From: Frateuria edaphi
GTDB lineage: Bacteria > Pseudomonadota > Gammaproteobacteria > Xanthomonadales > Rhodanobacteraceae
Length of the DNA: 64,000 bases
Direction of reading: 5' to 3'
Assembly: GCF_021117405.1 (NCBI RefSeq)
Contig: NZ_CP088251.1
Span: 1,612,001-1,676,000 of the forward strand
Position numbers and translations under genes: made by a program. The first letter of the stretch is position 1. Each line of letters starts with the position of its first letter. This document shows positions 1 to 64,000 of this stretch, piece by piece. The notes below the pieces were generated by a model. The model did not search any database and was not told the DNA's origin. It saw only the letters and a list, made by a program, of their open reading frames with translations.

Positions 1-1206
1 GTAGTTTTCCATGTTGGAACCGGCGAGCGCCGCGCCACGGATGACCGAGCGGATTTCGTGTGCAATGCGCAGCGGATCGTCGACCGCCCGCGCCGCACGC
101 AGCGCATAGGCGCTGACGAAGGGCCAGATCGCGCGGTTGTGGTAGATCGGCTGGTCGGCGCGCTCGGGCCAGATCACCGGGCTGCCCGAGGGCCAGGTCG
201 GGTAGTTGGCCAGCGCCTGGCGTGCGCGCGCCGGATCGGCCACGCCGCTGGTGATCGCCAGCGACAGGCCGAGCAGGTCGTAGGCCTCCACCGGAAGGCC
301 GTCGCCACCGAGGTAGCTCATGTAGAGGCCGCGGTCGCCGCGCCAGAAATGCGTGTTGATCGCAGTCTTCAGCGCCCCGGCCTGGGCGCGGTAGTCGGCC
401 GCGTGCGGGTCGCCATGCCGATCGGCAAGGTCGGCCGCCAGCTCGAGCGCCTGGTAGTGCAGGACATTGGTGGAAAGCGCGAAAGACTGGGCGATGAACA
501 CCACGTTGTCCGCCGTCCAGACGGGATAGGTCTGCTCGCGCCAGTCCAGAAAGGACGTTTCGCCGCGATAGAGCCCGAGCGCCGGGTCGAAGGCGTACTG
601 CCGGTCCTGCGCCAGCGTGTCGCCCAGCGCCTGCCGCACCCGGGTGGCGAAGCCGGCGTCATCCAGCAGGTGTTTCGCGCCAAGGAACCACACGATGCGG
701 TCGGTGCTGATCGGCCAGCTGCCGCCCGAGCCGGTGTCCTGCATCACGTACAGCCCTTGCGGCGCCGACGGCGCGCGCACCTCGGACAGCTTGAACTCCA
801 GTCCGTTGCGCGAGCGTGCGGGATCGAAGCGCCACAACCCCAGGTCGATCGCGTACGAGAGATCGCGCGTCCACACGTAGGGCCATTTCTCGCCCGTCTC
901 GAAGCACACGCAGGGGATCGGCTGGCCGTGGTCGAAGGCACCGTCGCGGATGGCCTCCACCGAGTCCCGCTTGAGGTCGTCCTGGGCCATTGCGTAAAGG
1001 CCGTCGAACAGGCTGCTGCCGGTGGCGGCCTCGAGCGGGGGCGCGGGAATCACGCGCTGGCCGGTCGGCCATCCGAGCACGTAGCTACCCTTGTCGCTTT
1101 TCTGCATCGACACGTGCACGCCGTGCCAGTCGAAACCGTCGCGCCATGCGGATTCGGGGACGTTCGGGGCGGCTGCCATCGAGGCCATCAGCAAAAGGCT
1201 CAGCAT
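1..1206 (-). CDS. Six-hairpin glycosidase, secreted (3' part missing)
   Basis: The reading frame is open from an ATG at 1206 to the left window edge, so 402 residues are visible and the C-terminus is missing. The first ~13 residues (MLSLLLMASMAAA) look like a short signal peptide. The Trp/Tyr-rich body, with patches such as TRDLSYAIDLG, FWRGDRGLYMSYL and IYHNRAIWPFVSAYAL, is typical of the (alpha/alpha)6 six-hairpin fold used by GH15/GH37/GH63-type enzymes. A GGGAG ribosome-binding site lies 11 nt before the ATG. It follows the GH31 gene on the same strand by 108 bp, so a role in oligosaccharide breakdown is inferred. The exact glycoside hydrolase family and substrate cannot be fixed from the fragment. 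Confidence 0.75.
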   Translation of the reverse strand, partial: MLSLLLMASMAAAPNVPESAWRDGFDWHGVHVSMQKSDKGSYVLGWPTGQRVIPAPPLEAATGSSLFDGLYAMAQDDLKRDSVEAIRDGAFDHGQPIPCVCFETGEKWPYVWTRDLSYAIDLGLWRFDPARSRNGLEFKLSEVRAPSAPQGLYVMQDTGSGGSWPISTDRIVWFLGAKHLLDDAGFATRVRQALGDTLAQDRQYAFDPALGLYRGETSFLDWREQTYPVWTADNVVFIAQSFALSTNVLHYQALELAADLADRHGDPHAADYRAQAGALKTAINTHFWRGDRGLYMSYLGGDGLPVEAYDLLGLSLAITSGVADPARARQALANYPTWPSGSPVIWPERADQPIYHNRAIWPFVSAYALRAARAVDDPLRIAHEIRSVIRGAALAGSNMENY

Positions 1207-1277
1207 GGTGTTCGAGGCTCCCGGCAGGCGTGGGGTTGCTTCGGCGCCACTCCGTTGGAGAGAGCGCCCCGGTGAAA

Positions 1278-1297
1278 GGGCCGTGTGAACACGGCCC
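1278..1297 (-). terminator. Intergenic hairpin after the GH31 gene
   Basis: A perfect 8-bp stem (GGGCCGTG/CACGGCCC) with a TGAA loop lies between the stop of the GH31 gene and the start of the six-hairpin glycosidase. Only TTTC follows it on the minus strand, so it is a weak terminator at best. It could instead be a partial attenuator or a processing site that lowers expression of the distal gene. Confidence 0.35.
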
Positions 1298-1314
1298 GTC
1301 CAGCGATACGTCGC

Positions 1315-3690
1315 TTACTTCACCACGTCAAGCGTGACGGTCTGGCCCTTGCCGGAAGCCACGCGTACCCAGGTTACCGGGCCGAAGCGGTCTTCGCCCA
1401 CGGCCCAGCCGTCGTCTGCGGAGGCGCGCAGGGCGTCGGCGCTGGCGAACGCCTCCAGCGCGCGACCGTTGCTGCGCACGGCATGCGCCGGTTTGCCGTG
1501 GAACTTCAGCAGCCAGGACTTCAGGACAGGCTGGTAGCTGCCCTGGGGCGATGCGATGGCGAAGGCCACGCTGTCCCCGTGCGCCTCCAGCTGCATCGAC
1601 TGCAGGAAATATTCGCCCTGCTCGTAGCCGTAGGTCTTGCCGTCGTCGTCGTAGTAGTCGAAGCCGGTCGCATGGTCGGCGGGAAACAATTCCACCGTCA
1701 GCTCGGTGAGCGGCTGCTGACCCACGTAATCCATCACCGGGGCGACCGGAATGATGGCGCCTTCGCGGATGTAGAGCGGGATGTCGCTCCAGTGTGTGGC
1801 ATCGGCCCGGTGCTCGATGGTCTGGCCGCCGGCGTAGTGCCTTCCGCTGAACCAGTCGATCCATTCGCCGGCGGGCAGGTAAACCGGCTTGGTCGTCTGG
1901 CCCTGATCGACAACGGGCGATACCAGCAGGCTGTCGCCGAACAGCCAGGCGTCGACGTCGTTGCGCAGGTTGGCGTCGGTCGGCCAGTCGAACATCAGCG
2001 GGCGGACCAGGCCGACGCCGGTGGCGCGGCGCTGGTGCTCGTAGCTGTAGATGTAGGGAATCAGCGACTGGCGCAGGCGGATCGCGTCGGTTGCAGCTTT
2101 CTCCGCGACCGGGCCGTACACCCACGGCTGGCGTTTCTGGTTGAAATCGCCATGCACGCGGAAGACCGGCGTGAACGCGCCGAACTGGATCCATCGTGCG
2201 TAGTTTTCCGGCGACGGCGGACCCTTCTTGAAGCCGCCGCCGTCCATGCCCCACTGCATCGCACCGACGTTGATGGCGCTCAGCATGCGCTGGCGCTGCC
2301 CGGCCATGCTTTCGAATCCGGTGAGGATGTCACCCGACCAGAGGCCGTAGGCGTAGCGCTGGGCGCCCAGGTAGAAATTGCGGTTGAGCGACCAGACGCG
2401 CAGGTCGGAGATCGCGCGCTGTCCGTCGTAGAGCGCGCGTTGCATGTCCATGTGCTGCAGGTCGACGGCGACGTCATCGGCCTCGTCGTTCCACCAGCCG
2501 ACCATGCCGGTCTCGAACGAATGCTTGAGCGCCTTGTTGAAGAACCAGGCACGCGCGGCAGGGTCGGCGAAATCGATCTCGCGCACGGTCTGGTGCGAGA
2601 AGTAGTCCGGCGCCGGATCGCTCTGTGCCAGCCAGTAGCCGTGCTCGCTGGCTTCGCGGCCCTCTATGGTGTCCACATGAATGCGCGGCTTCATGATGCC
2701 GGTCAGGTGCACGCCCTGGGCGTCGAGCAGCGTCTTGAGCTTGCCGCTGTCGCCGTCGGGGAACTTGTGCTCGTTCCAGCGGAACTCGCCGTAGTTGTCC
2801 TCGCCCCAGGCCTTCCAGTCGAAGTCGAGGGTGAAGTTGTCCAGCGGGATGTGGCGTTCGCGGTAGCCCTCGACGATGTCGAGCAGTTCCTTCTGGTCGA
2901 TGCCCCACTGGCTGTTGGTGAAGCCCATCGCCCATTTTGGGAACAACGGGCTGCGGCCGCTGACCTGCGCCAGTGCGCCGAAGATCGCGTGCGGCCCGCC
3001 GACGAAAACGTAGTAGTCCAGTCCGCCATCGAACATGCGCGCGTCGATGCGGGTGTCGCCCAACGCGATCTGCCCGCCGACGCCGTCGATCAGCACGCCA
3101 TAGCCGGCAGTGGTCCACACGAACGGCGCGCCGGCATGGCCCTGCTCGCCGGCGGTGACCGGGCGGTAGCCATCACGCAGCAGGCCTGCGGTGGCAGCCT
3201 CGGTGGCATCGAAGCCGCCGATGCCGTACATCGGCTCGCCCTTGGCGTGGATCAGACTCAGGCGTCCGTGGCCCAGCGAGGGCAGGGCGAACTGGCGCAG
3301 CAGGGGCGCCTGGCCCGGCACGCCGATGCGCAGCTCGCCGTGTTCCTTGTCCCACACCGCTTCCAGTTGGGCCGACTGCAGCCGCGCGCCAGCGGCATCC
3401 TGGGAGATGTCCGCGCTGGGCCGGGCCGAAGCGTGCAGCGCGGGATCGATGACGATCGTCGGCGTCGCCGCGTGGCCGGCCTTGCGCATCTGCACGTGCA
3501 GCGTGCCGGGGGCGGTCAGTTCGACGCGAACCGTGTCGGCACCGAGCGGAATATCGAAGCCCGGCGCGGCCGGCGCGATGGAAGCGGGCCTGGCCAGCGC
3601 AGCGTGCGCCCGGGCCTGGGAAAGCGATGCAGCAGCGGAAGATGGGGACACCAGCAATACTCCGACAACAAACAACGTGATCGGCCCCAT
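1315..3690 (-). CDS. GH31 alpha-glucosidase, secreted/periplasmic
   Basis: This 791-residue TIM-barrel glycoside hydrolase belongs to family GH31 and probably removes glucose from non-reducing ends of maltooligosaccharides. Residues 1-21 (MGPITLFVVGVLLVSPSSAAA) form a signal peptide. An N-terminal beta-sandwich is followed by the barrel, whose nucleophile is D402 in GWWNDEAD and whose acid/base is D454 in LWSGDI. A C-terminal beta domain with a YDDDGKTYGYEQGEY segment (DUF5110-like) closes the protein. I chose ATG 3690 because it directly precedes the signal peptide; its ribosome-binding site is weak. In-frame ATGs at 3795 and 3804 would place an operator-like palindrome inside the coding region. 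It could also be an alpha-xylosidase, but the neighbours favour alpha-glucans. Confidence 0.85.
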   Translation of the reverse strand: MGPITLFVVGVLLVSPSSAAASLSQARAHAALARPASIAPAAPGFDIPLGADTVRVELTAPGTLHVQMRKAGHAATPTIVIDPALHASARPSADISQDAAGARLQSAQLEAVWDKEHGELRIGVPGQAPLLRQFALPSLGHGRLSLIHAKGEPMYGIGGFDATEAATAGLLRDGYRPVTAGEQGHAGAPFVWTTAGYGVLIDGVGGQIALGDTRIDARMFDGGLDYYVFVGGPHAIFGALAQVSGRSPLFPKWAMGFTNSQWGIDQKELLDIVEGYRERHIPLDNFTLDFDWKAWGEDNYGEFRWNEHKFPDGDSGKLKTLLDAQGVHLTGIMKPRIHVDTIEGREASEHGYWLAQSDPAPDYFSHQTVREIDFADPAARAWFFNKALKHSFETGMVGWWNDEADDVAVDLQHMDMQRALYDGQRAISDLRVWSLNRNFYLGAQRYAYGLWSGDILTGFESMAGQRQRMLSAINVGAMQWGMDGGGFKKGPPSPENYARWIQFGAFTPVFRVHGDFNQKRQPWVYGPVAEKAATDAIRLRQSLIPYIYSYEHQRRATGVGLVRPLMFDWPTDANLRNDVDAWLFGDSLLVSPVVDQGQTTKPVYLPAGEWIDWFSGRHYAGGQTIEHRADATHWSDIPLYIREGAIIPVAPVMDYVGQQPLTELTVELFPADHATGFDYYDDDGKTYGYEQGEYFLQSMQLEAHGDSVAFAIASPQGSYQPVLKSWLLKFHGKPAHAVRSNGRALEAFASADALRASADDGWAVGEDRFGPVTWVRVASGKGQTVTLDVVK

Positions 3691-3780
3691 CGACGCGCGC
3701 TTGAGCTTTGTGAAAAGCGCGTGCAGGCGACCGGGGCCGGGCCCATAGTAGGGGCCATTACGCACGTCGCGACACCCGGT

Positions 3781-3795
3781 TGCATACGTATTCAT
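3781..3795 (-). promoter_or_regulatory. Operator A, LacI-type, upstream of GH31
   Basis: Read in the direction of the gene, this site is ATGAATACGTATGCA. It has a near-perfect inverted repeat around a central CG, which is typical of LacI/GalR-family operators. It ends 90 nt before the GH31 start. The same 15 bases occur upstream of the TonB receptor (8553-8567) and the cytoplasmic alpha-glucosidase (8712-8726), always in the same orientation to the gene. The cognate repressor is not in the window. Confidence 0.7.
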
Positions 3796-3938
3796 CTGTG
3801 ACATGGCGCGGTTTTCCGATGGTGCGGTGCACGATCCGGACGTGCGGGCGGCGGGCGTAAAAACGGACTCATCCGTACTGCGGTGCCGGGTGATTTCACA
3901 CTCCGTGGACGTCGGCCGGCGCGGGCGGACACGGCGCC

Positions 3939-5492
3939 TCACTGCAGCACCACTGATGCGTAGGCCGGCAATCGCAATTGTCCGGAGTCGATGCGAGCGT
4001 CCGGCATGCTGGCCAGGCGCACCCGGCTGAATCGCGCGAGCGTGCCGGCCAGTTTCAGTGTCTGCGGTTCACGGGAAAGGTTGTGTACGACCAGCACGTC
4101 AGTGCCGGCGTGAGCGAGTTCCCAGGTCGCGAGGTGGGGATTGGACACGGCCGGGACGCTCAGGACGCCCTCGCGGAGCGCAGGCACCTCCTGGCGCCAG
4201 CCGATCAGCATGCGGTAGCGGGCGAGCAGGGAATGCGCATCGTCCTGCTGGGCCTCGACCGATACGCCGGGGCCATCGCCGGCACTGAAGCGCTTCCAGC
4301 GGCTCTCGCCGGCAGCGCGCGGGTCACGATGCCAGCGCATCGGTTCGCGCAGGTCAGGGTCGGGCTTGGTGCCGCGCATGCCAAGCTCCTCGCCGTAGTA
4401 GACGAAGGGTTCGCCGGGCAGGGTGAGTAGCATCGCGGCGGCCATGCGCATGTGCTGTGGGTTGCCGGCGAGCTGGCTCATCACCCGCTCCTGGTCATGG
4501 TTCGACAGGAACGGGGCATCCTGCCCGGCCGGGATGGCGGCCGCCACGCGCTGGAGCAGGGCGGACAACGCTCCGGAGCGCTCGTCCCGCGCGCAGGCGA
4601 CGAGGCGGCCGGCAAGCGGGAAATCGAACACCGCATCCAGCGGACCGAACCAGGGGCCGAGCTCGCCCGGCTGCTCCCGCGTGACCTCGCCAATCAGGTA
4701 GACGTCCGGATCGGCTTCCTTCATCGCCCGGTGGAAAGACGACCACCATTGAAGGTTCTTGCGCAGCACGGCCGGGTCGTCCGCCTGCGTCGCGAAGTCG
4801 TAATAGACGTGCTGTGCCGCATCGAGGCGAAAGCCGTCGACGCCCTGCGCCAGCCAGTAACGGCCCACGTCGTCGATTGCCTCGCGCACGGCGGGCGTGT
4901 CGAAGTCGAGGTCCGGCATGGCGCCGGTGAAGGTGCCCAGGTAATGCTGCTTGCCCAGCGCATGCCAGGCCGGGCCGCCGGTGGCGCTGGTCGCCTGCAG
5001 CGCGGTGCGCGGCCCGGCCCAGGTATACCAGGCGTGGTGCGGATTGGCCGGATCGCGGGCCGCGAGGAACCATGGATGCCGGTCGCTGGTGTGGTTGACC
5101 ACCAGGTCCATGATGACGCGGATCCCGCGCGCGTGGGCCGCATCGAGCAGCCGATGGAAATCGGCCAGCGTTCCGTATTCGGGATTGATCGCGCGGTAAT
5201 CGGTCACGTCGTAGCCGTGGTAACTGGGCGACGGGTTGATCGGCATCAGCCAGATACCGTCGACGCCCAGCGACTTGAGGTAGTCAAGCTTGGCGGTGAC
5301 GCCATTGAGGTCACCCACGCCGTCGCCGTCGGTGTCGTACCAGGCGCGCACGAAAATCTCGTACCACACGCCGCTGCGCGCGGCCGGCTGCGCCACCTTC
5401 TCCGGGGGCGCGGCGGCCTGGAGGTCGCCGATACCGCAGAGGAGGGCCAGGCAGGCGGTCGCGAGGCGGATCGGGATTCGATTCGGCTTCAT
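3939..5492 (-). CDS. GH13 alpha-amylase family protein, secreted
   Basis: This 517-residue protein begins with a signal peptide (MKPNRIPIRLATACLALLCGIGDLQAA) and then a GH13 catalytic barrel. All four conserved regions are present: DLVVNH (129-134), GFRLDAAQH with nucleophile D224, GEVT with acid/base E269, and FLSNHDQER with D333. It probably hydrolyses alpha-1,4-glucans outside the cytoplasm, producing oligosaccharides for the adjacent receptor. The ATG at 5492 has a GGGAAG ribosome-binding site. The gene lies 100 bp downstream of the TonB receptor stop. A strong terminator sits in that gap, so it is either expressed by read-through or from its own unseen promoter. No copy of the locus operator lies in front of it. 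Confidence 0.9.
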   Translation of the reverse strand: MKPNRIPIRLATACLALLCGIGDLQAAAPPEKVAQPAARSGVWYEIFVRAWYDTDGDGVGDLNGVTAKLDYLKSLGVDGIWLMPINPSPSYHGYDVTDYRAINPEYGTLADFHRLLDAAHARGIRVIMDLVVNHTSDRHPWFLAARDPANPHHAWYTWAGPRTALQATSATGGPAWHALGKQHYLGTFTGAMPDLDFDTPAVREAIDDVGRYWLAQGVDGFRLDAAQHVYYDFATQADDPAVLRKNLQWWSSFHRAMKEADPDVYLIGEVTREQPGELGPWFGPLDAVFDFPLAGRLVACARDERSGALSALLQRVAAAIPAGQDAPFLSNHDQERVMSQLAGNPQHMRMAAAMLLTLPGEPFVYYGEELGMRGTKPDPDLREPMRWHRDPRAAGESRWKRFSAGDGPGVSVEAQQDDAHSLLARYRMLIGWRQEVPALREGVLSVPAVSNPHLATWELAHAGTDVLVVHNLSREPQTLKLAGTLARFSRVRLASMPDARIDSGQLRLPAYASVVLQ

Positions 5493-5509
5493 GCAGGCTT
5501 CCCGTAGGC

Positions 5510-5541
5510 AAAAAAAAGGACCCGCCAGGTCGCGCGGGTCC
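5510..5541 (-). terminator. Rho-independent terminator after the TonB receptor
   Basis: An 8-bp GC stem (GGACCCGC/GCGGGTCC, 5518-5541) is followed on the minus strand by eight T residues (complement of 5510-5517). It lies between the receptor stop and the start of the secreted amylase, and so separates the two transcriptionally or attenuates the second. Confidence 0.85.
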
Positions 5542-5592
5542 GGGGAGAATGACGCGCCGGGCGGGCGGGGAGGTGCATGCCCGGCGCGAGGC

Positions 5593-8421
5593 TTACAGCG
5601 CGTAGGTGAAGCCGACCAGATACTGCCGGCCGAACCACTGCAGCGTGCCCGTCTGCGCCTCGTTGCCGAAGTAGGTGCGGGTCGGTTCGTCGGTCAGGTT
5701 GTTCACCTGGAACAGTACGCTCAGGCCGTTCTTGAACGCATAGGAGGCCTGGTAGTCGACCACCGTCTCCGGCGCGTAGTAGACGATCTGCGTGTCGACG
5801 GCCATCTGGTTGGACACGAACGCGCTGCGATGGCGGACCGACAGGCGGGTGTCGAAGCCCTGGTAGCCATAGAACAGCGTGCCGTTGATCACGCGCGGCG
5901 AAAGGCCGGGCAGGCCCATCTTCTGCGGTGCGCCGCCGAGGGTCGAGGTCGAGGTGACCTGGCTCTGCGAGTACGAATAGCTGCCCGTGAAGCCCAGGCC
6001 CGACCAGGCGCCTGGCAGGAAGTTGAACACGCGCGAGTAGGAAAGCTCCACGCCACGCACGAAGCCGCCCTTGTCGTTGTTCACGGCCGTCTGGTACTGG
6101 CCGTTCTCGTACGGCAGGCCCGTCGCCGGGTTGATCGGCACCTGGATGCCGTTGCCCGCGAAGTCGTACGGGTTGATCGTGTAGTCCTCGATGAACGAGT
6201 CGATGTGCTTGAAGAACAGCGCCGCGGCGAACGCGCCGCTCGAGTCGGGCGAGTAGTGCTCGAACGAGAGGTCGTACTGCTTGGCGTAGAACGGATCGAG
6301 GAACGGGCTGGTGTTGCCCCACATGTTGTAGGTGTTGCCGTCGATCCACGAACCCGAGCCGGTCAGCAGCTTGTTGAGCGGCGGACGGGACATCACCTTG
6401 GCCGCCGCGAAACGCAACTGGTTGGACTCGTCGAAATGCCAGTTGAGATTCAGCGAGGGCAGGTAGTCGGTGTAGGACTTGCCGCGGCGCACGTGGATGT
6501 AGTCGGTGCTCGTGACGCCCAGTTCGTCGGTGATCGGCTCGCCCTGGCCGCTGCCGATCTGCTGCAGGCCGTTGGAGTACTGCGAGGTGTGCACCACGCG
6601 CACGCCGACGTTGCCGGTGAGGTTGTGGTTGGCGACGTTGGTGTCGATGTCGGCCATCACGTAGCCGGAGGAGACGTGCTCGTCGACCTCCGCGCTCTGG
6701 ATCATCGTCCAGTTCGCATTCCAGTTCTTGGTCGGCGTCGGCGTGATGCCATTGGCGGCAAGCACCGCCAGCGTGTCGATCGACAGGAAGCACGGGAACG
6801 AGGAGAGATTGCCCTCGAAGCAGACCTTGTGCGCGTTGGACGGATCGAGCGCCAGCGGCGGCTGCCCGGCCGGGTACTGGCCAAAGTCGTTGCCGTACTC
6901 GAACGCGCTGCGGTCGGCGTTGTAGGTACGGCGCGAATAGCGCACGCCCATTTCCAGCGCTGACAGGAAACTGTTGTCCACGAAGTCGTAACGCACGTCG
7001 GTGCGGAACGCCTTGCTCTCGTCATCGTAGACGTACGGGTACACGCCCACCTTGCCCAGGCCCATGCGGGACAGGTCGGTGTAGTCGTGGTTGAAGCCGA
7101 CCGTGCCGGGCTGCATGCCGTTCAATTGGTAGTCGACCACTTCATCGTTGGCCGCCACCGGGTTGGTCGCACTCATGTCGTTGTAGAGCAGGCCCCAGGA
7201 CACGCCGTTGTTGAAGTCGCTCTTGGCGTGCGAGTAGGAGACGTCCGAACTGATCGTCCAGCCGCCGAGCATCCACTTTGCGTTCAGGCCGCCGGACAGC
7301 ACGCTGTTCTTGAGCGAGTTGTCGTCGTTGGTGGTCTGCACGACGAAGTAGGGATTGGCCGGATCCTGGGTGATGGTTCCGCCGGTCACCGCGCCGTTGG
7401 GCAGGATCACTGGGTTGGTGATGATGCCGTTGTTGAGCGTCTTGACGCGGAAGCCGTGGCCTTCGCTGGTGGTGTCGAACTTCGAATAGAAGCCGTCCGC
7501 CTTCAGCTCGAAGCTGTCGCTCGGGCGCCACTGGAGCACGGCCATGTAGCCGTTGCGGCGGAGCATGCCGCCGTTCTGCTGCAGCTCGAAGCCCTCGCTT
7601 GTGTACTCGTTGGTGCCGTCGCCGTTGACGTCCTTGGTGCCGTTGAAGGCCAGGCCGTTGAACTGGTCGGCCACGTGCGGCTGGTAGAGCGAGGCGAGGC
7701 CGGCGGCCAGGCCCAGCGTGTCGTGCAGGAACTTGCCCTGGAACGAAGCGCTCACGCGATAGCCGCGGGCATTGGCGCCCTCGGTCTCGCTGGCGCGGTC
7801 GTTGTAGCTGCCACGCACGTTGAGCACGCCGGAGTATTGCTTGGCGTTGTCCAGCGGGTTGGAGGTCTGCATCTCCACCGTGCCGGCGACGCCGCCTTCG
7901 ATCAGCGAGGCCTTGGGCGACTTGTAGATCGCCGCCTGGCTGATCAGCTCCGACGGGTACTGGTCGAACTGGGTCACGCGGCTGCCGCTGGTGGCGGCCT
8001 GTTCGCGGCCATCGAGCGTGGTCTCGACGAAATCGCCGGACAGGCCGCGGATGTTGATCGCGCTCGATTCGCCGTCGATGCGTTCGGCGGCCACGCCGGG
8101 CAGGCGGGTCAGGGCATCGGAAATCGAAACGTCGGGCAAGCCGCCGATGTCCGCGGCAGTCACGACTTCCTTGATGGTATCGGCATCGCGCTTGACGTCG
8201 ATGGAGGTTTCCACGCTCTTGCGGAAGCCCGTGACGGTGACACCCGTCAGTTCGGTGGCCTGCACTTTGGCTTTCTTCTGCCTGGCCTTCTGCGTGCTGG
8301 TGCTATCGGTCGATGGCGTAGCCTGGTCGCCCGTGTCCTGCACGCCAGCCGCATGGGCGGCAGTGGCCGCGCACAGCGCCGATGCCAGCGCAAAGGCAAG
8401 CACATTGCGTTTGAGTATCAC
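5593..8421 (-). CDS. TonB-dependent receptor for maltodextrins (inferred substrate)
   Basis: This is a 942-residue outer-membrane receptor that would import a large ligand with TonB energy. It has a signal peptide (MILKRNVLAFALASALCAATAAHA), a TonB-box-like stretch (TELTGVTVTGF), a plug (IKEVVTAADIGGLPDVSISDALTRLPGVAAERIDGE) and a long beta-barrel with the usual terminal aromatic strand (QYLVGFTYAL). The start is a GTG at 8421 with GGGGGAG seven bases upstream; an in-frame ATG at 8502 lacks such a site and would add a charged, non-signal N-terminus. Operator B lies 131 nt upstream. A maltooligosaccharide ligand is inferred from the flanking GH13 and GH31 genes. The plug style matches the Caulobacter/Xanthomonas MalA-like receptor family. 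Confidence 0.93.
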   Translation of the reverse strand: MILKRNVLAFALASALCAATAAHAAGVQDTGDQATPSTDSTSTQKARQKKAKVQATELTGVTVTGFRKSVETSIDVKRDADTIKEVVTAADIGGLPDVSISDALTRLPGVAAERIDGESSAINIRGLSGDFVETTLDGREQAATSGSRVTQFDQYPSELISQAAIYKSPKASLIEGGVAGTVEMQTSNPLDNAKQYSGVLNVRGSYNDRASETEGANARGYRVSASFQGKFLHDTLGLAAGLASLYQPHVADQFNGLAFNGTKDVNGDGTNEYTSEGFELQQNGGMLRRNGYMAVLQWRPSDSFELKADGFYSKFDTTSEGHGFRVKTLNNGIITNPVILPNGAVTGGTITQDPANPYFVVQTTNDDNSLKNSVLSGGLNAKWMLGGWTISSDVSYSHAKSDFNNGVSWGLLYNDMSATNPVAANDEVVDYQLNGMQPGTVGFNHDYTDLSRMGLGKVGVYPYVYDDESKAFRTDVRYDFVDNSFLSALEMGVRYSRRTYNADRSAFEYGNDFGQYPAGQPPLALDPSNAHKVCFEGNLSSFPCFLSIDTLAVLAANGITPTPTKNWNANWTMIQSAEVDEHVSSGYVMADIDTNVANHNLTGNVGVRVVHTSQYSNGLQQIGSGQGEPITDELGVTSTDYIHVRRGKSYTDYLPSLNLNWHFDESNQLRFAAAKVMSRPPLNKLLTGSGSWIDGNTYNMWGNTSPFLDPFYAKQYDLSFEHYSPDSSGAFAAALFFKHIDSFIEDYTINPYDFAGNGIQVPINPATGLPYENGQYQTAVNNDKGGFVRGVELSYSRVFNFLPGAWSGLGFTGSYSYSQSQVTSTSTLGGAPQKMGLPGLSPRVINGTLFYGYQGFDTRLSVRHRSAFVSNQMAVDTQIVYYAPETVVDYQASYAFKNGLSVLFQVNNLTDEPTRTYFGNEAQTGTLQWFGRQYLVGFTYAL

Positions 8422-8552
8422 CGTTTTCTCCCCCGGACTTCGTTTGTTCTGTTGGCATCTGTACCGATGCGTGTGTGGCCTGGGCCGGTGCTTGCCTGGC
8501 AAGCCGGCGCGATGGGCATGGTAGGTCGCCCCCTGAAGAGCGCACAGCCGTA

Positions 8553-8567
8553 TGCATACGTATTCAT
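8553..8567 (-). promoter_or_regulatory. Operator B, LacI-type, upstream of the TonB receptor
   Basis: Identical over 15 bases to operators A and C (ATGAATACGTATGCA in the direction of the receptor gene). It ends 131 nt before the receptor GTG start. Confidence 0.75.
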
Positions 8568-8711
8568 TGTTGTGCTTTGCATCGAAAACCCTGGCGGCGC
8601 GGCGTTTCTCGCGGCCTCTGCCAAGCGGCTGCTTTCGTTGGACAGCAATGGTCGAGCCGGCTCATGCAAGCCTCGGCGGAAGCCATTGCTGCGATGCGAT
8701 GGCAGGCAGGC

Positions 8712-8726
8712 ATGAATACGTATGCA
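8712..8726 (+). promoter_or_regulatory. Operator C, LacI-type, upstream of the cytoplasmic GH13
   Basis: ATGAATACGTATGCA on the plus strand, identical to operators A and B and oriented the same way relative to its gene. It ends 93 nt before the alpha-glucosidase ATG, almost the same spacing as operator A has to the GH31 gene (90 nt). Confidence 0.75.
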
Positions 8727-8819
8727 CGTTCGCCGGTGGCCGCGCGGGGAGCCGTTAAGCTGCCCGCCACGCTGCGGCGCGCGCCCTTGCGCGGTGCGGG
8801 AAAGGAACAGGGACCGGTA

Positions 8820-10436
8820 ATGAGTGATGCACCCTGGTGGCGCGGCGCCGTCACCTACCAGATCTATCCGCGCAGTTTCCTGGATACCAACGGCGACGGC
8901 GTAGGCGATCTGCCGGGGATCATCGAAAAGCTCGACTACGTGGCGAGCCTGGGTGTCGACGCGATCTGGATCTCGCCGTTCTTCAAGTCGCCGATGGCCG
9001 ACTACGGCTACGACATCGCCGACTATTGCGACGTCGATCCGCTGTTCGGGCAACTGGAGGATTTCGACCGGCTGCTGGCCAAGGCGCACGGCCTGGGCAT
9101 CCGGGTAATGATCGACCAGGTGCTCAGCCACACCTCCGTCGACCACGCCTGGTTCCAGGAAAGCCGGGCCAGCCGCGACAACCCCAAGGCCGACTGGTAC
9201 GTCTGGGCGGACGCGAAGGACGACGGCTCGCCACCGAACAACTGGCTGTCGATCTTCGGCGGCGTCGCCTGGCAGTGGGAGCCGCGGCGCGGGCAGTATT
9301 TTCTGCACAACTTCCTGGCCTCGCAGCCGGACCTCAATTTCCACAACCCGGCGGTGCGTGCGGCGATCCTCGACTGCGTACGTTTCTGGCTGGAGCGTGG
9401 CGTCGATGGCCTGCGCCTGGATGCGATCAACTTCTGCTTCCACGACGCGCAACTGCGCGACAACCCGCCCAAGCCGAAGGACCAGCGCGTCGGCCGCGGC
9501 TTCAGCCCGGACAACCCCTACGCCTTCCAGTACCACTGGTACAACAACACGCAGCCGGAAAACCTGGCCTTCCTGGCCGAGCTGCGCGCACTGCTCGACC
9601 AGTACCCCGGCACGGTGGCGCTGGGCGAGATTTCTTCCGAGGACTCGCTGGCGACAATGGCCGAATACACCGGGGCCGGTCGCCTGCACATGGGCTACAG
9701 CTTCGAGTTGCTTACCGACGATTTCAGCGCCGCGCATATCCGCGGCACGGTGCAGCAACTGGAAGCCCAGATGCGGGAAGGCTGGCCGTGCTGGGCCATT
9801 TCCAACCACGACGTGGAGCGGGTGCTCAGCCGCTGGGGCAGGGCACAGCCGACCGCGCTGCTGGCCAACCTGTTCACCGCGATCGTCTGCTCGTTGCGCG
9901 GGTCGGTGTGCGTCTACCAGGGCGAGGAACTGGGCCTGACCGAGGCGCAGGTTCCGTTCGAATCGCTCAAGGACCCGTACGGCATCGCGTTCTGGCCGCA
10001 GTTCAAGGGCCGCGACGGGTGTCGCACGCCGATGCCCTGGAACGACGAAGCGCACGCCGGCTTCAGCGGTGGCGAACCCTGGCTGCCGGTGCCGGACGAA
10101 CATCGTGCGCTGGCCGTGGCGCGACAGGAAACCGACCTCGCCTCGGCGTTGCACGGCTTCCGTCGCATCCTCCGCTGGCGTCGCGGACAGCCTGCGTTGC
10201 GCTGGGGCGACATCGTCTTCCTCGACGCGCCCGAGCCCGTGCTTGCCTTCACGCGCAGCCACGAGGGCGAGACTGTGCTTGTCGCCTTCAACCTCGGCGC
10301 GACCGCGCTCGAAGCGGAGCTGGTGCTCGACGGCAGCTGGCAGGCCATCGACGGTCACGGGCTTCCGGAAGGCAGCTTCGCCTCCGGGCGGCTGCGGTTG
10401 CCCGCACACGGGGTGGTGTTCGCGCGCGCCGCCTGA
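8820..10436 (+). CDS. GH13 alpha-glucosidase, cytoplasmic
   Basis: The 538-residue protein has no signal peptide and begins with the typical GH13 start WWRGAVTYQIYPRSF, followed by the calcium-loop-like DTNGDGVGD. Conserved regions are DQVLSH (99-104), GLRLDAINF with nucleophile D201, GEIS with acid/base E270, and ISNHDVERV with D331. This matches the GH13_23/oligo-1,6-glucosidase-like group that includes the Xanthomonas alpha-glucosidases. It probably hydrolyses maltose and short maltooligosaccharides taken up by the divergent receptor. The ATG at 8820 fits the homology start; the longer frame upstream has no domain content and crosses operator C. Confidence 0.92.
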   Translation: MSDAPWWRGAVTYQIYPRSFLDTNGDGVGDLPGIIEKLDYVASLGVDAIWISPFFKSPMADYGYDIADYCDVDPLFGQLEDFDRLLAKAHGLGIRVMIDQVLSHTSVDHAWFQESRASRDNPKADWYVWADAKDDGSPPNNWLSIFGGVAWQWEPRRGQYFLHNFLASQPDLNFHNPAVRAAILDCVRFWLERGVDGLRLDAINFCFHDAQLRDNPPKPKDQRVGRGFSPDNPYAFQYHWYNNTQPENLAFLAELRALLDQYPGTVALGEISSEDSLATMAEYTGAGRLHMGYSFELLTDDFSAAHIRGTVQQLEAQMREGWPCWAISNHDVERVLSRWGRAQPTALLANLFTAIVCSLRGSVCVYQGEELGLTEAQVPFESLKDPYGIAFWPQFKGRDGCRTPMPWNDEAHAGFSGGEPWLPVPDEHRALAVARQETDLASALHGFRRILRWRRGQPALRWGDIVFLDAPEPVLAFTRSHEGETVLVAFNLGATALEAELVLDGSWQAIDGHGLPEGSFASGRLRLPAHGVVFARAA

Positions 10437-10516
10437 GCCGCGCTTGCGGGGGATCACGCGACAGTGAGCGGCCGGTGCGTAGATTCGCGATTGTTTCCTC
10501 CAACAGGAGCCACCGC

Positions 10517-10690
10517 ATGCCCAATCCCAAGCCCACCGCCCAGCATCGGCACGGCACCGGCGACCGCAACGACGCCGACGTCGCCCGGATGGACCACAAG
10601 CTGCAGGAAAAACGCGACGCCAAGGAAACGCGCGACGCCGCGGAGGCCGACCGGGAAGCCAAACGCGAGGAAGGTTTCGACCGTTCGTAG
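10517..10690 (+). CDS. Small highly charged protein
   Basis: A 57-residue protein, nearly all charged and Ala residues (MDHKLQEKRDAKETRDAAEADREAKREEG). It has a good AGGAG ribosome-binding site at 10505-10509, eight bases before the ATG. It is predicted to be a single helix with no Cys and no signal peptide. I do not recognise a family. It stands alone between the alpha-glucosidase and a tRNA terminator on the other strand. The ribosome-binding site and the composition support a real gene. Confidence 0.6.
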   Translation: MPNPKPTAQHRHGTGDRNDADVARMDHKLQEKRDAKETRDAAEADREAKREEGFDRS

Positions 10691-10700
10691 TTGCCGCCGC

Positions 10701-10740
10701 AAAAAAGAAAGCCCCGGGGGCCTGCGCCGCCGGGGCTTTC
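10701..10740 (-). terminator. Terminator of tRNA-Ala
   Basis: An 11-bp stem (GAAAGCCCCGG/CCGGGGCTTTC, 10707-10717 with 10730-10740) is followed on the minus strand by TTTTTT (complement of 10701-10706). It lies 14 bp beyond the tRNA 3' end. There is no T-run on the plus strand, so it is directional. Confidence 0.85.
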
Positions 10741-10753
10741 GTCTGGAACGGAT

Positions 10754-10829
<76 letters not shown>

Positions 10830-10886
10830 ACGCGAGCCGCGCATGTTAGCAGCGTCGCGTGGCGTTCGCCAAGAGGCTCCGGTGCG

Positions 10887-12002
10887 TCAGTCCGGCAACA
10901 ACCCCGTCAGCGGCCCGTGCAGCACCTCGCGGCGCCAGCCTTCGAGGAAATCGGGCCATTCGCGCGTGGCGAGGTATTCCTCGAGCACCTTGCGCGGGCA
11001 CAGCAGTCCGGCGGGGAGGTCGAGTTCGCCGGCCAGGCGATCGACGGTGTCCTTCATCGCGGCGAGCGACTTCTTGGCCGCGCCCATCACGGGCATGGGA
11101 ATCGCGGCGGTCGTCGCCAGTTCCTGCGCATCAAGGGCGGGTTTGATCAGTTCGAACAGTTCGGCTCGTTGGGGCGAACGCAGCGCCCGCTGGCCGCGGG
11201 CGCGCTGGTCCAGTTCGGCAAGGCTGGACGGCGGGTGCTGAGCGAAACCGAGTGCCAGCGCATCCTCCAGCAGCCACGAGCGTGGACGGTCGAGCGTGCG
11301 TGCGCTGCGATCGCGCCATAGCAGGATGCGACGCAACAGTGCCTGCTGTTCGCGCGACCATTCCGCGGCGGCGCGGAAGCTGCGCTGCGGCTGAGGGTCG
11401 CCCTCGTGTGCGTTGGCGCGGCGCTTCAGTCGCTCGCAATCTTCCGCGTGCCATTGTGCGCGGCCACGCTCGACGAGCCGTGCCGCGAGGTGTGCATGGA
11501 CCGGTTCCAGGTAGACCACATCCAGGGTGGCATACAACCGTTGCGACTCGGTGAGCGGGCGTTGCAGCCAGTCCGAGCGGGTTTCGCCCTTGTCCAGCTC
11601 CACGCCGACCAGTTCGGCAACCAATGCGCGGTAACTCATCCCCAGCCCCATGCCGACGAAGGCGGCCGCGATCTGGGTGTCGAACAGCGTGCCGGGGCCT
11701 TCGGGCAGCAGCGGGGCAAGGGCTTCCAGGTCCTCGCCGGCGCTGTGCATGACCGTTACCGTCGGCCCCGTGACCAGGCGCGGCTGCAGCGCATCGCCGA
11801 TATCGAAGGCCCGCGGGTCGACCAGCGCGTAGCGGCCGTTCCAACCCAATTGCAGTAATGCAAGCTGGGGGTGGAACGTGTTGCGGCGCATGAACTCGGT
11901 GTCGACACCCAATGCCGCGTCGGCCGGCAGTTCGGCCAGCCACGCGTCCAGCGTGTCGCGGCTATCGATCCATGTGGCGGCGGCCGCGATGGGCACGGAC
12001 AT
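10887..12002 (-). CDS. rnd: Ribonuclease D
   Basis: A 371-residue 3'-5' exoribonuclease that trims the 3' ends of tRNA precursors and other stable RNAs. The DEDD exonuclease residues are visible: D34 and E36 in GVDTEF, an Asp in HSAGEDLEAL, and an Asp with Tyr in LYATLDVVYL. An HRDC-type helical region follows (QRALLRRILLWRDRSARTLDRPR). The ATG at 12002 has AGGAA about nine bases upstream; the longer upstream frame runs into the divergent promoter region. The length matches E. coli RNase D (375 residues). The tRNA-Ala gene directly downstream is independently terminated. Confidence 0.93.
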   Translation of the reverse strand: MSVPIAAAATWIDSRDTLDAWLAELPADAALGVDTEFMRRNTFHPQLALLQLGWNGRYALVDPRAFDIGDALQPRLVTGPTVTVMHSAGEDLEALAPLLPEGPGTLFDTQIAAAFVGMGLGMSYRALVAELVGVELDKGETRSDWLQRPLTESQRLYATLDVVYLEPVHAHLAARLVERGRAQWHAEDCERLKRRANAHEGDPQPQRSFRAAAEWSREQQALLRRILLWRDRSARTLDRPRSWLLEDALALGFAQHPPSSLAELDQRARGQRALRSPQRAELFELIKPALDAQELATTAAIPMPVMGAAKKSLAAMKDTVDRLAGELDLPAGLLCPRKVLEEYLATREWPDFLEGWRREVLHGPLTGLLPD

Positions 12003-12117
12003 GCGGAAGATTCCTCGGTGTCGGGTTCGGCGGGCGTCCGGGGCGCGCGACGCGCATTGCCCTGTCATCGGCCCTGCCATAAGGTGAGCGGCGCACGATA
12101 ACAGCCTTGGGACCTTC

Positions 12118-14058
12118 ATGCCGAGCAACGAAACCGTCCGCCTCCAGCGCACTCTCGGTGGCGCACTGGGCGTGCTCGTGCTCGGCGCGGCGCTGGTCTA
12201 CCACTTCTTTCCGCGGGTCTTCCACGTGGACCCCGCCACGATGACGACCCGCCGGCCGGCCTCGATGGGCGTTGCCCCGCCTGCCGGGCAGCGTGCGTCG
12301 CGCACGCCGCTGGACGCAGAAGCCGATGCTGGCCCACCACTTACGCTGGCCCCGGCCGCGGTGATCGCGTCGAGGATGAACAAGGGCAACCAGCATCTTC
12401 CCGAACAGCTCAGCGCCGACACGCCGGAGGTGCAGGCATTGCTTGCGCGCGCCGACAAGGCCATGCAGGGCGGGCGGCTGGTCGGCGGCGAGGACAGCGC
12501 CGCCGCGTTTTACGCGCAGGCGTTGAAGGACAAGCCCGACAGCCGGGCCGCCGCACAGGGCCTCAACCAGGTGCGGGCGCAGGTGGTTGCACAGATCGGC
12601 CAGGACATCGCGGTCGGCGATGCCGACTCGGCCCAGGACCTGCTGGAGGGCCTGCGCGGTCTGCCCAACACGGCTGGCGACGTGGCCCAGTTGGAGCAGG
12701 GACTGAAGACGCTGGCCAAGGTTCGGCCCATGCTCGCCCAGGCAGCCTCGCTGCTTCAACAGGGCAAGGTTGACCAGCCACAGGGTGACAGCGCACTGGA
12801 CGTTTACCGCCAGGTGCAGGCGCTCGATCCGCAGAACGCGATGGCGGAGCAAGGCATCTTCCAGGTGCAGCGGGCCGTGCTTGACCGTGCCCTCGCGGCT
12901 GTGGCGCAGAACGATTTCGCTGCTGCCGACCGGGCGCTGGCGGAAGCGGAAACCATCCGCCCCGGAGCGCAGCAACTGAGGGACGTGCGCAACCGCGTCG
13001 AGGGCATCCGTCGCCAGCGCGCCAGCGGGCTGTTGGCGCAGGCGCGCTCGGCGCTGGACGCCGGCAATCTTGACCTGGCACAGCGGCTTGCTGGCCAGGC
13101 ACAGGCCCTGCAGCCGGACCTGAAGGGCATTGACGCGTTCCAGCAACAGCTCACCAACGCCCGGCTGTACGCCAGCTACAAGCCGGGGCAGGTGTTCAGC
13201 GATCGGTTCGTGGACCTGCCGGGTCATACGCCGGCGATGGTGGTGGTTCCTACTGGCAGCTTCCGTATGGGCGCGCCGGACGGGGAAGAGGACCATTCGG
13301 ACGCGGAAACGCCCATGCATCAGGTCGCGCTGGACAAGGGTTTTGCGATGGCGCGTGCCGAGGTCACGGTCGGCCAGTTCCGCGAGTTCGTGCGGGCCAG
13401 CGGCTACCAGCCCGACTCGGTCAGGCTGGGGGGCGCCAGCGTGTACGACGAGCGCAGCGGCGTCCTGCGAGACGACTCGCATGCCACCTGGCAGGATGAT
13501 TACGCCGGCCGCCCGGCCTCGGACGATCTGCCGGTAGTCAACGTGTCCTGGCGCGATGCCAGGGCCTACGCTGCCTGGCTCGGTGAACGCACTGGCAAGC
13601 GCTACCGCCTGCCGAGCGAGGCCGAGTTCGAGTACGCGCTGCGTGGCGGTACCCAGACCCGCTTCTGGTGGGGCCGACAGGCGCCTACGCGCAGGGTGGA
13701 GAACCTCACCGGCAGCGGCGACCGGTCACCCAGCGGTCGGCGCTGGAGCAACGCCTTTCCCAGCTACCGCGATGGTTACTGGGGCCCGGCGCCGGGGGCG
13801 AGCTTCGTGGCGAACCCGTTCGGCCTGTACGACATCGATGGCAACGTTTCCGAATGGGTCGCCGACTGCTGGCACGACAATTACGTGCGCGCGCCCGTCG
13901 ACGGCAGCGCCTGGCTCAATCCTGGCTGCAGCGTGCACGTCGTGCGGGGCGGTTCGTGGGGCAGTTCGCCCGACCAGGTCCGCTCGGCCTACCGGCAGGG
14001 CGCGGACGGCAGCGTGCGCAGCGGACGCGTGGGTTTCCGCGTCGTTCGCGAACTGTAG
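12118..14058 (+). CDS. Membrane-anchored FGE-fold (SUMF1-like) protein without catalytic cysteines
   Basis: This 646-residue protein has an N-terminal transmembrane anchor (about residues 13-31) and a periplasmic helical-repeat region (about 90-350) with TPR-like units such as LLAQARSALDAGNLDLAQRLAGQAQALQPD. A C-terminal formylglycine-generating-enzyme fold follows from about residue 365. Landmarks of that fold are MVVVPTGSFRMGAPDGEED, VSWRDARAYAAWLGERTGKRYRLPSEAEFEYA, DIDGNVSEWVADCW and VVRGGSWGSSPDQVRSAYR. The two active-site cysteines of true FGE near the C-terminus are absent, so sulfatase activation is unlikely. A binding or structural role in the periplasm is inferred. It is divergent from rnd and stands as a single gene. 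Confidence 0.8.
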   Translation: MPSNETVRLQRTLGGALGVLVLGAALVYHFFPRVFHVDPATMTTRRPASMGVAPPAGQRASRTPLDAEADAGPPLTLAPAAVIASRMNKGNQHLPEQLSADTPEVQALLARADKAMQGGRLVGGEDSAAAFYAQALKDKPDSRAAAQGLNQVRAQVVAQIGQDIAVGDADSAQDLLEGLRGLPNTAGDVAQLEQGLKTLAKVRPMLAQAASLLQQGKVDQPQGDSALDVYRQVQALDPQNAMAEQGIFQVQRAVLDRALAAVAQNDFAAADRALAEAETIRPGAQQLRDVRNRVEGIRRQRASGLLAQARSALDAGNLDLAQRLAGQAQALQPDLKGIDAFQQQLTNARLYASYKPGQVFSDRFVDLPGHTPAMVVVPTGSFRMGAPDGEEDHSDAETPMHQVALDKGFAMARAEVTVGQFREFVRASGYQPDSVRLGGASVYDERSGVLRDDSHATWQDDYAGRPASDDLPVVNVSWRDARAYAAWLGERTGKRYRLPSEAEFEYALRGGTQTRFWWGRQAPTRRVENLTGSGDRSPSGRRWSNAFPSYRDGYWGPAPGASFVANPFGLYDIDGNVSEWVADCWHDNYVRAPVDGSAWLNPGCSVHVVRGGSWGSSPDQVRSAYRQGADGSVRSGRVGFRVVREL

Positions 14059-14225
14059 ACACGCGCCTGAAGAGGATGCCCCAACGGCCGGAGCGCGGGC
14101 CTGCAAGGGGCGCGCGAAACGACCTACCCAAGCCATGCGACATCTGCAAGACTGCATATCCGGCCAGCGGTTGCGCGCTGCTCGCCGGATGCCCGGCAGG
14201 CGGAGCCTTCCGGGGGGAGGGCGCA

Positions 14226-14468
14226 ATGAATCCGGAAACCGTACGCTTGTTCGTGCCGTTCAGCGGTGAGGCTCCCTGGATCGTGAAGGGGGACGCCTCC
14301 CGTGTGGGAACCTATCCCACGCGCGCCGAGGCGATCTCGGCGGCCGTGCGGGTGCGTGCCAAGCTGGCGCGCGCCTGGGGTCTCCAGCATCCGCCGGTGC
14401 GCGTGCAGGAGAGCGACGGCAGCTGGCATGAACTGGCCGATCCGGACTCCACGACTCTGTTGCAATAG
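14226..14468 (+). CDS. Small DUF2188-like protein
   Basis: An 80-residue protein with a strong GGGGGGAGGG ribosome-binding site. The segment PWIVKGDASRVGTYPTRAEAISAAVRVRAKLA followed by VRVQESDGSW resembles the short DUF2188 fold, in which a strand, a helix and another strand pair an X-A-x-A-x-A-xx-A helix with a G-W strand. It ends eight bases before the receiver-domain gene, so the two are probably co-transcribed. No function is known for the family. Confidence 0.65.
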   Translation: MNPETVRLFVPFSGEAPWIVKGDASRVGTYPTRAEAISAAVRVRAKLARAWGLQHPPVRVQESDGSWHELADPDSTTLLQ

Positions 14469-14476
14469 GTAGCCCA

Positions 14477-14851
14477 ATGGAAAAGACGTCCGGCCCCTGG
14501 CGGATTCTGCTGGTCGAAGACGAGATGCTGGTGGCCATGTTGCTGGAAGACATGCTTTCCGAGGCCGGCCACACCATCATCGGGCCGATGGCGCGCATCG
14601 AACAGGCGGTGGAAGCCGCTCGCAGGGAAGCGATCGATCTGGCGATCCTGGACGTGAACGTCGGGGGCGACGAGGTGTACCCCGTCGCGGAGGCCCTGGC
14701 GGCCCGCGAGATCCCCTTCGCCTTCGCCACCGGCTATGGCGCCCATGGCTTGCGCGAACCCTGGCAGGAACGCCCCACCCTGCAGAAGCCATTCCACCGA
14801 AACGACCTGTTCCGGATGGTGGCCGAGCTCGCATCGTCCTATTCTTGCTAG
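14477..14851 (+). CDS. Stand-alone response regulator receiver domain
   Basis: A 124-residue CheY-like receiver with no output domain. It has the acidic pair ED in LLVEDEM (about residues 14-16), the phospho-acceptor Asp in LAILDVNV, a Thr in FATGYG and the Lys in LQKPF. Single-domain receivers act as phosphate carriers or by protein contact. It follows the DUF2188-like gene by eight bases and precedes a MASE1-type sensor by about 160 bp, so a functional pair is possible. The ATG is preceded only by a modest AGG. Confidence 0.88.
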   Translation: MEKTSGPWRILLVEDEMLVAMLLEDMLSEAGHTIIGPMARIEQAVEAARREAIDLAILDVNVGGDEVYPVAEALAAREIPFAFATGYGAHGLREPWQERPTLQKPFHRNDLFRMVAELASSYSC

Positions 14852-15010
14852 GCCTTCGATCTCGTCGCCGCCATACGTGGAAGCAACGGAGCCTTGCTTC
14901 GGTTAGGATCGGGACTGGCCGGATTCATCGCGATTTCACGCGGAATTCGGTTGATTTATACGGATGAACGCTCTGAGCAGGTGGGGCTCGGGATGCCGGG
15001 GGAAGGGAAG

Positions 15011-16603
15011 ATGCCACGGGAACTATGGAAGCGCGCCTGGATGCGCCAGGTCGCCGTAGCCGCCGCCTACGCGCTTGCATATAGCGCAGCGCATCACCTG
15101 TCCTTCTCCCACTGGGCAGTGTTTGCCGGCGTCCGACTCAGCGCGTTGCTGTTCGTTCCGTATCGCTACTGGCCCGCGCTCGCCGTCGGCGAGGGAGCGG
15201 CGCTGGTCGGCAACGCCGTGGATTGCGCAAGCGTATACGGCTGGCTGTGGGGCAGCACGTACATGGTGCCGCCGATGCTGTTCGCCATGCCGGTCGCGCG
15301 CTGGTGCCGGGAACGCCGGCGTCTTTTCCCCACGCCATCCACGACGAATACCAACGTCCTGCTGCTGACGATCTTCCTGGTCGCCCTTATCGGAACGACC
15401 GTGAACATGGCCACGTATTCGATGATGCGCGGCGTGGAGGTCGATCATTTCGAGGTCAAGATGCTGGTGGTCGCCGGCTGGTACTTCGTGGGCAACTACA
15501 TGGGCATGCTCGCCCTCGTGCCCGTTGTCTTGCTTGTGCGCGAGGCATTGGCCACCAGCGATGGAGCCGGGCTTTGGACACGCTTTTCGGAAAGCCTTCT
15601 GGTCATGGACACGGCGTGCTTGCTGCTTCCGTCGCTGGCATTGCTGGTCTGGCTGGCATCGAGTGTCCCAGGCGAGGCCGGGGAAGAAGCCAGGGTCGCG
15701 ATGTTCCTGCCCGTGGCGTGGCTCTCGCTGCGACATGGTTGGCGCGGAGCTGCCGTAGGTGGGACCGTAGCCAGTATCGCGGTCGTGCTTTCGATGCCGG
15801 CAGTCGAAGATAGCGACACGCTGCACGCGCAGGTGTTCGTTGCCTTTACTACCACCACCATGCTGATGCTCGGCGGGCGCATTGCAGCGCTACACGAAAG
15901 AGAGGATCGCAAGCTGACAGACGCCCGCATGGCGTTTGCGGTGGCCCAGCGCAACATTTCCCTGGGTGAATTGCAGCTGCGGCAAACCTCCCACGCCCTC
16001 GAGCAGATGAGCGGTCTCATCCAGGCTTCCTATGCCCAGCTGCTTGGCAGGCTGCGTTGTCTGCTGCCCGGGACCGACGAGCGCAGCTACTGTCGGCAAG
16101 CGGCGATCACGCAGCATCAGATGTACCGGCTCGCTGATTCGCTGTATCCCTTGGCCTGGCAGGAGCGAGGTTTGCGGGCCGCGCTGCGCGAGGGAGCGAT
16201 GCCGCGCGCGCTGGACGAGGCGGGCATCGCCTATTGGTGCAACATCAGGGGCGCCGAACTCGACGAGTTGTCCAACGGTCTGCGCATCGCGCTTTACCGG
16301 CTGGCGTGCGAGGCCGTAACCCTCGCCTGTTCAAAGCGAAACGTCAGCCGCATCAGCTTGCAGCTGCGATGCGGGTCCTTTGGAGGACGTCGCTGGGCGG
16401 TACTCTGCGTGGATTCCCTGGTCGACTACGCCCAGCTAGGCAAGGTGCGTTGGGACGATCTGTTTCCCGCACTGGGGGGCAGTGGCCTCGGCTTGGGAGC
16501 CATCAAGGACAGGGCGATCATCTTCGAGGGAAGGGCGCGGGAACGAGCGTTGGGGGGCGGCCAGCGCGTCAGCGTCATACTCTACGATCCTGACATTTCA
16601 TAA
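15011..16603 (+). CDS. MASE1-type membrane sensor with histidine-kinase-like C-terminus
   Basis: Residues about 10-300 of this 530-residue protein form eight or so membrane segments, with the MASE1 hallmark VFAGVRLSALLFVPYRYWPALAVGEG. A helical linker and a kinase-like end follow. The end keeps an N-box-like LRIALYRLACEAVTLA and a G-box-like GGSGLGLGAIKDRA. The helical region where HisKA_3 kinases carry their phospho-acceptor (LRQTSHALEQMSGLIQ) lacks the HD/HE dipeptide, so kinase activity is doubtful. I chose ATG 15011, preceded by GGGGGAAGGGAAG. ATG 14993 and TTG 14894 are alternatives. The preceding lone receiver may be its partner. Confidence 0.78.
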   Translation: MPRELWKRAWMRQVAVAAAYALAYSAAHHLSFSHWAVFAGVRLSALLFVPYRYWPALAVGEGAALVGNAVDCASVYGWLWGSTYMVPPMLFAMPVARWCRERRRLFPTPSTTNTNVLLLTIFLVALIGTTVNMATYSMMRGVEVDHFEVKMLVVAGWYFVGNYMGMLALVPVVLLVREALATSDGAGLWTRFSESLLVMDTACLLLPSLALLVWLASSVPGEAGEEARVAMFLPVAWLSLRHGWRGAAVGGTVASIAVVLSMPAVEDSDTLHAQVFVAFTTTTMLMLGGRIAALHEREDRKLTDARMAFAVAQRNISLGELQLRQTSHALEQMSGLIQASYAQLLGRLRCLLPGTDERSYCRQAAITQHQMYRLADSLYPLAWQERGLRAALREGAMPRALDEAGIAYWCNIRGAELDELSNGLRIALYRLACEAVTLACSKRNVSRISLQLRCGSFGGRRWAVLCVDSLVDYAQLGKVRWDDLFPALGGSGLGLGAIKDRAIIFEGRARERALGGGQRVSVILYDPDIS

Positions 16604-16610
16604 AACAAAA

Positions 16611-16640
16611 AAAACCGCCTTTCGAGGCGGTTTTTTTTTC
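16611..16640. terminator. Bidirectional terminator with UUCG loop
   Basis: AAAACCGCCT-TTCG-AGGCGGTTTT is a 10-bp stem with a UUCG tetraloop, flanked by A- and T-runs on both sides. It can end both the MASE1 sensor (plus) and the convergent secreted orphan (minus). Confidence 0.92.
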
Positions 16641-16642
16641 TG

Positions 16643-17131
16643 TCAATTCAGGTGGCCATTGCATTCGGCCGGATTATCGCACGGGGACACAAGGCTGGTC
16701 GTCGTAAGCGGTGATACCGAGAAACGCGTGGTCCCATCGCTCATCGGTACGGCGTCGAGCTGGATATCGCCATCCTTGTACACGGTTTCGGTGTAGGAGG
16801 TCAGCGGTACCGCCGTGGTGTCCGCAGCCAACGATTGCTGTGGCGTGGAAACACGCTGGGCATCGCGCCCCATGGGAAGAACCAGGAACTGGCCGCCGGC
16901 GGTGCCGAATGCGACACGAACATTACCGCTGGTGTCGTTGACCTGTATGTAGTGAATTCCGTTATTGGCGAATACATATACATGCCAATGCTCATTTGCG
17001 CTTACATCCTGTGCATTGGGCCAAGCCTGTCCCAGACCTTCATTGAGGGGCGCTGCCGACACGGCGGTGCCCGCAATCCCCATGGCGATCAGGCTCGCAC
17101 AAATGGCGCGACGAAACGAAGATTTGCTCAT
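16643..17131 (-). CDS. Secreted orphan protein
   Basis: A 162-residue protein with a clear signal peptide (MSKSSFRRAICASLIAMGIAGTAVSA). The mature part is beta-rich (HWHVYVFANNGIHYIQVNDTSGNVRVAFG) and ends in two cysteines (PCDNPAECNG) that could form a disulfide. I do not recognise a family. An AGGGGA ribosome-binding site precedes the ATG. Base composition is visibly less GC-rich than in neighbouring genes, and the gene stands alone between terminators, which is compatible with recent acquisition. It is probably periplasmic or surface-exposed. Confidence 0.75.
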   Translation of the reverse strand: MSKSSFRRAICASLIAMGIAGTAVSAAPLNEGLGQAWPNAQDVSANEHWHVYVFANNGIHYIQVNDTSGNVRVAFGTAGGQFLVLPMGRDAQRVSTPQQSLAADTTAVPLTSYTETVYKDGDIQLDAVPMSDGTTRFSVSPLTTTSLVSPCDNPAECNGHLN

Positions 17132-17324
17132 GACAATTTTCCCCTAGTTGATTGCTCACTGATTGAGCTTCGCCACTCTATCAGCAGCAAAAGTGATCTT
17201 TTTGAGAAGTCGCGAGTGCTAATGCAAACCTGTGCGGCGGTTGTCGCGGTGGTGGACCGCGGGTTTCCAATTGCAGCGTCCGGCACGTCGACTGATGGAT
17301 GACCGTTTTCTCGCAATGCCGGAC

Positions 17325-17350
17325 AAAAAAAAGCCCGCGCGTGGCGGGCT
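17325..17350 (-). terminator. Terminator of tRNA-Leu
   Basis: The stem AGCCCGC with GCGGGCT (17332-17338 with 17344-17350) is followed on the minus strand by a T-run (complement of 17325-17331). It lies 18 bp beyond the tRNA 3' end. Confidence 0.82.
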
Positions 17351-17368
17351 CTTTCGATACGGATCTTG

Positions 17369-17454
17369 TGGTACCGGTGATAGGACTCGAACCTACACTC
17401 TGTCGCCAGAAGCGGATTTTGAGTCCGCCGCGTCTACCATTCCGCCACACCGGC
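17369..17454 (-). tRNA. tRNA-Leu (anticodon CAA)
   Basis: An 86-nt class II tRNA. The acceptor GCCGGTG pairs with CACCGGT (one G-U), followed by discriminator A and an encoded CCA. The anticodon stem GCGGA/TCCGC carries the loop CTCAAAA, so the anticodon is CAA and it reads TTG. A long variable arm (CTGGCGACAGAGTG region) confirms the Leu class. Confidence 0.95.
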
Positions 17455-17478
17455 ACAAGAAGGGGGATTATGCCCGGC

Positions 17479-18060
17479 TCAGTGCACCGGGTCGAGTCCC
17501 AGTTGGCGCTCGCAGCGCTCGTAGCCGTGATCCTCGGGCAGTGGCCGGAAGATCGCGCAGCGGGTCATGTTGCCCGCATAGATGTGCAGGCTGACCGCGA
17601 TGGCGTCTTCGCTGGGGTTGCGGATCGTGTGGTATTCGTGCGGCGGGATCAGGCTGCCCGCCGATCCTGGACCAGCCTGGATCGAACCGACAGGCTGGAA
17701 GCGGCAATGGCCGTTCTCGTCGGCGAGTCGCTCGTATTGCACCACCTCCAGCGCGCCGCTCCAGACGCCCTCGACGCACCACATGCCGCAGTGGTCGTGG
17801 ATCGGCGTCCCCTGTCCGGGGCCCCAGGTCATCGCCACGACGCAGTAGCCGTGTTTCTCGCTGCGGTAGAGCTCACGTCGGGCGTAGCGGCCTTCGGCGG
17901 TCTCGAACACGCAATCGGGCAGCTTGACTGCACCGGTGCGCATCAGCTTGCACAGGCCGTTGCGCAGGGTGTCGGTGACGGCAAAGGTGGTTTCCATGCC
18001 GACGGCATGATCGATCGCATCGATCAGTTCGCGGCAGCCGGGAAATTCCGTAGTGAGCAT
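17479..18060 (-). CDS. Cysteine dioxygenase family protein
   Basis: A 193-residue cupin of the type I cysteine dioxygenase family, which oxidises L-cysteine to cysteine sulfinate with Fe(II) and O2. The metal-binding histidines are H88 and H90 in PIHDHCGMWCVEGV, plus a third in PHEYHTI (H141 or H144). The length matches the bacterial family. It lies directly after the serine O-succinyltransferase gene on the same strand (76 bp gap), so cysteine synthesis and disposal are neighbours here. A related thiol dioxygenase substrate such as 3-mercaptopropionate cannot be excluded from sequence alone. Confidence 0.88.
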   Translation of the reverse strand: MLTTEFPGCRELIDAIDHAVGMETTFAVTDTLRNGLCKLMRTGAVKLPDCVFETAEGRYARRELYRSEKHGYCVVAMTWGPGQGTPIHDHCGMWCVEGVWSGALEVVQYERLADENGHCRFQPVGSIQAGPGSAGSLIPPHEYHTIRNPSEDAIAVSLHIYAGNMTRCAIFRPLPEDHGYERCERQLGLDPVH

Positions 18061-18136
18061 GGGGATTCTCGCGGTGCGACTTCACGCGGAGTTTAGCGCA
18101 CGACTGTTAGCCAGCCGAGACGGACTCGTCAGGGAT

Positions 18137-19267
18137 TCACACACGGGCGAGGAAGCCACCGATGGCGCGGCTGTAGTTGGGAATGTCCACGAGGAAGGCG
18201 TCGTGGCCCTGCGGCGAGTCCAGCGCCACGAATTCCACCTGGGCGCCGGCGGCCGAAAGCCCGGTGGCGATCTGTTCCTGCTGTTCGAGCGGAAACAGGA
18301 TGTCGGTGCTGACGCCGATCACAAGCGCGCGCTCGATCCGGATGCGCTTGAGGCCTTCCATGATGTCGCCACCACCGTACTCGCCGATGTCGAACCAGTC
18401 GCTGGCGCGCGACAGATAGAGGTAGGAGTTGGGATCGAAGCTGCGCACGAAGCGTTGCGCGTGGCCCTGCAGGTAGGACTCGACCTGGAACTCGAAACCG
18501 AACGGCTCCTCCTCGCGCTTTTCCGGATCCAGCCGGATGCGCGCGAATCGGCCGTTCCATTCCATCGCGGATCGGTAGGTGATCACGCCCAGCTTACGCG
18601 CGATGCTCATGCCCATCTCGGGATAGCGGCCACCGTCGCTGTCATGGATGTCGTAGTCACCGCCGTTCCACTGCGGATCGAGCCGGATCGCCTCGCGTTG
18701 CAGCGAGCGGATGGCGATGGCGAAGGGTTGCGCCTGCGGCGCGGTGTCCACGCTGATGTGCGCGCGCACGCTATCCGGGTGCAGGACCATATAGGCCAGC
18801 GCGCCCATCCCGCCCATCGAACAGCCGATGAGGCAGGCCAGCTGTTCGATGCCGAGGCCGTTGCGCACCAGATCGAAGGCGGCGTTGGCGACATCCTCCA
18901 GCGCCAGCTCCGGGAAGCGCAGACGGTAGGGCTCGCCGGTGGCCGGGTCGATCGAAGCCGGGCAGGTCGAGCCCTTGTCGCTGCCCAGCGAGTTCACGCA
19001 GATCACGAACCATCGATCGGTGTCGATCGCCTTGCCCGGACCGAGCATCTCCTCCCACCAGCCGGGCGTCGGGTCGTCTGCGTTGGAGGCGGCGTGCGCA
19101 CTGGGCGAGAGACCGGTGAGGATCAGCACGGCGTTGTCGCGGTTCTGCCTCAGCTGACCCCAGGTTTCGTACGCGACCCGCGCCCCCTGCAACTGGCCGC
19201 CGCGCTTCATCGCGAATGGCGAGGGCAGGGCATGGTGGCGACGGGCGTCGGGCGCGTGCGTGGTCAT
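18137..19267 (-). CDS. metX: MetX-family acyltransferase, probably serine O-succinyltransferase
   Basis: A 376-residue alpha/beta-hydrolase of the MetX family. Nucleophile S150 is in LIGCSMGGMGAL; the triad Asp is in VSTDILFP and the His in SPQGHDAF. The N-terminal block HALPSPFAMKRGG, VAYETWG and GLSPSAHAASNADDP, and the GYYD-like NGGDYDIHD, resemble the Xanthomonas MetX proteins that have been shown to succinylate L-serine for cysteine synthesis rather than homoserine. I therefore favour serine O-succinyltransferase; homoserine O-acyltransferase is the alternative. Its ATG overlaps the ccmI stop by ATGA, so it is translated as the last member of the ccm operon. Confidence 0.82.
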   Translation of the reverse strand: MTTHAPDARRHHALPSPFAMKRGGQLQGARVAYETWGQLRQNRDNAVLILTGLSPSAHAASNADDPTPGWWEEMLGPGKAIDTDRWFVICVNSLGSDKGSTCPASIDPATGEPYRLRFPELALEDVANAAFDLVRNGLGIEQLACLIGCSMGGMGALAYMVLHPDSVRAHISVDTAPQAQPFAIAIRSLQREAIRLDPQWNGGDYDIHDSDGGRYPEMGMSIARKLGVITYRSAMEWNGRFARIRLDPEKREEEPFGFEFQVESYLQGHAQRFVRSFDPNSYLYLSRASDWFDIGEYGGGDIMEGLKRIRIERALVIGVSTDILFPLEQQEQIATGLSAAGAQVEFVALDSPQGHDAFLVDIPNYSRAIGGFLARV

Positions 19268-20295
19268 GGGTGGACCTTGTCGATGACGATCCGGATCGGC
19301 CCGGTCTGATCCACCGCCACCACGCCGGCATCCCCCTCCAGGTCGCCGGCCTGGGCGATGGCCTGGCCGCTGGCGCTGATTCGCGCGCCGACGAGCACCT
19401 TGTCCGCCGAGGAGAGCTTCAGCTGCGGCGCCATCGCCATGGCGTCGGTCAGCGTGACCGTGGTTGGCAACTGCGAAGCCTCCAGCCGTGCCACGGCAAG
19501 CGGCATCGGTGGTCCCCGTTCGGCGCGCGCGTAGACGAAAAGCGCGGCGCCGGGCTTGAGCTTGTCGCGCAACGCGGGGGCAAGCTGCACCTTCACCGTG
19601 AGGCGGGGGCCTTCGACGTTGGTGGCGGAGGCCGGTTTCCCGCCGGCACGCGCTTCGGCCACGGCGATCTGCTCGGTCACCGCCTTGGCCACGTTGGAGC
19701 CCGGCTCCAACAATGGTTGCAGGCGGCGCCAGGTGGCGGCCGAGGCGGCGTAATCCTCGTGCTGGAACTGGCTGATGCCGAGCAGCCAAAGACCGCGCTG
19801 GTTGGCTGGATCGGACTGCACCGCCTGCTTGAGCAGATCGAGGGCACGGCCCTCGATGCGGTGGTCGTCGCGAACCATCGAATCGGCCTCGGCCCATCCG
19901 ACCATCGCCGCGCCATTCTTCGGATCCAGGCGCAGCGCCTGGTCGTAGGCTTCGCGCGCTTGCGCGTTCTGGTGAAGGGCCGCCTCGGTCTGTGCCAGCA
20001 ACATCCAGCCCTGCAGGTCACCCGGCTGCTGCTTGAGATGGTCGCGCAGCTCGGTGACAGCCTGGTCGATGTCCATCGACGGCTGTGCCGCAACGCCGTC
20101 GAGTGCCACCGGCGTTCCCACCAGCAGATAGATCCCGCCAGCGGCCAGGGGCACGACGAAGGCGACCGCCAGCACCACTGCGAACAGGCCGCCAGGGCGG
20201 CCCTGGCGCCGACCGTGCCGCACCAGTGGCCAGAGCAGCAGCGCGAGCGCCGCCGCGATCATCGCGGCAGCGATCAGGTAGAACGCGAGCTTCAC
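19264..20295 (-). CDS. ccmI: Cytochrome c biogenesis protein CcmI
   Basis: A 343-residue protein with two N-terminal membrane segments (LAFYLIAAAMIAAALALLLWPL and FAVVLAVAFVVPLAAGGIYLLV) and a periplasmic TPR domain (DLQGWMLLAQTEAALHQNAQAREAYDQALRLDP). A C-terminal beta domain follows (LAPALRDKLKPGAALFVYARAERGPPMPLAVARL). CcmI holds apocytochrome c for the CcmF/H haem ligation complex. I chose the GTG at 20295 because it overlaps the ccmH stop by GTGA, like the other overlaps in the operon; a TTG lies one codon upstream. Confidence 0.93.
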   Translation of the reverse strand: MKLAFYLIAAAMIAAALALLLWPLVRHGRRQGRPGGLFAVVLAVAFVVPLAAGGIYLLVGTPVALDGVAAQPSMDIDQAVTELRDHLKQQPGDLQGWMLLAQTEAALHQNAQAREAYDQALRLDPKNGAAMVGWAEADSMVRDDHRIEGRALDLLKQAVQSDPANQRGLWLLGISQFQHEDYAASAATWRRLQPLLEPGSNVAKAVTEQIAVAEARAGGKPASATNVEGPRLTVKVQLAPALRDKLKPGAALFVYARAERGPPMPLAVARLEASQLPTTVTLTDAMAMAPQLKLSSADKVLVGARISASGQAIAQAGDLEGDAGVVAVDQTGPIRIVIDKVHP

Positions 20296-20813
20296 CAATC
20301 GTCCCCTTGTTCGATCGTGGCGTTGTCGACCAGCCGGCTGTCGATGCGTGTGGCGCGGCCGCGCTTGCGGATGGTCATCAGTACGACCGCGCCACCCATC
20401 AGCAGGAACAACGCGGGACCGAACCAGAGCAGCCAGGTGGACGGCTTGACCGGCGGGTCGTACAGCACGAAGTCGGAGTACCGGTCGACCAGGTATTGCT
20501 TGATCTGGTCATCCGTCTTGCCCTGCTGCATCAGGCCGAACACCTCATGGCGCAGATCGCGCGCCAGGTCGGCGTTGGAGTCGGCGAGGTTCTCGTTCTG
20601 GCAGACCAGGCAGCGCAGCTGGCGCGTCAGGTTCTGGAATCGGATTTCCTGGGCGTGATCCTTGAAGGGCAGCGGGTCGATCGCCTGGGCGTTGGCCATG
20701 CCCGAGAACGCGATGAACAGCGCGAAGAGCAACTGCAGGAGCGCCCCCGGGCGCGGCCCGCATGCCGCGCGCCCGCGCCCAAGGGCACTCCGGCAGGGAA
20801 GCAGGACGCTCAT
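20292..20813 (-). CDS. ccmH: Cytochrome c biogenesis thiol reductase CcmH
   Basis: The 173-residue protein carries the haem-ligation motif RCLVCQN (C68, C71) after a signal/anchor segment (LLQLLFALFIAFSGMANA). A second membrane helix follows near the C-terminus (STWLLWFGPALFLLMGGAVVLM). It keeps the CXXCH cysteines of apocytochrome c reduced. The TPR part that E. coli fuses to CcmH is separate here as CcmI. The ATG overlaps the ccmG stop (ATGA). Confidence 0.95.
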   Translation of the reverse strand: MSVLLPCRSALGRGRAACGPRPGALLQLLFALFIAFSGMANAQAIDPLPFKDHAQEIRFQNLTRQLRCLVCQNENLADSNADLARDLRHEVFGLMQQGKTDDQIKQYLVDRYSDFVLYDPPVKPSTWLLWFGPALFLLMGGAVVLMTIRKRGRATRIDSRLVDNATIEQGDDW

Positions 20814-21352
20814 GGCGCCTCCTGCTTGAGCTGCGCGATCAGCGGCTTGAGCTCGCGCTCGATCACTTCGGGCGTGAACGGCCCGATGTGCTTGTAGCGG
20901 ATCGTACCCCTGGCATCGATCAGGAAGCTTTCCGGCGCGCCGTACACGCCAAAGTCGATAGCGGTGCGGCCGGGCTGGTCGGCGATCACCATGTCGTACG
21001 GATTGCCGTGCTGGGCAAGCCAGGCCTTGGCATCCTCGGGCGCGTCCTTGTAATCGTAACCGACCAATGGAACCCCCAGAGTGCGGCCTTCGGCCATGAG
21101 CACCGGATGCTCCTCGCCGCAGGCGATGCACCAGCTGGCGAACACGTTGACCAGGTAAGGCTTGCCCAGCATCGAGGCCTTGCTGACCGTCCTGGCCGGG
21201 TCGTCCAGCAACGGCAGAACGAACTCGGGCGCCGGCTTGCCGATCAGTGGCGATGGCACCTCGCGCGGGTCATGCCGGGTGTTCCACCAGATGCCGAAAC
21301 CAAACAGACCCACCAGCATCAGGAAGCCGATCAGCGGCAGCGAACGGCTCAT
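20810..21352 (-). CDS. ccmG: Thiol:disulfide interchange protein CcmG/DsbE
   Basis: A 180-residue membrane-tethered thioredoxin-like protein. One N-terminal helix (LPLIGFLMLVGLFGFGIWW) is followed by a thioredoxin fold with WCIAC (C75, C78) and the cis-Pro region YGAPESFLI. It passes electrons to CcmH and apocytochrome c in the periplasm. It overlaps ccmF and ccmH by four bases each. Confidence 0.95.
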   Translation of the reverse strand: MSRSLPLIGFLMLVGLFGFGIWWNTRHDPREVPSPLIGKPAPEFVLPLLDDPARTVSKASMLGKPYLVNVFASWCIACGEEHPVLMAEGRTLGVPLVGYDYKDAPEDAKAWLAQHGNPYDMVIADQPGRTAIDFGVYGAPESFLIDARGTIRYKHIGPFTPEVIERELKPLIAQLKQEAP

Positions 21353-23325
21353 GCACGTGATTCCTCGACCGGGAGGACGGGCTCGGCCGGAACCTTGGCG
21401 GCCGAGCGTCTGGCCCGGAAGCGCTTGTCCGCGCCGGCCACGAAACCGCCCAGCATCATGAACAGGCCACCTGCCCAGATCCAGCGCACGAACGGCTTGG
21501 CGTAGAGCCGCAGCGCCCAGGCGCCTTCGAGCTTGTTCGGATCCATTGGCTCGCCGAGGGCCACATAGAGATCGCGGGTGACGCCCGGGTCGATCGCCGA
21601 TTCGGTCTGCACCTGACCGCGCGGATAGGTACGCTTCTGCGGGTGCATGACGTCGATCGTCTTGCCGTCACGCATCACCGTGACCGTGCCTTGCTCGGCA
21701 TGCCAGTTGGGACCGCGGGTGGCGTCCACGCCATCGAAGCGGAACGTGTAGGCGCCCACGGTCTGCGTATCGCCCGGCGCCATGCGCACGTCGCGGGTGA
21801 CGCTCAGGGACTCGGACAGCAGCACGCCGACAAGGAACACGCCCAGGCCGAAATGCGCCAGCAGCATGCCGGCCATCTCGGCGGGGTAGCGCCGCCCGCG
21901 CGGCATCTCGCGCCAGCGCTTGTAGACGTAAAGCAGCGTTCCGACGCCGCACCACACCGCCGCTGCCACGCCGGCGATCGCCTTCGCCTGGCCCTGCACG
22001 AAGAACGCGGCCACGATCGCGCACGCGACCGCGGCGATCGTCACCCGCAGCAGCACGCTCTTGAGCGGGCCGGCCTCGCTCTTGCCCCAGCGCAGGAACG
22101 GACCGAACGGCAACAACAGGACCACCGGCAGCATCAGCAGCGGGAACAGGAAGCCGAAGTAGGGCGGGCCGACCGATATCTTGCCCAGGTGCAGCGCGTC
22201 CCCGATCAGCGGGAACAGCGTGCCCAGCAGCACCATGGCAGCGGCCACGGTGAACATCAGGTTGGCGATCAGGATCACCGTCTCCCGCGAGAGCAACGCG
22301 AACGACTTGCCGCCGGCGACTTTCGGCGCACGCACCGCGTACAGCAGCAGCGAACCGCCGATCACGATCGCCAGGAAGGCCAGGATGTACAGGCCGCGGC
22401 GCGGGTCGGAGGCGAACGCATGCACGCTGGTCAGCACGCCCGAGCGCACCAGGAAGGTACCCAGCAGCGACAGCGAGAAAGCGAAGATCGAAAGCAGGAT
22501 CGTCCATGCGCGGAGTGAACCGCGCTTCTCGGTCACCGCCTGCGCATGGATCAGCGCCACGCCCACCAGCCACGGCATGAAACTGGCGTTCTCGACCGGA
22601 TCCCAGAACCACCAACCACCCCAGCCCAGCTCCGCGTAGGCCCACCAGCTGCCGGCGACGATGCCGCAGGTGAGGAACGCCCAGGCGGCGTTGGTCCACG
22701 GTCGGGCCCAACGCACCCAGCCCTGTTCCAGCGAGCCGCCCAGCAGCGCGGCGATGGAGAAGGCGAAGGCCACCGAGAAGCCCACGTAGCCCATGTACAG
22801 AACGGGCGGGTGGAAGGTCATGCCTGGGTCCTGCAGCACCGGGTTCAGGTCGCCACCGTCAGGCGGCATGGGCAACAGGCGCGCGAAGGGATTGGAGGTG
22901 AAGACGATGAAGGCCAGGAAGCCGACCGCCACGATGCCGAGCACGCCCAGCACGCGCGCCAGGAACTCCTCCGGCAACTGGCGGCTGAAGGCGGCCAGTG
23001 CGACCGTCCAGACGTTGAGGATCAGCACCCACAGCAGCATCGAACCTTCGTGCGCGCCCCATACCGCAGCGATGCGGTAGTACCAGGGCAGGGCAAGGTT
23101 CGAGTTGTCGGCTACGTACTGGACCGAGAAATCGAACGTCAGAAACGCCCACACCAGCAGGCCGAACGCCAGCGCCACGAATACCGCCTGGCCTGCGGCG
23201 GCCGGGCGCGCGGTGGCCATCAGCGCGCGATTGCCGCGCCAGGCGCCGACCAGCGGAAGCACGCCTTGCGCCAGGGCGAGCAGCATGGCGAGGATGAGGG
23301 CGAGCTGGCCAAGTTCGGGAGTCAT
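21349..23325 (-). CDS. ccmF: Haem lyase CcmF
   Basis: A 658-residue polytopic membrane protein with the haem-handling WWD domain ([18 protein letters not shown]). It has more than a dozen hydrophobic segments and the large C-terminal periplasmic domain typical of CcmF. It attaches haem delivered by CcmE to apocytochrome c. Length is standard for the family. It overlaps ccmE upstream and ccmG downstream by ATGA. Confidence 0.96.
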
Positions 23326-23780
23326 TGCGGGGCCTCGTTGGCAGCCACGGTCTTGCCGTGGTGCGCCTTCTCCATGGCGTCCTTCAGTTCCTTGGGCATG
23401 TAGGTTTCATCGTGCTTGGCCAGCACTTCGGTGGCCACGAAATGACCGTCAGCCATGTGTCCCGTGGCGATCACCGACTGGTTGTCGCGGAACAGGTCCG
23501 GAAGGATGCCGGTGTACTCGACCGGCATCGCGCCGTCGGCGTCGATGACGGTGAAGCCGACCTTGAGCGACTCGCCCGAGCGCTCGATCGAGCCTGCCTT
23601 GACCATGCCCCCAAGGCGGAAGGTCTTGTACGCCTCGGCCTGGCCGGCGCGCACCTGGCTCGGGGTAAACAGGTAGTTCATGTTCTGCTGCAGGGCGAAC
23701 ACGGTCAGCCCCACCGCCACCACGGCGGCGGCGAGCACGAGCAGGACGATGATCAGGCGGCGTTTGCGGGTCGGGTTCAT
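23322..23780 (-). CDS. ccmE: Haem chaperone CcmE
   Basis: A 152-residue membrane-anchored OB-fold protein. H123 in [10 protein letters not shown] is the residue that binds haem covalently, with Tyr127 four residues later, as in E. coli H130/Y134. The N-terminal helix ([22 protein letters not shown]) anchors it in the inner membrane. It carries haem from the CcmABCD complex to CcmF. Confidence 0.96.
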
Positions 23781-23971
23781 GGATTCACGGCGGGCGAGGC
23801 GGCGCGTTGCTGGCGCGCCGTTTGACGCGCCAGTCGGGCGCGAAGTTCACGCAAGTTGCGGCGGCGGCGCAGCAGCGGGGAAATGAAATCGGCCAGCAGC
23901 ACGATGAAAAACACGGCATAAGCCGGCCACACGTATGCGGCGTAACCGCCCATGGCGAGGAACTGGCTCAT
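23777..23971 (-). CDS. ccmD: Haem exporter subunit CcmD
   Basis: A 64-residue single-helix protein ([26 protein letters not shown]) with a basic cytoplasmic tail rich in Arg ([15 protein letters not shown]), as is usual for CcmD. It releases holo-CcmE from the CcmABC complex. It overlaps ccmC and ccmE by four bases. Confidence 0.9.
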
Positions 23972-24738
23972 GCCTGTTCTCCCGAGGCCTGTCCGCCGGT
24001 GGCGATCCTGCGCACCCAGTCCTTGCCGCCTTCGAGCTCCAGCAGGTCCGCGCGCACGCGTCCGAACAGGCTGGCCACGTAGTACAGCTTGGTCGCCAGC
24101 ATCATGGTCAGCAGCGGCCACAACATGTCCATGCTGATCTTGGAGGGGCCAAGGATGCGTACGGTCGAGCCCTGGTGCAGCGTGTTCCACCAGTTCACCG
24201 AGAAGTGCACGATCGGCACGTTGATGATGCCGATGATGGCCAGGAACGCGGCGGCCCGGGCGCCTTGCCGGCGGTCCTCGAAGGCGTGGTACAGCCCGAT
24301 CACGCCCAGGTACAGGAACAGCAGCACCAGCTCGGAGGTCAGTCGTGCGTCCCAGGTCCACCAGGTGCCCCACATCGGCTTGCCCCACAGCGAACCGGTA
24401 ACCAGGGTGATGAAGGTGAACGCTGCGCCGATCGGCGCCGATTCCATGGCCACCGCTTCGGCCAGCTTGATGCGCCAGACCAGGGCGATGAACGAAGCCA
24501 CCGCCATCACGCCATAGATGAACAGCCCCATCCACGCGCTGGGCACGTGGATGAAGATGATCCGGTAGGCGTCGCCCTGCTGGTAATCAGCGGGCGCCAA
24601 CACCAGTCCGCCGTACAGGCCGATCGCGCCGGCGATCAGCGCCAGCGCCAGGAACCATGGCCGCAGCGTGCCGGCGAAGCGGTAGAAGATCGGCGGCGAG
24701 CCGAGCTTGTGCAGCCAGAGGGGAATCCACTTGGACAT
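23968..24738 (-). CDS. ccmC: Haem exporter/chaperone CcmC
   Basis: A 256-residue, six-helix membrane protein with the tryptophan-rich haem motif MWGTWWTWDARLTSELVL. External histidines are in IHVPSAWM and HFSVNWWNTLHQG. It loads haem onto CcmE. The ATG at 24738 gives the standard N-terminus (SKWIPLWLHKLGSPPIFY), four bases after the ccmB stop. Confidence 0.95.
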   Translation of the reverse strand: MSKWIPLWLHKLGSPPIFYRFAGTLRPWFLALALIAGAIGLYGGLVLAPADYQQGDAYRIIFIHVPSAWMGLFIYGVMAVASFIALVWRIKLAEAVAMESAPIGAAFTFITLVTGSLWGKPMWGTWWTWDARLTSELVLLFLYLGVIGLYHAFEDRRQGARAAAFLAIIGIINVPIVHFSVNWWNTLHQGSTVRILGPSKISMDMLWPLLTMMLATKLYYVASLFGRVRADLLELEGGKDWVRRIATGGQASGEQA

Positions 24739-24742
24739 GGTG

Positions 24743-25429
24743 TCAGGCGTCCAAAGCAATGCGAAGGGCGGCGGCGCAGGCGAGCGGTGCAAGCACCAGG
24801 GCCAGGGCGAGCGCCGCACCGAGCCAGGCGATCGGGGCAACCCAAGGTAACCCCTGTTGGGCGGCCGCGACCGCACCTGCGGCAAAGATGACCACCGGCA
24901 CGCAGAGTGGCAGCAGCATCAGGGCGAGCAGCATACCAGAGCGCCGCGTTCCGGCCGTCAGCGCGACCAGCACCGCGCCCAGCAGGCTGAGCATCGGCGT
25001 GGCCAGCAGCAACGCCAGCATGAGTACGCCCATCACCGGCACGGGCAGGTGCAGCATGCCGGCCAGCAGCGGTGCGATCACGATCAGCGGAAGCGCGGTG
25101 GTGAGCCAGTGGGCGAGAATCTTCATCGCCAGCATCATCGCCAGCGGCTGGGGTGCAAGCACCAGTTGCTCCAGCGAACCGTCCTCGATGTCGCTGCGGA
25201 ACATGGCATCGAGCGCCAGCAGCATGGCCAGCAGCACGGTGACCAGCACTACACCGCCGGCGATGCGCTGAAGCAGGGCATCCTCCGGCCCGAGCGCGAA
25301 CGGAAAGAGCGTGGCCACGATCAACGCGTACAGCACCGGCATGGCTATGTCGCCACGGCGGCGCCAGGCGAGCGTGAGGTCTCGCCGCAGCACGGCCGCG
25401 CAGGCGACCGCAAGCGAGGCCCGGCTCAT
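24743..25429 (-). CDS. ccmB: Haem exporter permease CcmB
   Basis: A 228-residue, six-helix permease of the CcmAB ABC transporter. The characteristic stretch FRSDIEDGSLEQLVLAPQPL follows the first helices. With CcmA it powers release of haem-loaded CcmE. It lies 36 bp downstream of ccmA. Confidence 0.95.
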   Translation of the reverse strand: MSRASLAVACAAVLRRDLTLAWRRRGDIAMPVLYALIVATLFPFALGPEDALLQRIAGGVVLVTVLLAMLLALDAMFRSDIEDGSLEQLVLAPQPLAMMLAMKILAHWLTTALPLIVIAPLLAGMLHLPVPVMGVLMLALLLATPMLSLLGAVLVALTAGTRRSGMLLALMLLPLCVPVVIFAAGAVAAAQQGLPWVAPIAWLGAALALALVLAPLACAAALRIALDA

Positions 25430-25465
25430 GCAGGCAGCTCCGGTGTCGGTGACGAACCAACCATC

Positions 25466-26098
25466 TCAAACATGCATGCGGATCCGCTTCGGTTCGCCGC
25501 CGTGGAAGCTCACCGCGCCGTGGCTGGTGACGAGCGCCGCGCCGCCCTCGGCGATGTGCGTTTCCAGCAGCCGGTTGACCAGCGCGATGCCTGCGCGGTC
25601 CAGGTTCGCGTACGGCTCGTCCAGCAACCACAGGGCCGCCGGCAGCAGCAACAACCGCGCCAGTGCGGCGCGCTTCTTCTGGCCCGCGGACAAGCGACGT
25701 ACGGGTTCGTCCTCGTAGCCGGCCAGGCCGACCTCGCCCAGCACGGACGCCGCGCTGCGGCCCTCGCGCGTGCCATGCAGGCCGGCGACGATGTGCAGGT
25801 TCTCGCGCGGGCTCATGTCCATCTTCAGGCCGAGCTGATGGCCCAGGAACAGCACCTCGCTCGCGCAGGCGTCGCGGCTCCAGCGCTGTCCGCGCCACTG
25901 AAGTTCGCCCTCGCCGATGTGCAGCAGGCCGGCCAGCAGGCGCAGCAGGGTGGTCTTGCCGCTCCCGTTGTCGCCTTCGACCAGCGCCAGTTCGCCTGCG
26001 TGCAGGGCGAAATCCAGCGGGCCGAACACCGGCTCGTCGGCGCGCAGAAAGGACAGGCCCCGCGCTTGCAGCAGCGGGATGGCGTGGGCGGAGGTCAT
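25466..26098 (-). CDS. ccmA: Haem exporter ATPase CcmA
   Basis: A 210-residue ABC ATPase. The Walker A motif is [12 protein letters not shown], the signature is [16 protein letters not shown], the Walker B motif is [12 protein letters not shown] and the switch His is in VTSHGA. It is the first gene of the minus-strand ccm operon (ccmABCDEFGHI-metX). I chose ATG 26098, which fits the normal CcmA N-terminus; the upstream in-frame extension runs through a GC-rich hairpin. No promoter could be assigned with certainty. Confidence 0.94.
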
Positions 26099-26180
26099 CC
26101 CGGGGATTGTCCGCAATGCGTGCGTAACTTGTCCATGCGGTGTGGAGGCGCACCCGGGAAGGCTCCGGACGCTGATTGGG

Positions 26181-26204
26181 CCTTCCCCCGCCTGCGGGGG
26201 AAGG
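26181..26204. repeat. Palindromic REP-like hairpin
   Basis: CCTTCCCCCGC-CT-GCGGGGGAAGG is a perfect 11-bp stem with a 2-base loop. It lies between DUF3293 and ccmA. It is not followed by a T-run on either strand, so it is more likely a dispersed palindromic repeat than a terminator. Confidence 0.6.
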
Positions 26205-26245
26205 CGCCGAAAGACGGATGGGAGCGCCTTGCCGGAAGGTCGCAA

Positions 26246-26650
26246 TCAGCCCAACCGCAACTCCGCAACCCCCGCCCCGTGCCCGAACAGCCAGGCGTTC
26301 TGTCCGTACCGGTCGCCCAGGCGCTCCAGCGCCTCCGGGCCGATGCCCACGATCCAGAAGCTCGGTTCGCGCCAGCCATCGGTGCCCATGCCCAGTGCCG
26401 GATGGACCTCGAGCGAGGTATCGGCCCGCAGGTCGGCCAGCAGGCGCCGTTCGGCCGCGCGGTTCACCGTCGGCGGCACTGGCCTGGAACGCGGGTTCCA
26501 GGCGGTGAAAAAGCCCCAGTCGCGGTTGCCGGCCAGCGGTCGTAATGCGACCGGCAACGGCTCGCCGATCCGGATGGTGGCGGCGCCGCCCGAGCGCAGG
26601 CGCACGCGATAGGCGCTGCGGCAGTAGGCTTTCAGCAATTCCTCATCCAT
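26246..26650 (-). CDS. DUF3293 domain protein
   Basis: A 134-residue cytoplasmic protein that fits the DUF3293 family, with blocks WGFFTAWNPRSRP, LEVHPALGMGTDGWREPSFWIVGI and YGQNAWLFGHGAGVAELR. No function is known for the family. Its ATG lies inside the end of kmo (eight-base overlap with the kmo stop region), so it is translationally coupled to kynurenine monooxygenase. No catalytic motif is visible. Confidence 0.85.
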   Translation of the reverse strand: MDEELLKAYCRSAYRVRLRSGGAATIRIGEPLPVALRPLAGNRDWGFFTAWNPRSRPVPPTVNRAAERRLLADLRADTSLEVHPALGMGTDGWREPSFWIVGIGPEALERLGDRYGQNAWLFGHGAGVAELRLG

Positions 26651-28043
26651 GGCGCAGCGGCGGCAGGGGCGGCAGCGTGGCTTTGAGGGTGGCCACGGCG
26701 GCGTCCAGGTCGACCGAGGCCACATCGTTGGAATCGCGCAGCAACTGCTCCAGCAGCACATCCTGCGCACCTCCACGCTCGAGCGCGTAGGCGTAGGGCA
26801 GGTGGGTGAAGGTAACCATGCGGTAGCGCGCCATGAAGTGCTCCGGCGCCCGCGCAGCCAGGCGCGAGGCAAGTTCGCGCTTGGCCAGATAGCGGGGATC
26901 GGCTACCGAATCGCGCATTTCGACGTAGTTTTCCAATGCCATGGCGGCGATCGCGTCGGCGTTGGGCTGGCGGATGCGCTGGAACTCGGCGAAGGCTTCG
27001 ACCGGACCGTTGCCCTCCAGCAGCTCGGCCAACACCACCGTGTCCTCGAATCCGCAGTTCATGCCCTGGCCGTGGAAAGGCACGATGGCGTGGGCAGCGT
27101 CACCCACCAGCAACGCGCGGCCGCCGAGGTGCCAGCGCTCCAGGTAAAGCGTGGCAAGCGTGCCCACCGGATGGGCGTCGTAATCGTCGGCGAAGCTGGG
27201 CAGCAGGGGCAGCAGATCCGCGAAATCGTCCTGGAAGAACGCCTCGGCCGCGCGCGCATCCGGCACCGTGGCGAAGCTCGGGTGCGGTCCTTGCGTGGGC
27301 AGGAACAAGGTGACGGTGAAACTGCCCTCGGTGTTGGGCAAGGCGATGCACATGTAGCCGCCACGGGGCCAGATGTGCAGCGCGTTGGGTTCGATGGCGT
27401 ACTGGTCGTGGCCGCCACTGTCGCGCAGCAGCGCGTGCGGCAACCGGGAAGCGGGCGGGATTTCCAGTTCCTTGTAGCCATGCCCCAGCCACTCGGTGCG
27501 CTCGCCCAGCGGGTGGTGGGCATTCATCGCCATGCGCAGCGCGGAGCCCGCGCCGTCGGCGCCGATCACTACCGGAGCATCGAGCTCACGTTCGATGCCA
27601 TCGAGATCGGCCACGCGGATGCGGCCGGCATCGAAATCGGCCGAAACCAGGCCCTGGCCGAAATGGAAACGCACGCCAGCCGCCTCGGCGGCGTCCAGCA
27701 GCAGCATGTTGAGCCCGCCACGGGAGACAGACCAGATCACCTCGCTGTCGTCCACGCCGTAGCGCTGCAGGCCGCTGCGGCCGTCCGTGGTGTGCACCAT
27801 TCGACCGCGCATCATCACGGCGTGCTGCAGTACGTCTTCGGCCAGCCCCGCACTGCGCAACGCCTGCAGGCCGCGTTCGGCCAGGGCCAGGTTGATCGAG
27901 CGACCGCCGAGGAAGCCGGCGACGCGCGGGTCGGGGCGCTTCTCGAACACATCCACGGCGAAACCGCGGCGCGCCAGCTGCTGGGCCAGCAGCGCGCCGA
28001 CCAGGCCGCCGCCAATCAGGGTGATGGAAGGTTTGCTGCTCAT
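26643..28043 (-). CDS. kmo: Kynurenine 3-monooxygenase
   Basis: A 466-residue FAD-dependent aromatic hydroxylase that converts L-kynurenine to 3-hydroxykynurenine with NADPH and O2. The FAD-binding GGGLVGALLAQQLARRG is at the N-terminus and the second FAD motif LLVGDAAHAIVPFHGQGMNCGFED lies in the middle. The C-terminal hydrophobic helix of mitochondrial KMO is absent, as in bacterial enzymes. The ATG at 28043 gives the standard N-terminus. In Xanthomonadales the pathway supplies NAD or breaks down tryptophan; other pathway genes are not in the window. Confidence 0.94.
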   Translation of the reverse strand: MSSKPSITLIGGGLVGALLAQQLARRGFAVDVFEKRPDPRVAGFLGGRSINLALAERGLQALRSAGLAEDVLQHAVMMRGRMVHTTDGRSGLQRYGVDDSEVIWSVSRGGLNMLLLDAAEAAGVRFHFGQGLVSADFDAGRIRVADLDGIERELDAPVVIGADGAGSALRMAMNAHHPLGERTEWLGHGYKELEIPPASRLPHALLRDSGGHDQYAIEPNALHIWPRGGYMCIALPNTEGSFTVTLFLPTQGPHPSFATVPDARAAEAFFQDDFADLLPLLPSFADDYDAHPVGTLATLYLERWHLGGRALLVGDAAHAIVPFHGQGMNCGFEDTVVLAELLEGNGPVEAFAEFQRIRQPNADAIAAMALENYVEMRDSVADPRYLAKRELASRLAARAPEHFMARYRMVTFTHLPYAYALERGGAQDVLLEQLLRDSNDVASVDLDAAVATLKATLPPLPPLRHG

Positions 28044-28348
28044 GGGCGATCCGTTGCGGGCATCGCCGAACTGTTCCGCAAGCGGCGCGGGGTTGCAATG
28101 GCTCGCTTCCCCTCCTCCGAGGAAGGGCTGGGTGCGGCGCGCCTTTTGGCTCCCCCTCCCATCCGGGGAGAGGGTTGGGGTGAGGGGCAAGTCTTGCGAA
28201 GAAGGTGGTCAAAACGAGGTTGTCGATCGACAACCCTGGAGCGATGGCTCCCCGCGAGCCCCGGCCCCTCATCCCAACCTTCTCCCCGGAGGGGAGAAGG
28301 TGCGAATGTCGTCCCGGCGGACGGCTATTTATCTGATAAAGAGCTGGC
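28044..28348. repeat. Intergenic region with an inverted pair of REP-like repeats
   Basis: These 305 bp between kmo and phaR contain no gene. They hold two related copies of a palindromic element in opposite orientation, at 28151-28188 and 28264-28302. Each has a CTCCCC..CCGGGGAG hairpin followed by GGTTGGG(G/A)TGAGGGGC. Similar elements are scattered through many proteobacterial genomes. The promoter of kmo must lie at the right-hand side of the gene start, within or beside the first copy. Confidence 0.75.
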
Positions 28349-28825
28349 TCAGCCCTTGGGGGTCTTGTTCGGCGGTGTCTGCGCGGCGGCGTCCAGGAAG
28401 CCGCGCTGCATGGTCTTCCAGGCATCCAGGTTGCGCTCGGTGAGCTCGTTGAGCATCGACCAGGGCGTTTGTCCCATCAGGCTGTTGAGCTGGGCGCGGA
28501 ACTGCTGTTGCTGGTCGAGGAAGACCTGCAGGCTGCGCTCCAGATAAGGGCCCATGAACCCCTGCAACGAATCACCGTAAAAACGGATGATCTGGCTGAG
28601 CAGTTGGGGAGAGAGCATCGGCTGCCCCTTCTCCTCGTGCTCGGAGATGATCTGCAGAAGCACCGAGCGGGTCAGGTCCTCGCCGCTCTTGGCATCGCGG
28701 ACCTCGAAGGTTTCGCCGTCCAGTACCAGCTGACGGACTTCTTCCAGCGTGATGTAGCTGGAAATCTCCGTGTCGTAGAGCCGGCGGTTCGGATACTTCT
28801 TGATGATGCGCAGTTTTTGTGCCAT
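28349..28825 (-). CDS. phaR: Polyhydroxyalkanoate synthesis repressor PhaR
   Basis: A 158-residue protein with the PHB/PHA accumulation regulator domain (RIIKKYPNRRLYDTEISSYITLEEVRQLVLDGETFEVRDAKSGEDLTRSVLLQI read in short blocks) and the C-terminal PHB-acc region. It represses phasin and PHA synthesis genes by binding DNA or PHA. No pha biosynthesis genes are nearby. The ATG at 28825 is supported by the conserved start MAQKLRIIKKYPN; an upstream ATG at 28870 lacks support. Confidence 0.93.
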   Translation of the reverse strand: MAQKLRIIKKYPNRRLYDTEISSYITLEEVRQLVLDGETFEVRDAKSGEDLTRSVLLQIISEHEEKGQPMLSPQLLSQIIRFYGDSLQGFMGPYLERSLQVFLDQQQQFRAQLNSLMGQTPWSMLNELTERNLDAWKTMQRGFLDAAAQTPPNKTPKG

Positions 28826-28913
28826 GCGGCACACGCTAGCAGAAGGTATTGCGCTGCACCAGACATCCATGCTGCACCCGCCGGTGCAGCAAAGAAACCC
28901 ATGCCGCTACGCG

Positions 28914-30467
28914 TCAATGGCCTACCGCACCGCCCGCGCTGCCGAACGGCGGCCGGGCGAACCACAGGATCGGGATCAGCAGAACGAACAGCACCGCGCA
29001 GGCGAGGAATACGTCGTTCACCGCCAAAGTCAGCGATTCGCGGGTGACCAGCTGGTTAAGCAGACCGAGGCCCTGCGTGTGCGACATGCCCATGTGCGTT
29101 GCCTGCTGCAGAAAGCCGGTGGCGGCCGTGTGCGTGGTGTCGATGTTTTCGGTCAGCGTGGCGTGGTGGGTTTCGCCGCGGTGCTGCCACAGCGTCACCG
29201 TCACCGCGGTGGAGATGCTCGATCCCATCGTGCGGCAGAAGTTGGACAGGCCGGTGGCGCTGGCGATCTGCTCCGGCGGCAGGCCGGAGAGGTAGATCTG
29301 GTTGAGGGGGATGAAGAAGCAGGGAATGGCAATGCCCATCACGAAGCGCGGCCATACCAGTGACGAGAACGAGGCCAGGCTGTTGAACGTGGAGAACCAG
29401 TAGGACGTGATCGCAAACACGATGAAGGAGAACGTCACCACGCCGCGCAGGTCGAGCCGGTGCATGTTGCGGCCCAATATGGGCGCCATCAGGAAGGCCA
29501 GCACGCCCACCGGTGCGGTGGCCAGACCTGCCCAGGTGGCGGTGTAGTTGAGCGTCACCTGCAGCCACAGCGGGAACACCACGTTGATGCCGAAGAAGGC
29601 GAACATGCCGAGCGTCAGGGCAATCACGCCCACGGTGAAGTTGCGCTCCTTGAACAGCGCCAGGTCCACGATCGGGTGCTTGGCATGCAGTTCCCACACG
29701 ATCAGGAAGGTGAGGCAGACCAGCGCGATGATCCCGAGCGTGGTGATCATCGGCGAGGCGAACCAGTCGTGGTCGTTGCCGTTATCCAGCATGAACTGCA
29801 GCGCGCCCACGCCGATCACCAGCAGTCCCAGCCCGACCGCGTCGATCGGCGTCTTGGCGGTCTTCGTCTCGCGCTTGTGCAGCAGGCCCCAGGTGATCAC
29901 CGCCGCGGCCAGGCCCACCGGCAGGTTGATGTAGAAGATCCACGGCCATGAGAAGTTGTCGGTCAACCAGCCGCCCAGGATCGGGCCGAAGATCGGCGCG
30001 ACCACCACGGTCATCGCCCACAGCGCCAGCGCGATCCCTTGCTTGGCTTTGGGATAGCTGGACAGCAACAGCGTGAGCGAAAGCGCCACCATCGGGCCGG
30101 AACCGGCGCCCTGCAGCAGGCGCGCGATCACCAGCAGCGGCATCGAGGTCGCCAGTCCGCACACCATCGAGAAGGTGACGAACAGCAGCACCGACACGAC
30201 GAAGCTGCGCACCTCGCCGAATCGCCGCGCGATCCAGCCCGTCAACGGCTGCATGATCGCGCTGGCCAGCGCATAGGAGCTAATCGTCCAGGTGCCTTCG
30301 CTCGGGCTCACGCCCAGGCTGCCGGCGATGTGCGGCACGGCTACGTTGACGATGGTCATGTCCAGCACTTCCATGAAAGTGCTGAACGCGACGGCGATGG
30401 TGAGCAGTACCAGCGCGCTGCCGTGGAGGGGCGGCAGCGGCTTGGTGTCGTTGGGCGTGGCGGCCAT
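28914..30467 (-). CDS. emrB: EmrB/DHA2-family MFS drug exporter
   Basis: A 517-residue, 14-helix major facilitator of the DHA2 (EmrB/QacA) family. Typical motifs are LDMTIVNVAVPHIAGSLG in helix 1, RRFGEVR between helices 2 and 3, ARLLQGAGSGPMV, and GPILGGWL in helix 5. It works as the inner-membrane part of a tripartite pump with the adaptor directly upstream. It is the last gene of the marR-nodT-emrA-emrB operon. Confidence 0.93.
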   Translation of the reverse strand: MAATPNDTKPLPPLHGSALVLLTIAVAFSTFMEVLDMTIVNVAVPHIAGSLGVSPSEGTWTISSYALASAIMQPLTGWIARRFGEVRSFVVSVLLFVTFSMVCGLATSMPLLVIARLLQGAGSGPMVALSLTLLLSSYPKAKQGIALALWAMTVVVAPIFGPILGGWLTDNFSWPWIFYINLPVGLAAAVITWGLLHKRETKTAKTPIDAVGLGLLVIGVGALQFMLDNGNDHDWFASPMITTLGIIALVCLTFLIVWELHAKHPIVDLALFKERNFTVGVIALTLGMFAFFGINVVFPLWLQVTLNYTATWAGLATAPVGVLAFLMAPILGRNMHRLDLRGVVTFSFIVFAITSYWFSTFNSLASFSSLVWPRFVMGIAIPCFFIPLNQIYLSGLPPEQIASATGLSNFCRTMGSSISTAVTVTLWQHRGETHHATLTENIDTTHTAATGFLQQATHMGMSHTQGLGLLNQLVTRESLTLAVNDVFLACAVLFVLLIPILWFARPPFGSAGGAVGH

Positions 30468-30484
30468 GGGGCGGGGCCTTCAGG

Positions 30485-31681
30485 TTATTTGGCGGCGCGG
30501 GGCAGGTTGGCCTGGATGATGTGCCGGGCTTCGTCATCGGCCTTGTCCATCAGGCGGTCGTACACGCTCGTCTCGGCAACAGGCTGTTGCGCCGGCGCCT
30601 GCGCCAGCACTGGGCCGCGATCGTCGGAGATGTCCACGGTTACATCGGTCGACAGGCCCACGCGCAGCGGATGCTTGTCCAGCTCCTTGTTGTCCAGCGC
30701 GATGCGCACCGGCACGCGCTGCACCACCTTGATCCAGTTGCCGGTGGCGTTTTGCGCCGGCAGCAGCGAGAAGGCGCTGCCGGTGCCGGCGCCCAGGCCG
30801 ACCACCTTGCCGTGATACTCGACGTCGCCACCATAGATGTCGGCCTCGACGGTCGCGGGCTGGCCGATACGGATATGCTGCAACTGGCCTTCCTTGAAGT
30901 TGGCGTCGATCCACAGATCGTGCAGCGGCACCACGGTCATCAACTGCTGGCCAGGCGCGATGCTGTTGCCCAGTTGCACGCTGCGCTGGGCCACATAGCC
31001 GGAGACCGGGGCCAGAATCGCGTTGCGCTGCGCGGCGATCCAGGCGGCGCGGAAATTGGCGCGGGCCTGCAACACGGATGGGTTCTCGGCCACATCCGTA
31101 CCCTCGACTGCGGCGTGCGCGGCTGCGGCCTGCGCCTTGGCCGCATCCAGCCCGGCACGCGCCTGCGCCACGCCATCGCGCAGGTGCTGCACGATCTCGG
31201 GCGATTCGGCATGCGCGCCCAGCAGCGGCAAGTGGCGTTTGAGGTCGGCCTCCAGCTTGTCCAGCTCCAGCTTGCGCGCGGTCACCTGCGCATCGGCGCC
31301 GCTGGCCGAACTGGTCTGCTGGCGCACGCCGCGCACCGCCTGGGCCAGCGCGCTGCGCGCTTGCGCAAGACGAACCTGGGCATCGGTCGGGTCGAGCTTG
31401 ACCAATACCTGGCCGGCCTCCACGCGCTGTGTGTCGTCGGCCATGATCGCCACCACGGTGCCGGGCACCTGCGCTGAGATCGTCACCTGGTTGCCGCCGA
31501 CGTAGGCGTTGTCGGTCTTCTCGCGGTGCGAGAACACGAACAGCCACAGCAGCAACCAGATGAGCGCGACCAGGATGAACACGGCGGCCACGATGATCAG
31601 CGCCCGGCGCCGCTTGGCCGGGTTCTTGGCGGCCAGGCCGCTGTCGTTGTCGGCGTGCTTGTCGGCTTCAGTGGCGCTCAT
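30485..31681 (-). CDS. emrA: EmrA/HlyD-type membrane fusion protein
   Basis: A 398-residue periplasmic adaptor. The N-terminal helix (ALIIVAAVFILVALIWLLLWLFV) is followed by the biotinyl-lipoyl half-motif NAYVGGNQVTISAQVPGTVV, a helical hairpin rich in Gln/Ala, and a beta-barrel domain (IDANFKEGQLQHIRIGQPATVEAD). It bridges the MFS pump and the outer-membrane factor. It overlaps the outer-membrane-factor gene by 14 bases and lies 17 bp before emrB. Confidence 0.93.
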   Translation of the reverse strand: MSATEADKHADNDSGLAAKNPAKRRRALIIVAAVFILVALIWLLLWLFVFSHREKTDNAYVGGNQVTISAQVPGTVVAIMADDTQRVEAGQVLVKLDPTDAQVRLAQARSALAQAVRGVRQQTSSASGADAQVTARKLELDKLEADLKRHLPLLGAHAESPEIVQHLRDGVAQARAGLDAAKAQAAAAHAAVEGTDVAENPSVLQARANFRAAWIAAQRNAILAPVSGYVAQRSVQLGNSIAPGQQLMTVVPLHDLWIDANFKEGQLQHIRIGQPATVEADIYGGDVEYHGKVVGLGAGTGSAFSLLPAQNATGNWIKVVQRVPVRIALDNKELDKHPLRVGLSTDVTVDISDDRGPVLAQAPAQQPVAETSVYDRLMDKADDEARHIIQANLPRAAK

Positions 31682-33143
31682 GGTCGACTCCGGGGGAAGG
31701 GGTGTTGGATGCGGTTTCGGAAGGGGCTTCGCTGCGGTAGCCGCCGCCGAGCGCCTTGATCAGCGCCAAATCGGTGGCCAACGCCTGCGCGTGGAGCTGG
31801 GTCTGCGCGTCGCGCTGCTGCAGCAGGACGAGTTCGGCGGCGAGGCTTTCGCGACCATCGCGCACACCCTGGCGCAGGCGCGCCTGGGCGTTGGCGAGCA
31901 GGCGCTCGTCCGCGGTCAGTTGCGCGTGTTGCTGCTTACGCTGCGCGGCCAGTTGCTCGGCTCCCAACGCCTGCGTGGCGACGTCGCGCGCGGCCGCCAG
32001 CACCGTGCTGCGGTACTGCGCCACGGCGCTGTCGAGCTGGGCGCGGCTGAGGCCATAGTTCGCCTCGAGTGCGCCGCCTTCGAAGATCGGCAGGTGCAGC
32101 GCCGGCGTCACCGCAAAGACGCGGCTGCCGGCGGTGAACAGCTTGCCCATGTCGATGCTGGACAGGCCAGCCAGCGCCGTGAGGCTGAGGTCCGGAAAGA
32201 ACTGCGCGCGCGCCACGTCGGTCTGCTTGAGGGTCGCCTCGACCTGCCAGCGGCTGGCGGCGATGTCCGGACGACGGGCGACGAGATCGAGGCTGGCGTT
32301 GCCGGGAAGCCCCGGGGCGACCGCCGGCAGCGGGCGCGCCGTGAGCTCCGGCAACTGCGCCGGCGCCACGCCCAGCAACGAGGCGAGCACCACGCGATTG
32401 ATCTTGGCCGCGCCCTCGATCGCGGTGCGCATCTGCCTCAGTTGAGCGAGCTGCGCCCGCGCCTGCTCGGCGGTGTCGGCCAGGTCGACGCCCTGGCGCA
32501 CGCGCAACTGGGCGATGTGCAGCAGTTGTTCACCGGCGGCGATCGACCTGTCGGCGAGCGCAAGCCGGGCCTGGTCGGCCTGCCAGCCAAAGTAGGTGCT
32601 GGCAACGGCATATTGCAGTGCCAGTGCGGCCGCGCTGCGCTGTGCCTCGGCGGCGTGCGCCTGGTCCAGCGCCGCTTCCACCGTCGCCCGCTTCTTGCCC
32701 CACCAGTCGAATTCGTACTTCAACTGCACGCCGAGGTCGGCCTGGCTGTACCAGGTGAAGCCGAGGAATTGCGCGGGAATGAGGCCGTGCTCGCTCATAC
32801 GCTGGCGCGAATACTGGACGTTGCCGTTGACCGTCAGCCCCATTTGCGCCGCGGCCAGCCGTGCGGACTCCTCGGCGCTCTGTACACGGCTCTGCGCCAG
32901 CGCGAGATCCGGCGCCTGGCGCAGGGCGCGGTCCATCAGGTCGTCGAGCTGCGGATCGTCATAGGCATGCCACCACTGCGCATCGGGCCAGCCGGCGCGA
33001 ATGGCGGTTTCCAGGCCGGCGAGCGGCACGTCGTCGCGAAGTTGCGGCGAGGACAGCTTCGCCGGCGGCGTGGCGCACGCGACCAGCGCCAGCGCGATTG
33101 CCGCGGCCAGCGCGGTGCGAAGGCGGAGCAGGGCAGGTTTCAT
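31668..33143 (-). CDS. NodT-family outer-membrane efflux lipoprotein
   Basis: A 491-residue TolC-like channel with a lipoprotein signal (LALVACATPP, with the lipidated Cys in VAC). Two OEP domains carry the repeated helical pattern (ALRQAPDLALAQSRVQSAEESARLAAAQ and ARRPDIAASRWQVEATLKQTDVARAQFFPDLSLTA read in short blocks). It is the outer-membrane part of the same tripartite pump. The ATG overlaps the marR stop (ATGA). Confidence 0.93.
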   Translation of the reverse strand: MKPALLRLRTALAAAIALALVACATPPAKLSSPQLRDDVPLAGLETAIRAGWPDAQWWHAYDDPQLDDLMDRALRQAPDLALAQSRVQSAEESARLAAAQMGLTVNGNVQYSRQRMSEHGLIPAQFLGFTWYSQADLGVQLKYEFDWWGKKRATVEAALDQAHAAEAQRSAAALALQYAVASTYFGWQADQARLALADRSIAAGEQLLHIAQLRVRQGVDLADTAEQARAQLAQLRQMRTAIEGAAKINRVVLASLLGVAPAQLPELTARPLPAVAPGLPGNASLDLVARRPDIAASRWQVEATLKQTDVARAQFFPDLSLTALAGLSSIDMGKLFTAGSRVFAVTPALHLPIFEGGALEANYGLSRAQLDSAVAQYRSTVLAAARDVATQALGAEQLAAQRKQQHAQLTADERLLANAQARLRQGVRDGRESLAAELVLLQQRDAQTQLHAQALATDLALIKALGGGYRSEAPSETASNTPSPGVDHERH

Positions 33144-33676
33144 GGAACGTCCTTCGGGGAGGGGGTCTCGTCCAGCTGATCGAGGTTGTCGGCGAGCTTG
33201 CGCAGCAGGCGGCTGAAACTGCGCTTGTCGGCCTCGTTGAAACCAACGAATGCCGCGCTGACGCGCGGAAACAGGGGCGGCAGCAGCTTCTGCACGAAGC
33301 GCCGCCCGGCAGGGGTGATACGGATGACCACGCGGCGGCGGTCTTCCTCGCTGGCGCCACGCGTGATCAGCCTGCGCTTGACCAGCGCGTTGGCGATGCG
33401 GGTCATGTTGGTCGCGCCCTGCGAGGTGTATTCGCAGAGCTCGCCGGGCGTGGAACTGCCGTCGGGGCGGCTGTACAGGATCATCAGCGTGAGGAAATCG
33501 CTGTGGTTGATCTTGTTGGGTTTGAGCGCCTCTTCCACGGCTTCGTCGAAGGCATGGCCGACCATGAGCAGCAGACGGGTCAGACGCGCTTCGGTTGCTG
33601 GGATGTCGGGGATGACCTGGCTCACGCGGCCGATCCCCTCGTCCATCATTGCGATGCAGTCGCCCAGACGTGCCAT
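33140..33676 (-). CDS. MarR-family transcriptional repressor
   Basis: A 178-residue winged-helix regulator. The DNA-binding part contains SSTPGELCEYTSQGATNMTRIANALVKRRLI and the wing SEEDRRRVVIRITPAGRRFV (shown as short blocks). It is the first gene of the efflux operon and almost certainly controls it, with a phenolic or other drug ligand releasing repression. Similarity to FarR/EmrR is inferred from context. Internal Met codons at residues 10 and 11 are possible alternative starts. Confidence 0.9.
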   Translation of the reverse strand: MARLGDCIAMMDEGIGRVSQVIPDIPATEARLTRLLLMVGHAFDEAVEEALKPNKINHSDFLTLMILYSRPDGSSTPGELCEYTSQGATNMTRIANALVKRRLITRGASEEDRRRVVIRITPAGRRFVQKLLPPLFPRVSAAFVGFNEADKRSFSRLLRKLADNLDQLDETPSPKDVP

Positions 33677-33689
33677 TTCACCAGCTCAT

Positions 33690-33704
33690 ATTTCACCAGT
33701 GAAC
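33690..33704 (-). promoter_or_regulatory. Putative MarR operator
   Basis: The inverted repeat TTCAC-CA-GTGAA (33692-33703) lies 16 bases upstream of the marR start. Its left arm is repeated as ATTTCACCAG at 33675-33684 and 33690-33699, a 15-bp period. Position and form fit an autoregulatory MarR site that would also control the efflux genes. Confidence 0.5.
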
Positions 33705-33798
33705 AAAAATAGCGCGGGCGCGAAAGACAGGCAAGTGCCGGTAGCGCCGTGGAATGGACCTTTCGCGCGACGCACGGGCGCGCGCGCAAGGTGCGCTT

Positions 33799-34617
33799 CT
33801 ACAGCAACGCCGAGGGCGGGAGGCCGAACAGGCGGCAGGCGTTCGCCGTAGTGGCAGCGGCGACGGCCTCGGGGGTCTCGCCGCGCAGCTCGGCAATCGC
33901 CTGCAGCGTTTCCAGCATGCGAACCGGCTCGTTGCGCGTGCCCTGGCGCCCTGCGTTCGGCTGGTCGGGCGCGTCCGTTTCCAGTAACAGGCAATCGATC
34001 GGCATGTCCGAGACCAGGCGTCGCAGTCGCTTGGCGCGGGGATAGGTGATCGGGCCGCCGATGCCGAGCATGAAACCCATTTCGTAGAGCCGCTCGGCCT
34101 GCTGCTCGCTCCCCGCGAAACTGTGCACGACGCCACGAAGGTCGGGGAATCGCCGCAAGGCGAGCACGACCTCCTCGACCGCACGACGGGCGTGCACAAT
34201 CACCGGCAAGCCGAGCTCCCCGGCCAGTGCCAATTGTTCCTCGAAGTAATGCTGCTGAAGGTCGCGGTCGAGTTCCTCCACGTAGAAGTCCAGCCCGATC
34301 TCGCCCAGCGCGACGGCGGTGCCGTGACCGAGGCGCTCGCGCAACAGTCGCAGATGCTCGGGACGGTGCCGCGAGAGGAACAGCGGATGCAGGCCGTAGG
34401 CCGGATAGAGTCCCTCGTGGCCTTGGCACAAGGCGTCGATGCGCGGCCAGCTCTCGGCGTCGATGCCCGGCACGATCATCTGCCGCACGCCCGCAGCGGC
34501 AGCGCACGCGAGGACCTGCGCGCGGTCGGTGTCGAAACTGGCGTCGTCGATGTGCACGTGGCTGTCGACCAGCCAGGGGCCGGGCCGGGACAGAGGCGGA
34601 TGTGAGTGTTCCGTCAC
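33799..34617 (-). CDS. TatD-family metal-dependent hydrolase
   Basis: A 272-residue TIM-barrel metalloenzyme of the TatD DNase family. Metal ligands are visible: H20 and H22 in DSHVHID, a Glu in ALGEIGLDFY, His in VIVHARRA and GVVHSFAG, and Asp in LLLETDAPD. The start is a GTG at 34617 with AGGTGA upstream. TatD proteins act as 3'-5' exonucleases or unknown amidohydrolases. It stands alone, convergent to nothing and divergent from the glycine-zipper gene. Confidence 0.92.
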   Translation of the reverse strand: MTEHSHPPLSRPGPWLVDSHVHIDDASFDTDRAQVLACAAAAGVRQMIVPGIDAESWPRIDALCQGHEGLYPAYGLHPLFLSRHRPEHLRLLRERLGHGTAVALGEIGLDFYVEELDRDLQQHYFEEQLALAGELGLPVIVHARRAVEEVVLALRRFPDLRGVVHSFAGSEQQAERLYEMGFMLGIGGPITYPRAKRLRRLVSDMPIDCLLLETDAPDQPNAGRQGTRNEPVRMLETLQAIAELRGETPEAVAAATTANACRLFGLPPSALL

Positions 34618-34755
34618 GCGTTCGTCACCTGGGTTGCGCGTAGGGAGGAATGTCTAGGCCGGATTCAGTATGGCGAAGGTTCAATGGTTCCGCAGGTGAA
34701 TGGTGGACGCATGGCGCGCCCGCCACGCCGCAATGAAACGAAGGAGATGCAAGTC

Positions 34756-35340
34756 ATGAACAGGTTGATGGTCAATGCGCTTCAGGTGGGAATCGCGGCA
34801 TCGCTCGCGATGGGCATTTCGGCTTGCAACCGCGACGCCAGTGCCGATGCCGGCCTGGCCAACGCCCAGTCCAGCGCCACGGCCGCGGACAACGGCGTCA
34901 AGTACGCGCGCGTGGTGAGCGTGGACCCGGTGCGCAAGACGGTGAACAATCCCCACCAGGTTTGTCACGACGAAGCGGTCACGCACAGCGAACCGCCCAA
35001 GGACCAGCATCAGATCGCCGGCACGGCAATCGGTGCGGTCGCCGGTGGCCTGCTCGGCCACCAGGTCGGCGGCGGCAAGGGCAAGACCCTTGCAACGGTG
35101 GCTGGCGCGGTCGCGGGTGGCTATGCAGGCAAGAAGATCCAGGAGAAGCGCCAGCAGCCGACCGTCACCACGACGACCGAGCGCAAGTGCGAGACGGTCA
35201 ACGACAGCAGCACCAAGGTGGTCGGTTACAACGTGCGCTACGAGTACAACGGCGTCACCCGCACGGTGCGGATGGACCACGACCCGGGCGATCGCGTCCA
35301 GGTGCAGGAAGGCGTCGTTGCCGTTTCGGACGCGCATTGA
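34756..35340 (+). CDS. Glycine-zipper 2TM envelope protein
   Basis: A 194-residue protein with an N-terminal signal (MVNALQVGIAASLAMGISACNRD; ISAC resembles a lipobox). A glycine-zipper hairpin follows (IAGTAIGAVAGGLLGHQVGGG and LATVAGAVAGGYAGKKIQEK), then a beta-rich C-terminal domain (VVGYNVRYEYNGVTRTVRMDHDPG). This is the Rickettsia 17-kDa antigen/SlyB-type architecture of outer-membrane lipoproteins. AAGGAG at 34741-34746 fits the ATG at 34756; the in-frame ATG at 34747 touches that site and is unlikely. A paralogue follows 78 bp downstream. Confidence 0.88.
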   Translation: MNRLMVNALQVGIAASLAMGISACNRDASADAGLANAQSSATAADNGVKYARVVSVDPVRKTVNNPHQVCHDEAVTHSEPPKDQHQIAGTAIGAVAGGLLGHQVGGGKGKTLATVAGAVAGGYAGKKIQEKRQQPTVTTTTERKCETVNDSSTKVVGYNVRYEYNGVTRTVRMDHDPGDRVQVQEGVVAVSDAH

Positions 35341-35418
35341 TGGTCTGACGTTCCCTACGCGGTCCATGGACGGACCGTTCGCGATCATCGACTCAACCCC
35401 ACATCGAGGAGTCGCGCC

Positions 35419-35904
35419 ATGACGTTCAACCGATCCCGCAATCTCGCTCTCGCCACCGCTCTGGCGGGTAGCCTCGCCCTCGGTGGCTGCGCCACCGGGC
35501 CAGGCAACAATGGCGGTTACAACAACGGTGGCTACCAGAGTTCCGGCTACGGCAGCACGCGCTGCCAGAGCTGCGGAGTGGTGCAGGATATCCAGCAGGT
35601 CTACGTGGAGGATGGCGGCCATGGCACCCTGGGCGCGGTCATCGGCGCGGTGGCCGGCGGCGTGCTGGGCAACCAGGTGGGCAAGGGCAACGGCCGCAAG
35701 GCCGCCACTGTTGCCGGTGCAGTGGCCGGCGGCGTGGTAGGCAACCAGGTCGGCAAGCGCAGTGGTAACGGCGAGGTTCCGGCTTGGCGGGTCACGGTGC
35801 GCCTGGATAACGGGCAGTACGCCACGGTGACACAGAAGGAAGATCCTGGCCTTCGCGTGGGCGACTACGCACAGGTTCGGGGTGACCACGTTTACGCCAT
35901 GTAG
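35419..35904 (+). CDS. Glycine-zipper 2TM lipoprotein
   Basis: A 161-residue lipoprotein. The lipobox is LGGCATGP and a Gly/Asn/Tyr-rich linker with a CQSC pair follows. Two glycine-zipper helices are next (LGAVIGAVAGGVLGNQVGKG and AATVAGAVAGGVVGNQVGKR), then a C-terminal strand domain. The same architecture as the preceding gene suggests an ancient duplication, and both are probably outer-membrane stability proteins. A GAGGAG ribosome-binding site precedes the ATG, and a strong terminator follows. Confidence 0.88.
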   Translation: MTFNRSRNLALATALAGSLALGGCATGPGNNGGYNNGGYQSSGYGSTRCQSCGVVQDIQQVYVEDGGHGTLGAVIGAVAGGVLGNQVGKGNGRKAATVAGAVAGGVVGNQVGKRSGNGEVPAWRVTVRLDNGQYATVTQKEDPGLRVGDYAQVRGDHVYAM

Positions 35905-35931
35905 CCTGCGGACGTATAAGCGTCCAAAAAG

Positions 35932-35957
35932 AAAGGCCCTCTCGCGAGGGCCTTTTT
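35932..35957. terminator. Bidirectional terminator
   Basis: AAAGGCCCTC-TCGC-GAGGGCCTTT is a 10-bp stem followed by T-rich sequence on the plus strand, with A-rich sequence on the left. It can end both the glycine-zipper lipoprotein and the convergent cell-wall hydrolase. Confidence 0.9.
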
Positions 35958-35972
35958 GCTGCCGGAAACCTT

Positions 35973-36407
35973 TCAGTTGACCGCGTAGAAGCGGTGCTCG
36001 CCGATCGTGGTGCTGGTGTGGTTGAGCGACCAGGCCGGCGCGATAGCCACAGTGGCGAAGTGATCCGCATGTGGTACGAGCAGCTGGCGCTGGGCCAGCG
36101 GCAGGGCCCAGTTGTCCATCGAATAGCCGGCAACCTTCCAGGCCTTGGTGAAGGCTTTGAAGTTCGTGATGTCGTAGGAGCCGGGCGTGGCGGTGATGGC
36201 GAACTGGTGGGGCGCGGCTACCACCTTGCAGACGGTGTCGCCCCAGCGGCCGCGTTCGCGGCGGCGCAGAGCGACTTCCGCGACAGCGAGCTGACCGATG
36301 GTCGACTCGCTGCGTGCCTCCAGATACACGGTCGTCGCCAGGCAAGCCTGGTCGGCGATCGGCTGGGGCAGTACGGACGTCAGCCACAACAGCATGGAAA
36401 GTTTCAT
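35973..36407 (-). CDS. SleB-like cell wall hydrolase
   Basis: A 144-residue protein with a short N-terminal hydrophobic segment (MKLSMLLWLTSVLP). The core begins CLATTVYLEARSESTIGQLAVAEVALRR and continues WGDTVCKVVAAPHQFAI, which fits the Hydrolase_2/SleB family of peptidoglycan lytic transglycosylases. The catalytic Glu is the E in YLEARSE. A GGAGG ribosome-binding site lies seven bases upstream. It is probably a periplasmic housekeeping wall hydrolase. It converges on the glycine-zipper lipoprotein. Confidence 0.87.
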   Translation of the reverse strand: MKLSMLLWLTSVLPQPIADQACLATTVYLEARSESTIGQLAVAEVALRRRERGRWGDTVCKVVAAPHQFAITATPGSYDITNFKAFTKAWKVAGYSMDNWALPLAQRQLLVPHADHFATVAIAPAWSLNHTSTTIGEHRFYAVN

Positions 36408-37035
36408 TGTCTGCCTCCAGCGTGCTGTACGCGCGGGATGAAACTTCCATCTCGAGCGCCGTTGCGGTGGACGGGCGGGCAGGCCGTTACCACCTGGATT
36501 GATCGCCGCGACCGAAACAGGAGTCGCGACGCTTTGCCACGGGAGTGTGGCGTTGGAGCCGGCTGGTCCGGAGCCGGCGTGATCGTTTGCGCGCGCACTG
36601 TCAATCGCGACCGTCTGCGGTCTGCGCGATTGCGGCTGCTGCTTGGATTGTTTCCGCCTACAGCGGTGGTTCCATCCGGCAATCTTTCTGCCGGGTCGCG
36701 CCGATCCGGACCCCTCCGGTTCGTCGCGTGCAGATGCCCGTGAGCGATGGGCATCATTCTTGATTCGGCGGGAGCGTAGTGGCGGTGATGCCTGCTGGCA
36801 AGTGCCGGATCGGAGCAATTTAAAGTTGGCTCACGTTCATCCAGTAAGCATCGCGAGCGGGTGAAGAACGAAAATCATTGTGAGGGTGCATCGCGTGAAC
36901 GAGGTGTGCATTGCGTTGCACCCGATCGATGCATTGATGCGGATTGGTCGAAGCTATCGCTCATGCATGGAAGTTCACGGCGTAACTCGGAAGGCGGACG
37001 CGACACCGCGGACTTGCCGGTTGCGCGAGTGCACG
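36408..37035. other. 628-bp stretch without a supported gene
   Basis: This gap lies between the SleB-like gene and the 2OG oxygenase. The short frames in it lack ribosome-binding sites and family signal. It contains an interrupted inverted repeat CAATCGCG...CGCGATTG (36602-36609 with 36625-36632, inner arms ACCG/CGGT). The right part (about 36800-36990) is less GC-rich than the surroundings and could hold a small RNA or a regulatory region, but nothing definite is visible. Confidence 0.6.
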
Positions 37036-37770
37036 CTACTCGGCTGCATCATGAAAGATGACGCCGAGCGTGTGGCGCGCACCGCCGCGCAGTTTGCTCA
37101 CGCCGTGCCGCAGGTTCACCCGATATGAGCCGCGGGCGCCCTGCATGGGACGATGGTGGACCGCGAATATCACGGCATCGCCCTGTGCGAGCGGTACCAC
37201 TTCGGCACGCGACTGCATGCGCGGGCGCTGCTCGGTCAGTACGAACTCGCCTCCGCTGAAATCGATGCCGGGCGCAGACAGGAGCACGGCGACCTGCAGC
37301 GGGAAGACGTGTTCGCCATACAGGTCCTGGTGCAGGCAGTTGTAGTCGCCTGACCGGTAGCGCAGCAGCAACGGCGTGGGCCGCACCTGACCGGCCGCGT
37401 GGCAGCGCGCCAGATAGTCGGCATGAGCCGGCGGATAGCGCACATCAATCCCCATCGCTTCGTTCCACCGGTTGGCCAGCGGCACCAGCCGGGGATAGAT
37501 GCCCATGCGCAGCGCCTCGACCTGCGCGGGCAGGGGATAGGCAAAGTACTGGTATTCGCCCTGGCCGAAGCCGTGCCGCGCCATCACGACCCGGCTGCGG
37601 AAGTGTTCGCGATGGCAATAAAGCTCAGTCAGTTCGCGGCAGATTTGCGGTGCCAGCAGGCCAGGCAACTCGGCGTGGCCATGCGCGTCGAGCGCGGCGT
37701 GGACGGCCGGCCAGTCGATGGCGTGAAACGTGTCGGCGTGAGGGTCGTTGGCGGGCAGGTCGTCGGTCAT
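37036..37770 (-). CDS. 2-oxoglutarate/Fe(II) oxygenase family protein
   Basis: A 244-residue protein with a double-stranded beta-helix oxygenase signature. The HxD pair is H147/D149 in CLHQDLYGEHVFPL, the distal region is AVHHRPMQGARGSYRVNLRHGVS, and the core strands are FPLQVAVLLSAPG and GGEFVLTEQRPRM. It matches the 2OG-Fe(II) oxygenase superfamily (COG3826-like); the substrate is unknown. The ATG at 37770 follows GAGGGC. It lies four bases after the transporter gene upstream on the same strand, which suggests co-expression. Confidence 0.85.
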   Translation of the reverse strand: MTDDLPANDPHADTFHAIDWPAVHAALDAHGHAELPGLLAPQICRELTELYCHREHFRSRVVMARHGFGQGEYQYFAYPLPAQVEALRMGIYPRLVPLANRWNEAMGIDVRYPPAHADYLARCHAAGQVRPTPLLLRYRSGDYNCLHQDLYGEHVFPLQVAVLLSAPGIDFSGGEFVLTEQRPRMQSRAEVVPLAQGDAVIFAVHHRPMQGARGSYRVNLRHGVSKLRGGARHTLGVIFHDAAE

Positions 37771-37774
37771 GCCC

Positions 37775-38701
37775 TCAGGATTGCCCGTTGCGTGTTCCGG
37801 CGCCCTCCGCATCTTGCGCTTCCTCCTCGGCCTCGTCGCCGCGCACCTGGGCGTGGCTGATGAGCGCGAAGATGCAGCTTCCGCCGACGATGTTGCCGGC
37901 CAGCGTCGGCAGCGCGAACTGCGTGACGAACTCCTCGATGGACAGTCCACCGGTGAACACCAGGTAGAACGTCTCCACCGATCCCACGATGATGTGAGTG
38001 AAGCCGCCCAGCGCGATCAGGTAGGTGGTGAGCACGATCACGGTGATCTTCGCATGCTCCGCCGCCGGCAACAGCCATACCATCGTGGCGATCAGCCAGC
38101 CGGCAACGATGCCCTTGGTGAACATCTGCCATGGCGTGTTGCCCATGACCTCGGCACCGATGCCCGACAGGGCCGTCCGGGTACCCTCGTCGAACAACTG
38201 CATGTGCACGATGCCGTAAGCGAACAGCGCGGTGCCGATCAGGTTGCCCGCGAACACCACCGACCACAGCCGCAGCAGCGACCCGAGCTTGCGCAGGTTC
38301 GGATGCGTCATCAGCGGCAGTACCGCGGTCATCGTGTTCTCGGTGAACAATTGCTGCCGCGCCAGGATCACCACCAGGAAGCCGAACGGGTAACCCAGGC
38401 TCTCGACGAGAAAGGCGCCCGGCACACCTTCCAGGTGCCGGTGCAACAGGCCGCGGGCCAGCATCGAGAAGCCCATCGACAGCCCGGCCGCAAGCGCGGA
38501 GAGGCTCAGGGCGAGGAGGCCCCGGCTGAGTTCCTCCTCGCCTTCCAGGCGGATCGTTTCGTGCAGCACGGCCACGCGTGGAGGGCGTTTCTGCTCGACT
38601 TCGCCCCTCTCTTCGCGCGAGAGCGAGAAACCGTCGCGGGCGTCGACTTCGTTCGGATCTTCCGCGGCGCTGGCGCGCTGGCGTCCGGTTGGTTGGGGCA
38701 T
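37775..38701 (-). CDS. Formate/nitrite transporter (FNT) family channel
   Basis: A 308-residue membrane protein with six helices and the FNT-type loop motifs, including GGFTHIIVGSVETFYLVFTG and GNIVGGSCIFALISHAQVRG. The acidic N-terminal extension (SLSREERGEVEQKRPPRVAVLHETIRLEGEEELSR in blocks) matches the YfdC branch, whose substrate is uncertain. FNT channels move small anions such as formate, nitrite or hydrosulfide. It is followed directly by the 2OG oxygenase gene. Confidence 0.88.
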   Translation of the reverse strand: MPQPTGRQRASAAEDPNEVDARDGFSLSREERGEVEQKRPPRVAVLHETIRLEGEEELSRGLLALSLSALAAGLSMGFSMLARGLLHRHLEGVPGAFLVESLGYPFGFLVVILARQQLFTENTMTAVLPLMTHPNLRKLGSLLRLWSVVFAGNLIGTALFAYGIVHMQLFDEGTRTALSGIGAEVMGNTPWQMFTKGIVAGWLIATMVWLLPAAEHAKITVIVLTTYLIALGGFTHIIVGSVETFYLVFTGGLSIEEFVTQFALPTLAGNIVGGSCIFALISHAQVRGDEAEEEAQDAEGAGTRNGQS

Positions 38702-38760
38702 GCAGTGGTCCTCCGACGGCCACGGCACGCTACGACGGCTTCCGTATGCGAAGCGTCGCT

Positions 38761-39462
38761 TCAGGCGGGCACGTCGACCAGCACCAGTTCGGCATCCTCG
38801 AGTGCGGTCACGCGCAACGACGGTTCGCTTTTGATCGCTGCGCCGTCCCGCGCATCGAGCCGCACGCCGTTGACCTCCACGGCACCCTTCGCCGGCACCA
38901 GATAGGCATGCCGGCTGCCGCCCAGCGGATAGTCCGCTTGTTCGCCCGCGCGGAGCGTCGCGCCGAGCACGCGGGCCTGCGCACGCAGCGGCAGCGCGTC
39001 GGCGTCCCCGGGGAAGCCGCTGGCCAGCGCCACGAAGCGGCCGGCCCGCTCCCCGGTGGGGAAGGGCCGCGCGCCCCATGCCGGCGCGCCGCCCGGTCGG
39101 TCGGGGATGATCCAGATCTGGAAAATGCGGGTGGTTTCGGCCTCCAGGTTGTACTCGGCATGCGTGATGCCGGTGCCCGCGCTCATCACCTGCACGTCGC
39201 CGGCAACGGTGCGGCCCTCGTTGCCGAGGTTGTCGCGATGGCTGATCGCACCCTCGCGCACGTAGGTGATGATTTCCATGTCCGCGTGCGGGTGCGGCGG
39301 AAAGCCGCTGCGCGGGGCGATGGTGTCGTCGTTCCACACACGCAGCGCGCCCCAGCCCATGCGGGCGGGATCGTGGTAGCCGGCGAAGGAAAAGTGGTGC
39401 TTGGCGTCGAGCCAGCCATGGTTGGCGCCACCCAAGGTGTCAAAAGCCCTGCGTTCGATCAT
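38761..39462 (-). CDS. Pirin family protein (YhhW-like)
   Basis: A 233-residue bicupin. The four metal ligands of pirin are present: H57 and H59 in FPPHPHADMEI, and H101 and E103 in GITHAEYN. Family members such as E. coli YhhW oxidise quercetin with Fe or Cu; the natural role is unknown. ATG 39462 is followed by the conserved RRAFDTLGGANHGWLDAKHHFSF. It stands 59 bp upstream of the FNT gene on the same strand and may be co-transcribed. Confidence 0.9.
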   Translation of the reverse strand: MIERRAFDTLGGANHGWLDAKHHFSFAGYHDPARMGWGALRVWNDDTIAPRSGFPPHPHADMEIITYVREGAISHRDNLGNEGRTVAGDVQVMSAGTGITHAEYNLEAETTRIFQIWIIPDRPGGAPAWGARPFPTGERAGRFVALASGFPGDADALPLRAQARVLGATLRAGEQADYPLGGSRHAYLVPAKGAVEVNGVRLDARDGAAIKSEPSLRVTALEDAELVLVDVPA

Positions 39463-39629
39463 GTCGACCTCCTGCCGCGCGTGATGCCGGCCAGGCATGC
39501 AAGGTAAGGGTGCGCTTCCGGCTGCCAAATGGGCGTGGATTGAACGGATCGTTCGCGGACCGACACCCATTGACCGGGGCGCGGATGCATGGGTTAGGCT
39601 AGCGCCGGGGACATCCAGGAGTGCGCGTC

Positions 39630-40274
39630 ATGCGCGGGCGACTTTTGTTGGCTTGGCTGCTGGCCGGCTGCGCGGGTACGTCGTGGGCCGGCCAACTGGT
39701 GGTGCGGGTCAGCGATAGTGGCGGACATGCCGTGGGCGACGCGGTGGTAACCGTGACCCCGGCCAACCCTTCGACCGAACCGCCGCCCTCGCCGGTCACC
39801 CGCTACGTCGACCAGCGGGACGAGACCTTCATTCCTTACGTGCAGGTGGTCCACCCCGGCGACCGCGTGGTGTTCCGCAACAGCGACGGCACCCGCCACC
39901 ACGTCTATTCCTTTTCCGAAGCCAAGGCGTTCGAGTTCCTGCTGCGTCCGGGCGAGAGTTCGCCGCCGGTGACGCTGGACCAGCCCGGCCTGGTCGCGGT
40001 CGGCTGCAACATCCACGACCACATGATCGCCTACCTGCTGATTACCTCCGGACAGGCCAAGGTGACGCCCTCGCAGGGCCAGGCAGTGTTCGAACAACTG
40101 CCGCCGGGGAGTTACACCGTGACGGTATGGCACCCGCAGCTGCGGCCAGGCCAGATGCAGCCGAGCGAAATGACCGTGGTAGGCGAGGGGACGGAGGCGC
40201 AGCACGCCGACTTCACCCTCTCGCTTATTCCCGACCCGCGCGGGTTCACCGATCGCGAGCACCTGGACTACTGA
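39630..40274 (+). CDS. Secreted cupredoxin (methylamine-utilisation/plastocyanin-like)
   Basis: A 214-residue exported protein. Its signal sequence MRGRLLLAWLLAGCAG could be cleaved by either signal peptidase. A cupredoxin domain carries the copper ligands H90/H91 (GTRHHVYSF), C126, H129 and M132 in VGCNIHDHMIAYL, as in the plastocyanin-like methylamine-utilisation family. A carboxypeptidase-regulatory-like strand domain follows (GQAVFEQLPPGSYTVTVWHPQL). CAGGAG at 39616-39621 supports the ATG at 39630; the GTG at 39621 overlaps it. The next gene begins five bases after the stop, so the trio 39630-43844 is one operon. Confidence 0.87.
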   Translation: MRGRLLLAWLLAGCAGTSWAGQLVVRVSDSGGHAVGDAVVTVTPANPSTEPPPSPVTRYVDQRDETFIPYVQVVHPGDRVVFRNSDGTRHHVYSFSEAKAFEFLLRPGESSPPVTLDQPGLVAVGCNIHDHMIAYLLITSGQAKVTPSQGQAVFEQLPPGSYTVTVWHPQLRPGQMQPSEMTVVGEGTEAQHADFTLSLIPDPRGFTDREHLDY

Positions 40275-40278
40275 CCCC

Positions 40279-42612
40279 ATGCGCGCCGTCGTCGGCTTCC
40301 GCCTCCGCTTGGCACTGTTCTTCGTCGCCACCCTGGTGACCGTGCAGCTGCTGACGGCCGCGCTGGTCTACGGCGTGACCCGGCGTGCGATGGTCAGCGA
40401 GGGCGAACGCCAGCTCGCGGTCAACGCGCAGGCTTTCGTGGCGCAGATGGACGATCTTTCCGCACGCGTGGCCGGCAACGTCGAAGTGATGACGCTGGAC
40501 TACGCCTTGCGCTCGGCGATCGCCGAACGTGACCACGGCACGGTGTTTTCCGTGCTGCGCAACCACGGCCGCCGGGTAGGCGCCTCGCGCATGCAACTGG
40601 TCGGCCTGGACGGGGTGGTCGAGGTGGATACGGCCGACGCGCATGCGAACGGCAAGCGCTTCGCCTTTCCTGATCTTGTCGAGCATGCCTTCGACCGGCG
40701 CGTCGCGGCCGTGGTGGCGCTGCAGTCCAAGGCGTACTGGGTGGTGGTGGTGCCCATCTACGCGCCCCAGCCGGTCGGGCTGGTGGTGGTTTACGTACCG
40801 CTGGACGACGCGCTGCTGGCGCACCTGCGTGAACTGTCCGCGCTGCCTGGCGATATCGAGCTCGCGGTGCGGCCGGACACTTCGGGCTGGATCGCTGCCG
40901 CGCAGGGGCTCAGGCATACCGGACTGGTCGCCAGCCTGGCCGGCCAGGATCTGCCGACGAGCCCGGCGGTGCGCCGCATCCAGGGACACGAATACCTCGT
41001 GTTGGCGCAGCCGCTGAGCCAGGCGCGCAGCAGCGCCCCGGTGGTGGCGGTGCTCGGTTACTCGTTGGGCGACGCCTTGCGGCCATTCCGCGCAGTGGTG
41101 ATCGCCTGGGGCTTCCTGCTTGGCCTGGGACTGGTGGTCGGCCTGATCGGCGCGTGGCTGACCGCGCGCAGCGTGTCGCGCCCGGTGGAATCCCTCGCCG
41201 GCGCGGCGCGGCGCATCGAGGCGGGCGACTACCGTGCGCTGCCCAGCCTCGGCCGTCGCGACGAACTGGGCGAACTCGCCGCGGCCTTCGGCACCATGGC
41301 CGAAGCGGTCCGCCAGCGCGAGGAGCGCATCCGCCAGCAGGCATTGCACGACCAGGTCACCGACCTGCCCAACCGCGTGGCCGCCGAGGCCGCGATCGAT
41401 CGTGCGCGGGACGCCGGCACGACCCACGGCGCGCTGCTGATGGTCGGTCTCACGCGTGTGCCCGACATCATCAAGACCATGGGCCATGGCCTTTACGACC
41501 GCCTGATGCGCGAAGTCGGCATACGCCTGGGGCGCGTGGCCGCCAGGGCCTACCTGGCGCGCGCCACCGATACCCAGTTCGTCGCCTGGCTGCCTGACGC
41601 GGACCGCACCGAGGCGGTCGCCGCGGCGCTGCGCATCCTCGATGCGTTGAACGCCTCCTACGTCGAGGCGGACGTGAGCGTCGACACCCTGCCGGCGATC
41701 GGCATCGCCATGTACCCGGAGGACGGAGCGCTGGCGTCGGTGCTGCTGCGCCACGGCGAAGTGGCCCAGTTCGCGGCCACCGGCTCGACCCGTCCGCTGG
41801 CCTTCTACGACGCGGCAACCGACCCCCATCGCACCGAACGGTTGTCGCTGATGGGCGAGCTGCGCGAGGCGCTCGATCACGATCACCTGCTGCTGCACTA
41901 CCAGCCCAAGCTCGCGCTGGACACGCGTCGCGTGGACGGCGTCGAGGCGTTGGTGCGCTGGCACCATCCGCGCCGCGGGATCGTGCCGCCGCAGGACTTC
42001 ATCGGCATGGCCGAAGACACGGGCAACATCCAGCGGCTGACCCGCTGGGCGCTGGCCTCCGGCATTGCCCAGGCGAGCCGCTGGCACGCGCGCGGGCTCG
42101 ACCTGAATGTGGCGGTGAATCTCTCGGCACGCGACCTGGGGGAACCGGAACTGCCGCTGCGCATCGGGCGTTTGCTCTCCATCCACGGACTTCCGCCCGG
42201 CAAGCTGACTGTCGAGATCACCGAGCGCGCCGTGATCGGCGAGCCGGAAACGGCGATCCGCGTGCTGCGGGGGTTGGCCGACCTCGGTGTCGGCATCGCG
42301 GTGGACGATTTCGGCGTAGGCCAGTCCGCCTTCGCCTATCTGCGCCACTTGCCGGTGAGCGAGCTGAAGATCGACCAGACCTTCGTCCGTCATCTGGCTC
42401 GCGACGCCAGCGACCAGACCATCGTGCGCTCGATCGTCGAACTCGGGCATCGCCTCGGCTTCCAGGTCACCGCCGAGGGAGTGGAAGACGAGGGGGCGCT
42501 GGAACAACTCGCGGCGATCGGCTGCGACCATGCGCAGGGCTTCTTCATCGCGCGCCCGCTGCCGGCGACGGAACTGGCGGGCTTCGCCTTTGAGCGGGCC
42601 GGGGTGGCATGA
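40279..42612 (+). CDS. Membrane sensor with HAMP, degenerate GGDEF and EAL domains
   Basis: A 777-residue c-di-GMP protein. Two membrane helices (about 10-33 and 272-295) flank a periplasmic dCACHE-like sensor. HAMP, GGDEF and EAL domains follow. The GGDEF signature is replaced by ATDTQF at about residue 428, so cyclase activity is unlikely. The EAL domain keeps EALVRW (about 555), NLSARDL, the Glu of VEITER, DDFG, LKIDQ, AEGVED and QGFF, so phosphodiesterase activity is expected. A cupredoxin gene lies upstream and an outer-membrane barrel gene overlaps downstream by ATGA, which suggests that this protein links a periplasmic signal to c-di-GMP turnover. Confidence 0.9.
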   Translation: MRAVVGFRLRLALFFVATLVTVQLLTAALVYGVTRRAMVSEGERQLAVNAQAFVAQMDDLSARVAGNVEVMTLDYALRSAIAERDHGTVFSVLRNHGRRVGASRMQLVGLDGVVEVDTADAHANGKRFAFPDLVEHAFDRRVAAVVALQSKAYWVVVVPIYAPQPVGLVVVYVPLDDALLAHLRELSALPGDIELAVRPDTSGWIAAAQGLRHTGLVASLAGQDLPTSPAVRRIQGHEYLVLAQPLSQARSSAPVVAVLGYSLGDALRPFRAVVIAWGFLLGLGLVVGLIGAWLTARSVSRPVESLAGAARRIEAGDYRALPSLGRRDELGELAAAFGTMAEAVRQREERIRQQALHDQVTDLPNRVAAEAAIDRARDAGTTHGALLMVGLTRVPDIIKTMGHGLYDRLMREVGIRLGRVAARAYLARATDTQFVAWLPDADRTEAVAAALRILDALNASYVEADVSVDTLPAIGIAMYPEDGALASVLLRHGEVAQFAATGSTRPLAFYDAATDPHRTERLSLMGELREALDHDHLLLHYQPKLALDTRRVDGVEALVRWHHPRRGIVPPQDFIGMAEDTGNIQRLTRWALASGIAQASRWHARGLDLNVAVNLSARDLGEPELPLRIGRLLSIHGLPPGKLTVEITERAVIGEPETAIRVLRGLADLGVGIAVDDFGVGQSAFAYLRHLPVSELKIDQTFVRHLARDASDQTIVRSIVELGHRLGFQVTAEGVEDEGALEQLAAIGCDHAQGFFIARPLPATELAGFAFERAGVA

Positions 42613-43844
42613 GTCTCGGCCGCGGCCTTCGCCGGCTTGCCCTGGCCTGCCTGGCTGCGCTGCCGCTGGCGGGCTACGCGCAAGATTTCAGCCTGCACGG
42701 CTACGTCGATGGCCGCCTGGTGGCCGCGCCATCCGAGCGCAGCTGGGTCGAGGGCGGGCTCGGCAAGACGCGTTACGGCGGCGGTGGCGTCGAGGCACGC
42801 TTCGGCGGCGCCGCGCTGGCCGGCACCGCGCAACTCACGCCCTCGCTGCTCGCCTTCGCCGGCCTACAACTGCAGGATGGCGACCGCGCCGGCATCGACA
42901 TGCTGGAGGCCTACCTGCGTTGGCGACCCGTATCGACCACGCGCTGGCGCGGGTCGGTGCAGGCTGGCGCGTTCTTTCCGCCGGTCTCGCTGGAGAACGA
43001 CGCGATCGGCTGGACCAGTCCGTGGACGCTCACGCCTTCGGCGATCAACAGCTGGGTCGGCGAGGAGCTGCGCGCGGTCGGTGCCGAGGGCCGCATCGAG
43101 CGGCGCGGCGAGATCGCCAGCTGGGAACTGCGCGGCGCGCTGTTCCAGCGCAACGACCCGGCCGGCAACCTGCTGGCGGTCCGCGGCTGGTCGCTCAGCG
43201 ACCTGACCTATGGCATCGGCAGCCGTCTGCGCGAACCCGATGCCTACGTGCGCGACGACGGCGAGGAGCCGCCAATGCGCTACGACCCGTTCCGCCGCAT
43301 CGGCCACCAATGGGGCAACTACGCCCAGTTGACGTGGCGCGCGCGCGGCTGGGGCCGCCTCAGCCTGATGCACTACGACAACCACGCCGACCCCCAAGCC
43401 TGGCAACCCTACGAAGGCGGCGAGCGCCTGTACGCCTGGCGCACCCGCTTCTGGAGCCTGGGCGCCACCGCCGACACCGGGCCGATCACCTGGCTGGCCC
43501 AGGCGATGGACGGCGATACCGTGATCGAGCCGGTGCCGAACCTGGTGTTCACTACCCGCTATCGGGCCGCGTACCTGCTGGCCGGCTGGAATCGCGGTGC
43601 GTGGCGACCCGCACTACGGCTGGACCACTTCAGTACGCGCGAACTGCCCGAAACCCCGGGGCTGCACGAAGGGGAGCACGGCAATGCGGTCACTGCCGCC
43701 CTCAACTGGCGTCCCCACGACTGGCTGCGCCTGACGTTCGAGGTGCTGCACATCGACAGCACGCGCACCGCCCGTGCCGATTACGGGTTGCAGCCCCGCA
43801 TCCGCGGCACCCAGACGCAGCTGAGCGCACGCCTGTTCTACTGA
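42609..43844 (+). CDS. Outer-membrane beta-barrel protein (porin-like)
   Basis: A 411-residue protein with a signal peptide (MSLGRGLRRLALACLAALPLAGYAQ) and alternating strands rich in aromatic residues (FSLHGYVDGRL, YLRWRPVST, QAGAFFPPVSLEND, AYLLAGWNRG). It ends in a typical barrel strand with terminal Phe-Tyr (TQLSARLFY). I recognise no named family. It overlaps the sensor gene by ATGA and belongs to the cupredoxin-sensor-barrel operon. A role as a porin or as the outer-membrane partner of the sensor is inferred. Confidence 0.82.
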   Translation: MSLGRGLRRLALACLAALPLAGYAQDFSLHGYVDGRLVAAPSERSWVEGGLGKTRYGGGGVEARFGGAALAGTAQLTPSLLAFAGLQLQDGDRAGIDMLEAYLRWRPVSTTRWRGSVQAGAFFPPVSLENDAIGWTSPWTLTPSAINSWVGEELRAVGAEGRIERRGEIASWELRGALFQRNDPAGNLLAVRGWSLSDLTYGIGSRLREPDAYVRDDGEEPPMRYDPFRRIGHQWGNYAQLTWRARGWGRLSLMHYDNHADPQAWQPYEGGERLYAWRTRFWSLGATADTGPITWLAQAMDGDTVIEPVPNLVFTTRYRAAYLLAGWNRGAWRPALRLDHFSTRELPETPGLHEGEHGNAVTAALNWRPHDWLRLTFEVLHIDSTRTARADYGLQPRIRGTQTQLSARLFY

Positions 43845-43962
43845 AGGGTGGATTCGCAAGAATCACGCAGCCGCCGCGTATCCGACCGCCGCGGCGCTTT
43901 GCTATCCTTCGCCGTTCTCGCCAGCGCCCGTCCGGGCGCCACAACCACGGCCATACGTTTTC

Positions 43963-45088
43963 ATGATCGAGACCAATCCGATCCATGCGCAGATCGCGGA
44001 CCTCACCGGCCGCGTCGAGTCGCTTAGGGGGTATCTTTGACTACGCCACCAAGCGCGAGCGCCTCGAAGAAGTAAGCCGCGAGCTGGAAAGTCCCACCGT
44101 CTGGGACGATCCGCCACGCGCGCAGGAGCTTGGCCGCGAACGCGCCCGCCTGGATACCGTCGTCACCGGCATCGACGAGCTCACCGCCGGCCTGTCCGAC
44201 GCGAAGGAACTGCTCGACATGGCTGCCTCCGACGGCGACGAGGACACTGTCCAGTCCGTCGCTGACGACGTGCAGAAACTCGAGGCCCGGGTGGGCAAGC
44301 TCGAGTTCCAGCGCATGTTCTCCGGCAAGATGGATTCGAACAACGCCTTCGTCGACATCCAGGCCGGCGCCGGCGGCACCGAGGCGCAGGACTGGGCCGA
44401 GATGCTGCTGCGCATGTACCTGCGCTGGGCCGAATCGCGCGGGTGGAAGGTCGAGCTGATGGAAGTGTCCGGCGGCGAAGTGGCGGGCATCAAATCCGCG
44501 ACTTTCCGCGTCGAGGGCGACTACGCCTATGGCTGGCTCAAGACCGAAATCGGCGTGCACCGCCTCGTGCGCAAAAGCCCGTTCGACTCGGACAACCGCC
44601 GCCATACCAGCTTCACCTCCGTGTTCGTCTCACCCGAAGTCGACGACGACATCGACATCGAGATCAATCCGGCGGACCTGAAGACCGACGTCTACCGCTC
44701 TTCCGGCGCTGGCGGCCAGCACGTCAACAAGACCGAGTCGGCCGTGCGCATTACCCACGTGCCCTCAGGCGTGGTGGTGGCCTGCCAGACCGAGCGCAGC
44801 CAGCACGCCAACCGCGACCGCGCCATGAAGATGCTGGCGGCCAAGCTGTACGAACTGGAAGTACAGAAGCGCAACGCCGAGAAGGACGCGCTGGAAGCGA
44901 GCAAGTCCGACATCGGCTGGGGCAGCCAGATCCGCAACTACGTGCTCGACCAGAGCCGCATCAAGGACCTGCGCACCGGCGTGGAACGCTCCGACACGCA
45001 AAAGGTCCTCGACGGCGACCTGGACGAGTTCATCGAGGCGAGCCTCAAGTCCGGCCTGGATGCGGGCGCCAAGCGCATCGACGCCTGA
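43963..45088 (+). CDS. prfB: Peptide chain release factor 2 (programmed +1 frameshift)
   Basis: RF2 recognises UGA and UAA stop codons. Its 374 residues are encoded in two frames: 25 codons from ATG 43963 end at TGA 44038-44040, and a +1 shift at CTT-T joins frame two (GAC at 44039) to 45088. The SPF codon-recognition motif is at 205-207 (RKSPFDS) and the catalytic GGQ is at 250-252 ([12 protein letters not shown]). The frameshift keeps the classic AGGGGGTATCTTTGAC context. This is autoregulation by RF2 level, not a broken gene. Confidence 0.96.
44027..44041 (+). promoter_or_regulatory. prfB: prfB +1 frameshift signal
   Basis: The sequence AGGGGGTATCTTTGA contains an internal Shine-Dalgarno-like AGGGGG three bases before CTT-TGA. 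Low RF2 lets the ribosome slip +1 on CTT and read GAC. It is the same signal as in E. coli prfB. Confidence 0.93.
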
Positions 45089-45112
45089 TCCGGACCCCGA
45101 GGAGGTGACCGA

Positions 45113-45457
45113 ATGAACGGCAAGACCATCGGCGTGTTCCTGTTTGCCTGCGCCGCGCTGGCCACGTTTGGCGCGGCCGCGCAGGACAGCGGCGCCGGCC
45201 AGTCGATCAAGCAGGATGCCAAGGCCGTCGGCCATGGCGTGGCTGATGGCGCACGCGACGTCGGCCATGCCACGCGCGACGTCGCCAGGAAGGTGGGCCA
45301 CGGCGCGAAAGAGGCGGGCCTGGGCATCGGCCATGGCGCGAAGAAGGCCGGCATCGCCGTCGGCCATGGCGCGAAGAAGGCCGGCATCGCCGTCGGCCAT
45401 GGCGCGCGTGATGGCTGGAACGCCACCAAACATGCGGTCAAGCAGGTGTTCGACTAG
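45113..45457 (+). CDS. Secreted GHGA-repeat protein
   Basis: A 114-residue protein with a signal peptide ([24 protein letters not shown]). The mature part is built from imperfect 11-residue repeats of the type [11 protein letters not shown], including two identical 33-bp DNA copies. It is rich in Gly, His, Ala and Lys and would form an amphipathic helix chain. A GGAGGTG ribosome-binding site precedes the ATG. It lies between prfB and lysS but has no evident link to translation. I recognise only a loose similarity to small periplasmic repeat proteins. Confidence 0.75.
45329..45406 (+). repeat. 33-bp tandem duplication
   Basis: Two exact 33-bp copies (45329-45361 and 45362-45394) are followed by a 12-bp partial copy (45395-45406). 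They encode [11 protein letters not shown] units in frame. Such units can expand or contract by slippage without a frameshift. Confidence 0.9.
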
Positions 45458-45546
45458 CAGAACCGACGCCCGCGACACGTTTCATCGAACCTCACCCATC
45501 ACGAGACACCCGCTGCCGGCACCGGCCCGCGGCCACGGAACCATCC

Positions 45547-47058
45547 ATGAGCGAAGCCACCGAAAACCTGCCCGTCGACGAGAACAAGCTGATCGCCGAG
45601 CGCCGCGAGAAACTCAAGGCGCTGCGCGGGCAGGGCGTGGCCTTTCCGAACGACTTCAAGGTGGACGCCTTCGCCGGCGACCTGCGCAACGAATTCGTCG
45701 ACCACGACGCCGAGGCTGTCGAAGCGGCCGCACGTCGCGTGAAGATGGCCGGTCGCATCGTGCTAAAGCGCGTGCAGGGCAAGGTCAGCTTCGTGCAGAT
45801 GCAGGACTTCACCGGCCGCATCCAGCTGTTCATCCACCAGGGCACGGTGGGCGAGGAAACCTACGAGGCGTTCAAGGGCTGGGACGTCGGCGACATCGTC
45901 GGCGCCGAAGGGCAAGTAATGCGCACCAAGACCGGCGAGTTGTCGGTCAAGGTGGAAAGCCTGCGCCTGCTGACCAAGAGCCTGCGCCCGCTGCCGGACA
46001 AATTCCACGGCCTGGCCGACGTCGAGCAGCGCTACCGCCAACGCTATGTCGACCTGATCGTGACCGAGGAGGCGCGCCGCACTTTCGCGCTGCGCTCGAG
46101 GATCATCGGCTTCATGCGCAAGTGGCTGGAAGCCGAACCGCGCCGCTTCATGGAAGTGGAAACGCCGATGATGCACGTCATCCCCGGCGGCGCCACGGCG
46201 CGCCCCTTCGTCACCCACCACAACGCGCTCGACATGAGCCTGTACCTGCGCGTGGCGCCGGAGCTGTACCTCAAGCGCCTGGTCGTAGGCGGGTTCGACC
46301 GCGTCTACGAGATCAACCGGAATTTCCGCAACGAGGGCGTGTCGACGCGGCACAACCCCGAGTTCACCATGCTTGAGCTCTACCAGGCCTACGCCACCTA
46401 CCACGAGATCATGGACCTCACCGAGGCGGTGATCCGCGAGACGGCGCAGAACGTGCTCGGTTCCACCGAGGTGACCTGGGAAGGCGCGCAGATCGACGTC
46501 GGTCCGGCGTTCCGCCGCTGGCGCATGGAAGACGCCGTGCTGGAGCACAACCCCGGGATCAAACGCGAGGAACTGCGCGATCGCGAGGCCATGGTGGCGC
46601 ATGCGAAGCGCCTGGGCGTCCACGTCAAGCCGGGCTACGGCTGGGGCAAGCTGCTGCTGGAAATCTTCGAGAAAACCGTCGAGCACACGCTGATCCAGCC
46701 GACCTTCATCACCGACCATCCGGTGGAGGTTTCCCCGCTGGCGCGCGAGAGCGATACGGACCCGGGCATCACCGACCGTTTCGAGCTCTTCATCAACGGC
46801 AAGGAGATCGCCAACGGGTTCTCCGAGCTCAACGACCCCGAGGACCAGGCCGCGCGCTTCAAGGCGCAGGTCGAGGCCAAGGAATCGGGCGACGACGAGG
46901 CCATGCACTTCGACGCCGACTACATCCGCGCGCTGGAAGTCGGCCTGCCGCCGACCGGTGGCCTGGGGATCGGCATCGATCGCCTGGTGATGCTGCTGAC
47001 CGGCTCGGCCTCGATCCGCGACGTGCTGCTGTTTCCATACATGCGTCCGGAAGCCTGA
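45547..47058 (+). CDS. lysS: Lysyl-tRNA synthetase, class II
   Basis: A 503-residue class II LysRS that charges tRNA-Lys. An N-terminal OB-fold anticodon-binding domain ([23 protein letters not shown]) precedes the catalytic core. Motif 2 is in [24 protein letters not shown] and motif 3 is in [16 protein letters not shown] (shown as short blocks). Length is normal. prfB-lysS is a very widespread gene order and is kept here, apart from the small repeat gene in between. Confidence 0.96.
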
Positions 47059-47161
47059 CCGCCGATCCTTCGCCGTCACGCGGGTAAAGTGTCCGACGGA
47101 TGGTGCAACGCTACGCAAAGTAGGGCGGCTTCAACCCACAGTTCCCTCGATGATCGGGCAT

Positions 47162-47179
47162 GGTGGGCTGAAGCCCACC
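47162..47179. repeat. Small palindromic repeat
   Basis: GGTGGGCT-GA-AGCCCACC is a perfect 8-bp hairpin located between the convergent lysS and yidC-like genes. A related half (GGGCGGCTTCAACCCA) lies about 40 bp to the left. It could be a dispersed repeat or a weak terminator; no T-run follows. Confidence 0.5.
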
Positions 47180-47183
47180 TCGG

Positions 47184-47822
47184 TTATCGCCGCGCACGGT
47201 GGCGTACGCGCCGCCGCAGCAGCGCCACCTGCAGCAGGTTCACGCCGCTCGATCCAGCCCAGTACAGTCCCAGTCCCGCGGCCAGGTGCCAGACCACGAG
47301 GAACGACACCACCACCGGCAACCAGTGCAGCAGCGTGCGCGCCTGCTCGGACATCGCCGGATTGAGCAACAGCGCCGCGAAACTCAACAGGCCCACCACC
47401 AGCGCCAGCATCACATCCGGCCGCGCCAGCTTCGGTATCCACAGGAACGATCCGGCCCCCGCGACACCCTGGCGGATCGCCGCATAGATGCCAGCGCCAA
47501 GCGGCGCCTGCACCAGCGCAACCAGCAGGCTGCTGCCCAATCCGCCACTGACGCCATACTCGCGATATAGCGCCTGCATGGCCTTTGCCTTTGCCGCCGG
47601 ATCGCCGGCGTGGCGCTCATTGAGCCGCGCCAGCTTCGGCTTGAGCGCAAGCAACTGCTGCTGCCGCCACCAGCCCTGCTCGGCGGTCTTCAGCGTCATT
47701 GGCAACAGGGCCAGACGCACCAGCAGCGCCAGCACGATCACCGCCAGGCCATAGCTCCCGTCAAGCCACGTGGCCAGCTGCGCCAGCAGTGATGAAAGTC
47801 CGTCCACGAACATCGACCACAT
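47184..47822 (-). CDS. Short YidC/Oxa1-family membrane insertase paralogue
   Basis: A 212-residue protein with the YidC/Oxa1 core: [28 protein letters not shown], a charged coiled loop ([22 protein letters not shown]), and helices such as [18 protein letters not shown]. It lacks the large periplasmic domain of E. coli YidC, so it is a second, short copy rather than the rpmH-linked yidC. I chose ATG 47822 because AGGAG lies eight bases before it; ATGs at 47843 and 47813 are alternatives. Substrates are unknown. Confidence 0.82.
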
Positions 47823-48008
47823 ACCCCTTGCTCCTTGCTTCATGGCGAACCAGCAAGTGGGCGCAGCGTGCCCGGTTTTCAAGCACCCGCGTGCAAGGCA
47901 GCGCGCCAGGGGACCGCCAGCCCCGCGACGATCCCGGTGGCAGTCACGCCAACGGACAACGGTGCGGGTCGGCTAAACTTGGCGGTTTCCCGGTTGGAGC
48001 ATCACGCC

Positions 48009-48308
48009 ATGTGGTTTGCCATCGTCGGCACCGACGTCCCCGAGTCGCTGGACAAGCGCAAGAGCGCCCGGCCGGAACATCTGGCGCGGCTTGAGAAGCT
48101 TCAGGCCGAAGCCCGCTTGCTGCTGGCCGGTCCGTTCCCCGCCATCGCCTCCGACGACCCGGGCCCGGCCGGCTTCACCGGCAGCCTGATCATTGCCGAA
48201 TTCCCCTCGCAGGCCGACGCCCAGCGCTGGGCGGATGCCGACCCGTATGTCGCTGCGGGCGTCTACGCCAGTGTCGAGGTCAAACCGTTCCGCAAGACCC
48301 TGCCATGA
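48009..48308 (+). CDS. YciI-like protein
   Basis: A 99-residue ferredoxin-fold protein of the YciI family ([43 protein letters not shown] in blocks). The family-typical His (PEHLARL) and Asp (IASDDPGP) positions are present, and the end [15 protein letters not shown] is typical. Function is unknown; it may be a small enzyme. It overlaps bolA by ATGA. Confidence 0.9.
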
Positions 48309-48559
48309 GCGCGATGGTCGAGCAGATCCGCCAGCGCCTTGCCGATGCCTTGGCGCCGGTGGAGCTGGAAGTGCTCGACGAGGGCCACAAGCACGCCGGC
48401 CACGCCAACGCCGGCAAGGGCCATTTCCACGTACGCATCGTCAGTCCGGCCTTTGCCGGCGTGCTGCCGATCAAGCGCCACCGCATGGTGTACGCGGCGC
48501 TGGAAGGGCTGATGGACCAGGGCATCCATGCACTCTCGATAGATGCCAAGGACTCATAA
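48305..48559 (+). CDS. BolA family protein
   Basis: An 84-residue BolA-like protein. It keeps the invariant [23 protein letters not shown] region (as short blocks) and the class [17 protein letters not shown] loop. BolA proteins bind [2Fe-2S] with monothiol glutaredoxins. It is translated with YciI, an arrangement common in this order. Confidence 0.93.
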
Positions 48560-48694
48560 TTAGCAATTTCAATTAGTTGTATTGTTTCGTTCCAGTCACT
48601 TGTCACGCCAGGTTCGCATTGCGACGACGCCCGGCGTTTGGCACAGTGACCTGTCGCCCGATCCACCGCGGGCCGTCCCTACTGTTGAGCCCGC

Positions 48695-51600
48695 ATGCGC
48701 CTTACCACGATCAAACTCGCCGGATTCAAGTCCTTCGTCGACCCGACCACGCTGCACCTGCCGACCAACATGACCGGCGTGGTCGGACCGAACGGTTGCG
48801 GCAAGTCCAACATCATCGACGCGATCCGCTGGGTGATGGGCGAGAGCGCGGCCAGCCGCCTGCGCGGCGACTCGCTGACCGACGTGATCTTCTCCGGCTC
48901 CAACGCGCGCAAGCCGGTGGGGCAGGCGACCGTCGAGCTGATCTTCGACAATGCGGACGGCACCATCCAGGGCGAGTACGCGCAGTACGCGGAGATCTCG
49001 GTCAAGCGCCAGGTCACCCGCGACGGACAGTCGTCGTACTTCCTCAATGGCGGTCGATGCCGCCGCCGTGACATCACCGACCTGTTCCTCGGAACCGGCC
49101 TGGGGCCGCGCAGCTACTCGATCATCGAGCAGGGCATGATCAGCCAGATCATCGAGGCGCACCCGGAAGAACTGCGTACACATCTGGAGGAAGCCGCCGG
49201 CATTTCCAAGTACAAGGAGCGCCGCAAGGAAACCGAGAGCCGCATCAAGTCCACGCGCGAGAACCTAGACCGCGTCAAGGACGTGCGCGACGAGGTCGAC
49301 AAACAGCTCGAACACCTCAACCGCCAGGCCCGCGCCGCCGAGCGCTGGAAGGCGCTGAAGGAAGAACAGACCCGCAAGGAAGCCGAGCTGCGCGCCCTCG
49401 AATACCGCGCTTTCAAGGGCCAGCACGAAGGCGAGGGGCAGGGCCTGTCCGCCGCCGAGATCGAGATCGAGAAGCAGCTTGCCGGGCAGCGTCAGATCGA
49501 GGCGCAGCTCGAGTCCGTGCGCGAGCGCCACACCGGCGCCACCGAACACCTCAACGAAGTGCAGGCGGAGGTCTACAAGGTCGGCGCCGAGATAGCCCGC
49601 GTCGAACAGCAGGTGCGCTTCAACCGCGAGACCGCCGACCGCCTGCAGCGGACCCAGGCCGAGGCCGAGCGCGAACATGGGGAGCTGTCCGCCCATATCG
49701 CCAACGACCGCGAGCAGATCGAAACGCTGCGCATGGCGCTGGCCGAAGGCGAGCCCAGGCTCGAAGCCCTGCAGCAAATGCAGGACGACACCGCTGACGC
49801 CGCGCGCAGCACCGAATCCAAACTGGCCGACTGGCAGCAGCGCTGGGACGTCTATACGCGCACCGCCGGCGAGTCCAGCCGCGCCGCCGAAGTCGAGCGC
49901 ACCAAGCTCAATTATCTCGACCGCCAGGCAATCGATCTTTCCAAGCGCCGCGAAGCGTTGGAAGCCGAACAGAAGGCCACCGATGTGGCCGCGCTGGACG
50001 CGGCGGCCGAACAACTGCACGTCGAGCACGACACCCAGCGCGAGCGCGTGGAGTCGCTGGGCAGCCTGCTCGACCAGCACAAGCTCACCCACGAAAAGGT
50101 GCTCGACGAGGAGCGCCAGGTGCAGTCCGCGCTCAACGAAGCACGCCAGCAGCTGCAGAGCGCGCGTGGACGCCTGTCATCGCTCGAAGCCCTGCAGCAC
50201 GCCGCGCTGGGCCAGGAGGAAAGCACCGCCAGTGGTTGGCTGGCCAGCCTGGGACTGGACAAGGCGCGTCGCCTCGGCGAAGCGTTGCAGGTCGATGGCG
50301 GCTGGGAATCGGCCGTGGAAACGGTGCTGGCTGGCTTGCTCGACGGCGTGCTGGTCGACAACCCCTTGGGCCTTGCGGGTGACTTCGGCACGCTGGGCGA
50401 AGCCGACCTGGCCTTGTTGGCGTCCGCCGACGGCGCGCAAGGCGGTGAAGGCACGCTCGCCGCCAGGGTGCGCGGTCCGGCCGCGGCCATGCAACTGCTC
50501 GCACAGGTACGTACCGCCGAGACGCTGGACGAGGCACGCAACCGCGTCGGCTCGCTGGCCGAAGGCCAGTCCATCATCACCCGCAGTGGCGAATGGCTGG
50601 CCCCGCAGTGGGCGCGCGTCCGTCGCGCCCAGGGCAACCAGGTCGGCGTGCTGGCGCGCGAGCGCGACATCCGCCTGCTGACCGAACAGATCGAAACGCT
50701 CGAAGCGCAGCTGGAGGAATCGGCTGCCCGCCTGGACGAACTGCGCACCGCCAAGTTCGAAGCCGAGCGCGCCCGCGATGACGCCCAGCGCGAGCTGTAC
50801 AACGCGCACCGTCGCCAGTCCGAACTGGCCGGCCAGCTGCAGAGTCACCGCGGCAAGGTGGAGACTGCCCGCGCCCGCGCCGAGAAGGTGGCCGGCGAGC
50901 TGTCCACGCTGATCGAGCAGCTGGACGATCTGCAGGTGCAGACCCGCGAGGCCCGCGCGCGCCTGGACGAGTCGGTCAACCACATGGGCGACCTGGAAGA
51001 CCAGCGCCGCGAGCTGGAGAACGAACGCCGCGCGCTGCTCGAAGCGCGAGAGGAAGCCCGCATGAACGCCCGCGAGGCTGCCGACCAGGCCCACGCGCTG
51101 GCGCTGTCGATGGAATCGAAGCGCTCCTCGCTGGCCTCGCTCGAACAGGCGCTCGCACGCCTCGACACGCAGCTGCGCCAGGTCGAGGCGCGCCGCAACG
51201 AGGTCGCCGAACAGCTGGCCGCCGGTTCCGATCCCATCGCGGAACTGGAGGCCGAGCGCCAGACCTACCTCGACCAGCGCCTGCTGGTCGACAAACAACT
51301 GGTCGAGGCGCGCCGCGCGCTGGAAGACTGCGACATCGAATTCCGCAAGCTGGAACAGCAGCGCCACCTGGCCGAGCAGGGTCTGGCCACGCTGCGCGAA
51401 AGCGTCTCGGAAAAGCGCCTTGCCGCGCAGGCCCTGCAGATGCGCGCCGACCAGCTCGCCGAGGCCATCACCGCCTCGGGGCTGGAACTCGAACCGCTGC
51501 TGGCCGAGCTGCCCGAGGCCGCCGACGCCAACCAGTGGCGCACGCAGCTGGGCGACCTGGCGCAGAAGATCGTGCGACTGGAACCGGTCAACCTGGCCGC

Positions 51601-52195
51601 GATCCAGGAACACGCCGAGCAGAGCGAGCGCAAGACCTACCTCGACAACCAGCTCGCCGATCTGGCCAGCGCCATGGAAACGCTGGAAGGCGCGATCAAG
51701 AAGATCGACCGCGAGACCCGCCAGCGTTTCAAGGAAACCTTCGACAAGGTCAACGCCGGCGTGCAGGAGCTCTTCCCGCGTCTGTTCGGCGGCGGCCACG
51801 CCTACCTGGAACTGACCGGCGACGACCTGCTCAACACCGGCGTGTCGATCATGGCGCGCCCGCCGGGCAAGCGTCCGTCCAACATCTCGCTGCTCTCCGG
51901 CGGCGAGAAGGCGCTCACCGCGGTCTCGCTGGTGTTCGCCATCTTCAATCTCAACCCCGCGCCGTTCTGCCTGCTGGACGAGGTGGACGCGCCGCTGGAC
52001 GAAGCCAACGTCGGCCGCTTCTCCAACATGGTCCGCGAGATGAGCGAGAAGGTGCAGTTCATCTTCGTCAGCCACAACAAGGCCACGATGGAAGCAGCCA
52101 GCCAACTCTGCGGCGTGACCATGCGCGAGCCGGGCGTTTCGCGCCTGGTGCAGGTGGACCTGGCCGAAGCGGCTAAACTTGCCGGAGCTGCGTGA
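48695..52195 (+). CDS. smc: Chromosome segregation protein SMC
   Basis: An 1166-residue condensin ATPase. Walker A is GPNGCGKS (31-38). Long coiled coils flank a hinge (about 510-650). The C-terminal signature is LLSGGEKALTA and Walker B is CLLDEVDAPLDEANV. It dimerises at the hinge, with ScpA/ScpB (not in the window) closing the ring. Length is typical of bacterial SMC. The gene directly precedes zipA, as in other Xanthomonadales. Confidence 0.96.
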   Translation: MRLTTIKLAGFKSFVDPTTLHLPTNMTGVVGPNGCGKSNIIDAIRWVMGESAASRLRGDSLTDVIFSGSNARKPVGQATVELIFDNADGTIQGEYAQYAEISVKRQVTRDGQSSYFLNGGRCRRRDITDLFLGTGLGPRSYSIIEQGMISQIIEAHPEELRTHLEEAAGISKYKERRKETESRIKSTRENLDRVKDVRDEVDKQLEHLNRQARAAERWKALKEEQTRKEAELRALEYRAFKGQHEGEGQGLSAAEIEIEKQLAGQRQIEAQLESVRERHTGATEHLNEVQAEVYKVGAEIARVEQQVRFNRETADRLQRTQAEAEREHGELSAHIANDREQIETLRMALAEGEPRLEALQQMQDDTADAARSTESKLADWQQRWDVYTRTAGESSRAAEVERTKLNYLDRQAIDLSKRREALEAEQKATDVAALDAAAEQLHVEHDTQRERVESLGSLLDQHKLTHEKVLDEERQVQSALNEARQQLQSARGRLSSLEALQHAALGQEESTASGWLASLGLDKARRLGEALQVDGGWESAVETVLAGLLDGVLVDNPLGLAGDFGTLGEADLALLASADGAQGGEGTLAARVRGPAAAMQLLAQVRTAETLDEARNRVGSLAEGQSIITRSGEWLAPQWARVRRAQGNQVGVLARERDIRLLTEQIETLEAQLEESAARLDELRTAKFEAERARDDAQRELYNAHRRQSELAGQLQSHRGKVETARARAEKVAGELSTLIEQLDDLQVQTREARARLDESVNHMGDLEDQRRELENERRALLEAREEARMNAREAADQAHALALSMESKRSSLASLEQALARLDTQLRQVEARRNEVAEQLAAGSDPIAELEAERQTYLDQRLLVDKQLVEARRALEDCDIEFRKLEQQRHLAEQGLATLRESVSEKRLAAQALQMRADQLAEAITASGLELEPLLAELPEAADANQWRTQLGDLAQKIVRLEPVNLAAIQEHAEQSERKTYLDNQLADLASAMETLEGAIKKIDRETRQRFKETFDKVNAGVQELFPRLFGGGHAYLELTGDDLLNTGVSIMARPPGKRPSNISLLSGGEKALTAVSLVFAIFNLNPAPFCLLDEVDAPLDEANVGRFSNMVREMSEKVQFIFVSHNKATMEAASQLCGVTMREPGVSRLVQVDLAEAAKLAGAA

Positions 52196-52205
52196 GGATC
52201 CATCG

Positions 52206-53150
52206 ATGACCGTGCTTGCCTTTGCCTGGAACCCTGCCGTCGGCATACCGCTGGCGATCGTCGGCGCCATTGCGCTGGCGTTGCTCTGGCTGTTCGGCCA
52301 GCCCAGGAAAGAGCAGGGCAGGCGACGCATGCCGACCGGGCAGGGCAGTGGCGAACGCCGCGAGCCCACGCTGGGCGAGGGTGACGCGGACGACATGCTG
52401 CTGGACGATACCGATCCCCACATGCATCGCGACGAGCCCATGCCGCACCAGGGCGAGCTGGAAATCGGCCTGCGGCAGGAACTGGAAAAGCTCGGCGCCA
52501 CCCTGGCCGGCGAACGGACCACGCCGACAAAGCCCTCCGGTCGCGCGGCTTCGATCATCGACGCGCTGCGCGCGCCTTCCGGCGCACCCGAAGCGGTTGA
52601 GCCGGCGCCTGTTCCCGTGGTCACGCCTGCAGCCGCTCCCGCACCCGCGGCTGCCGCGAAGGCTCCGCCACCCTCGGACCTTGGCCGCCGCCCATCCCAG
52701 TTGCCGATGGAGCGCATCGTCACGGTGTTCGTCATGGCCCGCGACGGCGGGGTATTCAACGGTGCCGACCTGATCGTCGCGGCCGAAAAGGCCGGCCTCG
52801 AGTACGGCCACCTGGGCATCTACCACCGGCTGGTCGATGGCAAGCGCGAACAAGGCCCGATCTTCAGCGTCGCCAACATGCTCAAGCCCGGCAACTTCGA
52901 CCTGACCCGGCTCGATGCCTTGCGCACCCCCGGCCTGAGCTTCTTCATGACCCTGCCGGGCCCGCTGTCCGCGCTGGACGCCTGGGATGCCATGCTGCCT
53001 ACGGCCCAGCGTCTTGCCGAGCTGCTCGACGGCCAGGTCCTGGACGAGGAACGCAACGCCCTGGGCCGCCAGCGCATCGCGCACATCCGGGACGAACTGC
53101 GCGGCTGGGATCGCGACCACGAAGGCCAGGAAATCATCTTCGGTCGTTGA
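52206..53150 (+). CDS. zipA: Cell division protein ZipA
   Basis: A 314-residue protein with one N-terminal membrane helix (VGIPLAIVGAIALALLWLFG), a Pro/Ala-rich linker (about 125-165) and a C-terminal FtsZ-binding domain from about residue 180 (IVTVFVMARDGGVFNGADLIVAAEKAGLEYG and PGPLSALDAWDAMLPTAQRLAELLDGQVLDEERN in blocks). It tethers FtsZ to the inner membrane. It starts ten bases after the smc stop. Confidence 0.94.
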   Translation: MTVLAFAWNPAVGIPLAIVGAIALALLWLFGQPRKEQGRRRMPTGQGSGERREPTLGEGDADDMLLDDTDPHMHRDEPMPHQGELEIGLRQELEKLGATLAGERTTPTKPSGRAASIIDALRAPSGAPEAVEPAPVPVVTPAAAPAPAAAAKAPPPSDLGRRPSQLPMERIVTVFVMARDGGVFNGADLIVAAEKAGLEYGHLGIYHRLVDGKREQGPIFSVANMLKPGNFDLTRLDALRTPGLSFFMTLPGPLSALDAWDAMLPTAQRLAELLDGQVLDEERNALGRQRIAHIRDELRGWDRDHEGQEIIFGR

Positions 53151-53264
53151 CGCCCGCCCACGGTCGCGGGAAACACCCTTGCAGGAGCGCGCCGTGCGCG
53201 ACCGCCATGCGTCCGGTCGCGCACAGGTACTCACCTACAGCCCATCCGCCCGGATCAGCGCGCC

Positions 53265-53912
53265 ATGTACACGCCCTCCGCCTTCCGCGAAACGCGCCTG
53301 CCCGAACTGCACGCGGCGATCGATGCGCATGCCTTCGCCAGCCTGATCAGCACCACCGCCGGCGGCCTCCAGGTCAGCCACATCCCGCTGCTGCTGGCGC
53401 CGGAAGAGGGCACGTACGGCACCCTCTACGGCCACGTCGCCCGCGCCAACGCCCACGCGCTTTGCAACGGCACGACGTCGCTGGCGATCTTCCTTGGACC
53501 GCACGCCTACATCTCCGCGGGCTGGTACCCCGGCAAGCAGAGCCACGGCAAGGAAGTGCCCACCTGGAACTACATCGCCGTGCACGCCCATGGCACCCTG
53601 GAAACATTCGAAGACCCGGCCGCTTTGCGCGAACTCCTGCGCAAACTCACCGATCGCCACGAACGTCCCATGCCCAGGCCCTGGCGCCTGGACGACGCCC
53701 CGGCCGAATACATCGACCGCAACCTCAAAGCCATCACCGGCCTGCGCCTGCCGATCGGGCGCATCGAAGGCAAATGGAAACTGAGCCAGAACCGCACCGA
53801 CGCCGACCGCGACGGCGTACTGGCCGGGCTGGACAGTCTGCAGGATGAGCACAGCCGCCGGATGGCCGAGGCAATCCGCACGGTCACCGCCCGCCCGAAG
53901 GATGCGCGCTGA
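53265..53912 (+). CDS. FMN-binding PaiB-family protein
   Basis: A 215-residue protein of the PaiB/FMN-binding negative regulator family. The family start is MYTPSAFRETRLPELHAAIDAHAFASLIST and the flavin-binding core includes HAYISAGWYPGKQSHGKEVPTWNYIAVHAHG (as blocks). A GKWKLSQNR motif is near the end. Members bind FMN and are named for a Bacillus regulator; a DNA-binding role here is not proven. It stands alone after zipA, where other genera often have ligA. Confidence 0.88.
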   Translation: MYTPSAFRETRLPELHAAIDAHAFASLISTTAGGLQVSHIPLLLAPEEGTYGTLYGHVARANAHALCNGTTSLAIFLGPHAYISAGWYPGKQSHGKEVPTWNYIAVHAHGTLETFEDPAALRELLRKLTDRHERPMPRPWRLDDAPAEYIDRNLKAITGLRLPIGRIEGKWKLSQNRTDADRDGVLAGLDSLQDEHSRRMAEAIRTVTARPKDAR

Positions 53913-54007
53913 TCCATCACGGCGCAGCCCGCAGAAGCTGCACCTGCGCCAGACACTTTCGGCCACGAGCATCTCCAGCGCCGCCACCCAGCGGCGCCCG
54001 GCAGCGG

Positions 54008-54202
54008 CTAATCCGCCTTCAACGACGCTTGCAAGGCCGTGGCCAGTGCGGCATCACCGCTGACCAGATCCTGCCAACGCAACTCCACGCCGCGACGGCG
54101 GCCTTTCCGGGTCAACTTCAATCCCTCCGCATCGATGGTCAGCGTGTAGGGGACGGCGTCGACCTCGATTTCCCGCTTGAGTGGTTTGTCCAGCGGAGTC
54201 AT
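54008..54202 (-). CDS. Small hypothetical protein
   Basis: A 64-residue protein predicted to be a compact beta fold (KREIEVDAVPYTLTIDAEGL, then KLTRKGRRRGVELRWQDLVSG). An AGGAGA ribosome-binding site lies six bases upstream. No family is recognised. It faces away from the sigma-54 regulator and converges on the PaiB-like gene. Its regular coding composition and ribosome-binding site argue that it is real. Confidence 0.6.
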   Translation of the reverse strand: MTPLDKPLKREIEVDAVPYTLTIDAEGLKLTRKGRRRGVELRWQDLVSGDAALATALQASLKAD

Positions 54203-54412
54203 GGGTTCTCCTCTACCGCCTGGTTTTCATCTGCGGCGCGCGAGCTTCGTTTCGTGGCGCATGAGAACGGCGTGAAAGCCCCGTGAGGCACGGTGCGCAC
54301 CCGCAAATCCTCCCGGTTCCGCCGCCGGCCGATCATGAACACAATCGCTTTTTTTTGGCCCATCGCGGGAATAGAGTGTGCGCGATTCGACGGGCAACGC
54401 GGGGAACGCACG

Positions 54413-55399
54413 ATGCCGGTCATGCTCGGTCAATCCAGTGCGCTGATGGCGGTGCGCGCGCAATTGCAGCGATATGCCGGCTGCGATGTCCAAGTGCTGA
54501 TCGAAGGGGAGACCGGCACCGGCAAGGAGCTGGCTGCCCGCGAGATCCACTATGCAAGCCGCCGGCGCGACCGCCCGTTCGTGCCCGTCAATTGCGGTGC
54601 GATCCCCGATGGCCTGGTCGAAAACGAATTGTTCGGCCACGAGCGTGGCGCCTATACCGACGCGAGGTGTGCACAGATCGGCCTCGTCGATCGCGCGCGC
54701 GGCGGCACCCTTTTCCTGGATGAGGTGGACGCGCTGTCCAGCAAGGCGCAGGTGATCCTGCTTCGCTTCCTGGAGGACAACGAATACCGCCCCGTCGGAG
54801 GCGGTGCGACACGTCTTGCCGATGTGCGCATCATCGCCGCCACCAACAGTCCGCTGGAGCAGCAGGTGACAGCGGGGCTTTTCCGGCGCGACCTGCACTA
54901 CCGGCTCAACGCGCTTGCGGTGCGGCTGCCGCCGTTGCGCGAACGTTCCGGCGACGTGCTGTTGCTGGCTGAGCATTTCCTCGGCATCGCAGCCGAACGC
55001 GTGGACGGTCCGGTCAAGCGCTGGAGCGGCGTCGCGCTGCAAGCGCTGGTCGCCCACGCATGGCCGGGCAACGTGCGTGAACTCGAGCATGTGGTGCTGC
55101 GCGCCTACATGCGCGCGGACGACATGGTCATCGGCCTGGCTGACCTCGCCGCGGCCGAGTCGGCCTTTGCCGCCATCGATGGTGCGCTGGCCCCCAGCCC
55201 GGGACACGACGAGGCCGGTTTCAGCGTGGCGAAGAGCCACGCCATTCGCGTCTTCGAGCACAGCTATCTGTTGCAGTTGATGCACCGGGCCGGCGGCAAC
55301 GTCAGCATCGCCGCGCGTCTGTCCGGTACCGAACGCCGCCAGTTGGGCAAGCTGCTCAAGAAGCACGGCATCGAAACCAAGCAGTTCCGTTGCCAGTAG
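54413..55399 (+). CDS. Sigma-54-dependent transcriptional activator
   Basis: A 328-residue enhancer-binding protein made only of an AAA+ domain and a C-terminal Fis-type HTH. Walker A is GETGTGKE (32-39), the sigma-54 contact loop is GAYTDA (79-84; GAFTGA in the consensus), Walker B is GGTLFLDEVD, and the HTH lies in AGGNVSIAARLSGTERRQLGKLL. There is no receiver, PAS, GAF or other sensory domain, so activity may be set by expression or by a partner. I chose ATG 54413, with GGGGA upstream. ATG 54335 and a frame from 54293 are alternatives. A sigma-54 promoter starts 134 bp downstream of its stop, directly before the injection-system genes. Confidence 0.88.
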   Translation: MPVMLGQSSALMAVRAQLQRYAGCDVQVLIEGETGTGKELAAREIHYASRRRDRPFVPVNCGAIPDGLVENELFGHERGAYTDARCAQIGLVDRARGGTLFLDEVDALSSKAQVILLRFLEDNEYRPVGGGATRLADVRIIAATNSPLEQQVTAGLFRRDLHYRLNALAVRLPPLRERSGDVLLLAEHFLGIAAERVDGPVKRWSGVALQALVAHAWPGNVRELEHVVLRAYMRADDMVIGLADLAAAESAFAAIDGALAPSPGHDEAGFSVAKSHAIRVFEHSYLLQLMHRAGGNVSIAARLSGTERRQLGKLLKKHGIETKQFRCQ

Positions 55400-55532
55400 C
55401 GGCTCGCCGGCGCGCCCTCCGTCCGGGTTGAAGCCGACCCGCGCCGCGGGCGAACCCGGGTCACCGTTGCCCCGGCATCCTCCGTAGCCCTCCCCGAAAC
55501 CGCACCGCGCGGGTGTTTTCCAACGCCGGCGA

Positions 55533-55547
55533 TGGCATGGGTGTTGC
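55533..55547 (+). promoter_or_regulatory. Sigma-54 promoter of the eCIS operon
   Basis: TGGCATGGGTGTTGC has GG at -24 and GC at -12 with exactly ten bases between, and matches the TGGCAC-N5-TTGC consensus at all but one position. Transcription would begin near 55559, 19 bases before the first gene. It is the only such site I found in the window and is next to a sigma-54 activator. Confidence 0.78.
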
Positions 55548-55577
55548 CTCGTTCCTGCGCAGGCGCGGAGGTGCCGC

Positions 55578-55847
55578 GTGACCGATCGGCTATCTGATGA
55601 CGAGGCAAGCCGACGCGAGGTCGAGTCGGCGGTGCTTGCGTACCTGCACCAACACCCCGAAGCGGCGGACACGCTGGACGGCATCGTGCTGTGGTGGTTG
55701 CCGCGGCAGCGCTACGAAACGTCGCGTGCGCGTATCGGGCGCGTGCTGGATGACCTGGTCGCACGGGGGCAACTGCGATGCGACCGATTGCCTGGGGGCG
55801 CCGTTCTTTACGGACTGCGCCGGGGCGCCGAACCGCCTTTGCACTGA
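55578..55847 (+). CDS. Small winged-helix-like protein of the eCIS operon
   Basis: An 89-residue protein starting at GTG 55578, with GGAGG about seven bases upstream. The pattern VESAVLAYLHQHPEAADTLDGIVLWW...ARIGRVLDDLVARGQLRCDRLPGGAVLYGL, seen in blocks, is that of a winged helix-turn-helix with a final beta wing. It is the first gene after the sigma-54 promoter. Similar small proteins occur before the sheath gene in other eCIS clusters. Regulation or assembly control is inferred. Confidence 0.75.
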   Translation: MTDRLSDDEASRREVESAVLAYLHQHPEAADTLDGIVLWWLPRQRYETSRARIGRVLDDLVARGQLRCDRLPGGAVLYGLRRGAEPPLH

Positions 55848-55871
55848 CCGCCACGATCGAGGAATACAGAC

Positions 55872-57398
55872 ATGCCTTCCACCCTCACTTATCCGGGCGT
55901 CTATATCGAAGAGATCTCCAGCGGCGTGCATACCATCGCCGGCGTGGCGACCTCGATCGCGGCCTTCGCCGGCTGGGCACCCTTCGGCCCGGTGGACCGG
56001 GCCGGGCTGGTGCTGGGATTCGCGGATTTCGCGCGCAAGTACGGCGGCCTCGACAGCCGCAGCGTGCTGGGCCACGCCGTGAACCAGTTCTTCGCCAACG
56101 GCGGGCAACGCGCCTATATCGTGCGGCTGGCCGATGGCGAGGCCGACCTGGCTACGGTCACGCTCGACGGGAAACTGGTGGTGACTGCCAGCAATCCCGG
56201 CCAGTGGGCCAACGACTGCGCGATCGTCATCAAGAAGTCCACCTTCGATGCGACCCGGTTCCGGCTGACGGTCGTCAACTGGAAAGTCGATCCGGCAGGC
56301 AAGGTGATGGAGTCGTTCGACAACCTGTCCATGGACCCTGCCGACGCGCGCTACGTCGTCAGCGTGCTGGCCAGCCAGTCCAGCTACGTCACCGCCGCGC
56401 TCCAGGGCACCCCCGCCACGCCGCCGGCGGACACCTTCCCCGGCGCACCCGGCAACATTCCCGATACGGCCAAGCTTGGCGGGGGCGGTGACGGCGCCGT
56501 TCTTGAACCGAACAAGGCGCCTTTCGAGACCGCGTTGTTGCCGGTGTCGGGCACGGGAGGCCTGTACAACCTCGACCGCATCGACCTGTTCAACCTGCTC
56601 TGCGTGCCCGGACAGACCAACCCCGGCACGATCGCCAGCCTGCAGAAATTCTGTCGTGACCGGCGCGCCTTCCTGATCGCCGACAGCGCGGAAACGGCTT
56701 CGCTCGATACGCTCGAAGACGGTCCCGGCGACATCACCGCCGCCGACGCGATCAACGCGGCGTTCTACTTCCCCTGGGTGATCGCCGCCGACCCGCTGCA
56801 GCAGAATCGTCCCCGCGCGTTCCCGCCCTGCGGCTTCGTGGCGGGGATCTACGCCCGCACCGACGCCACCCGTGGCGTATGGAAGGCGCCGGCCGGAAGC
56901 GAGGCCAGCCTCAGCGGCGCACTCGGCGTCAGCACCACGCTGACCAACGACGAAAACGGCGTGCTCAACCCGCTGGCGATCAACTGCATCCGCCACTTCC
57001 CCGTGTACGGCACGGTGGTGTGGGGCGCGCGCACCTTGCAAGGCAATGACGAGCGCGGGTCGGAATGGAAGTACATCCCGGTACGGCGCACCGCGCTGTT
57101 CATCGAGGAGAGCCTGTACCGCGGCACGCAGTGGGTGGTGTTCGAGCCGAACGATGAGCCGCTGTGGTCGCAGATCCGCCTCAACGTGGGCGCGTTCATG
57201 CAGGACCTGTTCCGCCAGGGCGCATTCCAGGGCAGCACCCCGCAGGAGGCGTACTTCGTCAAGTGCGACAAGGAAACCACCACGCAGAACGACATCAACC
57301 TGGGCGTGGTGAACATCGTGGTCGGCTTCGCGCCGCTCAAACCCGCCGAGTTCGTGGTCATCCAGCTGCAGCAGATGGCCGGCCAGCTCCAGACCTGA
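55872..57398 (+). CDS. eCIS contractile tail sheath
   Basis: A 508-residue phage-tail sheath protein. The N-terminus YPGVYIEEISSGVHTIAGVATSIAAFAGWAPFGP (as blocks) is the classic sheath start. The conserved C-terminal domain has AINCIRHFPVYGTVVWGARTL, IEESLYRGTQWVVFEPNDEPLWSQIRLNVGAFM and CDKETTTQNDINLGVVNIVVGFAPLKPAEFVV (as blocks). Sheath subunits contract to drive the inner tube through a target membrane. Only one sheath gene is visible, as in many simpler eCIS loci. An AGGAA ribosome-binding site is upstream. Confidence 0.95.
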   Translation: MPSTLTYPGVYIEEISSGVHTIAGVATSIAAFAGWAPFGPVDRAGLVLGFADFARKYGGLDSRSVLGHAVNQFFANGGQRAYIVRLADGEADLATVTLDGKLVVTASNPGQWANDCAIVIKKSTFDATRFRLTVVNWKVDPAGKVMESFDNLSMDPADARYVVSVLASQSSYVTAALQGTPATPPADTFPGAPGNIPDTAKLGGGGDGAVLEPNKAPFETALLPVSGTGGLYNLDRIDLFNLLCVPGQTNPGTIASLQKFCRDRRAFLIADSAETASLDTLEDGPGDITAADAINAAFYFPWVIAADPLQQNRPRAFPPCGFVAGIYARTDATRGVWKAPAGSEASLSGALGVSTTLTNDENGVLNPLAINCIRHFPVYGTVVWGARTLQGNDERGSEWKYIPVRRTALFIEESLYRGTQWVVFEPNDEPLWSQIRLNVGAFMQDLFRQGAFQGSTPQEAYFVKCDKETTTQNDINLGVVNIVVGFAPLKPAEFVVIQLQQMAGQLQT

Positions 57399-57408
57399 GG
57401 AGAAAGTC

Positions 57409-57936
57409 ATGGCTGAGTTCAGCGTCAATGCGCAGCGCTTCGATCCGTACAAGAACTTCAAGTTCCGGGTGAAGTGGGACGGGCGCTACGTGGCCGGGGT
57501 CAGCAAGGTTTCCGGCCTCAAGCGCACCACCGAGGTGGTCAAGCACCGCGAGGGCGGCGATCCCAGCAGCAGCCGCAAGTCGCCGGGCCGCAGCGAGTAC
57601 GAGGCGATCACCATCGAGCGTGGCGTCACCCATGACCTGGAGTTCGAGCGCTGGGCGAACAAGGTGTGGAACTTCGGCGCCGGCCTGGGCGCGGAGGTGT
57701 CGCTGAAGGACTTCCGCAAGAACCTCATCCTGGAGGTCTACAACGAGGCCGGCCAGCTCGCCATCGCCTACAAGCTCTATCGCTGCTGGGTGTCCGAATA
57801 CCAGGCGCTGCCGGACCTGGACGCCAACGCCAACGCGGTGGCGATCCAGCACATCAAGCTCGAGAACGAGGGCTGGGAGCGCGACGTCGGCGTGGTCGAG
57901 CCAACCGAACCCAGCTTTGCCGTGCCGCCCGGCTAG
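57409..57936 (+). CDS. eCIS tail tube protein (T4 gp19-like)
   Basis: A 175-residue tube protein of the T4 gp19/Afp1-Pvc1 type. The markers are FDPYKNFKFRVKWDGRYVAGVSKVSGLKRTTEV, the EYEAITIERGVTHDLEFERWANKVW segment and IQHIKLENEGWERD (as blocks). Hexamers stack into the inner tube that holds effectors. It follows the sheath by ten bases with a GAGGAG site. Confidence 0.95.
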   Translation: MAEFSVNAQRFDPYKNFKFRVKWDGRYVAGVSKVSGLKRTTEVVKHREGGDPSSSRKSPGRSEYEAITIERGVTHDLEFERWANKVWNFGAGLGAEVSLKDFRKNLILEVYNEAGQLAIAYKLYRCWVSEYQALPDLDANANAVAIQHIKLENEGWERDVGVVEPTEPSFAVPPG

Positions 57937-57941
57937 CGATC

Positions 57942-58676
57942 ATGCGCACGCCCACGCCCGCGCAACTGCTGCACGTCTGGGAGCGCGGTGGCGATGCGCC
58001 CGCGGCCGCCTGCTGCCTGGCATTGCTGGCTGTCAGTTGTGATGACTGCACGGACGACTCGCTCGCGCACCTGCCACTGGGCCGGCGCGATGCGCTGTTG
58101 CTGGAACTGCGCGAGCGCCTGTTCGGTGCGCAGGTCTGCGGCGTGGCGATCTGCCCGGCCTGCGCGACCACGGTGGAAGCGAATTTCCGCTGCGACGACC
58201 TGCTGACCGTCCAGCCGATCCTCCCCGAAGCGGTGCTCGAACACTTCTCGCCGGCGCACGGCCTGCGGGTGCGCTTCCGGCTGCCCGACAGCAACGACCT
58301 GATCGCGTTGCAGGCCTGCGGCGATGCCGGTGCGGCGCGGCGGATGCTGCTCGACCGCTGCGTCATCGCGGTGCAGGGCAGGCGAGGGCAATCGCATGGC
58401 TTGCCGGCCGATCTGCAGGCGGAAATCGGGGGGGCCATGGCGGCCGCCGATCCGCAGGCCGATCTGCAGCTCGCGCTGGCCTGCCCGCAGTGCGCGCATC
58501 GCTGGCAGCCGGTGTTCGATATCGCCCGTTTCCTATGGCAGGAACTGCATGCCTGGGCGCTGCGCACGCTGCGCGACGTCGACACGCTGGCGCACGCCTA
58601 TCACTGGGCCGAGGCCGACATCCTGGCGTTGAGCCCGCGCCGCCGACAGGCGTATCTGGAGTTGTGCCAGCCATGA
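57942..58676 (+). CDS. T4-baseplate-like zinc-ribbon protein of the eCIS
   Basis: A 244-residue protein that fits the T4-baseplate (gp26-like) family found after the tube gene in eCIS loci. It has two Cys pairs, CPACATTVEANFRC and CPQCAHRW, that probably form a zinc ribbon. N- and C-terminal helices such as LLHVWERGGDAPAAACCLALL and WHAEADILALSPRRRQAYLELC (approximate blocks) surround it. It starts five bases after the tube gene and overlaps the next gene by ATGA. A baseplate or tube-adaptor role is inferred. Confidence 0.82.
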   Translation: MRTPTPAQLLHVWERGGDAPAAACCLALLAVSCDDCTDDSLAHLPLGRRDALLLELRERLFGAQVCGVAICPACATTVEANFRCDDLLTVQPILPEAVLEHFSPAHGLRVRFRLPDSNDLIALQACGDAGAARRMLLDRCVIAVQGRRGQSHGLPADLQAEIGGAMAAADPQADLQLALACPQCAHRWQPVFDIARFLWQELHAWALRTLRDVDTLAHAYHWAEADILALSPRRRQAYLELCQP

Positions 58677-59422
58677 CCGACTTCCTCGACCGGCTGGCCA
58701 CCCGCGCGCTCGGCGGCGAAGGACTGCTGCTGCCGCGGTTGCCGTCGTTGTTCGAGCCGCAGGGCGTGGCGGTCATGCCGCCCATGGGCCAGATGCACGG
58801 GGAGCCGGGGCGGCGCGACGTGGTCCCGGCAGGTATCGAGGCCGCCCCGGTCGCCCGCGAACGCAGATCCGCGCCTTCCCATCCGGTGTCCGGGAGCGCC
58901 ATCGCGGCCGCGCCCATACCCGCAGTGGGGGCTCCGGCGCTGGAACCGTCGCCTCGACCGTCTTCCATCGAACCACCGCCGGCAACCGTTGCCGTCATTG
59001 AGCGACGCCCTTACCCGGCCGAGGAGCAGCCGAAGGAACCCACGCCACACCGGAATGCTCCCGCAGCGCCGCCGCAGGCACGCGCTCGCGAAGCGCACGC
59101 CGTTTCCGTCGACCCCATTGCCCCACCGCGACCGCAGCCGCGGCGAGGCAGCTTGCTTCCGCCCACATCGCCGGTCTTCGCCGCGCCGCGTGCCGGAGCG
59201 CCGGTGCAACCACGCGGCTCCCGTTTCGACGCCGCGCGTTCGCGCCCGGAGCTGGCTGACAGCGGGCGCGGCGGTGCAAGCGAGCCGGTCATCCACGTCA
59301 GCATCGGCCGGCTGGAAGTACGCGCCTCGCCCGCTGCGCCCGCATCCCGGCCTCGCCGCGACGAGCCGCGACCGGGCAGCCTCGACGACTACCTGCGCCA
59401 GCGCGGCAAGGCCTCGCCATGA
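58673..59422 (+). CDS. Proline-rich eCIS protein with IGRLEVRA motif
   Basis: A 249-residue protein. A short conserved start (MTDFLDRLATRALGGEGLLLPRLPSLFEP) precedes a long Pro/Ala/Arg-rich disordered middle, and a conserved end carries PVIHVSIGRLEVRA and PGSLDDYLRQRGK. The same end motif occurs in small proteins of other injection-system clusters, where its function is unknown. It overlaps genes on both sides by ATGA, so it is made in step with baseplate components. Confidence 0.78.
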   Translation: MTDFLDRLATRALGGEGLLLPRLPSLFEPQGVAVMPPMGQMHGEPGRRDVVPAGIEAAPVARERRSAPSHPVSGSAIAAAPIPAVGAPALEPSPRPSSIEPPPATVAVIERRPYPAEEQPKEPTPHRNAPAAPPQARAREAHAVSVDPIAPPRPQPRRGSLLPPTSPVFAAPRAGAPVQPRGSRFDAARSRPELADSGRGGASEPVIHVSIGRLEVRASPAAPASRPRRDEPRPGSLDDYLRQRGKASP

Positions 59423-60654
59423 GCAGCGTGCTGGCCATCGCCGCGACCACCCGCACGCTGCGCAACCTGCTGCTGGCGCAGATGCCGATGCTGGACGCGG
59501 ACCTCGGCGACCTGGAAGTCACGCTGCAGCCACCGGACACGGCGCGCAAGGGCATCAGCAAGGCGCAGCTCAACCTGTTCCTTTACCAGGTGGTCCACAA
59601 CGCCGCGTGGCGCAACCTCGACATGCCCGGGCAGGTGCGTCCCGGCGAAAGCGCGCCGCCGGCGCTGCCGCTGACCCTGCATTACCTGCTCACTGCCTGG
59701 GGCCGGGGCGAGAACGACAATGATGCGACCAGCCATCGGGTGCTTGCCGCCGCCATGAGCACGTTGCACGACCGCCCCGTGCTGGACGGCAACGACATCC
59801 GCAATGCGCTGCCTGACAACGACCTGGCCGACCAGGTCGAGCGCGTGCGCATCACGCCGCTCCCGCAGAGCATCGAGGAGCTGTCCAAGCTATGGACCGC
59901 CTTCCAGACCAACTATCGCGTGTCGTCGGCGTACGAGGCCACCGTGGTGCTGATCGACAGCCACGCCACGGCGCGTGCGCCGCTGCCGGTGCTCAAGCGT
60001 GGGCCGCAGGACCAGGGCGTCACCGCGATCGCTTCGGCCGCGCCCGTGCTGGAAACGCTCGCCTACCCGCGCCCGCAGGTGGCGGCGCGGCTGGGCGAGG
60101 CCATCGTGCTGGGCGGCCGCCAGCTCACCACCGACCATGCGACCGCCCGCTTCAGCAGCCTGCGGCTGGATGCGCCGGTCGATGTCGCACCGCTCGCGGG
60201 CGAGGCCGCCGGAAGCTTGCGCGTGCCACTGGCCAACGATGCCGATGCCGCGGCGCGCTGGGCTCCGGGCATCTACACGGTCGCGCTGCTCGTGCAACCG
60301 ACCGGACTGCCCGCACTGCTCAGCAACGAGCTGCCGCTGGTGCTGGCGCCGATCATCACGGTCAGCCCGCTCGCCGCGCCCGCGGGCGACCTCGCGCTGA
60401 CGCTGACCTGCCTGCCGCGCATCCGCGACGGCCAGCGCGTGCTGTTGCTGTTCGGCGATCGCGCCGTCGCGCCGCAGGCCATCAGCAATCCGGCCGACCT
60501 GCACCAGCCGACCGCACTGACCTTCCAGGTGCCCGCGGTCGGCACCGGACGCTACACGGTGCGCTTGCGCGTGGACGGCGCCGACAGCATCCCGGTCGAT
60601 TTCAGCGGTGCCGTGCCGGCCTTCGCGGCCAGCCAGCAGGTGGTGGTGTCATGA
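59419..60654 (+). CDS. DUF4255/Pvc16-like tail terminator protein
   Basis: A 411-residue protein. The N-terminal DUF4255 domain (LAIAATTRTLRNLLLAQMP, ISKAQLNLFLYQVVHNAAWRNLDMPG, LPLTLHYLLTAWG) is that of Pvc16/Afp16, which caps the far end of the tube-sheath and sets length. The C-terminal half is beta-sandwich-like (IPVDFSGAVPAFA region), probably Ig-type domains. It overlaps the Pro-rich gene and the ATPase gene by ATGA. Confidence 0.9.
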   Translation: MSSVLAIAATTRTLRNLLLAQMPMLDADLGDLEVTLQPPDTARKGISKAQLNLFLYQVVHNAAWRNLDMPGQVRPGESAPPALPLTLHYLLTAWGRGENDNDATSHRVLAAAMSTLHDRPVLDGNDIRNALPDNDLADQVERVRITPLPQSIEELSKLWTAFQTNYRVSSAYEATVVLIDSHATARAPLPVLKRGPQDQGVTAIASAAPVLETLAYPRPQVAARLGEAIVLGGRQLTTDHATARFSSLRLDAPVDVAPLAGEAAGSLRVPLANDADAAARWAPGIYTVALLVQPTGLPALLSNELPLVLAPIITVSPLAAPAGDLALTLTCLPRIRDGQRVLLLFGDRAVAPQAISNPADLHQPTALTFQVPAVGTGRYTVRLRVDGADSIPVDFSGAVPAFAASQQVVVS

Positions 60655-62813
60655 GCGACTACGCGCAATGGCTGAGCGCCAACGACCAGTACCTCGCCGA
60701 TGCGCTGGCGGATATCCGCGCACGGCTGCAACACGCCGCCGAACGGCAGGGCGAGCTGGTCGCGACGAGCGCCGCGCCGGACACGCCCGTGCGGCTGCCG
60801 GCTGCCACCGCCGAACCGGTGGCACGCATGCCCGCGATCGTGCCCGTCGCGCCGAAGCACGCTTCCTGGTTGTCGCGCATGTTCGGTCATCGGTCGCCGG
60901 CGACCGCGCCGCCACCCCAGCCGTCCGCCGGTGCGGCGGAACCACCGGTCACGGACGACGTGGCGCCGCAGGCGAGGACGCCAGGTGCCGAGGGCGCGCA
61001 TACGCCGGCCTTGATGCTGCTCGCCCAGCGCCTCGGCCTGAGCCCGTTCGAGCGCGACCTGCTCCTGCTGTGCGTCGGCATGGAACTGGACACGCGGTTG
61101 CCCGCGTTGTGCGCGCAGGCCCAACGCGATCCGACCAAACCCTGGCCGACCTTCGCGCTGGCCTTCGCGGTGCTCGACCAGCCGAGCTGGGATGCGCTCT
61201 CGCCGGAGCGGCCGCTGCGCTATTGGCGCCTGATCGACATCCACCAGCCCGGCCCGCAGCCACTGATCGGCGCCGCACTAAGCGCCGACGAGCGCGTGGT
61301 CAACTTCGTCAAGGGCATGAATTACCTGGACGACCGCCTGACGCCGTTGCTCACCGCCCTGGTGTCCTGGCCGCTACCGCCGTCACAGCAGGCCGTGGTC
61401 GAGGGCGTCGTCGACGAACTGCGAAAGCCCCCGACGGGCGCGCCATTGCCCGCGGTGCAACTGTTGGGCAGCGACAGCGCCAGCAAGCAGGCCATCGCCC
61501 AGACCATCGCCGCCGCATTCGGCGCGCAGGCGTATCGCTTGCCCGCCGATCTGCTGCCGGCGGCCATTGCCGAACAGGAGACGCTGATCCGGCTCTGGCA
61601 GCGCGAAAGCCAACTGCTGCCCCTTGCGCTCTACGTCGACGCAGCCGACACCGGGCGAGGCGATGCATCGACCACGCAGATCCAGCGCGCGCTCGGGCGC
61701 CTGGGCGGGCTGGTCTTCATCGACACCCGCGAGCCATGGCCGGCCACCGCCAACCTGCTCAGCGTGGACGTCGCCAAACCCACGGCGGTCGAGCAACGCA
61801 CGCTCTGGCAGCAGACCCTGGGCGAGGCAGCCGGCGATCTCCCGCAGCATCTGGCCGGCCATTTCGACTTCGGTCCCGGCAAGATCGAACAGGTCGCGCA
61901 TGCCGCCCGCACCACGGTGGAGAGCGGCCCGGGCGCGATGGCCCACGCGCTGTGGCACGGCGCGCTGTCGCGCACGCGGCCGGCGCTGGACCAGCTTGCG
62001 CAGCGGATCGAACCGAAGGCCGGCTGGGACGACCTGAAACTGCCCGGCAACGAGCGTGCCCTGCTGCGCCAGATCGCCGACCAGGTCGCCCTGCGCAGCA
62101 CCGTCTACGACGACTGGGGCTTCCGCGAGCGCATGAACCGCGGCCTGTCGATCAGCGCGCTGTTCACCGGTGAGAGCGGAACAGGCAAGACCATGGCGGC
62201 CGAGGTGATAGCGCAGGAACTCGGGCTCTCGCTCTATCGCATCGACCTGTCGGCGGTGGTCAGCAAGTACATCGGCGAGACCGAAAAGAACCTGCGCAAG
62301 CTTTTCGACGCGGCAGAGGAGGGCGGTTCGATCCTGTTCTTCGATGAGGCCGACGCCCTGTTCGGCCGCCGCAGCGAGGTCAAGGACAGCCACGACCGCT
62401 ACGCCAACATCGAAGTGAACTATCTGCTGCAGCGGCTCGAATCCTTCCGCGGCCTGGCCATCCTGGCCACCAACATGAAAGGCGCGCTGGACAGCGCCTT
62501 CCTCCGCCGCATCCGCTTCGTGGTCAATTTCCCGTTCCCCGGCATGGCCGAGCGCGAGGCGATCTGGGCTTCGGTGTTCCCGGCGCAGGCCGCCACCTCG
62601 ACGCTGGACGTCGCACGCCTGGCGCGGCTCGCGCTCACCGGCGGCAGCATCCAGGGCATTGCCTTGAACGCGGCATTCATGGCCGCCAGCGCCGGTGTCC
62701 AGATCACCATGCCGATCGTGCTGGAAGCCGCCCGCGCCGAATTCCGCAAGCTGGACAAGCCGGTCAACGAAGCCGACTTCCGCTGGCTGGAAAGCGCCGG
62801 AGGCCGGCCATGA
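60651..62813 (+). CDS. eCIS AAA+ ATPase (Pvc15/Afp15-like)
   Basis: A 720-residue ATPase. The C-terminal AAA+ domain has Walker A GESGTGKT (507-514), Walker B ILFFDEAD (561-568), a sensor-1 Asn in LATNMK and Arg finger candidates R619/R620. The middle contains a second, degenerate AAA-like unit (GSDSASKQ at 273-280 and LALYVDAAD). The N-terminal 120 residues are a Pro/Ala-rich linker. Family members help load or recycle eCIS components, or handle toxin cargo. It overlaps neighbours by ATGA. Confidence 0.92.
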   Translation: MSDYAQWLSANDQYLADALADIRARLQHAAERQGELVATSAAPDTPVRLPAATAEPVARMPAIVPVAPKHASWLSRMFGHRSPATAPPPQPSAGAAEPPVTDDVAPQARTPGAEGAHTPALMLLAQRLGLSPFERDLLLLCVGMELDTRLPALCAQAQRDPTKPWPTFALAFAVLDQPSWDALSPERPLRYWRLIDIHQPGPQPLIGAALSADERVVNFVKGMNYLDDRLTPLLTALVSWPLPPSQQAVVEGVVDELRKPPTGAPLPAVQLLGSDSASKQAIAQTIAAAFGAQAYRLPADLLPAAIAEQETLIRLWQRESQLLPLALYVDAADTGRGDASTTQIQRALGRLGGLVFIDTREPWPATANLLSVDVAKPTAVEQRTLWQQTLGEAAGDLPQHLAGHFDFGPGKIEQVAHAARTTVESGPGAMAHALWHGALSRTRPALDQLAQRIEPKAGWDDLKLPGNERALLRQIADQVALRSTVYDDWGFRERMNRGLSISALFTGESGTGKTMAAEVIAQELGLSLYRIDLSAVVSKYIGETEKNLRKLFDAAEEGGSILFFDEADALFGRRSEVKDSHDRYANIEVNYLLQRLESFRGLAILATNMKGALDSAFLRRIRFVVNFPFPGMAEREAIWASVFPAQAATSTLDVARLARLALTGGSIQGIALNAAFMAASAGVQITMPIVLEAARAEFRKLDKPVNEADFRWLESAGGRP

Positions 62814-63097
62814 ACATCCGGTTGCACATCGAGCGGCTGGTACTGGACGAGTCACTCGTGGCTGGCGAGCGCCCGGCCGCCGTGAGCGAGGCGATCACGC
62901 AGGAGCTGTCCCGACGGCTGGCCGATCCGGACACTGCGCAGGCGTTGCTCGGCCTTGGCAACGCGGCCTCGCGGCAACCGATCGCGCTGCCGCCGCCGTC
63001 GCATCCGGGTGATCGCCTGGGCCGGCGCATCGCCGACGCCGTCCATCAGTCGCTTGTGCCGGCCGGCCCTGGCGATGCCGGAGGACGGCGGCCATGA
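62810..63097 (+). CDS. Small eCIS protein
   Basis: A 95-residue protein (IRLHIERLVLDESLVAGERPAAVSEAITQELSRRL, then a Pro-rich tail, as blocks). Small proteins with this IERLVLD start are common between the ATPase and the DUF4157 gene in eCIS clusters, and no function is known. ATGA overlaps occur on both sides, so it is translated with both neighbours. Confidence 0.78.
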   Translation: MNIRLHIERLVLDESLVAGERPAAVSEAITQELSRRLADPDTAQALLGLGNAASRQPIALPPPSHPGDRLGRRIADAVHQSLVPAGPGDAGGRRP

Positions 63098-64000
63098 AAA
63101 CGGCTTTCAAACCAGCCGCCGGAAGTCCCTCGACGCGCAGTGGCATGACCCTGCAGCGCAAGTGCGCATGCGGTGCCCACCGTCCAGGCGGCGGGGCGTG
63201 CCCCGAGTGCAGCAGGAAGCGCCAGCTTGCTCAGCGCAAAACCTCCAGTCAGGACGGCGGGCGCGACGCGCCCGCGAGCGTGCACGACATCATCGGCTCG
63301 CCCGGACAACCTCTCGGCAGCTCGGCGCGCGCATTCATGGAACCCCGCTTCGGGCACGACCTGAGCCAGGTACGCGTCAACCATCCGGCACCCAACGCGA
63401 CGTCGGCGCTCACGGTGGGTTCGGCGCACGATCCGCTCGAGCGCGAGGCCGATGCCGTGGCCGGCCGCGTCGTCGGGATGTCATCGCCGGATCGCGCAAC
63501 ACGCCTCGACTTTTCCGGGGTGCGCATCCACACCGACGAGGCGGCGGCGGCATCGGCCCGGGAACTGCATGCTCGCGCCTACACGGTCGGCAATCACATC
63601 GCCTTCGACAGCCAGGCCTATGCGCCCGACACCCGGGATGGACGGTTGCTGCTGGCCCACGAGCTCGCCCATACCGTCCAGCAGGCGCAGACCGGCGTGG
63701 CGCTGCAGCGTTTCGTTCCCTGCACGCGCGCCCGGCTGTCCACCGAGGACTGTCCGAAACGGGATCCGGACGAGGACCGCACCACGCGCGCCCAGCCGAT
63801 GATCCTCGAATACGTCACCGCGCCCGAGGCGGGCTTCCTGGTGGCGAACTTCGATATCGACAAGACCACGGTCAAGAGCGACCTCAAGCGCCATCCTCTA
63901 TGGCCTACGCTGGTCAAGGCGATTTCCGAGCCCAAGAGTCAGTGGGAAATCATCGGCCTTTCGGATTGCCACGGCGACGAGCCGCTCAACACCGGCTTGC
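63094..64000 (+). CDS. DUF4157 zinc-protease-like protein, candidate eCIS cargo (3' end missing)
   Basis: 302 residues are visible and the frame is open to the window end. An N-terminal Cys cluster (KCACG...CPEC) is followed by DUF4157 features: RFGHDLSQVRV, DPLEREADAVA, FSGVRIHTDEAAAASARELHA, and the zinc-protease motif HELAH at 189-193 (LLLAHELAHTVQQ). After about residue 235, an OmpA-like region begins (FDIDKTTVKSDLKRHPLWPTLV and IIGLSDCHGDEPLN). DUF4157 proteins are known eCIS-associated cargo or effector candidates. The gene overlaps the previous one by ATGA. Confidence 0.88.
   Translation, partial: MKTAFKPAAGSPSTRSGMTLQRKCACGAHRPGGGACPECSRKRQLAQRKTSSQDGGRDAPASVHDIIGSPGQPLGSSARAFMEPRFGHDLSQVRVNHPAPNATSALTVGSAHDPLEREADAVAGRVVGMSSPDRATRLDFSGVRIHTDEAAAASARELHARAYTVGNHIAFDSQAYAPDTRDGRLLLAHELAHTVQQAQTGVALQRFVPCTRARLSTEDCPKRDPDEDRTTRAQPMILEYVTAPEAGFLVANFDIDKTTVKSDLKRHPLWPTLVKAISEPKSQWEIIGLSDCHGDEPLNTGL

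Follow-up and report, generated by a model that had tools for sequence, protein, structure and literature searches.

Contractile injection machines of Streptomyces are described as cytoplasmic (PMC10066040), and a cytoplasmic mode has been proposed for the machines of Roseiflexus (PMC12998442); the available text of the two papers reports no sigma-54 control. Geller et al. (2021) named GerE/LuxR, BTAD and RfaH as regulators of extracellular contractile injection systems (eCIS), and the word 'sigma' is absent from the main text of that paper (PMC8213781). According to the available text of a review, the regulation of some clusters remains unclear (PMC10598620). We found no publication linking sigma-54 to eCIS in a literature search. 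One paper, a soil-suppression study, contains both 'eCIS' and 'Rhodanobacter'.

We analysed a 64,000-nucleotide stretch of Frateuria edaphi DNA (hereafter the window), which very probably carries the genes of a IId-like contractile injection system controlled by a sigma-54 switch of its own. A Streptomyces IId sheath is among the best-scoring solved structures, and as in those systems the operon is compact and neither fibre nor tape measure was recognised; two tube homologues were reported in Streptomyces (available text of PMC10066040), whereas the locus has one gp19-type tube gene and a CIS_tube-like gene. It shares with Afp/PVC the sheath, gp19 tube, gp25, baseplate J, Pvc15-like ATPase and Pvc16 cap, but it has a single and more distant sheath gene, and no fibre (Afp13) or tape measure (Afp14) was recognised. 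A regulator gene lies beside the operon, as in the eCIS described in the available text of Geller et al. (PMC8213781), but those regulators belong to other families. The new part is the putative switch, namely the activator, palindromes, promoter and previously undescribed 89-aa protein that precede the sheath gene, unlike what the available text of the Streptomyces and Roseiflexus reports describes.

Gene content of the locus

The contractile injection system locus extends from 54413 to about 79640, in window numbering continued along the same contig, and accessory genes reach 81289. It holds a near-complete headless phage-tail-like injection-machine gene set in a Rhodanobacter-related bacterium, and loci of such contractile-injection type are of an already known kind. 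From the sheath gene to the window edge, we identified the following genes:

55872..57398, + strand: contractile sheath, single sheath gene (Pfam Phage_sheath_1 1.3e-11, Phage_sheath_1C 2.7e-11)
57409..57936, + strand: inner tube, gp19 / TIGR02241 (Pfam Phage_T4_gp19 3.7e-45)
57942..58676, + strand: T4-baseplate-like protein with CxxC pairs (PF12322 T4_baseplate 6.3e-10, with the ORF taken from 57933; PHROG 150 baseplate hub 3.9e-7)
58667..59422, + strand: proline-rich protein, no assigned function (no family match; counterpart in 7 of 9 complete relatives)
59419..60654, + strand: Pvc16-like cap/terminator, DUF4255 (Pvc16_N PF14065 8.8e-48, which we take to be the former DUF4255)
60651..62813, + strand: Pvc15-like AAA+ ATPase (AAA PF00004 1.1e-27, WHD PF22977)
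62810..63097, + strand: 95-aa protein, no assigned function (no family match; counterpart in 6 of 9 complete relatives)
63094..64000 (window edge), + strand: DUF4157/eCIS_core protein, candidate cargo (eCIS_core 2.7e-32 on the in-window part)

Four-base overlaps tie the genes at 59419, 60651, 62810 and 63094 each to the preceding gene. The DUF4157 gene is cut by the window end and continues to 64764 in the extended numbering (L005:595-2265); the whole protein matched eCIS_core (6.3e-30) and a C-terminal Aspzincin_M35 metallopeptidase (4.8e-12) in Pfam, with weak OmpA-like matches, below the cut-off, in its middle. Beyond 64000 on the same contig, a CHAP protein was followed by a CIS_tube match (24.8 bits, cut-off 27) and a small hub-like protein, then by a weak spike candidate, Phage_base_V (the OB spike hub), a weak PAAR-like protein and gp25; next came the proteins of the baseplate wedge and baseplate J, DUF6519 and a weakly matched alpha/beta hydrolase. 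Sheath, tube, cap, ATPase, gp25, OB spike hub and baseplate J were thus all present in one locus. The PAAR tip candidate reached 17.8 bits against DUF4280 (cut-off 26.3), and a candidate for the gpD half of the spike reached 15.2 bits against a VgrG-related model (cut-off 275) and E 0.079 against the VgrG chain 9rce.

Tail fibre and tape measure were not recognised by the Pfam family models in the 23 ORFs scanned (54413-81289), nor by PHROGs or NCBIfam among the ORFs scanned with those. VipA/VipB (TssB/TssC-type sheath) had no match in the 23 ORFs, the sheath being of the Phage_sheath_1 type, and the proline-rich, 95-aa, 235-aa and 747-aa proteins had no PHROGs match. Rfam gave two tRNAs in the window and nothing else. 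A tailed prophage was rejected, as no head gene matched in the 23 ORFs.

Every gene named in the sequence-only reading was present, with Pfam matches for the activator, sheath, tube, T4_baseplate, DUF4255, ATPase and DUF4157, and its proposal of a headless injection-machine operon is supported by the gene content, including the genes past 64000. Two findings had been named as speaking against that proposal, a lack of baseplate/spike genes downstream and the presence of capsid, terminase or integrase genes. The OB spike hub, gp25, wedge and baseplate J were found downstream of 64000, and capsid, terminase and integrase families had no match in 24 Pfam scans of the 23 distinct ORFs, so that neither finding was made. 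The small ORF at 55578-55847 was missing from the earlier gene list.

Sheath relationships and mode of action

The gene order from sheath to DUF6519 was identical in all 9 complete relatives, which were hand-picked among the sheath matches of a search of 299 genomes of the host order. Sheath relatives (E <= 1e-30, not all of the same type) were present in 47 of those 299 genomes; in this and in a 398-genome search, genomes were drawn evenly and candidates were scored in part.

Against solved structures, the sheath scored 289 bits with 9ezm, 262 with 8bky, 252 with 8bl4, 181 with Pvc2 and 164 with Afp3; of the best structures, only 8bky is tied to a Streptomyces paper (PMC10066040, available text). 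By the ranking of sheath scores, the locus appears IId-like. The earlier description of the machine as 'extracellular' was unsupported as stated, with a sheath that scores higher against 8bky than against Pvc2 and both fibre and tape measure unrecognised. Its mode of action, cytoplasmic or released, is something we infer from such comparisons. A true extracellular, released Afp/PVC-like system aimed at other cells is possible but doubtful: the DUF4157 protein ends in an M35 peptidase and the CHAP protein could aid particle release, but CHAP is present in only 2 of the 9 complete relatives, no fibre was recognised in the 23 ORFs, and 8bky and 8bl4 rank second and third among solved sheaths, the 8bky lineage being reported or proposed as cytoplasmic in the available text of the papers cited above.

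Activator, putative enhancer and promoter, and 89-aa protein

Upstream of the sheath gene, we identified the following features:

54413..55399, + strand: sigma-54 enhancer-binding activator (Pfam Sigma54_activat 1.9e-60, AAA_lid_14, HTH_8; NCBIfam; alignment; tree)
55424..55441, no strand: first copy of the putative enhancer palindrome, CGGGTTG-N4-CGACCCG, 109 bp before the -24 element
55457..55474, no strand: second copy of the putative enhancer palindrome, with one mismatch, 76 bp before the -24 element
55533..55548, + strand: putative sigma-54 promoter (-24/-12), TGGCATGGGTGTTGCC, 14 of 16 points
55578..55847, + strand: 89-aa partner protein, GTG start, signature YLxxHPxAADTLxGIVxWWLP (alignment n=25, window included)

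The activator consists of an AAA+ core and a Fis-type HTH, without an N-terminal sensor domain. PspF-type enhancer-binding proteins are sensor-less, and the activator shares with them this architecture, but it has another target and a different L1 loop (GAYTDA, not GAFTGA); its match to the PspF family model was below the cut-off, and no PspA-like gene was found among the 23 ORFs scanned. The 3.77-Mb host genome has one rpoN and 8 strong activator genes, and the window activator scored 519 bits against the profile vs 290-347 bits for the 7 others. Six of these 7 have G at the loop position and one, L123, has D, its loop also being GAYTDA. Among five aligned family members from other phyla, four had TSA or TGA (L088, L094, L101, L110) and L071 had TDA. 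GA[FY]TDA was therefore rejected as a family hallmark, because L123 has it and most members from other phyla lack it.

Activators from Pseudomonadota, Acidobacteriota, Verrucomicrobiota, Nitrospirota and Thermodesulfobacteriota formed one clade (support 100/99, in a tree that omits L213 and three of the 7 other own-genome activators, L118, L122 and the GAYTDA-loop L123), and two activators from Acidobacteriota, L046 and L048, encoded near sheath genes but with no 89-aa protein, fell outside it. A second tree gave the clade 92/96; we used the first tree because the second kept only 1 of the 7 own-genome outgroups. The trees included 19 eCIS-linked activators, a subset of those extracted.

The 89-aa gene ends 24 bases before the sheath gene. 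Its product had no Pfam or NCBIfam match and was winged-helix-like by weak similarity only (best PDB match eS25, E 0.004). The protein was carried by 21 of 80 named sheath loci and missing from 59, a proportion that describes near relatives only, because the best 80 of 250 related loci were kept. At the start of the 89-aa gene, a -24/-12 site (at least 13/16) was present in 20 of the 21 loci vs 324 of 6300 resampled windows. An activator of this family (at least 400 bits) lay within the available upstream DNA in 20 of the 21, on the same strand in 19, and in only 1 of the 45 loci without the 89-aa protein that had 5 kb of upstream DNA, with search models for both proteins built partly from the counted loci. 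The protein was found in 4 of 398 genomes of the host phylum, the host's own included, and in 42 of 197 genomes of the host family. Among the 30 best-match 89-aa loci in the family, a promoter site of at least 13 lay within 200 bp in 26, a sheath match was present in 24 and an activator in the short flank in 22.

The palindromes are of the type GGGT-N8-ACCC, and CGGGTYRNNNNYRMCCCG occurs at two places only in the 3.77-Mb host genome, 55424-55441 and 55457-55474. Of 16 Pseudomonadota loci, 15 have a palindrome some 80 bp ahead of the promoter, vs 0 of 6 loci of other phyla, one of which (L110) has it at -154; with the enhancer absent at that place in all six, a full footprint of the circuit is confined to one phylum. 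YGGGT-N8-ACCCR (at most one mismatch) was found at -83 to -75 in 15 of 15 Pseudomonadota loci with a promoter vs 7 of 4500 resampled, the consensus and range having been chosen post hoc from an alignment that included the window. Of these 15 loci, nine come from Rhodanobacter or the window, L064 and L066 resemble each other, and the Rhodanobacter locus L098, which has neither promoter nor enhancer before the small protein, was left out of the count. The distance from palindrome to -24 element was 78-82 bp in 14 of the 15 and 76 in the window. The 46 windows compared for palindromes include some organisms repeatedly, and rows L164 and L166 were left out of the upstream-DNA alignment.

The genomes of 22 relatives that have the 89-aa protein hold 27 perfect palindromes, of which 13 lay 93-140 bp before the 89-aa gene; genome-wide, the palindromes were not commoner than the reversed control (27 vs 52), and 9 of the 22 genomes had no perfect palindrome before the gene. 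Of 7 loci examined for it, 5 have an enhancer-promoter unit with 78-80 bp spacing behind the activator gene, all being Rhodanobacter loci in which another gene separates activator from small protein. L077, where the gap is 5 kb, showed no second unit.

The proposed switch and its wider reading

The gene content, the conserved co-occurrence of the activator and promoter with the small protein and sheath, the enhancer-promoter spacing in Pseudomonadota and the single cross-phyla activator clade were observed by computation. Binding, activation and a role of the 89-aa protein are what we infer from the sequences. The sensor-less activator (54413-55399) would bind the palindromes at 55424-55441 and 55457-55474, DNA looping would bring it to the sigma-54 RNA polymerase parked at 55533-55548, and it would open the promoter with ATP. 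The operon would then be switched on, the 89-aa protein first and then sheath, tube, baseplate, ATPase and DUF4157 cargo; the machine would therefore stay silent without production or release of the activator. As first product of the same promoter, the 89-aa protein is most likely the partner of the activator, probably a feedback brake or co-regulator that replaces the missing sensor domain. Control by the machine's own sigma-54 activator had earlier been deduced from adjacency, and the comparative footprints now argue for it as well.

A standard eCIS locus could adjoin an unrelated sigma-54 activator by chance, with an ordinary promoter driving the machine; we regard this as very unlikely. 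Activators are not rare in the host, with 8 strong ones, and 59 of the 80 named sheath relatives lack the small protein, but activator, promoter, small protein and sheath recur together in five phyla, and the enhancer-promoter distance is kept with the activator kilobases off (L037, L103, L077), on the other strand (L056) or not found (L065). That the palindromes are an RNA hairpin, acting as terminator for the activator gene or as operon leader, seems very improbable. The window copies do follow the activator stop codon, and their arms could pair into a stem of at most seven base pairs, but the spacing to the -24 element hardly changes while that to the activator stop varies by kilobases, and no T-run follows the window copies; a terminator was rejected on the spacing. 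There is a small chance that the 89-aa protein belongs to the structure or assembly of the machine and is not a regulator, in keeping with its location before the sheath gene in eCIS loci; against this, it is missing from 59 of 80 sheath loci, and in 9 stretches that carry a type VI sheath gene it adjoins the activator gene.

These were 9 of 20 further stretches, in which the type VI sheath gene lies behind the activator/89-aa pair, the 89-aa gene being close behind the activator gene or overlapping it; their activators form a branch nested inside the activator clade. Between activator and sheath gene, none of the nine has a -24/-12 site of at least 14 (two have a 13), and a perfect relaxed palindrome was found in two, about 330 bp before the activator gene in L194 and far off in L195. 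In the type VI-linked stretches, sharing was thus observed for the activator and 89-aa proteins and not for the DNA sites. In VasH-type control of type VI secretion, a sigma-54 activator is dedicated to a contractile injection machine. The proposed switch is alike in having a sigma-54 activator that serves a contractile machine, but it differs in the absence of a sensor domain, in the 89-aa partner and in the machine itself.

A wider reading, speculative and unlikely, would make the activator and the 89-aa protein the two halves of one controller for the whole class of contractile injection machines, which would have originated with cell-internal contractile injection systems, spread through five phyla and been taken over by type VI systems with a fused TssB-TssC sheath, with cargo recruited by a copied enhancer-promoter unit and the small protein, instead of a sensor domain, acting as sensor of the machine's state. 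An example of such cargo would be a calpain-like protease gene in Rhodanobacter, preceded by an enhancer-promoter unit; the sensed state could be the presence of unassembled subunits of sheath or tube.

For the control of eCIS, a candidate activator, sites, promoter and partner protein are now at hand, conserved well enough for experimental testing. The enhancer-promoter unit may flag co-regulated cargo genes and thus offer a route to effectors, and the activator family connects eCIS with type VI secretion.

Gene content and type of the injection machine

The window lies in a single 3.77-Mb contig. The sequence-only reading had called an extracellular contractile injection system (eCIS) locus with its own sigma-54 activator at 54413 to 64000, and ORF calling with Pfam recovered every gene that it named there. 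The remaining apparatus genes were present on the same contig past 64 kb, including Phage_base_V, gp25 and baseplate J. A prophage found no support, as none of the 23 distinct ORFs between 54413 and 81289 matched a head, packaging or integration family in Pfam.

Locus genes at the window's end and beyond it (window coordinates carried on past 64000)
to 64764: remainder of the DUF4157 gene
64935-65693: CHAP and peptidoglycan-binding protein
65921-66628: 235-aa protein
66625-67284: CIS_tube-like protein (24.8 bits, slightly below the cut-off of 27)
67284-67604: small hub-like protein (PHROG 46, 2.3e-5)
67597-68733: spike candidate (match below cut-off)
68730-69236: Phage_base_V (3.6e-23)
69248-69571: PAAR-like protein (match below cut-off)
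69581-69940: gp25 (4.8e-20)
69937-72777: baseplate wedge protein (PHROG 219, 3.8e-18)
72888-75872: baseplate J protein (TIGR02243, 1.1e-70; Baseplate_J, 2.4e-8)
75869-78112: 747-aa protein
78123-79640: DUF6519 (1.2e-215)
79664-81289: hydrolase-like protein (weak match)

Among solved structures, the sheath scored highest with 9ezm (289 bits), titled only 'Phage tail sheath protein FI', followed by 8bky (262 bits), 8bl4 (252 bits), Pvc2 (181 bits) and Afp3 (164 bits). The code 8BKY was found once in a paper on Streptomyces (PMC10066040), which describes the Streptomyces clusters as subtype IId, without a conventional fibre or a typical tape measure; family models recognised neither a tail fibre nor a tape measure among the ORFs of our locus. 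Roseiflexus is also assigned to IId, with a proposed cytoplasmic mode of action, in PMC12998442. Because of the sheath scores and these descriptions, we consider the machine IId-like, a label that follows the ranking of sheath scores. The contractile injection machine of the sequence-only reading thus holds, but 'extracellular' is unproven, since the sheath appears IId-like and the Roseiflexus IId system is proposed to be cytoplasmic.

Two sheath alleles were observed on one backbone, one in loci L037-L039 and the other in L076, L092, L098, L103, L108 and L115. Between the window (55872-57398) and L115, the first 400 sheath residues were identical at 170 of 393 aligned positions and the last 108 at 98 of 108, while the rest of the backbone stayed close (tube 91%, Pvc16 82%, ATPase 72%); most of the sheath gene may have been replaced. 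More distant sheaths (L040, L044) likewise conserve this end well.

Gene order was compared with nine complete relatives that we picked from the sheath-search matches. All nine kept the order sheath, tube, T4-baseplate, Pvc16, ATPase, DUF4157 region, CIS_tube and hub in the first half, and spike candidate, OB, PAAR, gp25, wedge, baseplate J, 747-aa protein and DUF6519 in the second. The DUF4157 protein was matched in all nine (1-3 matches each), the CHAP protein in two (additionally in L037 and L076), the hydrolase in two and the 235-aa protein in one. Because gene content in the middle of the locus varies among these relatives, this part is likely a cargo region; in the window, the candidate region carries a DUF4157 protein with an M35-type metallopeptidase end.

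After the injection locus, the minus strand at 82965-88294 carried inovirus-like genes (a Zot-domain ATPase and Inovirus Coat protein B), and a PtuA (1.4e-72) and PtuB (1.3e-31) pair, a Septu-type anti-phage system, was found at 90967-93287. Within the genus, the locus has a patchy distribution: the five genomes of the genus that were listed (G022, G184, G696, G702, G709) all lacked the 89-aa protein described below, and neither of the two that the sheath search listed had a sheath match at E <= 1e-30.

The activator and the 89-aa protein

Between the activator gene (54413-55399) and the sheath sits an 89-aa ORF (55578-55847), absent from the gene list of the sequence-only reading. The activator comprises AAA+ and Fis-type HTH domains without a sensor domain; its counterparts in relatives from Acidobacteriota, Nitrospirota, Verrucomicrobiota and Thermodesulfobacteriota carry ~140 extra N-terminal residues, with no Pfam match in the four scanned. 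The 89-aa protein had no Pfam or NCBIfam match, and the alignment of 25 members, window included, showed invariant Y22, H26, P27, D31, G35, W39, W40 and Y78. Its profile gave only weak matches to the PDB (best eS25, at 0.004); most of these are presumably winged-helix proteins, and a winged helix is our guess for the fold.

Of 80 named sheath loci, taken as the best of 250, 21 encoded the 89-aa protein, as judged with profiles partly built from these same loci. A -24/-12 site (at least 13 of 16 points) lay at the start of its gene in 20 of the 21, against 324 of 6300 resampled windows; in the exception, L098 from Rhodanobacter, the ORF ends shortly before an incomplete -24 element. A family activator was found in the upstream DNA of 20 of the 21 loci, on the same strand in 19. 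For the 59 loci without the 89-aa protein, a site was found in 12 of the 58 with enough DNA, within a larger 600-bp stretch, and a comparable activator in one of the 45 with 5 kb of upstream DNA (L046, which falls elsewhere in the tree).

Putative enhancers and their promoters

Spacer alignment of close relatives exposed the palindrome CGGGTCA-N4-TGACCCG. Allowing two mismatches, 36 of 46 loci, with some organisms represented more than once, had it no further than 260 bp upstream of their promoter, compared with 258 of 4600 resampled. In the window, two palindromes (55424-55441 and 55457-55474) lie 109 and 76 bp upstream of the -24 element; they are followed by the putative promoter (55533-55548) and the operon, with the 89-aa protein as first product. 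All 15 Pseudomonadota loci that have a promoter carried the relaxed pattern YGGGT-N8-ACCCR (one mismatch) at a distance of 75-83 bp upstream from the -24 element; resampling gave it in 7 of 4500, which is no strict probability because pattern and range were fixed after seeing the alignment. These 15 are the window and 14 named loci (nine Rhodanobacter or window, six others, two alike); L098, having no promoter, was left out; even with two mismatches allowed, its 89-aa gene was not preceded by a palindrome. None of six loci from other phyla had the relaxed palindrome in that range (3 of 1800 resampled), and L110 has one at -154.

The genome as a whole contained the strict palindrome fitted to the window twice, both times at this locus, and its reversed control gave one forward and two reverse matches. 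Among 30 other genomes (G770 and G817 look like one genome entered twice), the 22 with the 89-aa protein held 27 perfect palindromes (reversed control, 52). Of these 27, 13 preceded the 89-aa gene by 93-140 bp, whereas nine of the 22 genomes had none in front of that gene; the remaining eight genomes held six (control, 12). It is the location of the palindrome that is unusual, not its number.

Seven loci with a larger distance between activator and 89-aa gene were compared. In five, all Rhodanobacter (L037, L038, L098, L103, L108), the activator gene was directly followed by a palindrome with 0-2 mismatches and, 78-80 bp from it, a -24/-12 site scoring 14 of 16; an inserted gene came next. This was a second unit in four of the loci and the sole unit in L098. 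Because such units recur before inserted genes, the enhancer-promoter pair appears to behave as a unit, able to be duplicated ahead of accessory genes. The gap of L077 held several ORFs and no second unit was found; that of L064 had neither an inserted ORF of 100 aa nor a second promoter. In L037, the inserted gene encodes a calpain-family protease (Peptidase_C2, 5.5e-21), and L038 and L108 carry ORFs whose start sequences are alike. The inserted genes of L098 and L103 had no family match; in these two loci the longest ORF begins before the promoter, and a later start was assumed. In L167 and L168 (genomes G242 and G259), an ORF resembling the calpain-like one accompanied an 89-aa gene, while the short flank contained neither activator nor sheath; this may be a remnant, or a cargo unit that stands by itself.

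Activator phylogeny and the proposed control circuit

In a maximum-likelihood tree of 39 activators, 19 eCIS-linked, nine type VI-linked and five others formed one clade (100/99), separate from L046/L048 and from four other own-genome activators (four of seven were taken in, three left out). The type VI-linked activators and three unassigned ones formed one branch inside it (100/98). A second tree with one own-genome outgroup supported the clade at 92/96; the direction of transfer is uncertain because of the root and long branches. In nine loci (L194-L197, L204, L206-L209), the activator and 89-aa genes stand ahead of a type VI secretion cluster whose TssB and TssC form a single fused ORF of ~700-820 aa, according to Pfam in L194 and L195 and to alike ORF starts in the other seven; Hcp was found in L194 (Pfam). 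At 7618 in L194, a perfect relaxed palindrome lies ~330 bp before the activator gene, a possible self-control of the activator. L211 (G297:C42) also encodes an activator and an 89-aa protein closely related to those of the window; of the genes that follow them, the four scanned matched no CIS family, with weak PASTA and coiled-coil matches.

No published link between sigma-54 and eCIS was found in the literature searched, mostly without subscription papers; papers pairing RpoN with contractile injection systems were, by title, T6SS papers and a Xanthomonas review. One paper on sigma-54 mentions contractile injection in its reference list only, and one that has both eCIS and sigma-54 deals with cancer therapy. 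Geller et al. 2021 (PMC8213781) names GerE, BTAD and RfaH as eCIS regulators, and 'sigma' occurred neither in its main text nor in two eCIS reviews.

Hexamers of sigma-54 activators sit on enhancers and remodel the closed complex by ATP hydrolysis. Because the activator has no sensor domain, its control would have to come from its own expression or from a partner, and the 89-aa protein is the natural candidate for a partner controlling it, since the pair stays together even beside type VI secretion genes. On these comparisons, we regard the machine as one of a known kind and its control circuit, footprinted by comparison, as new; the functions given are inferred throughout.
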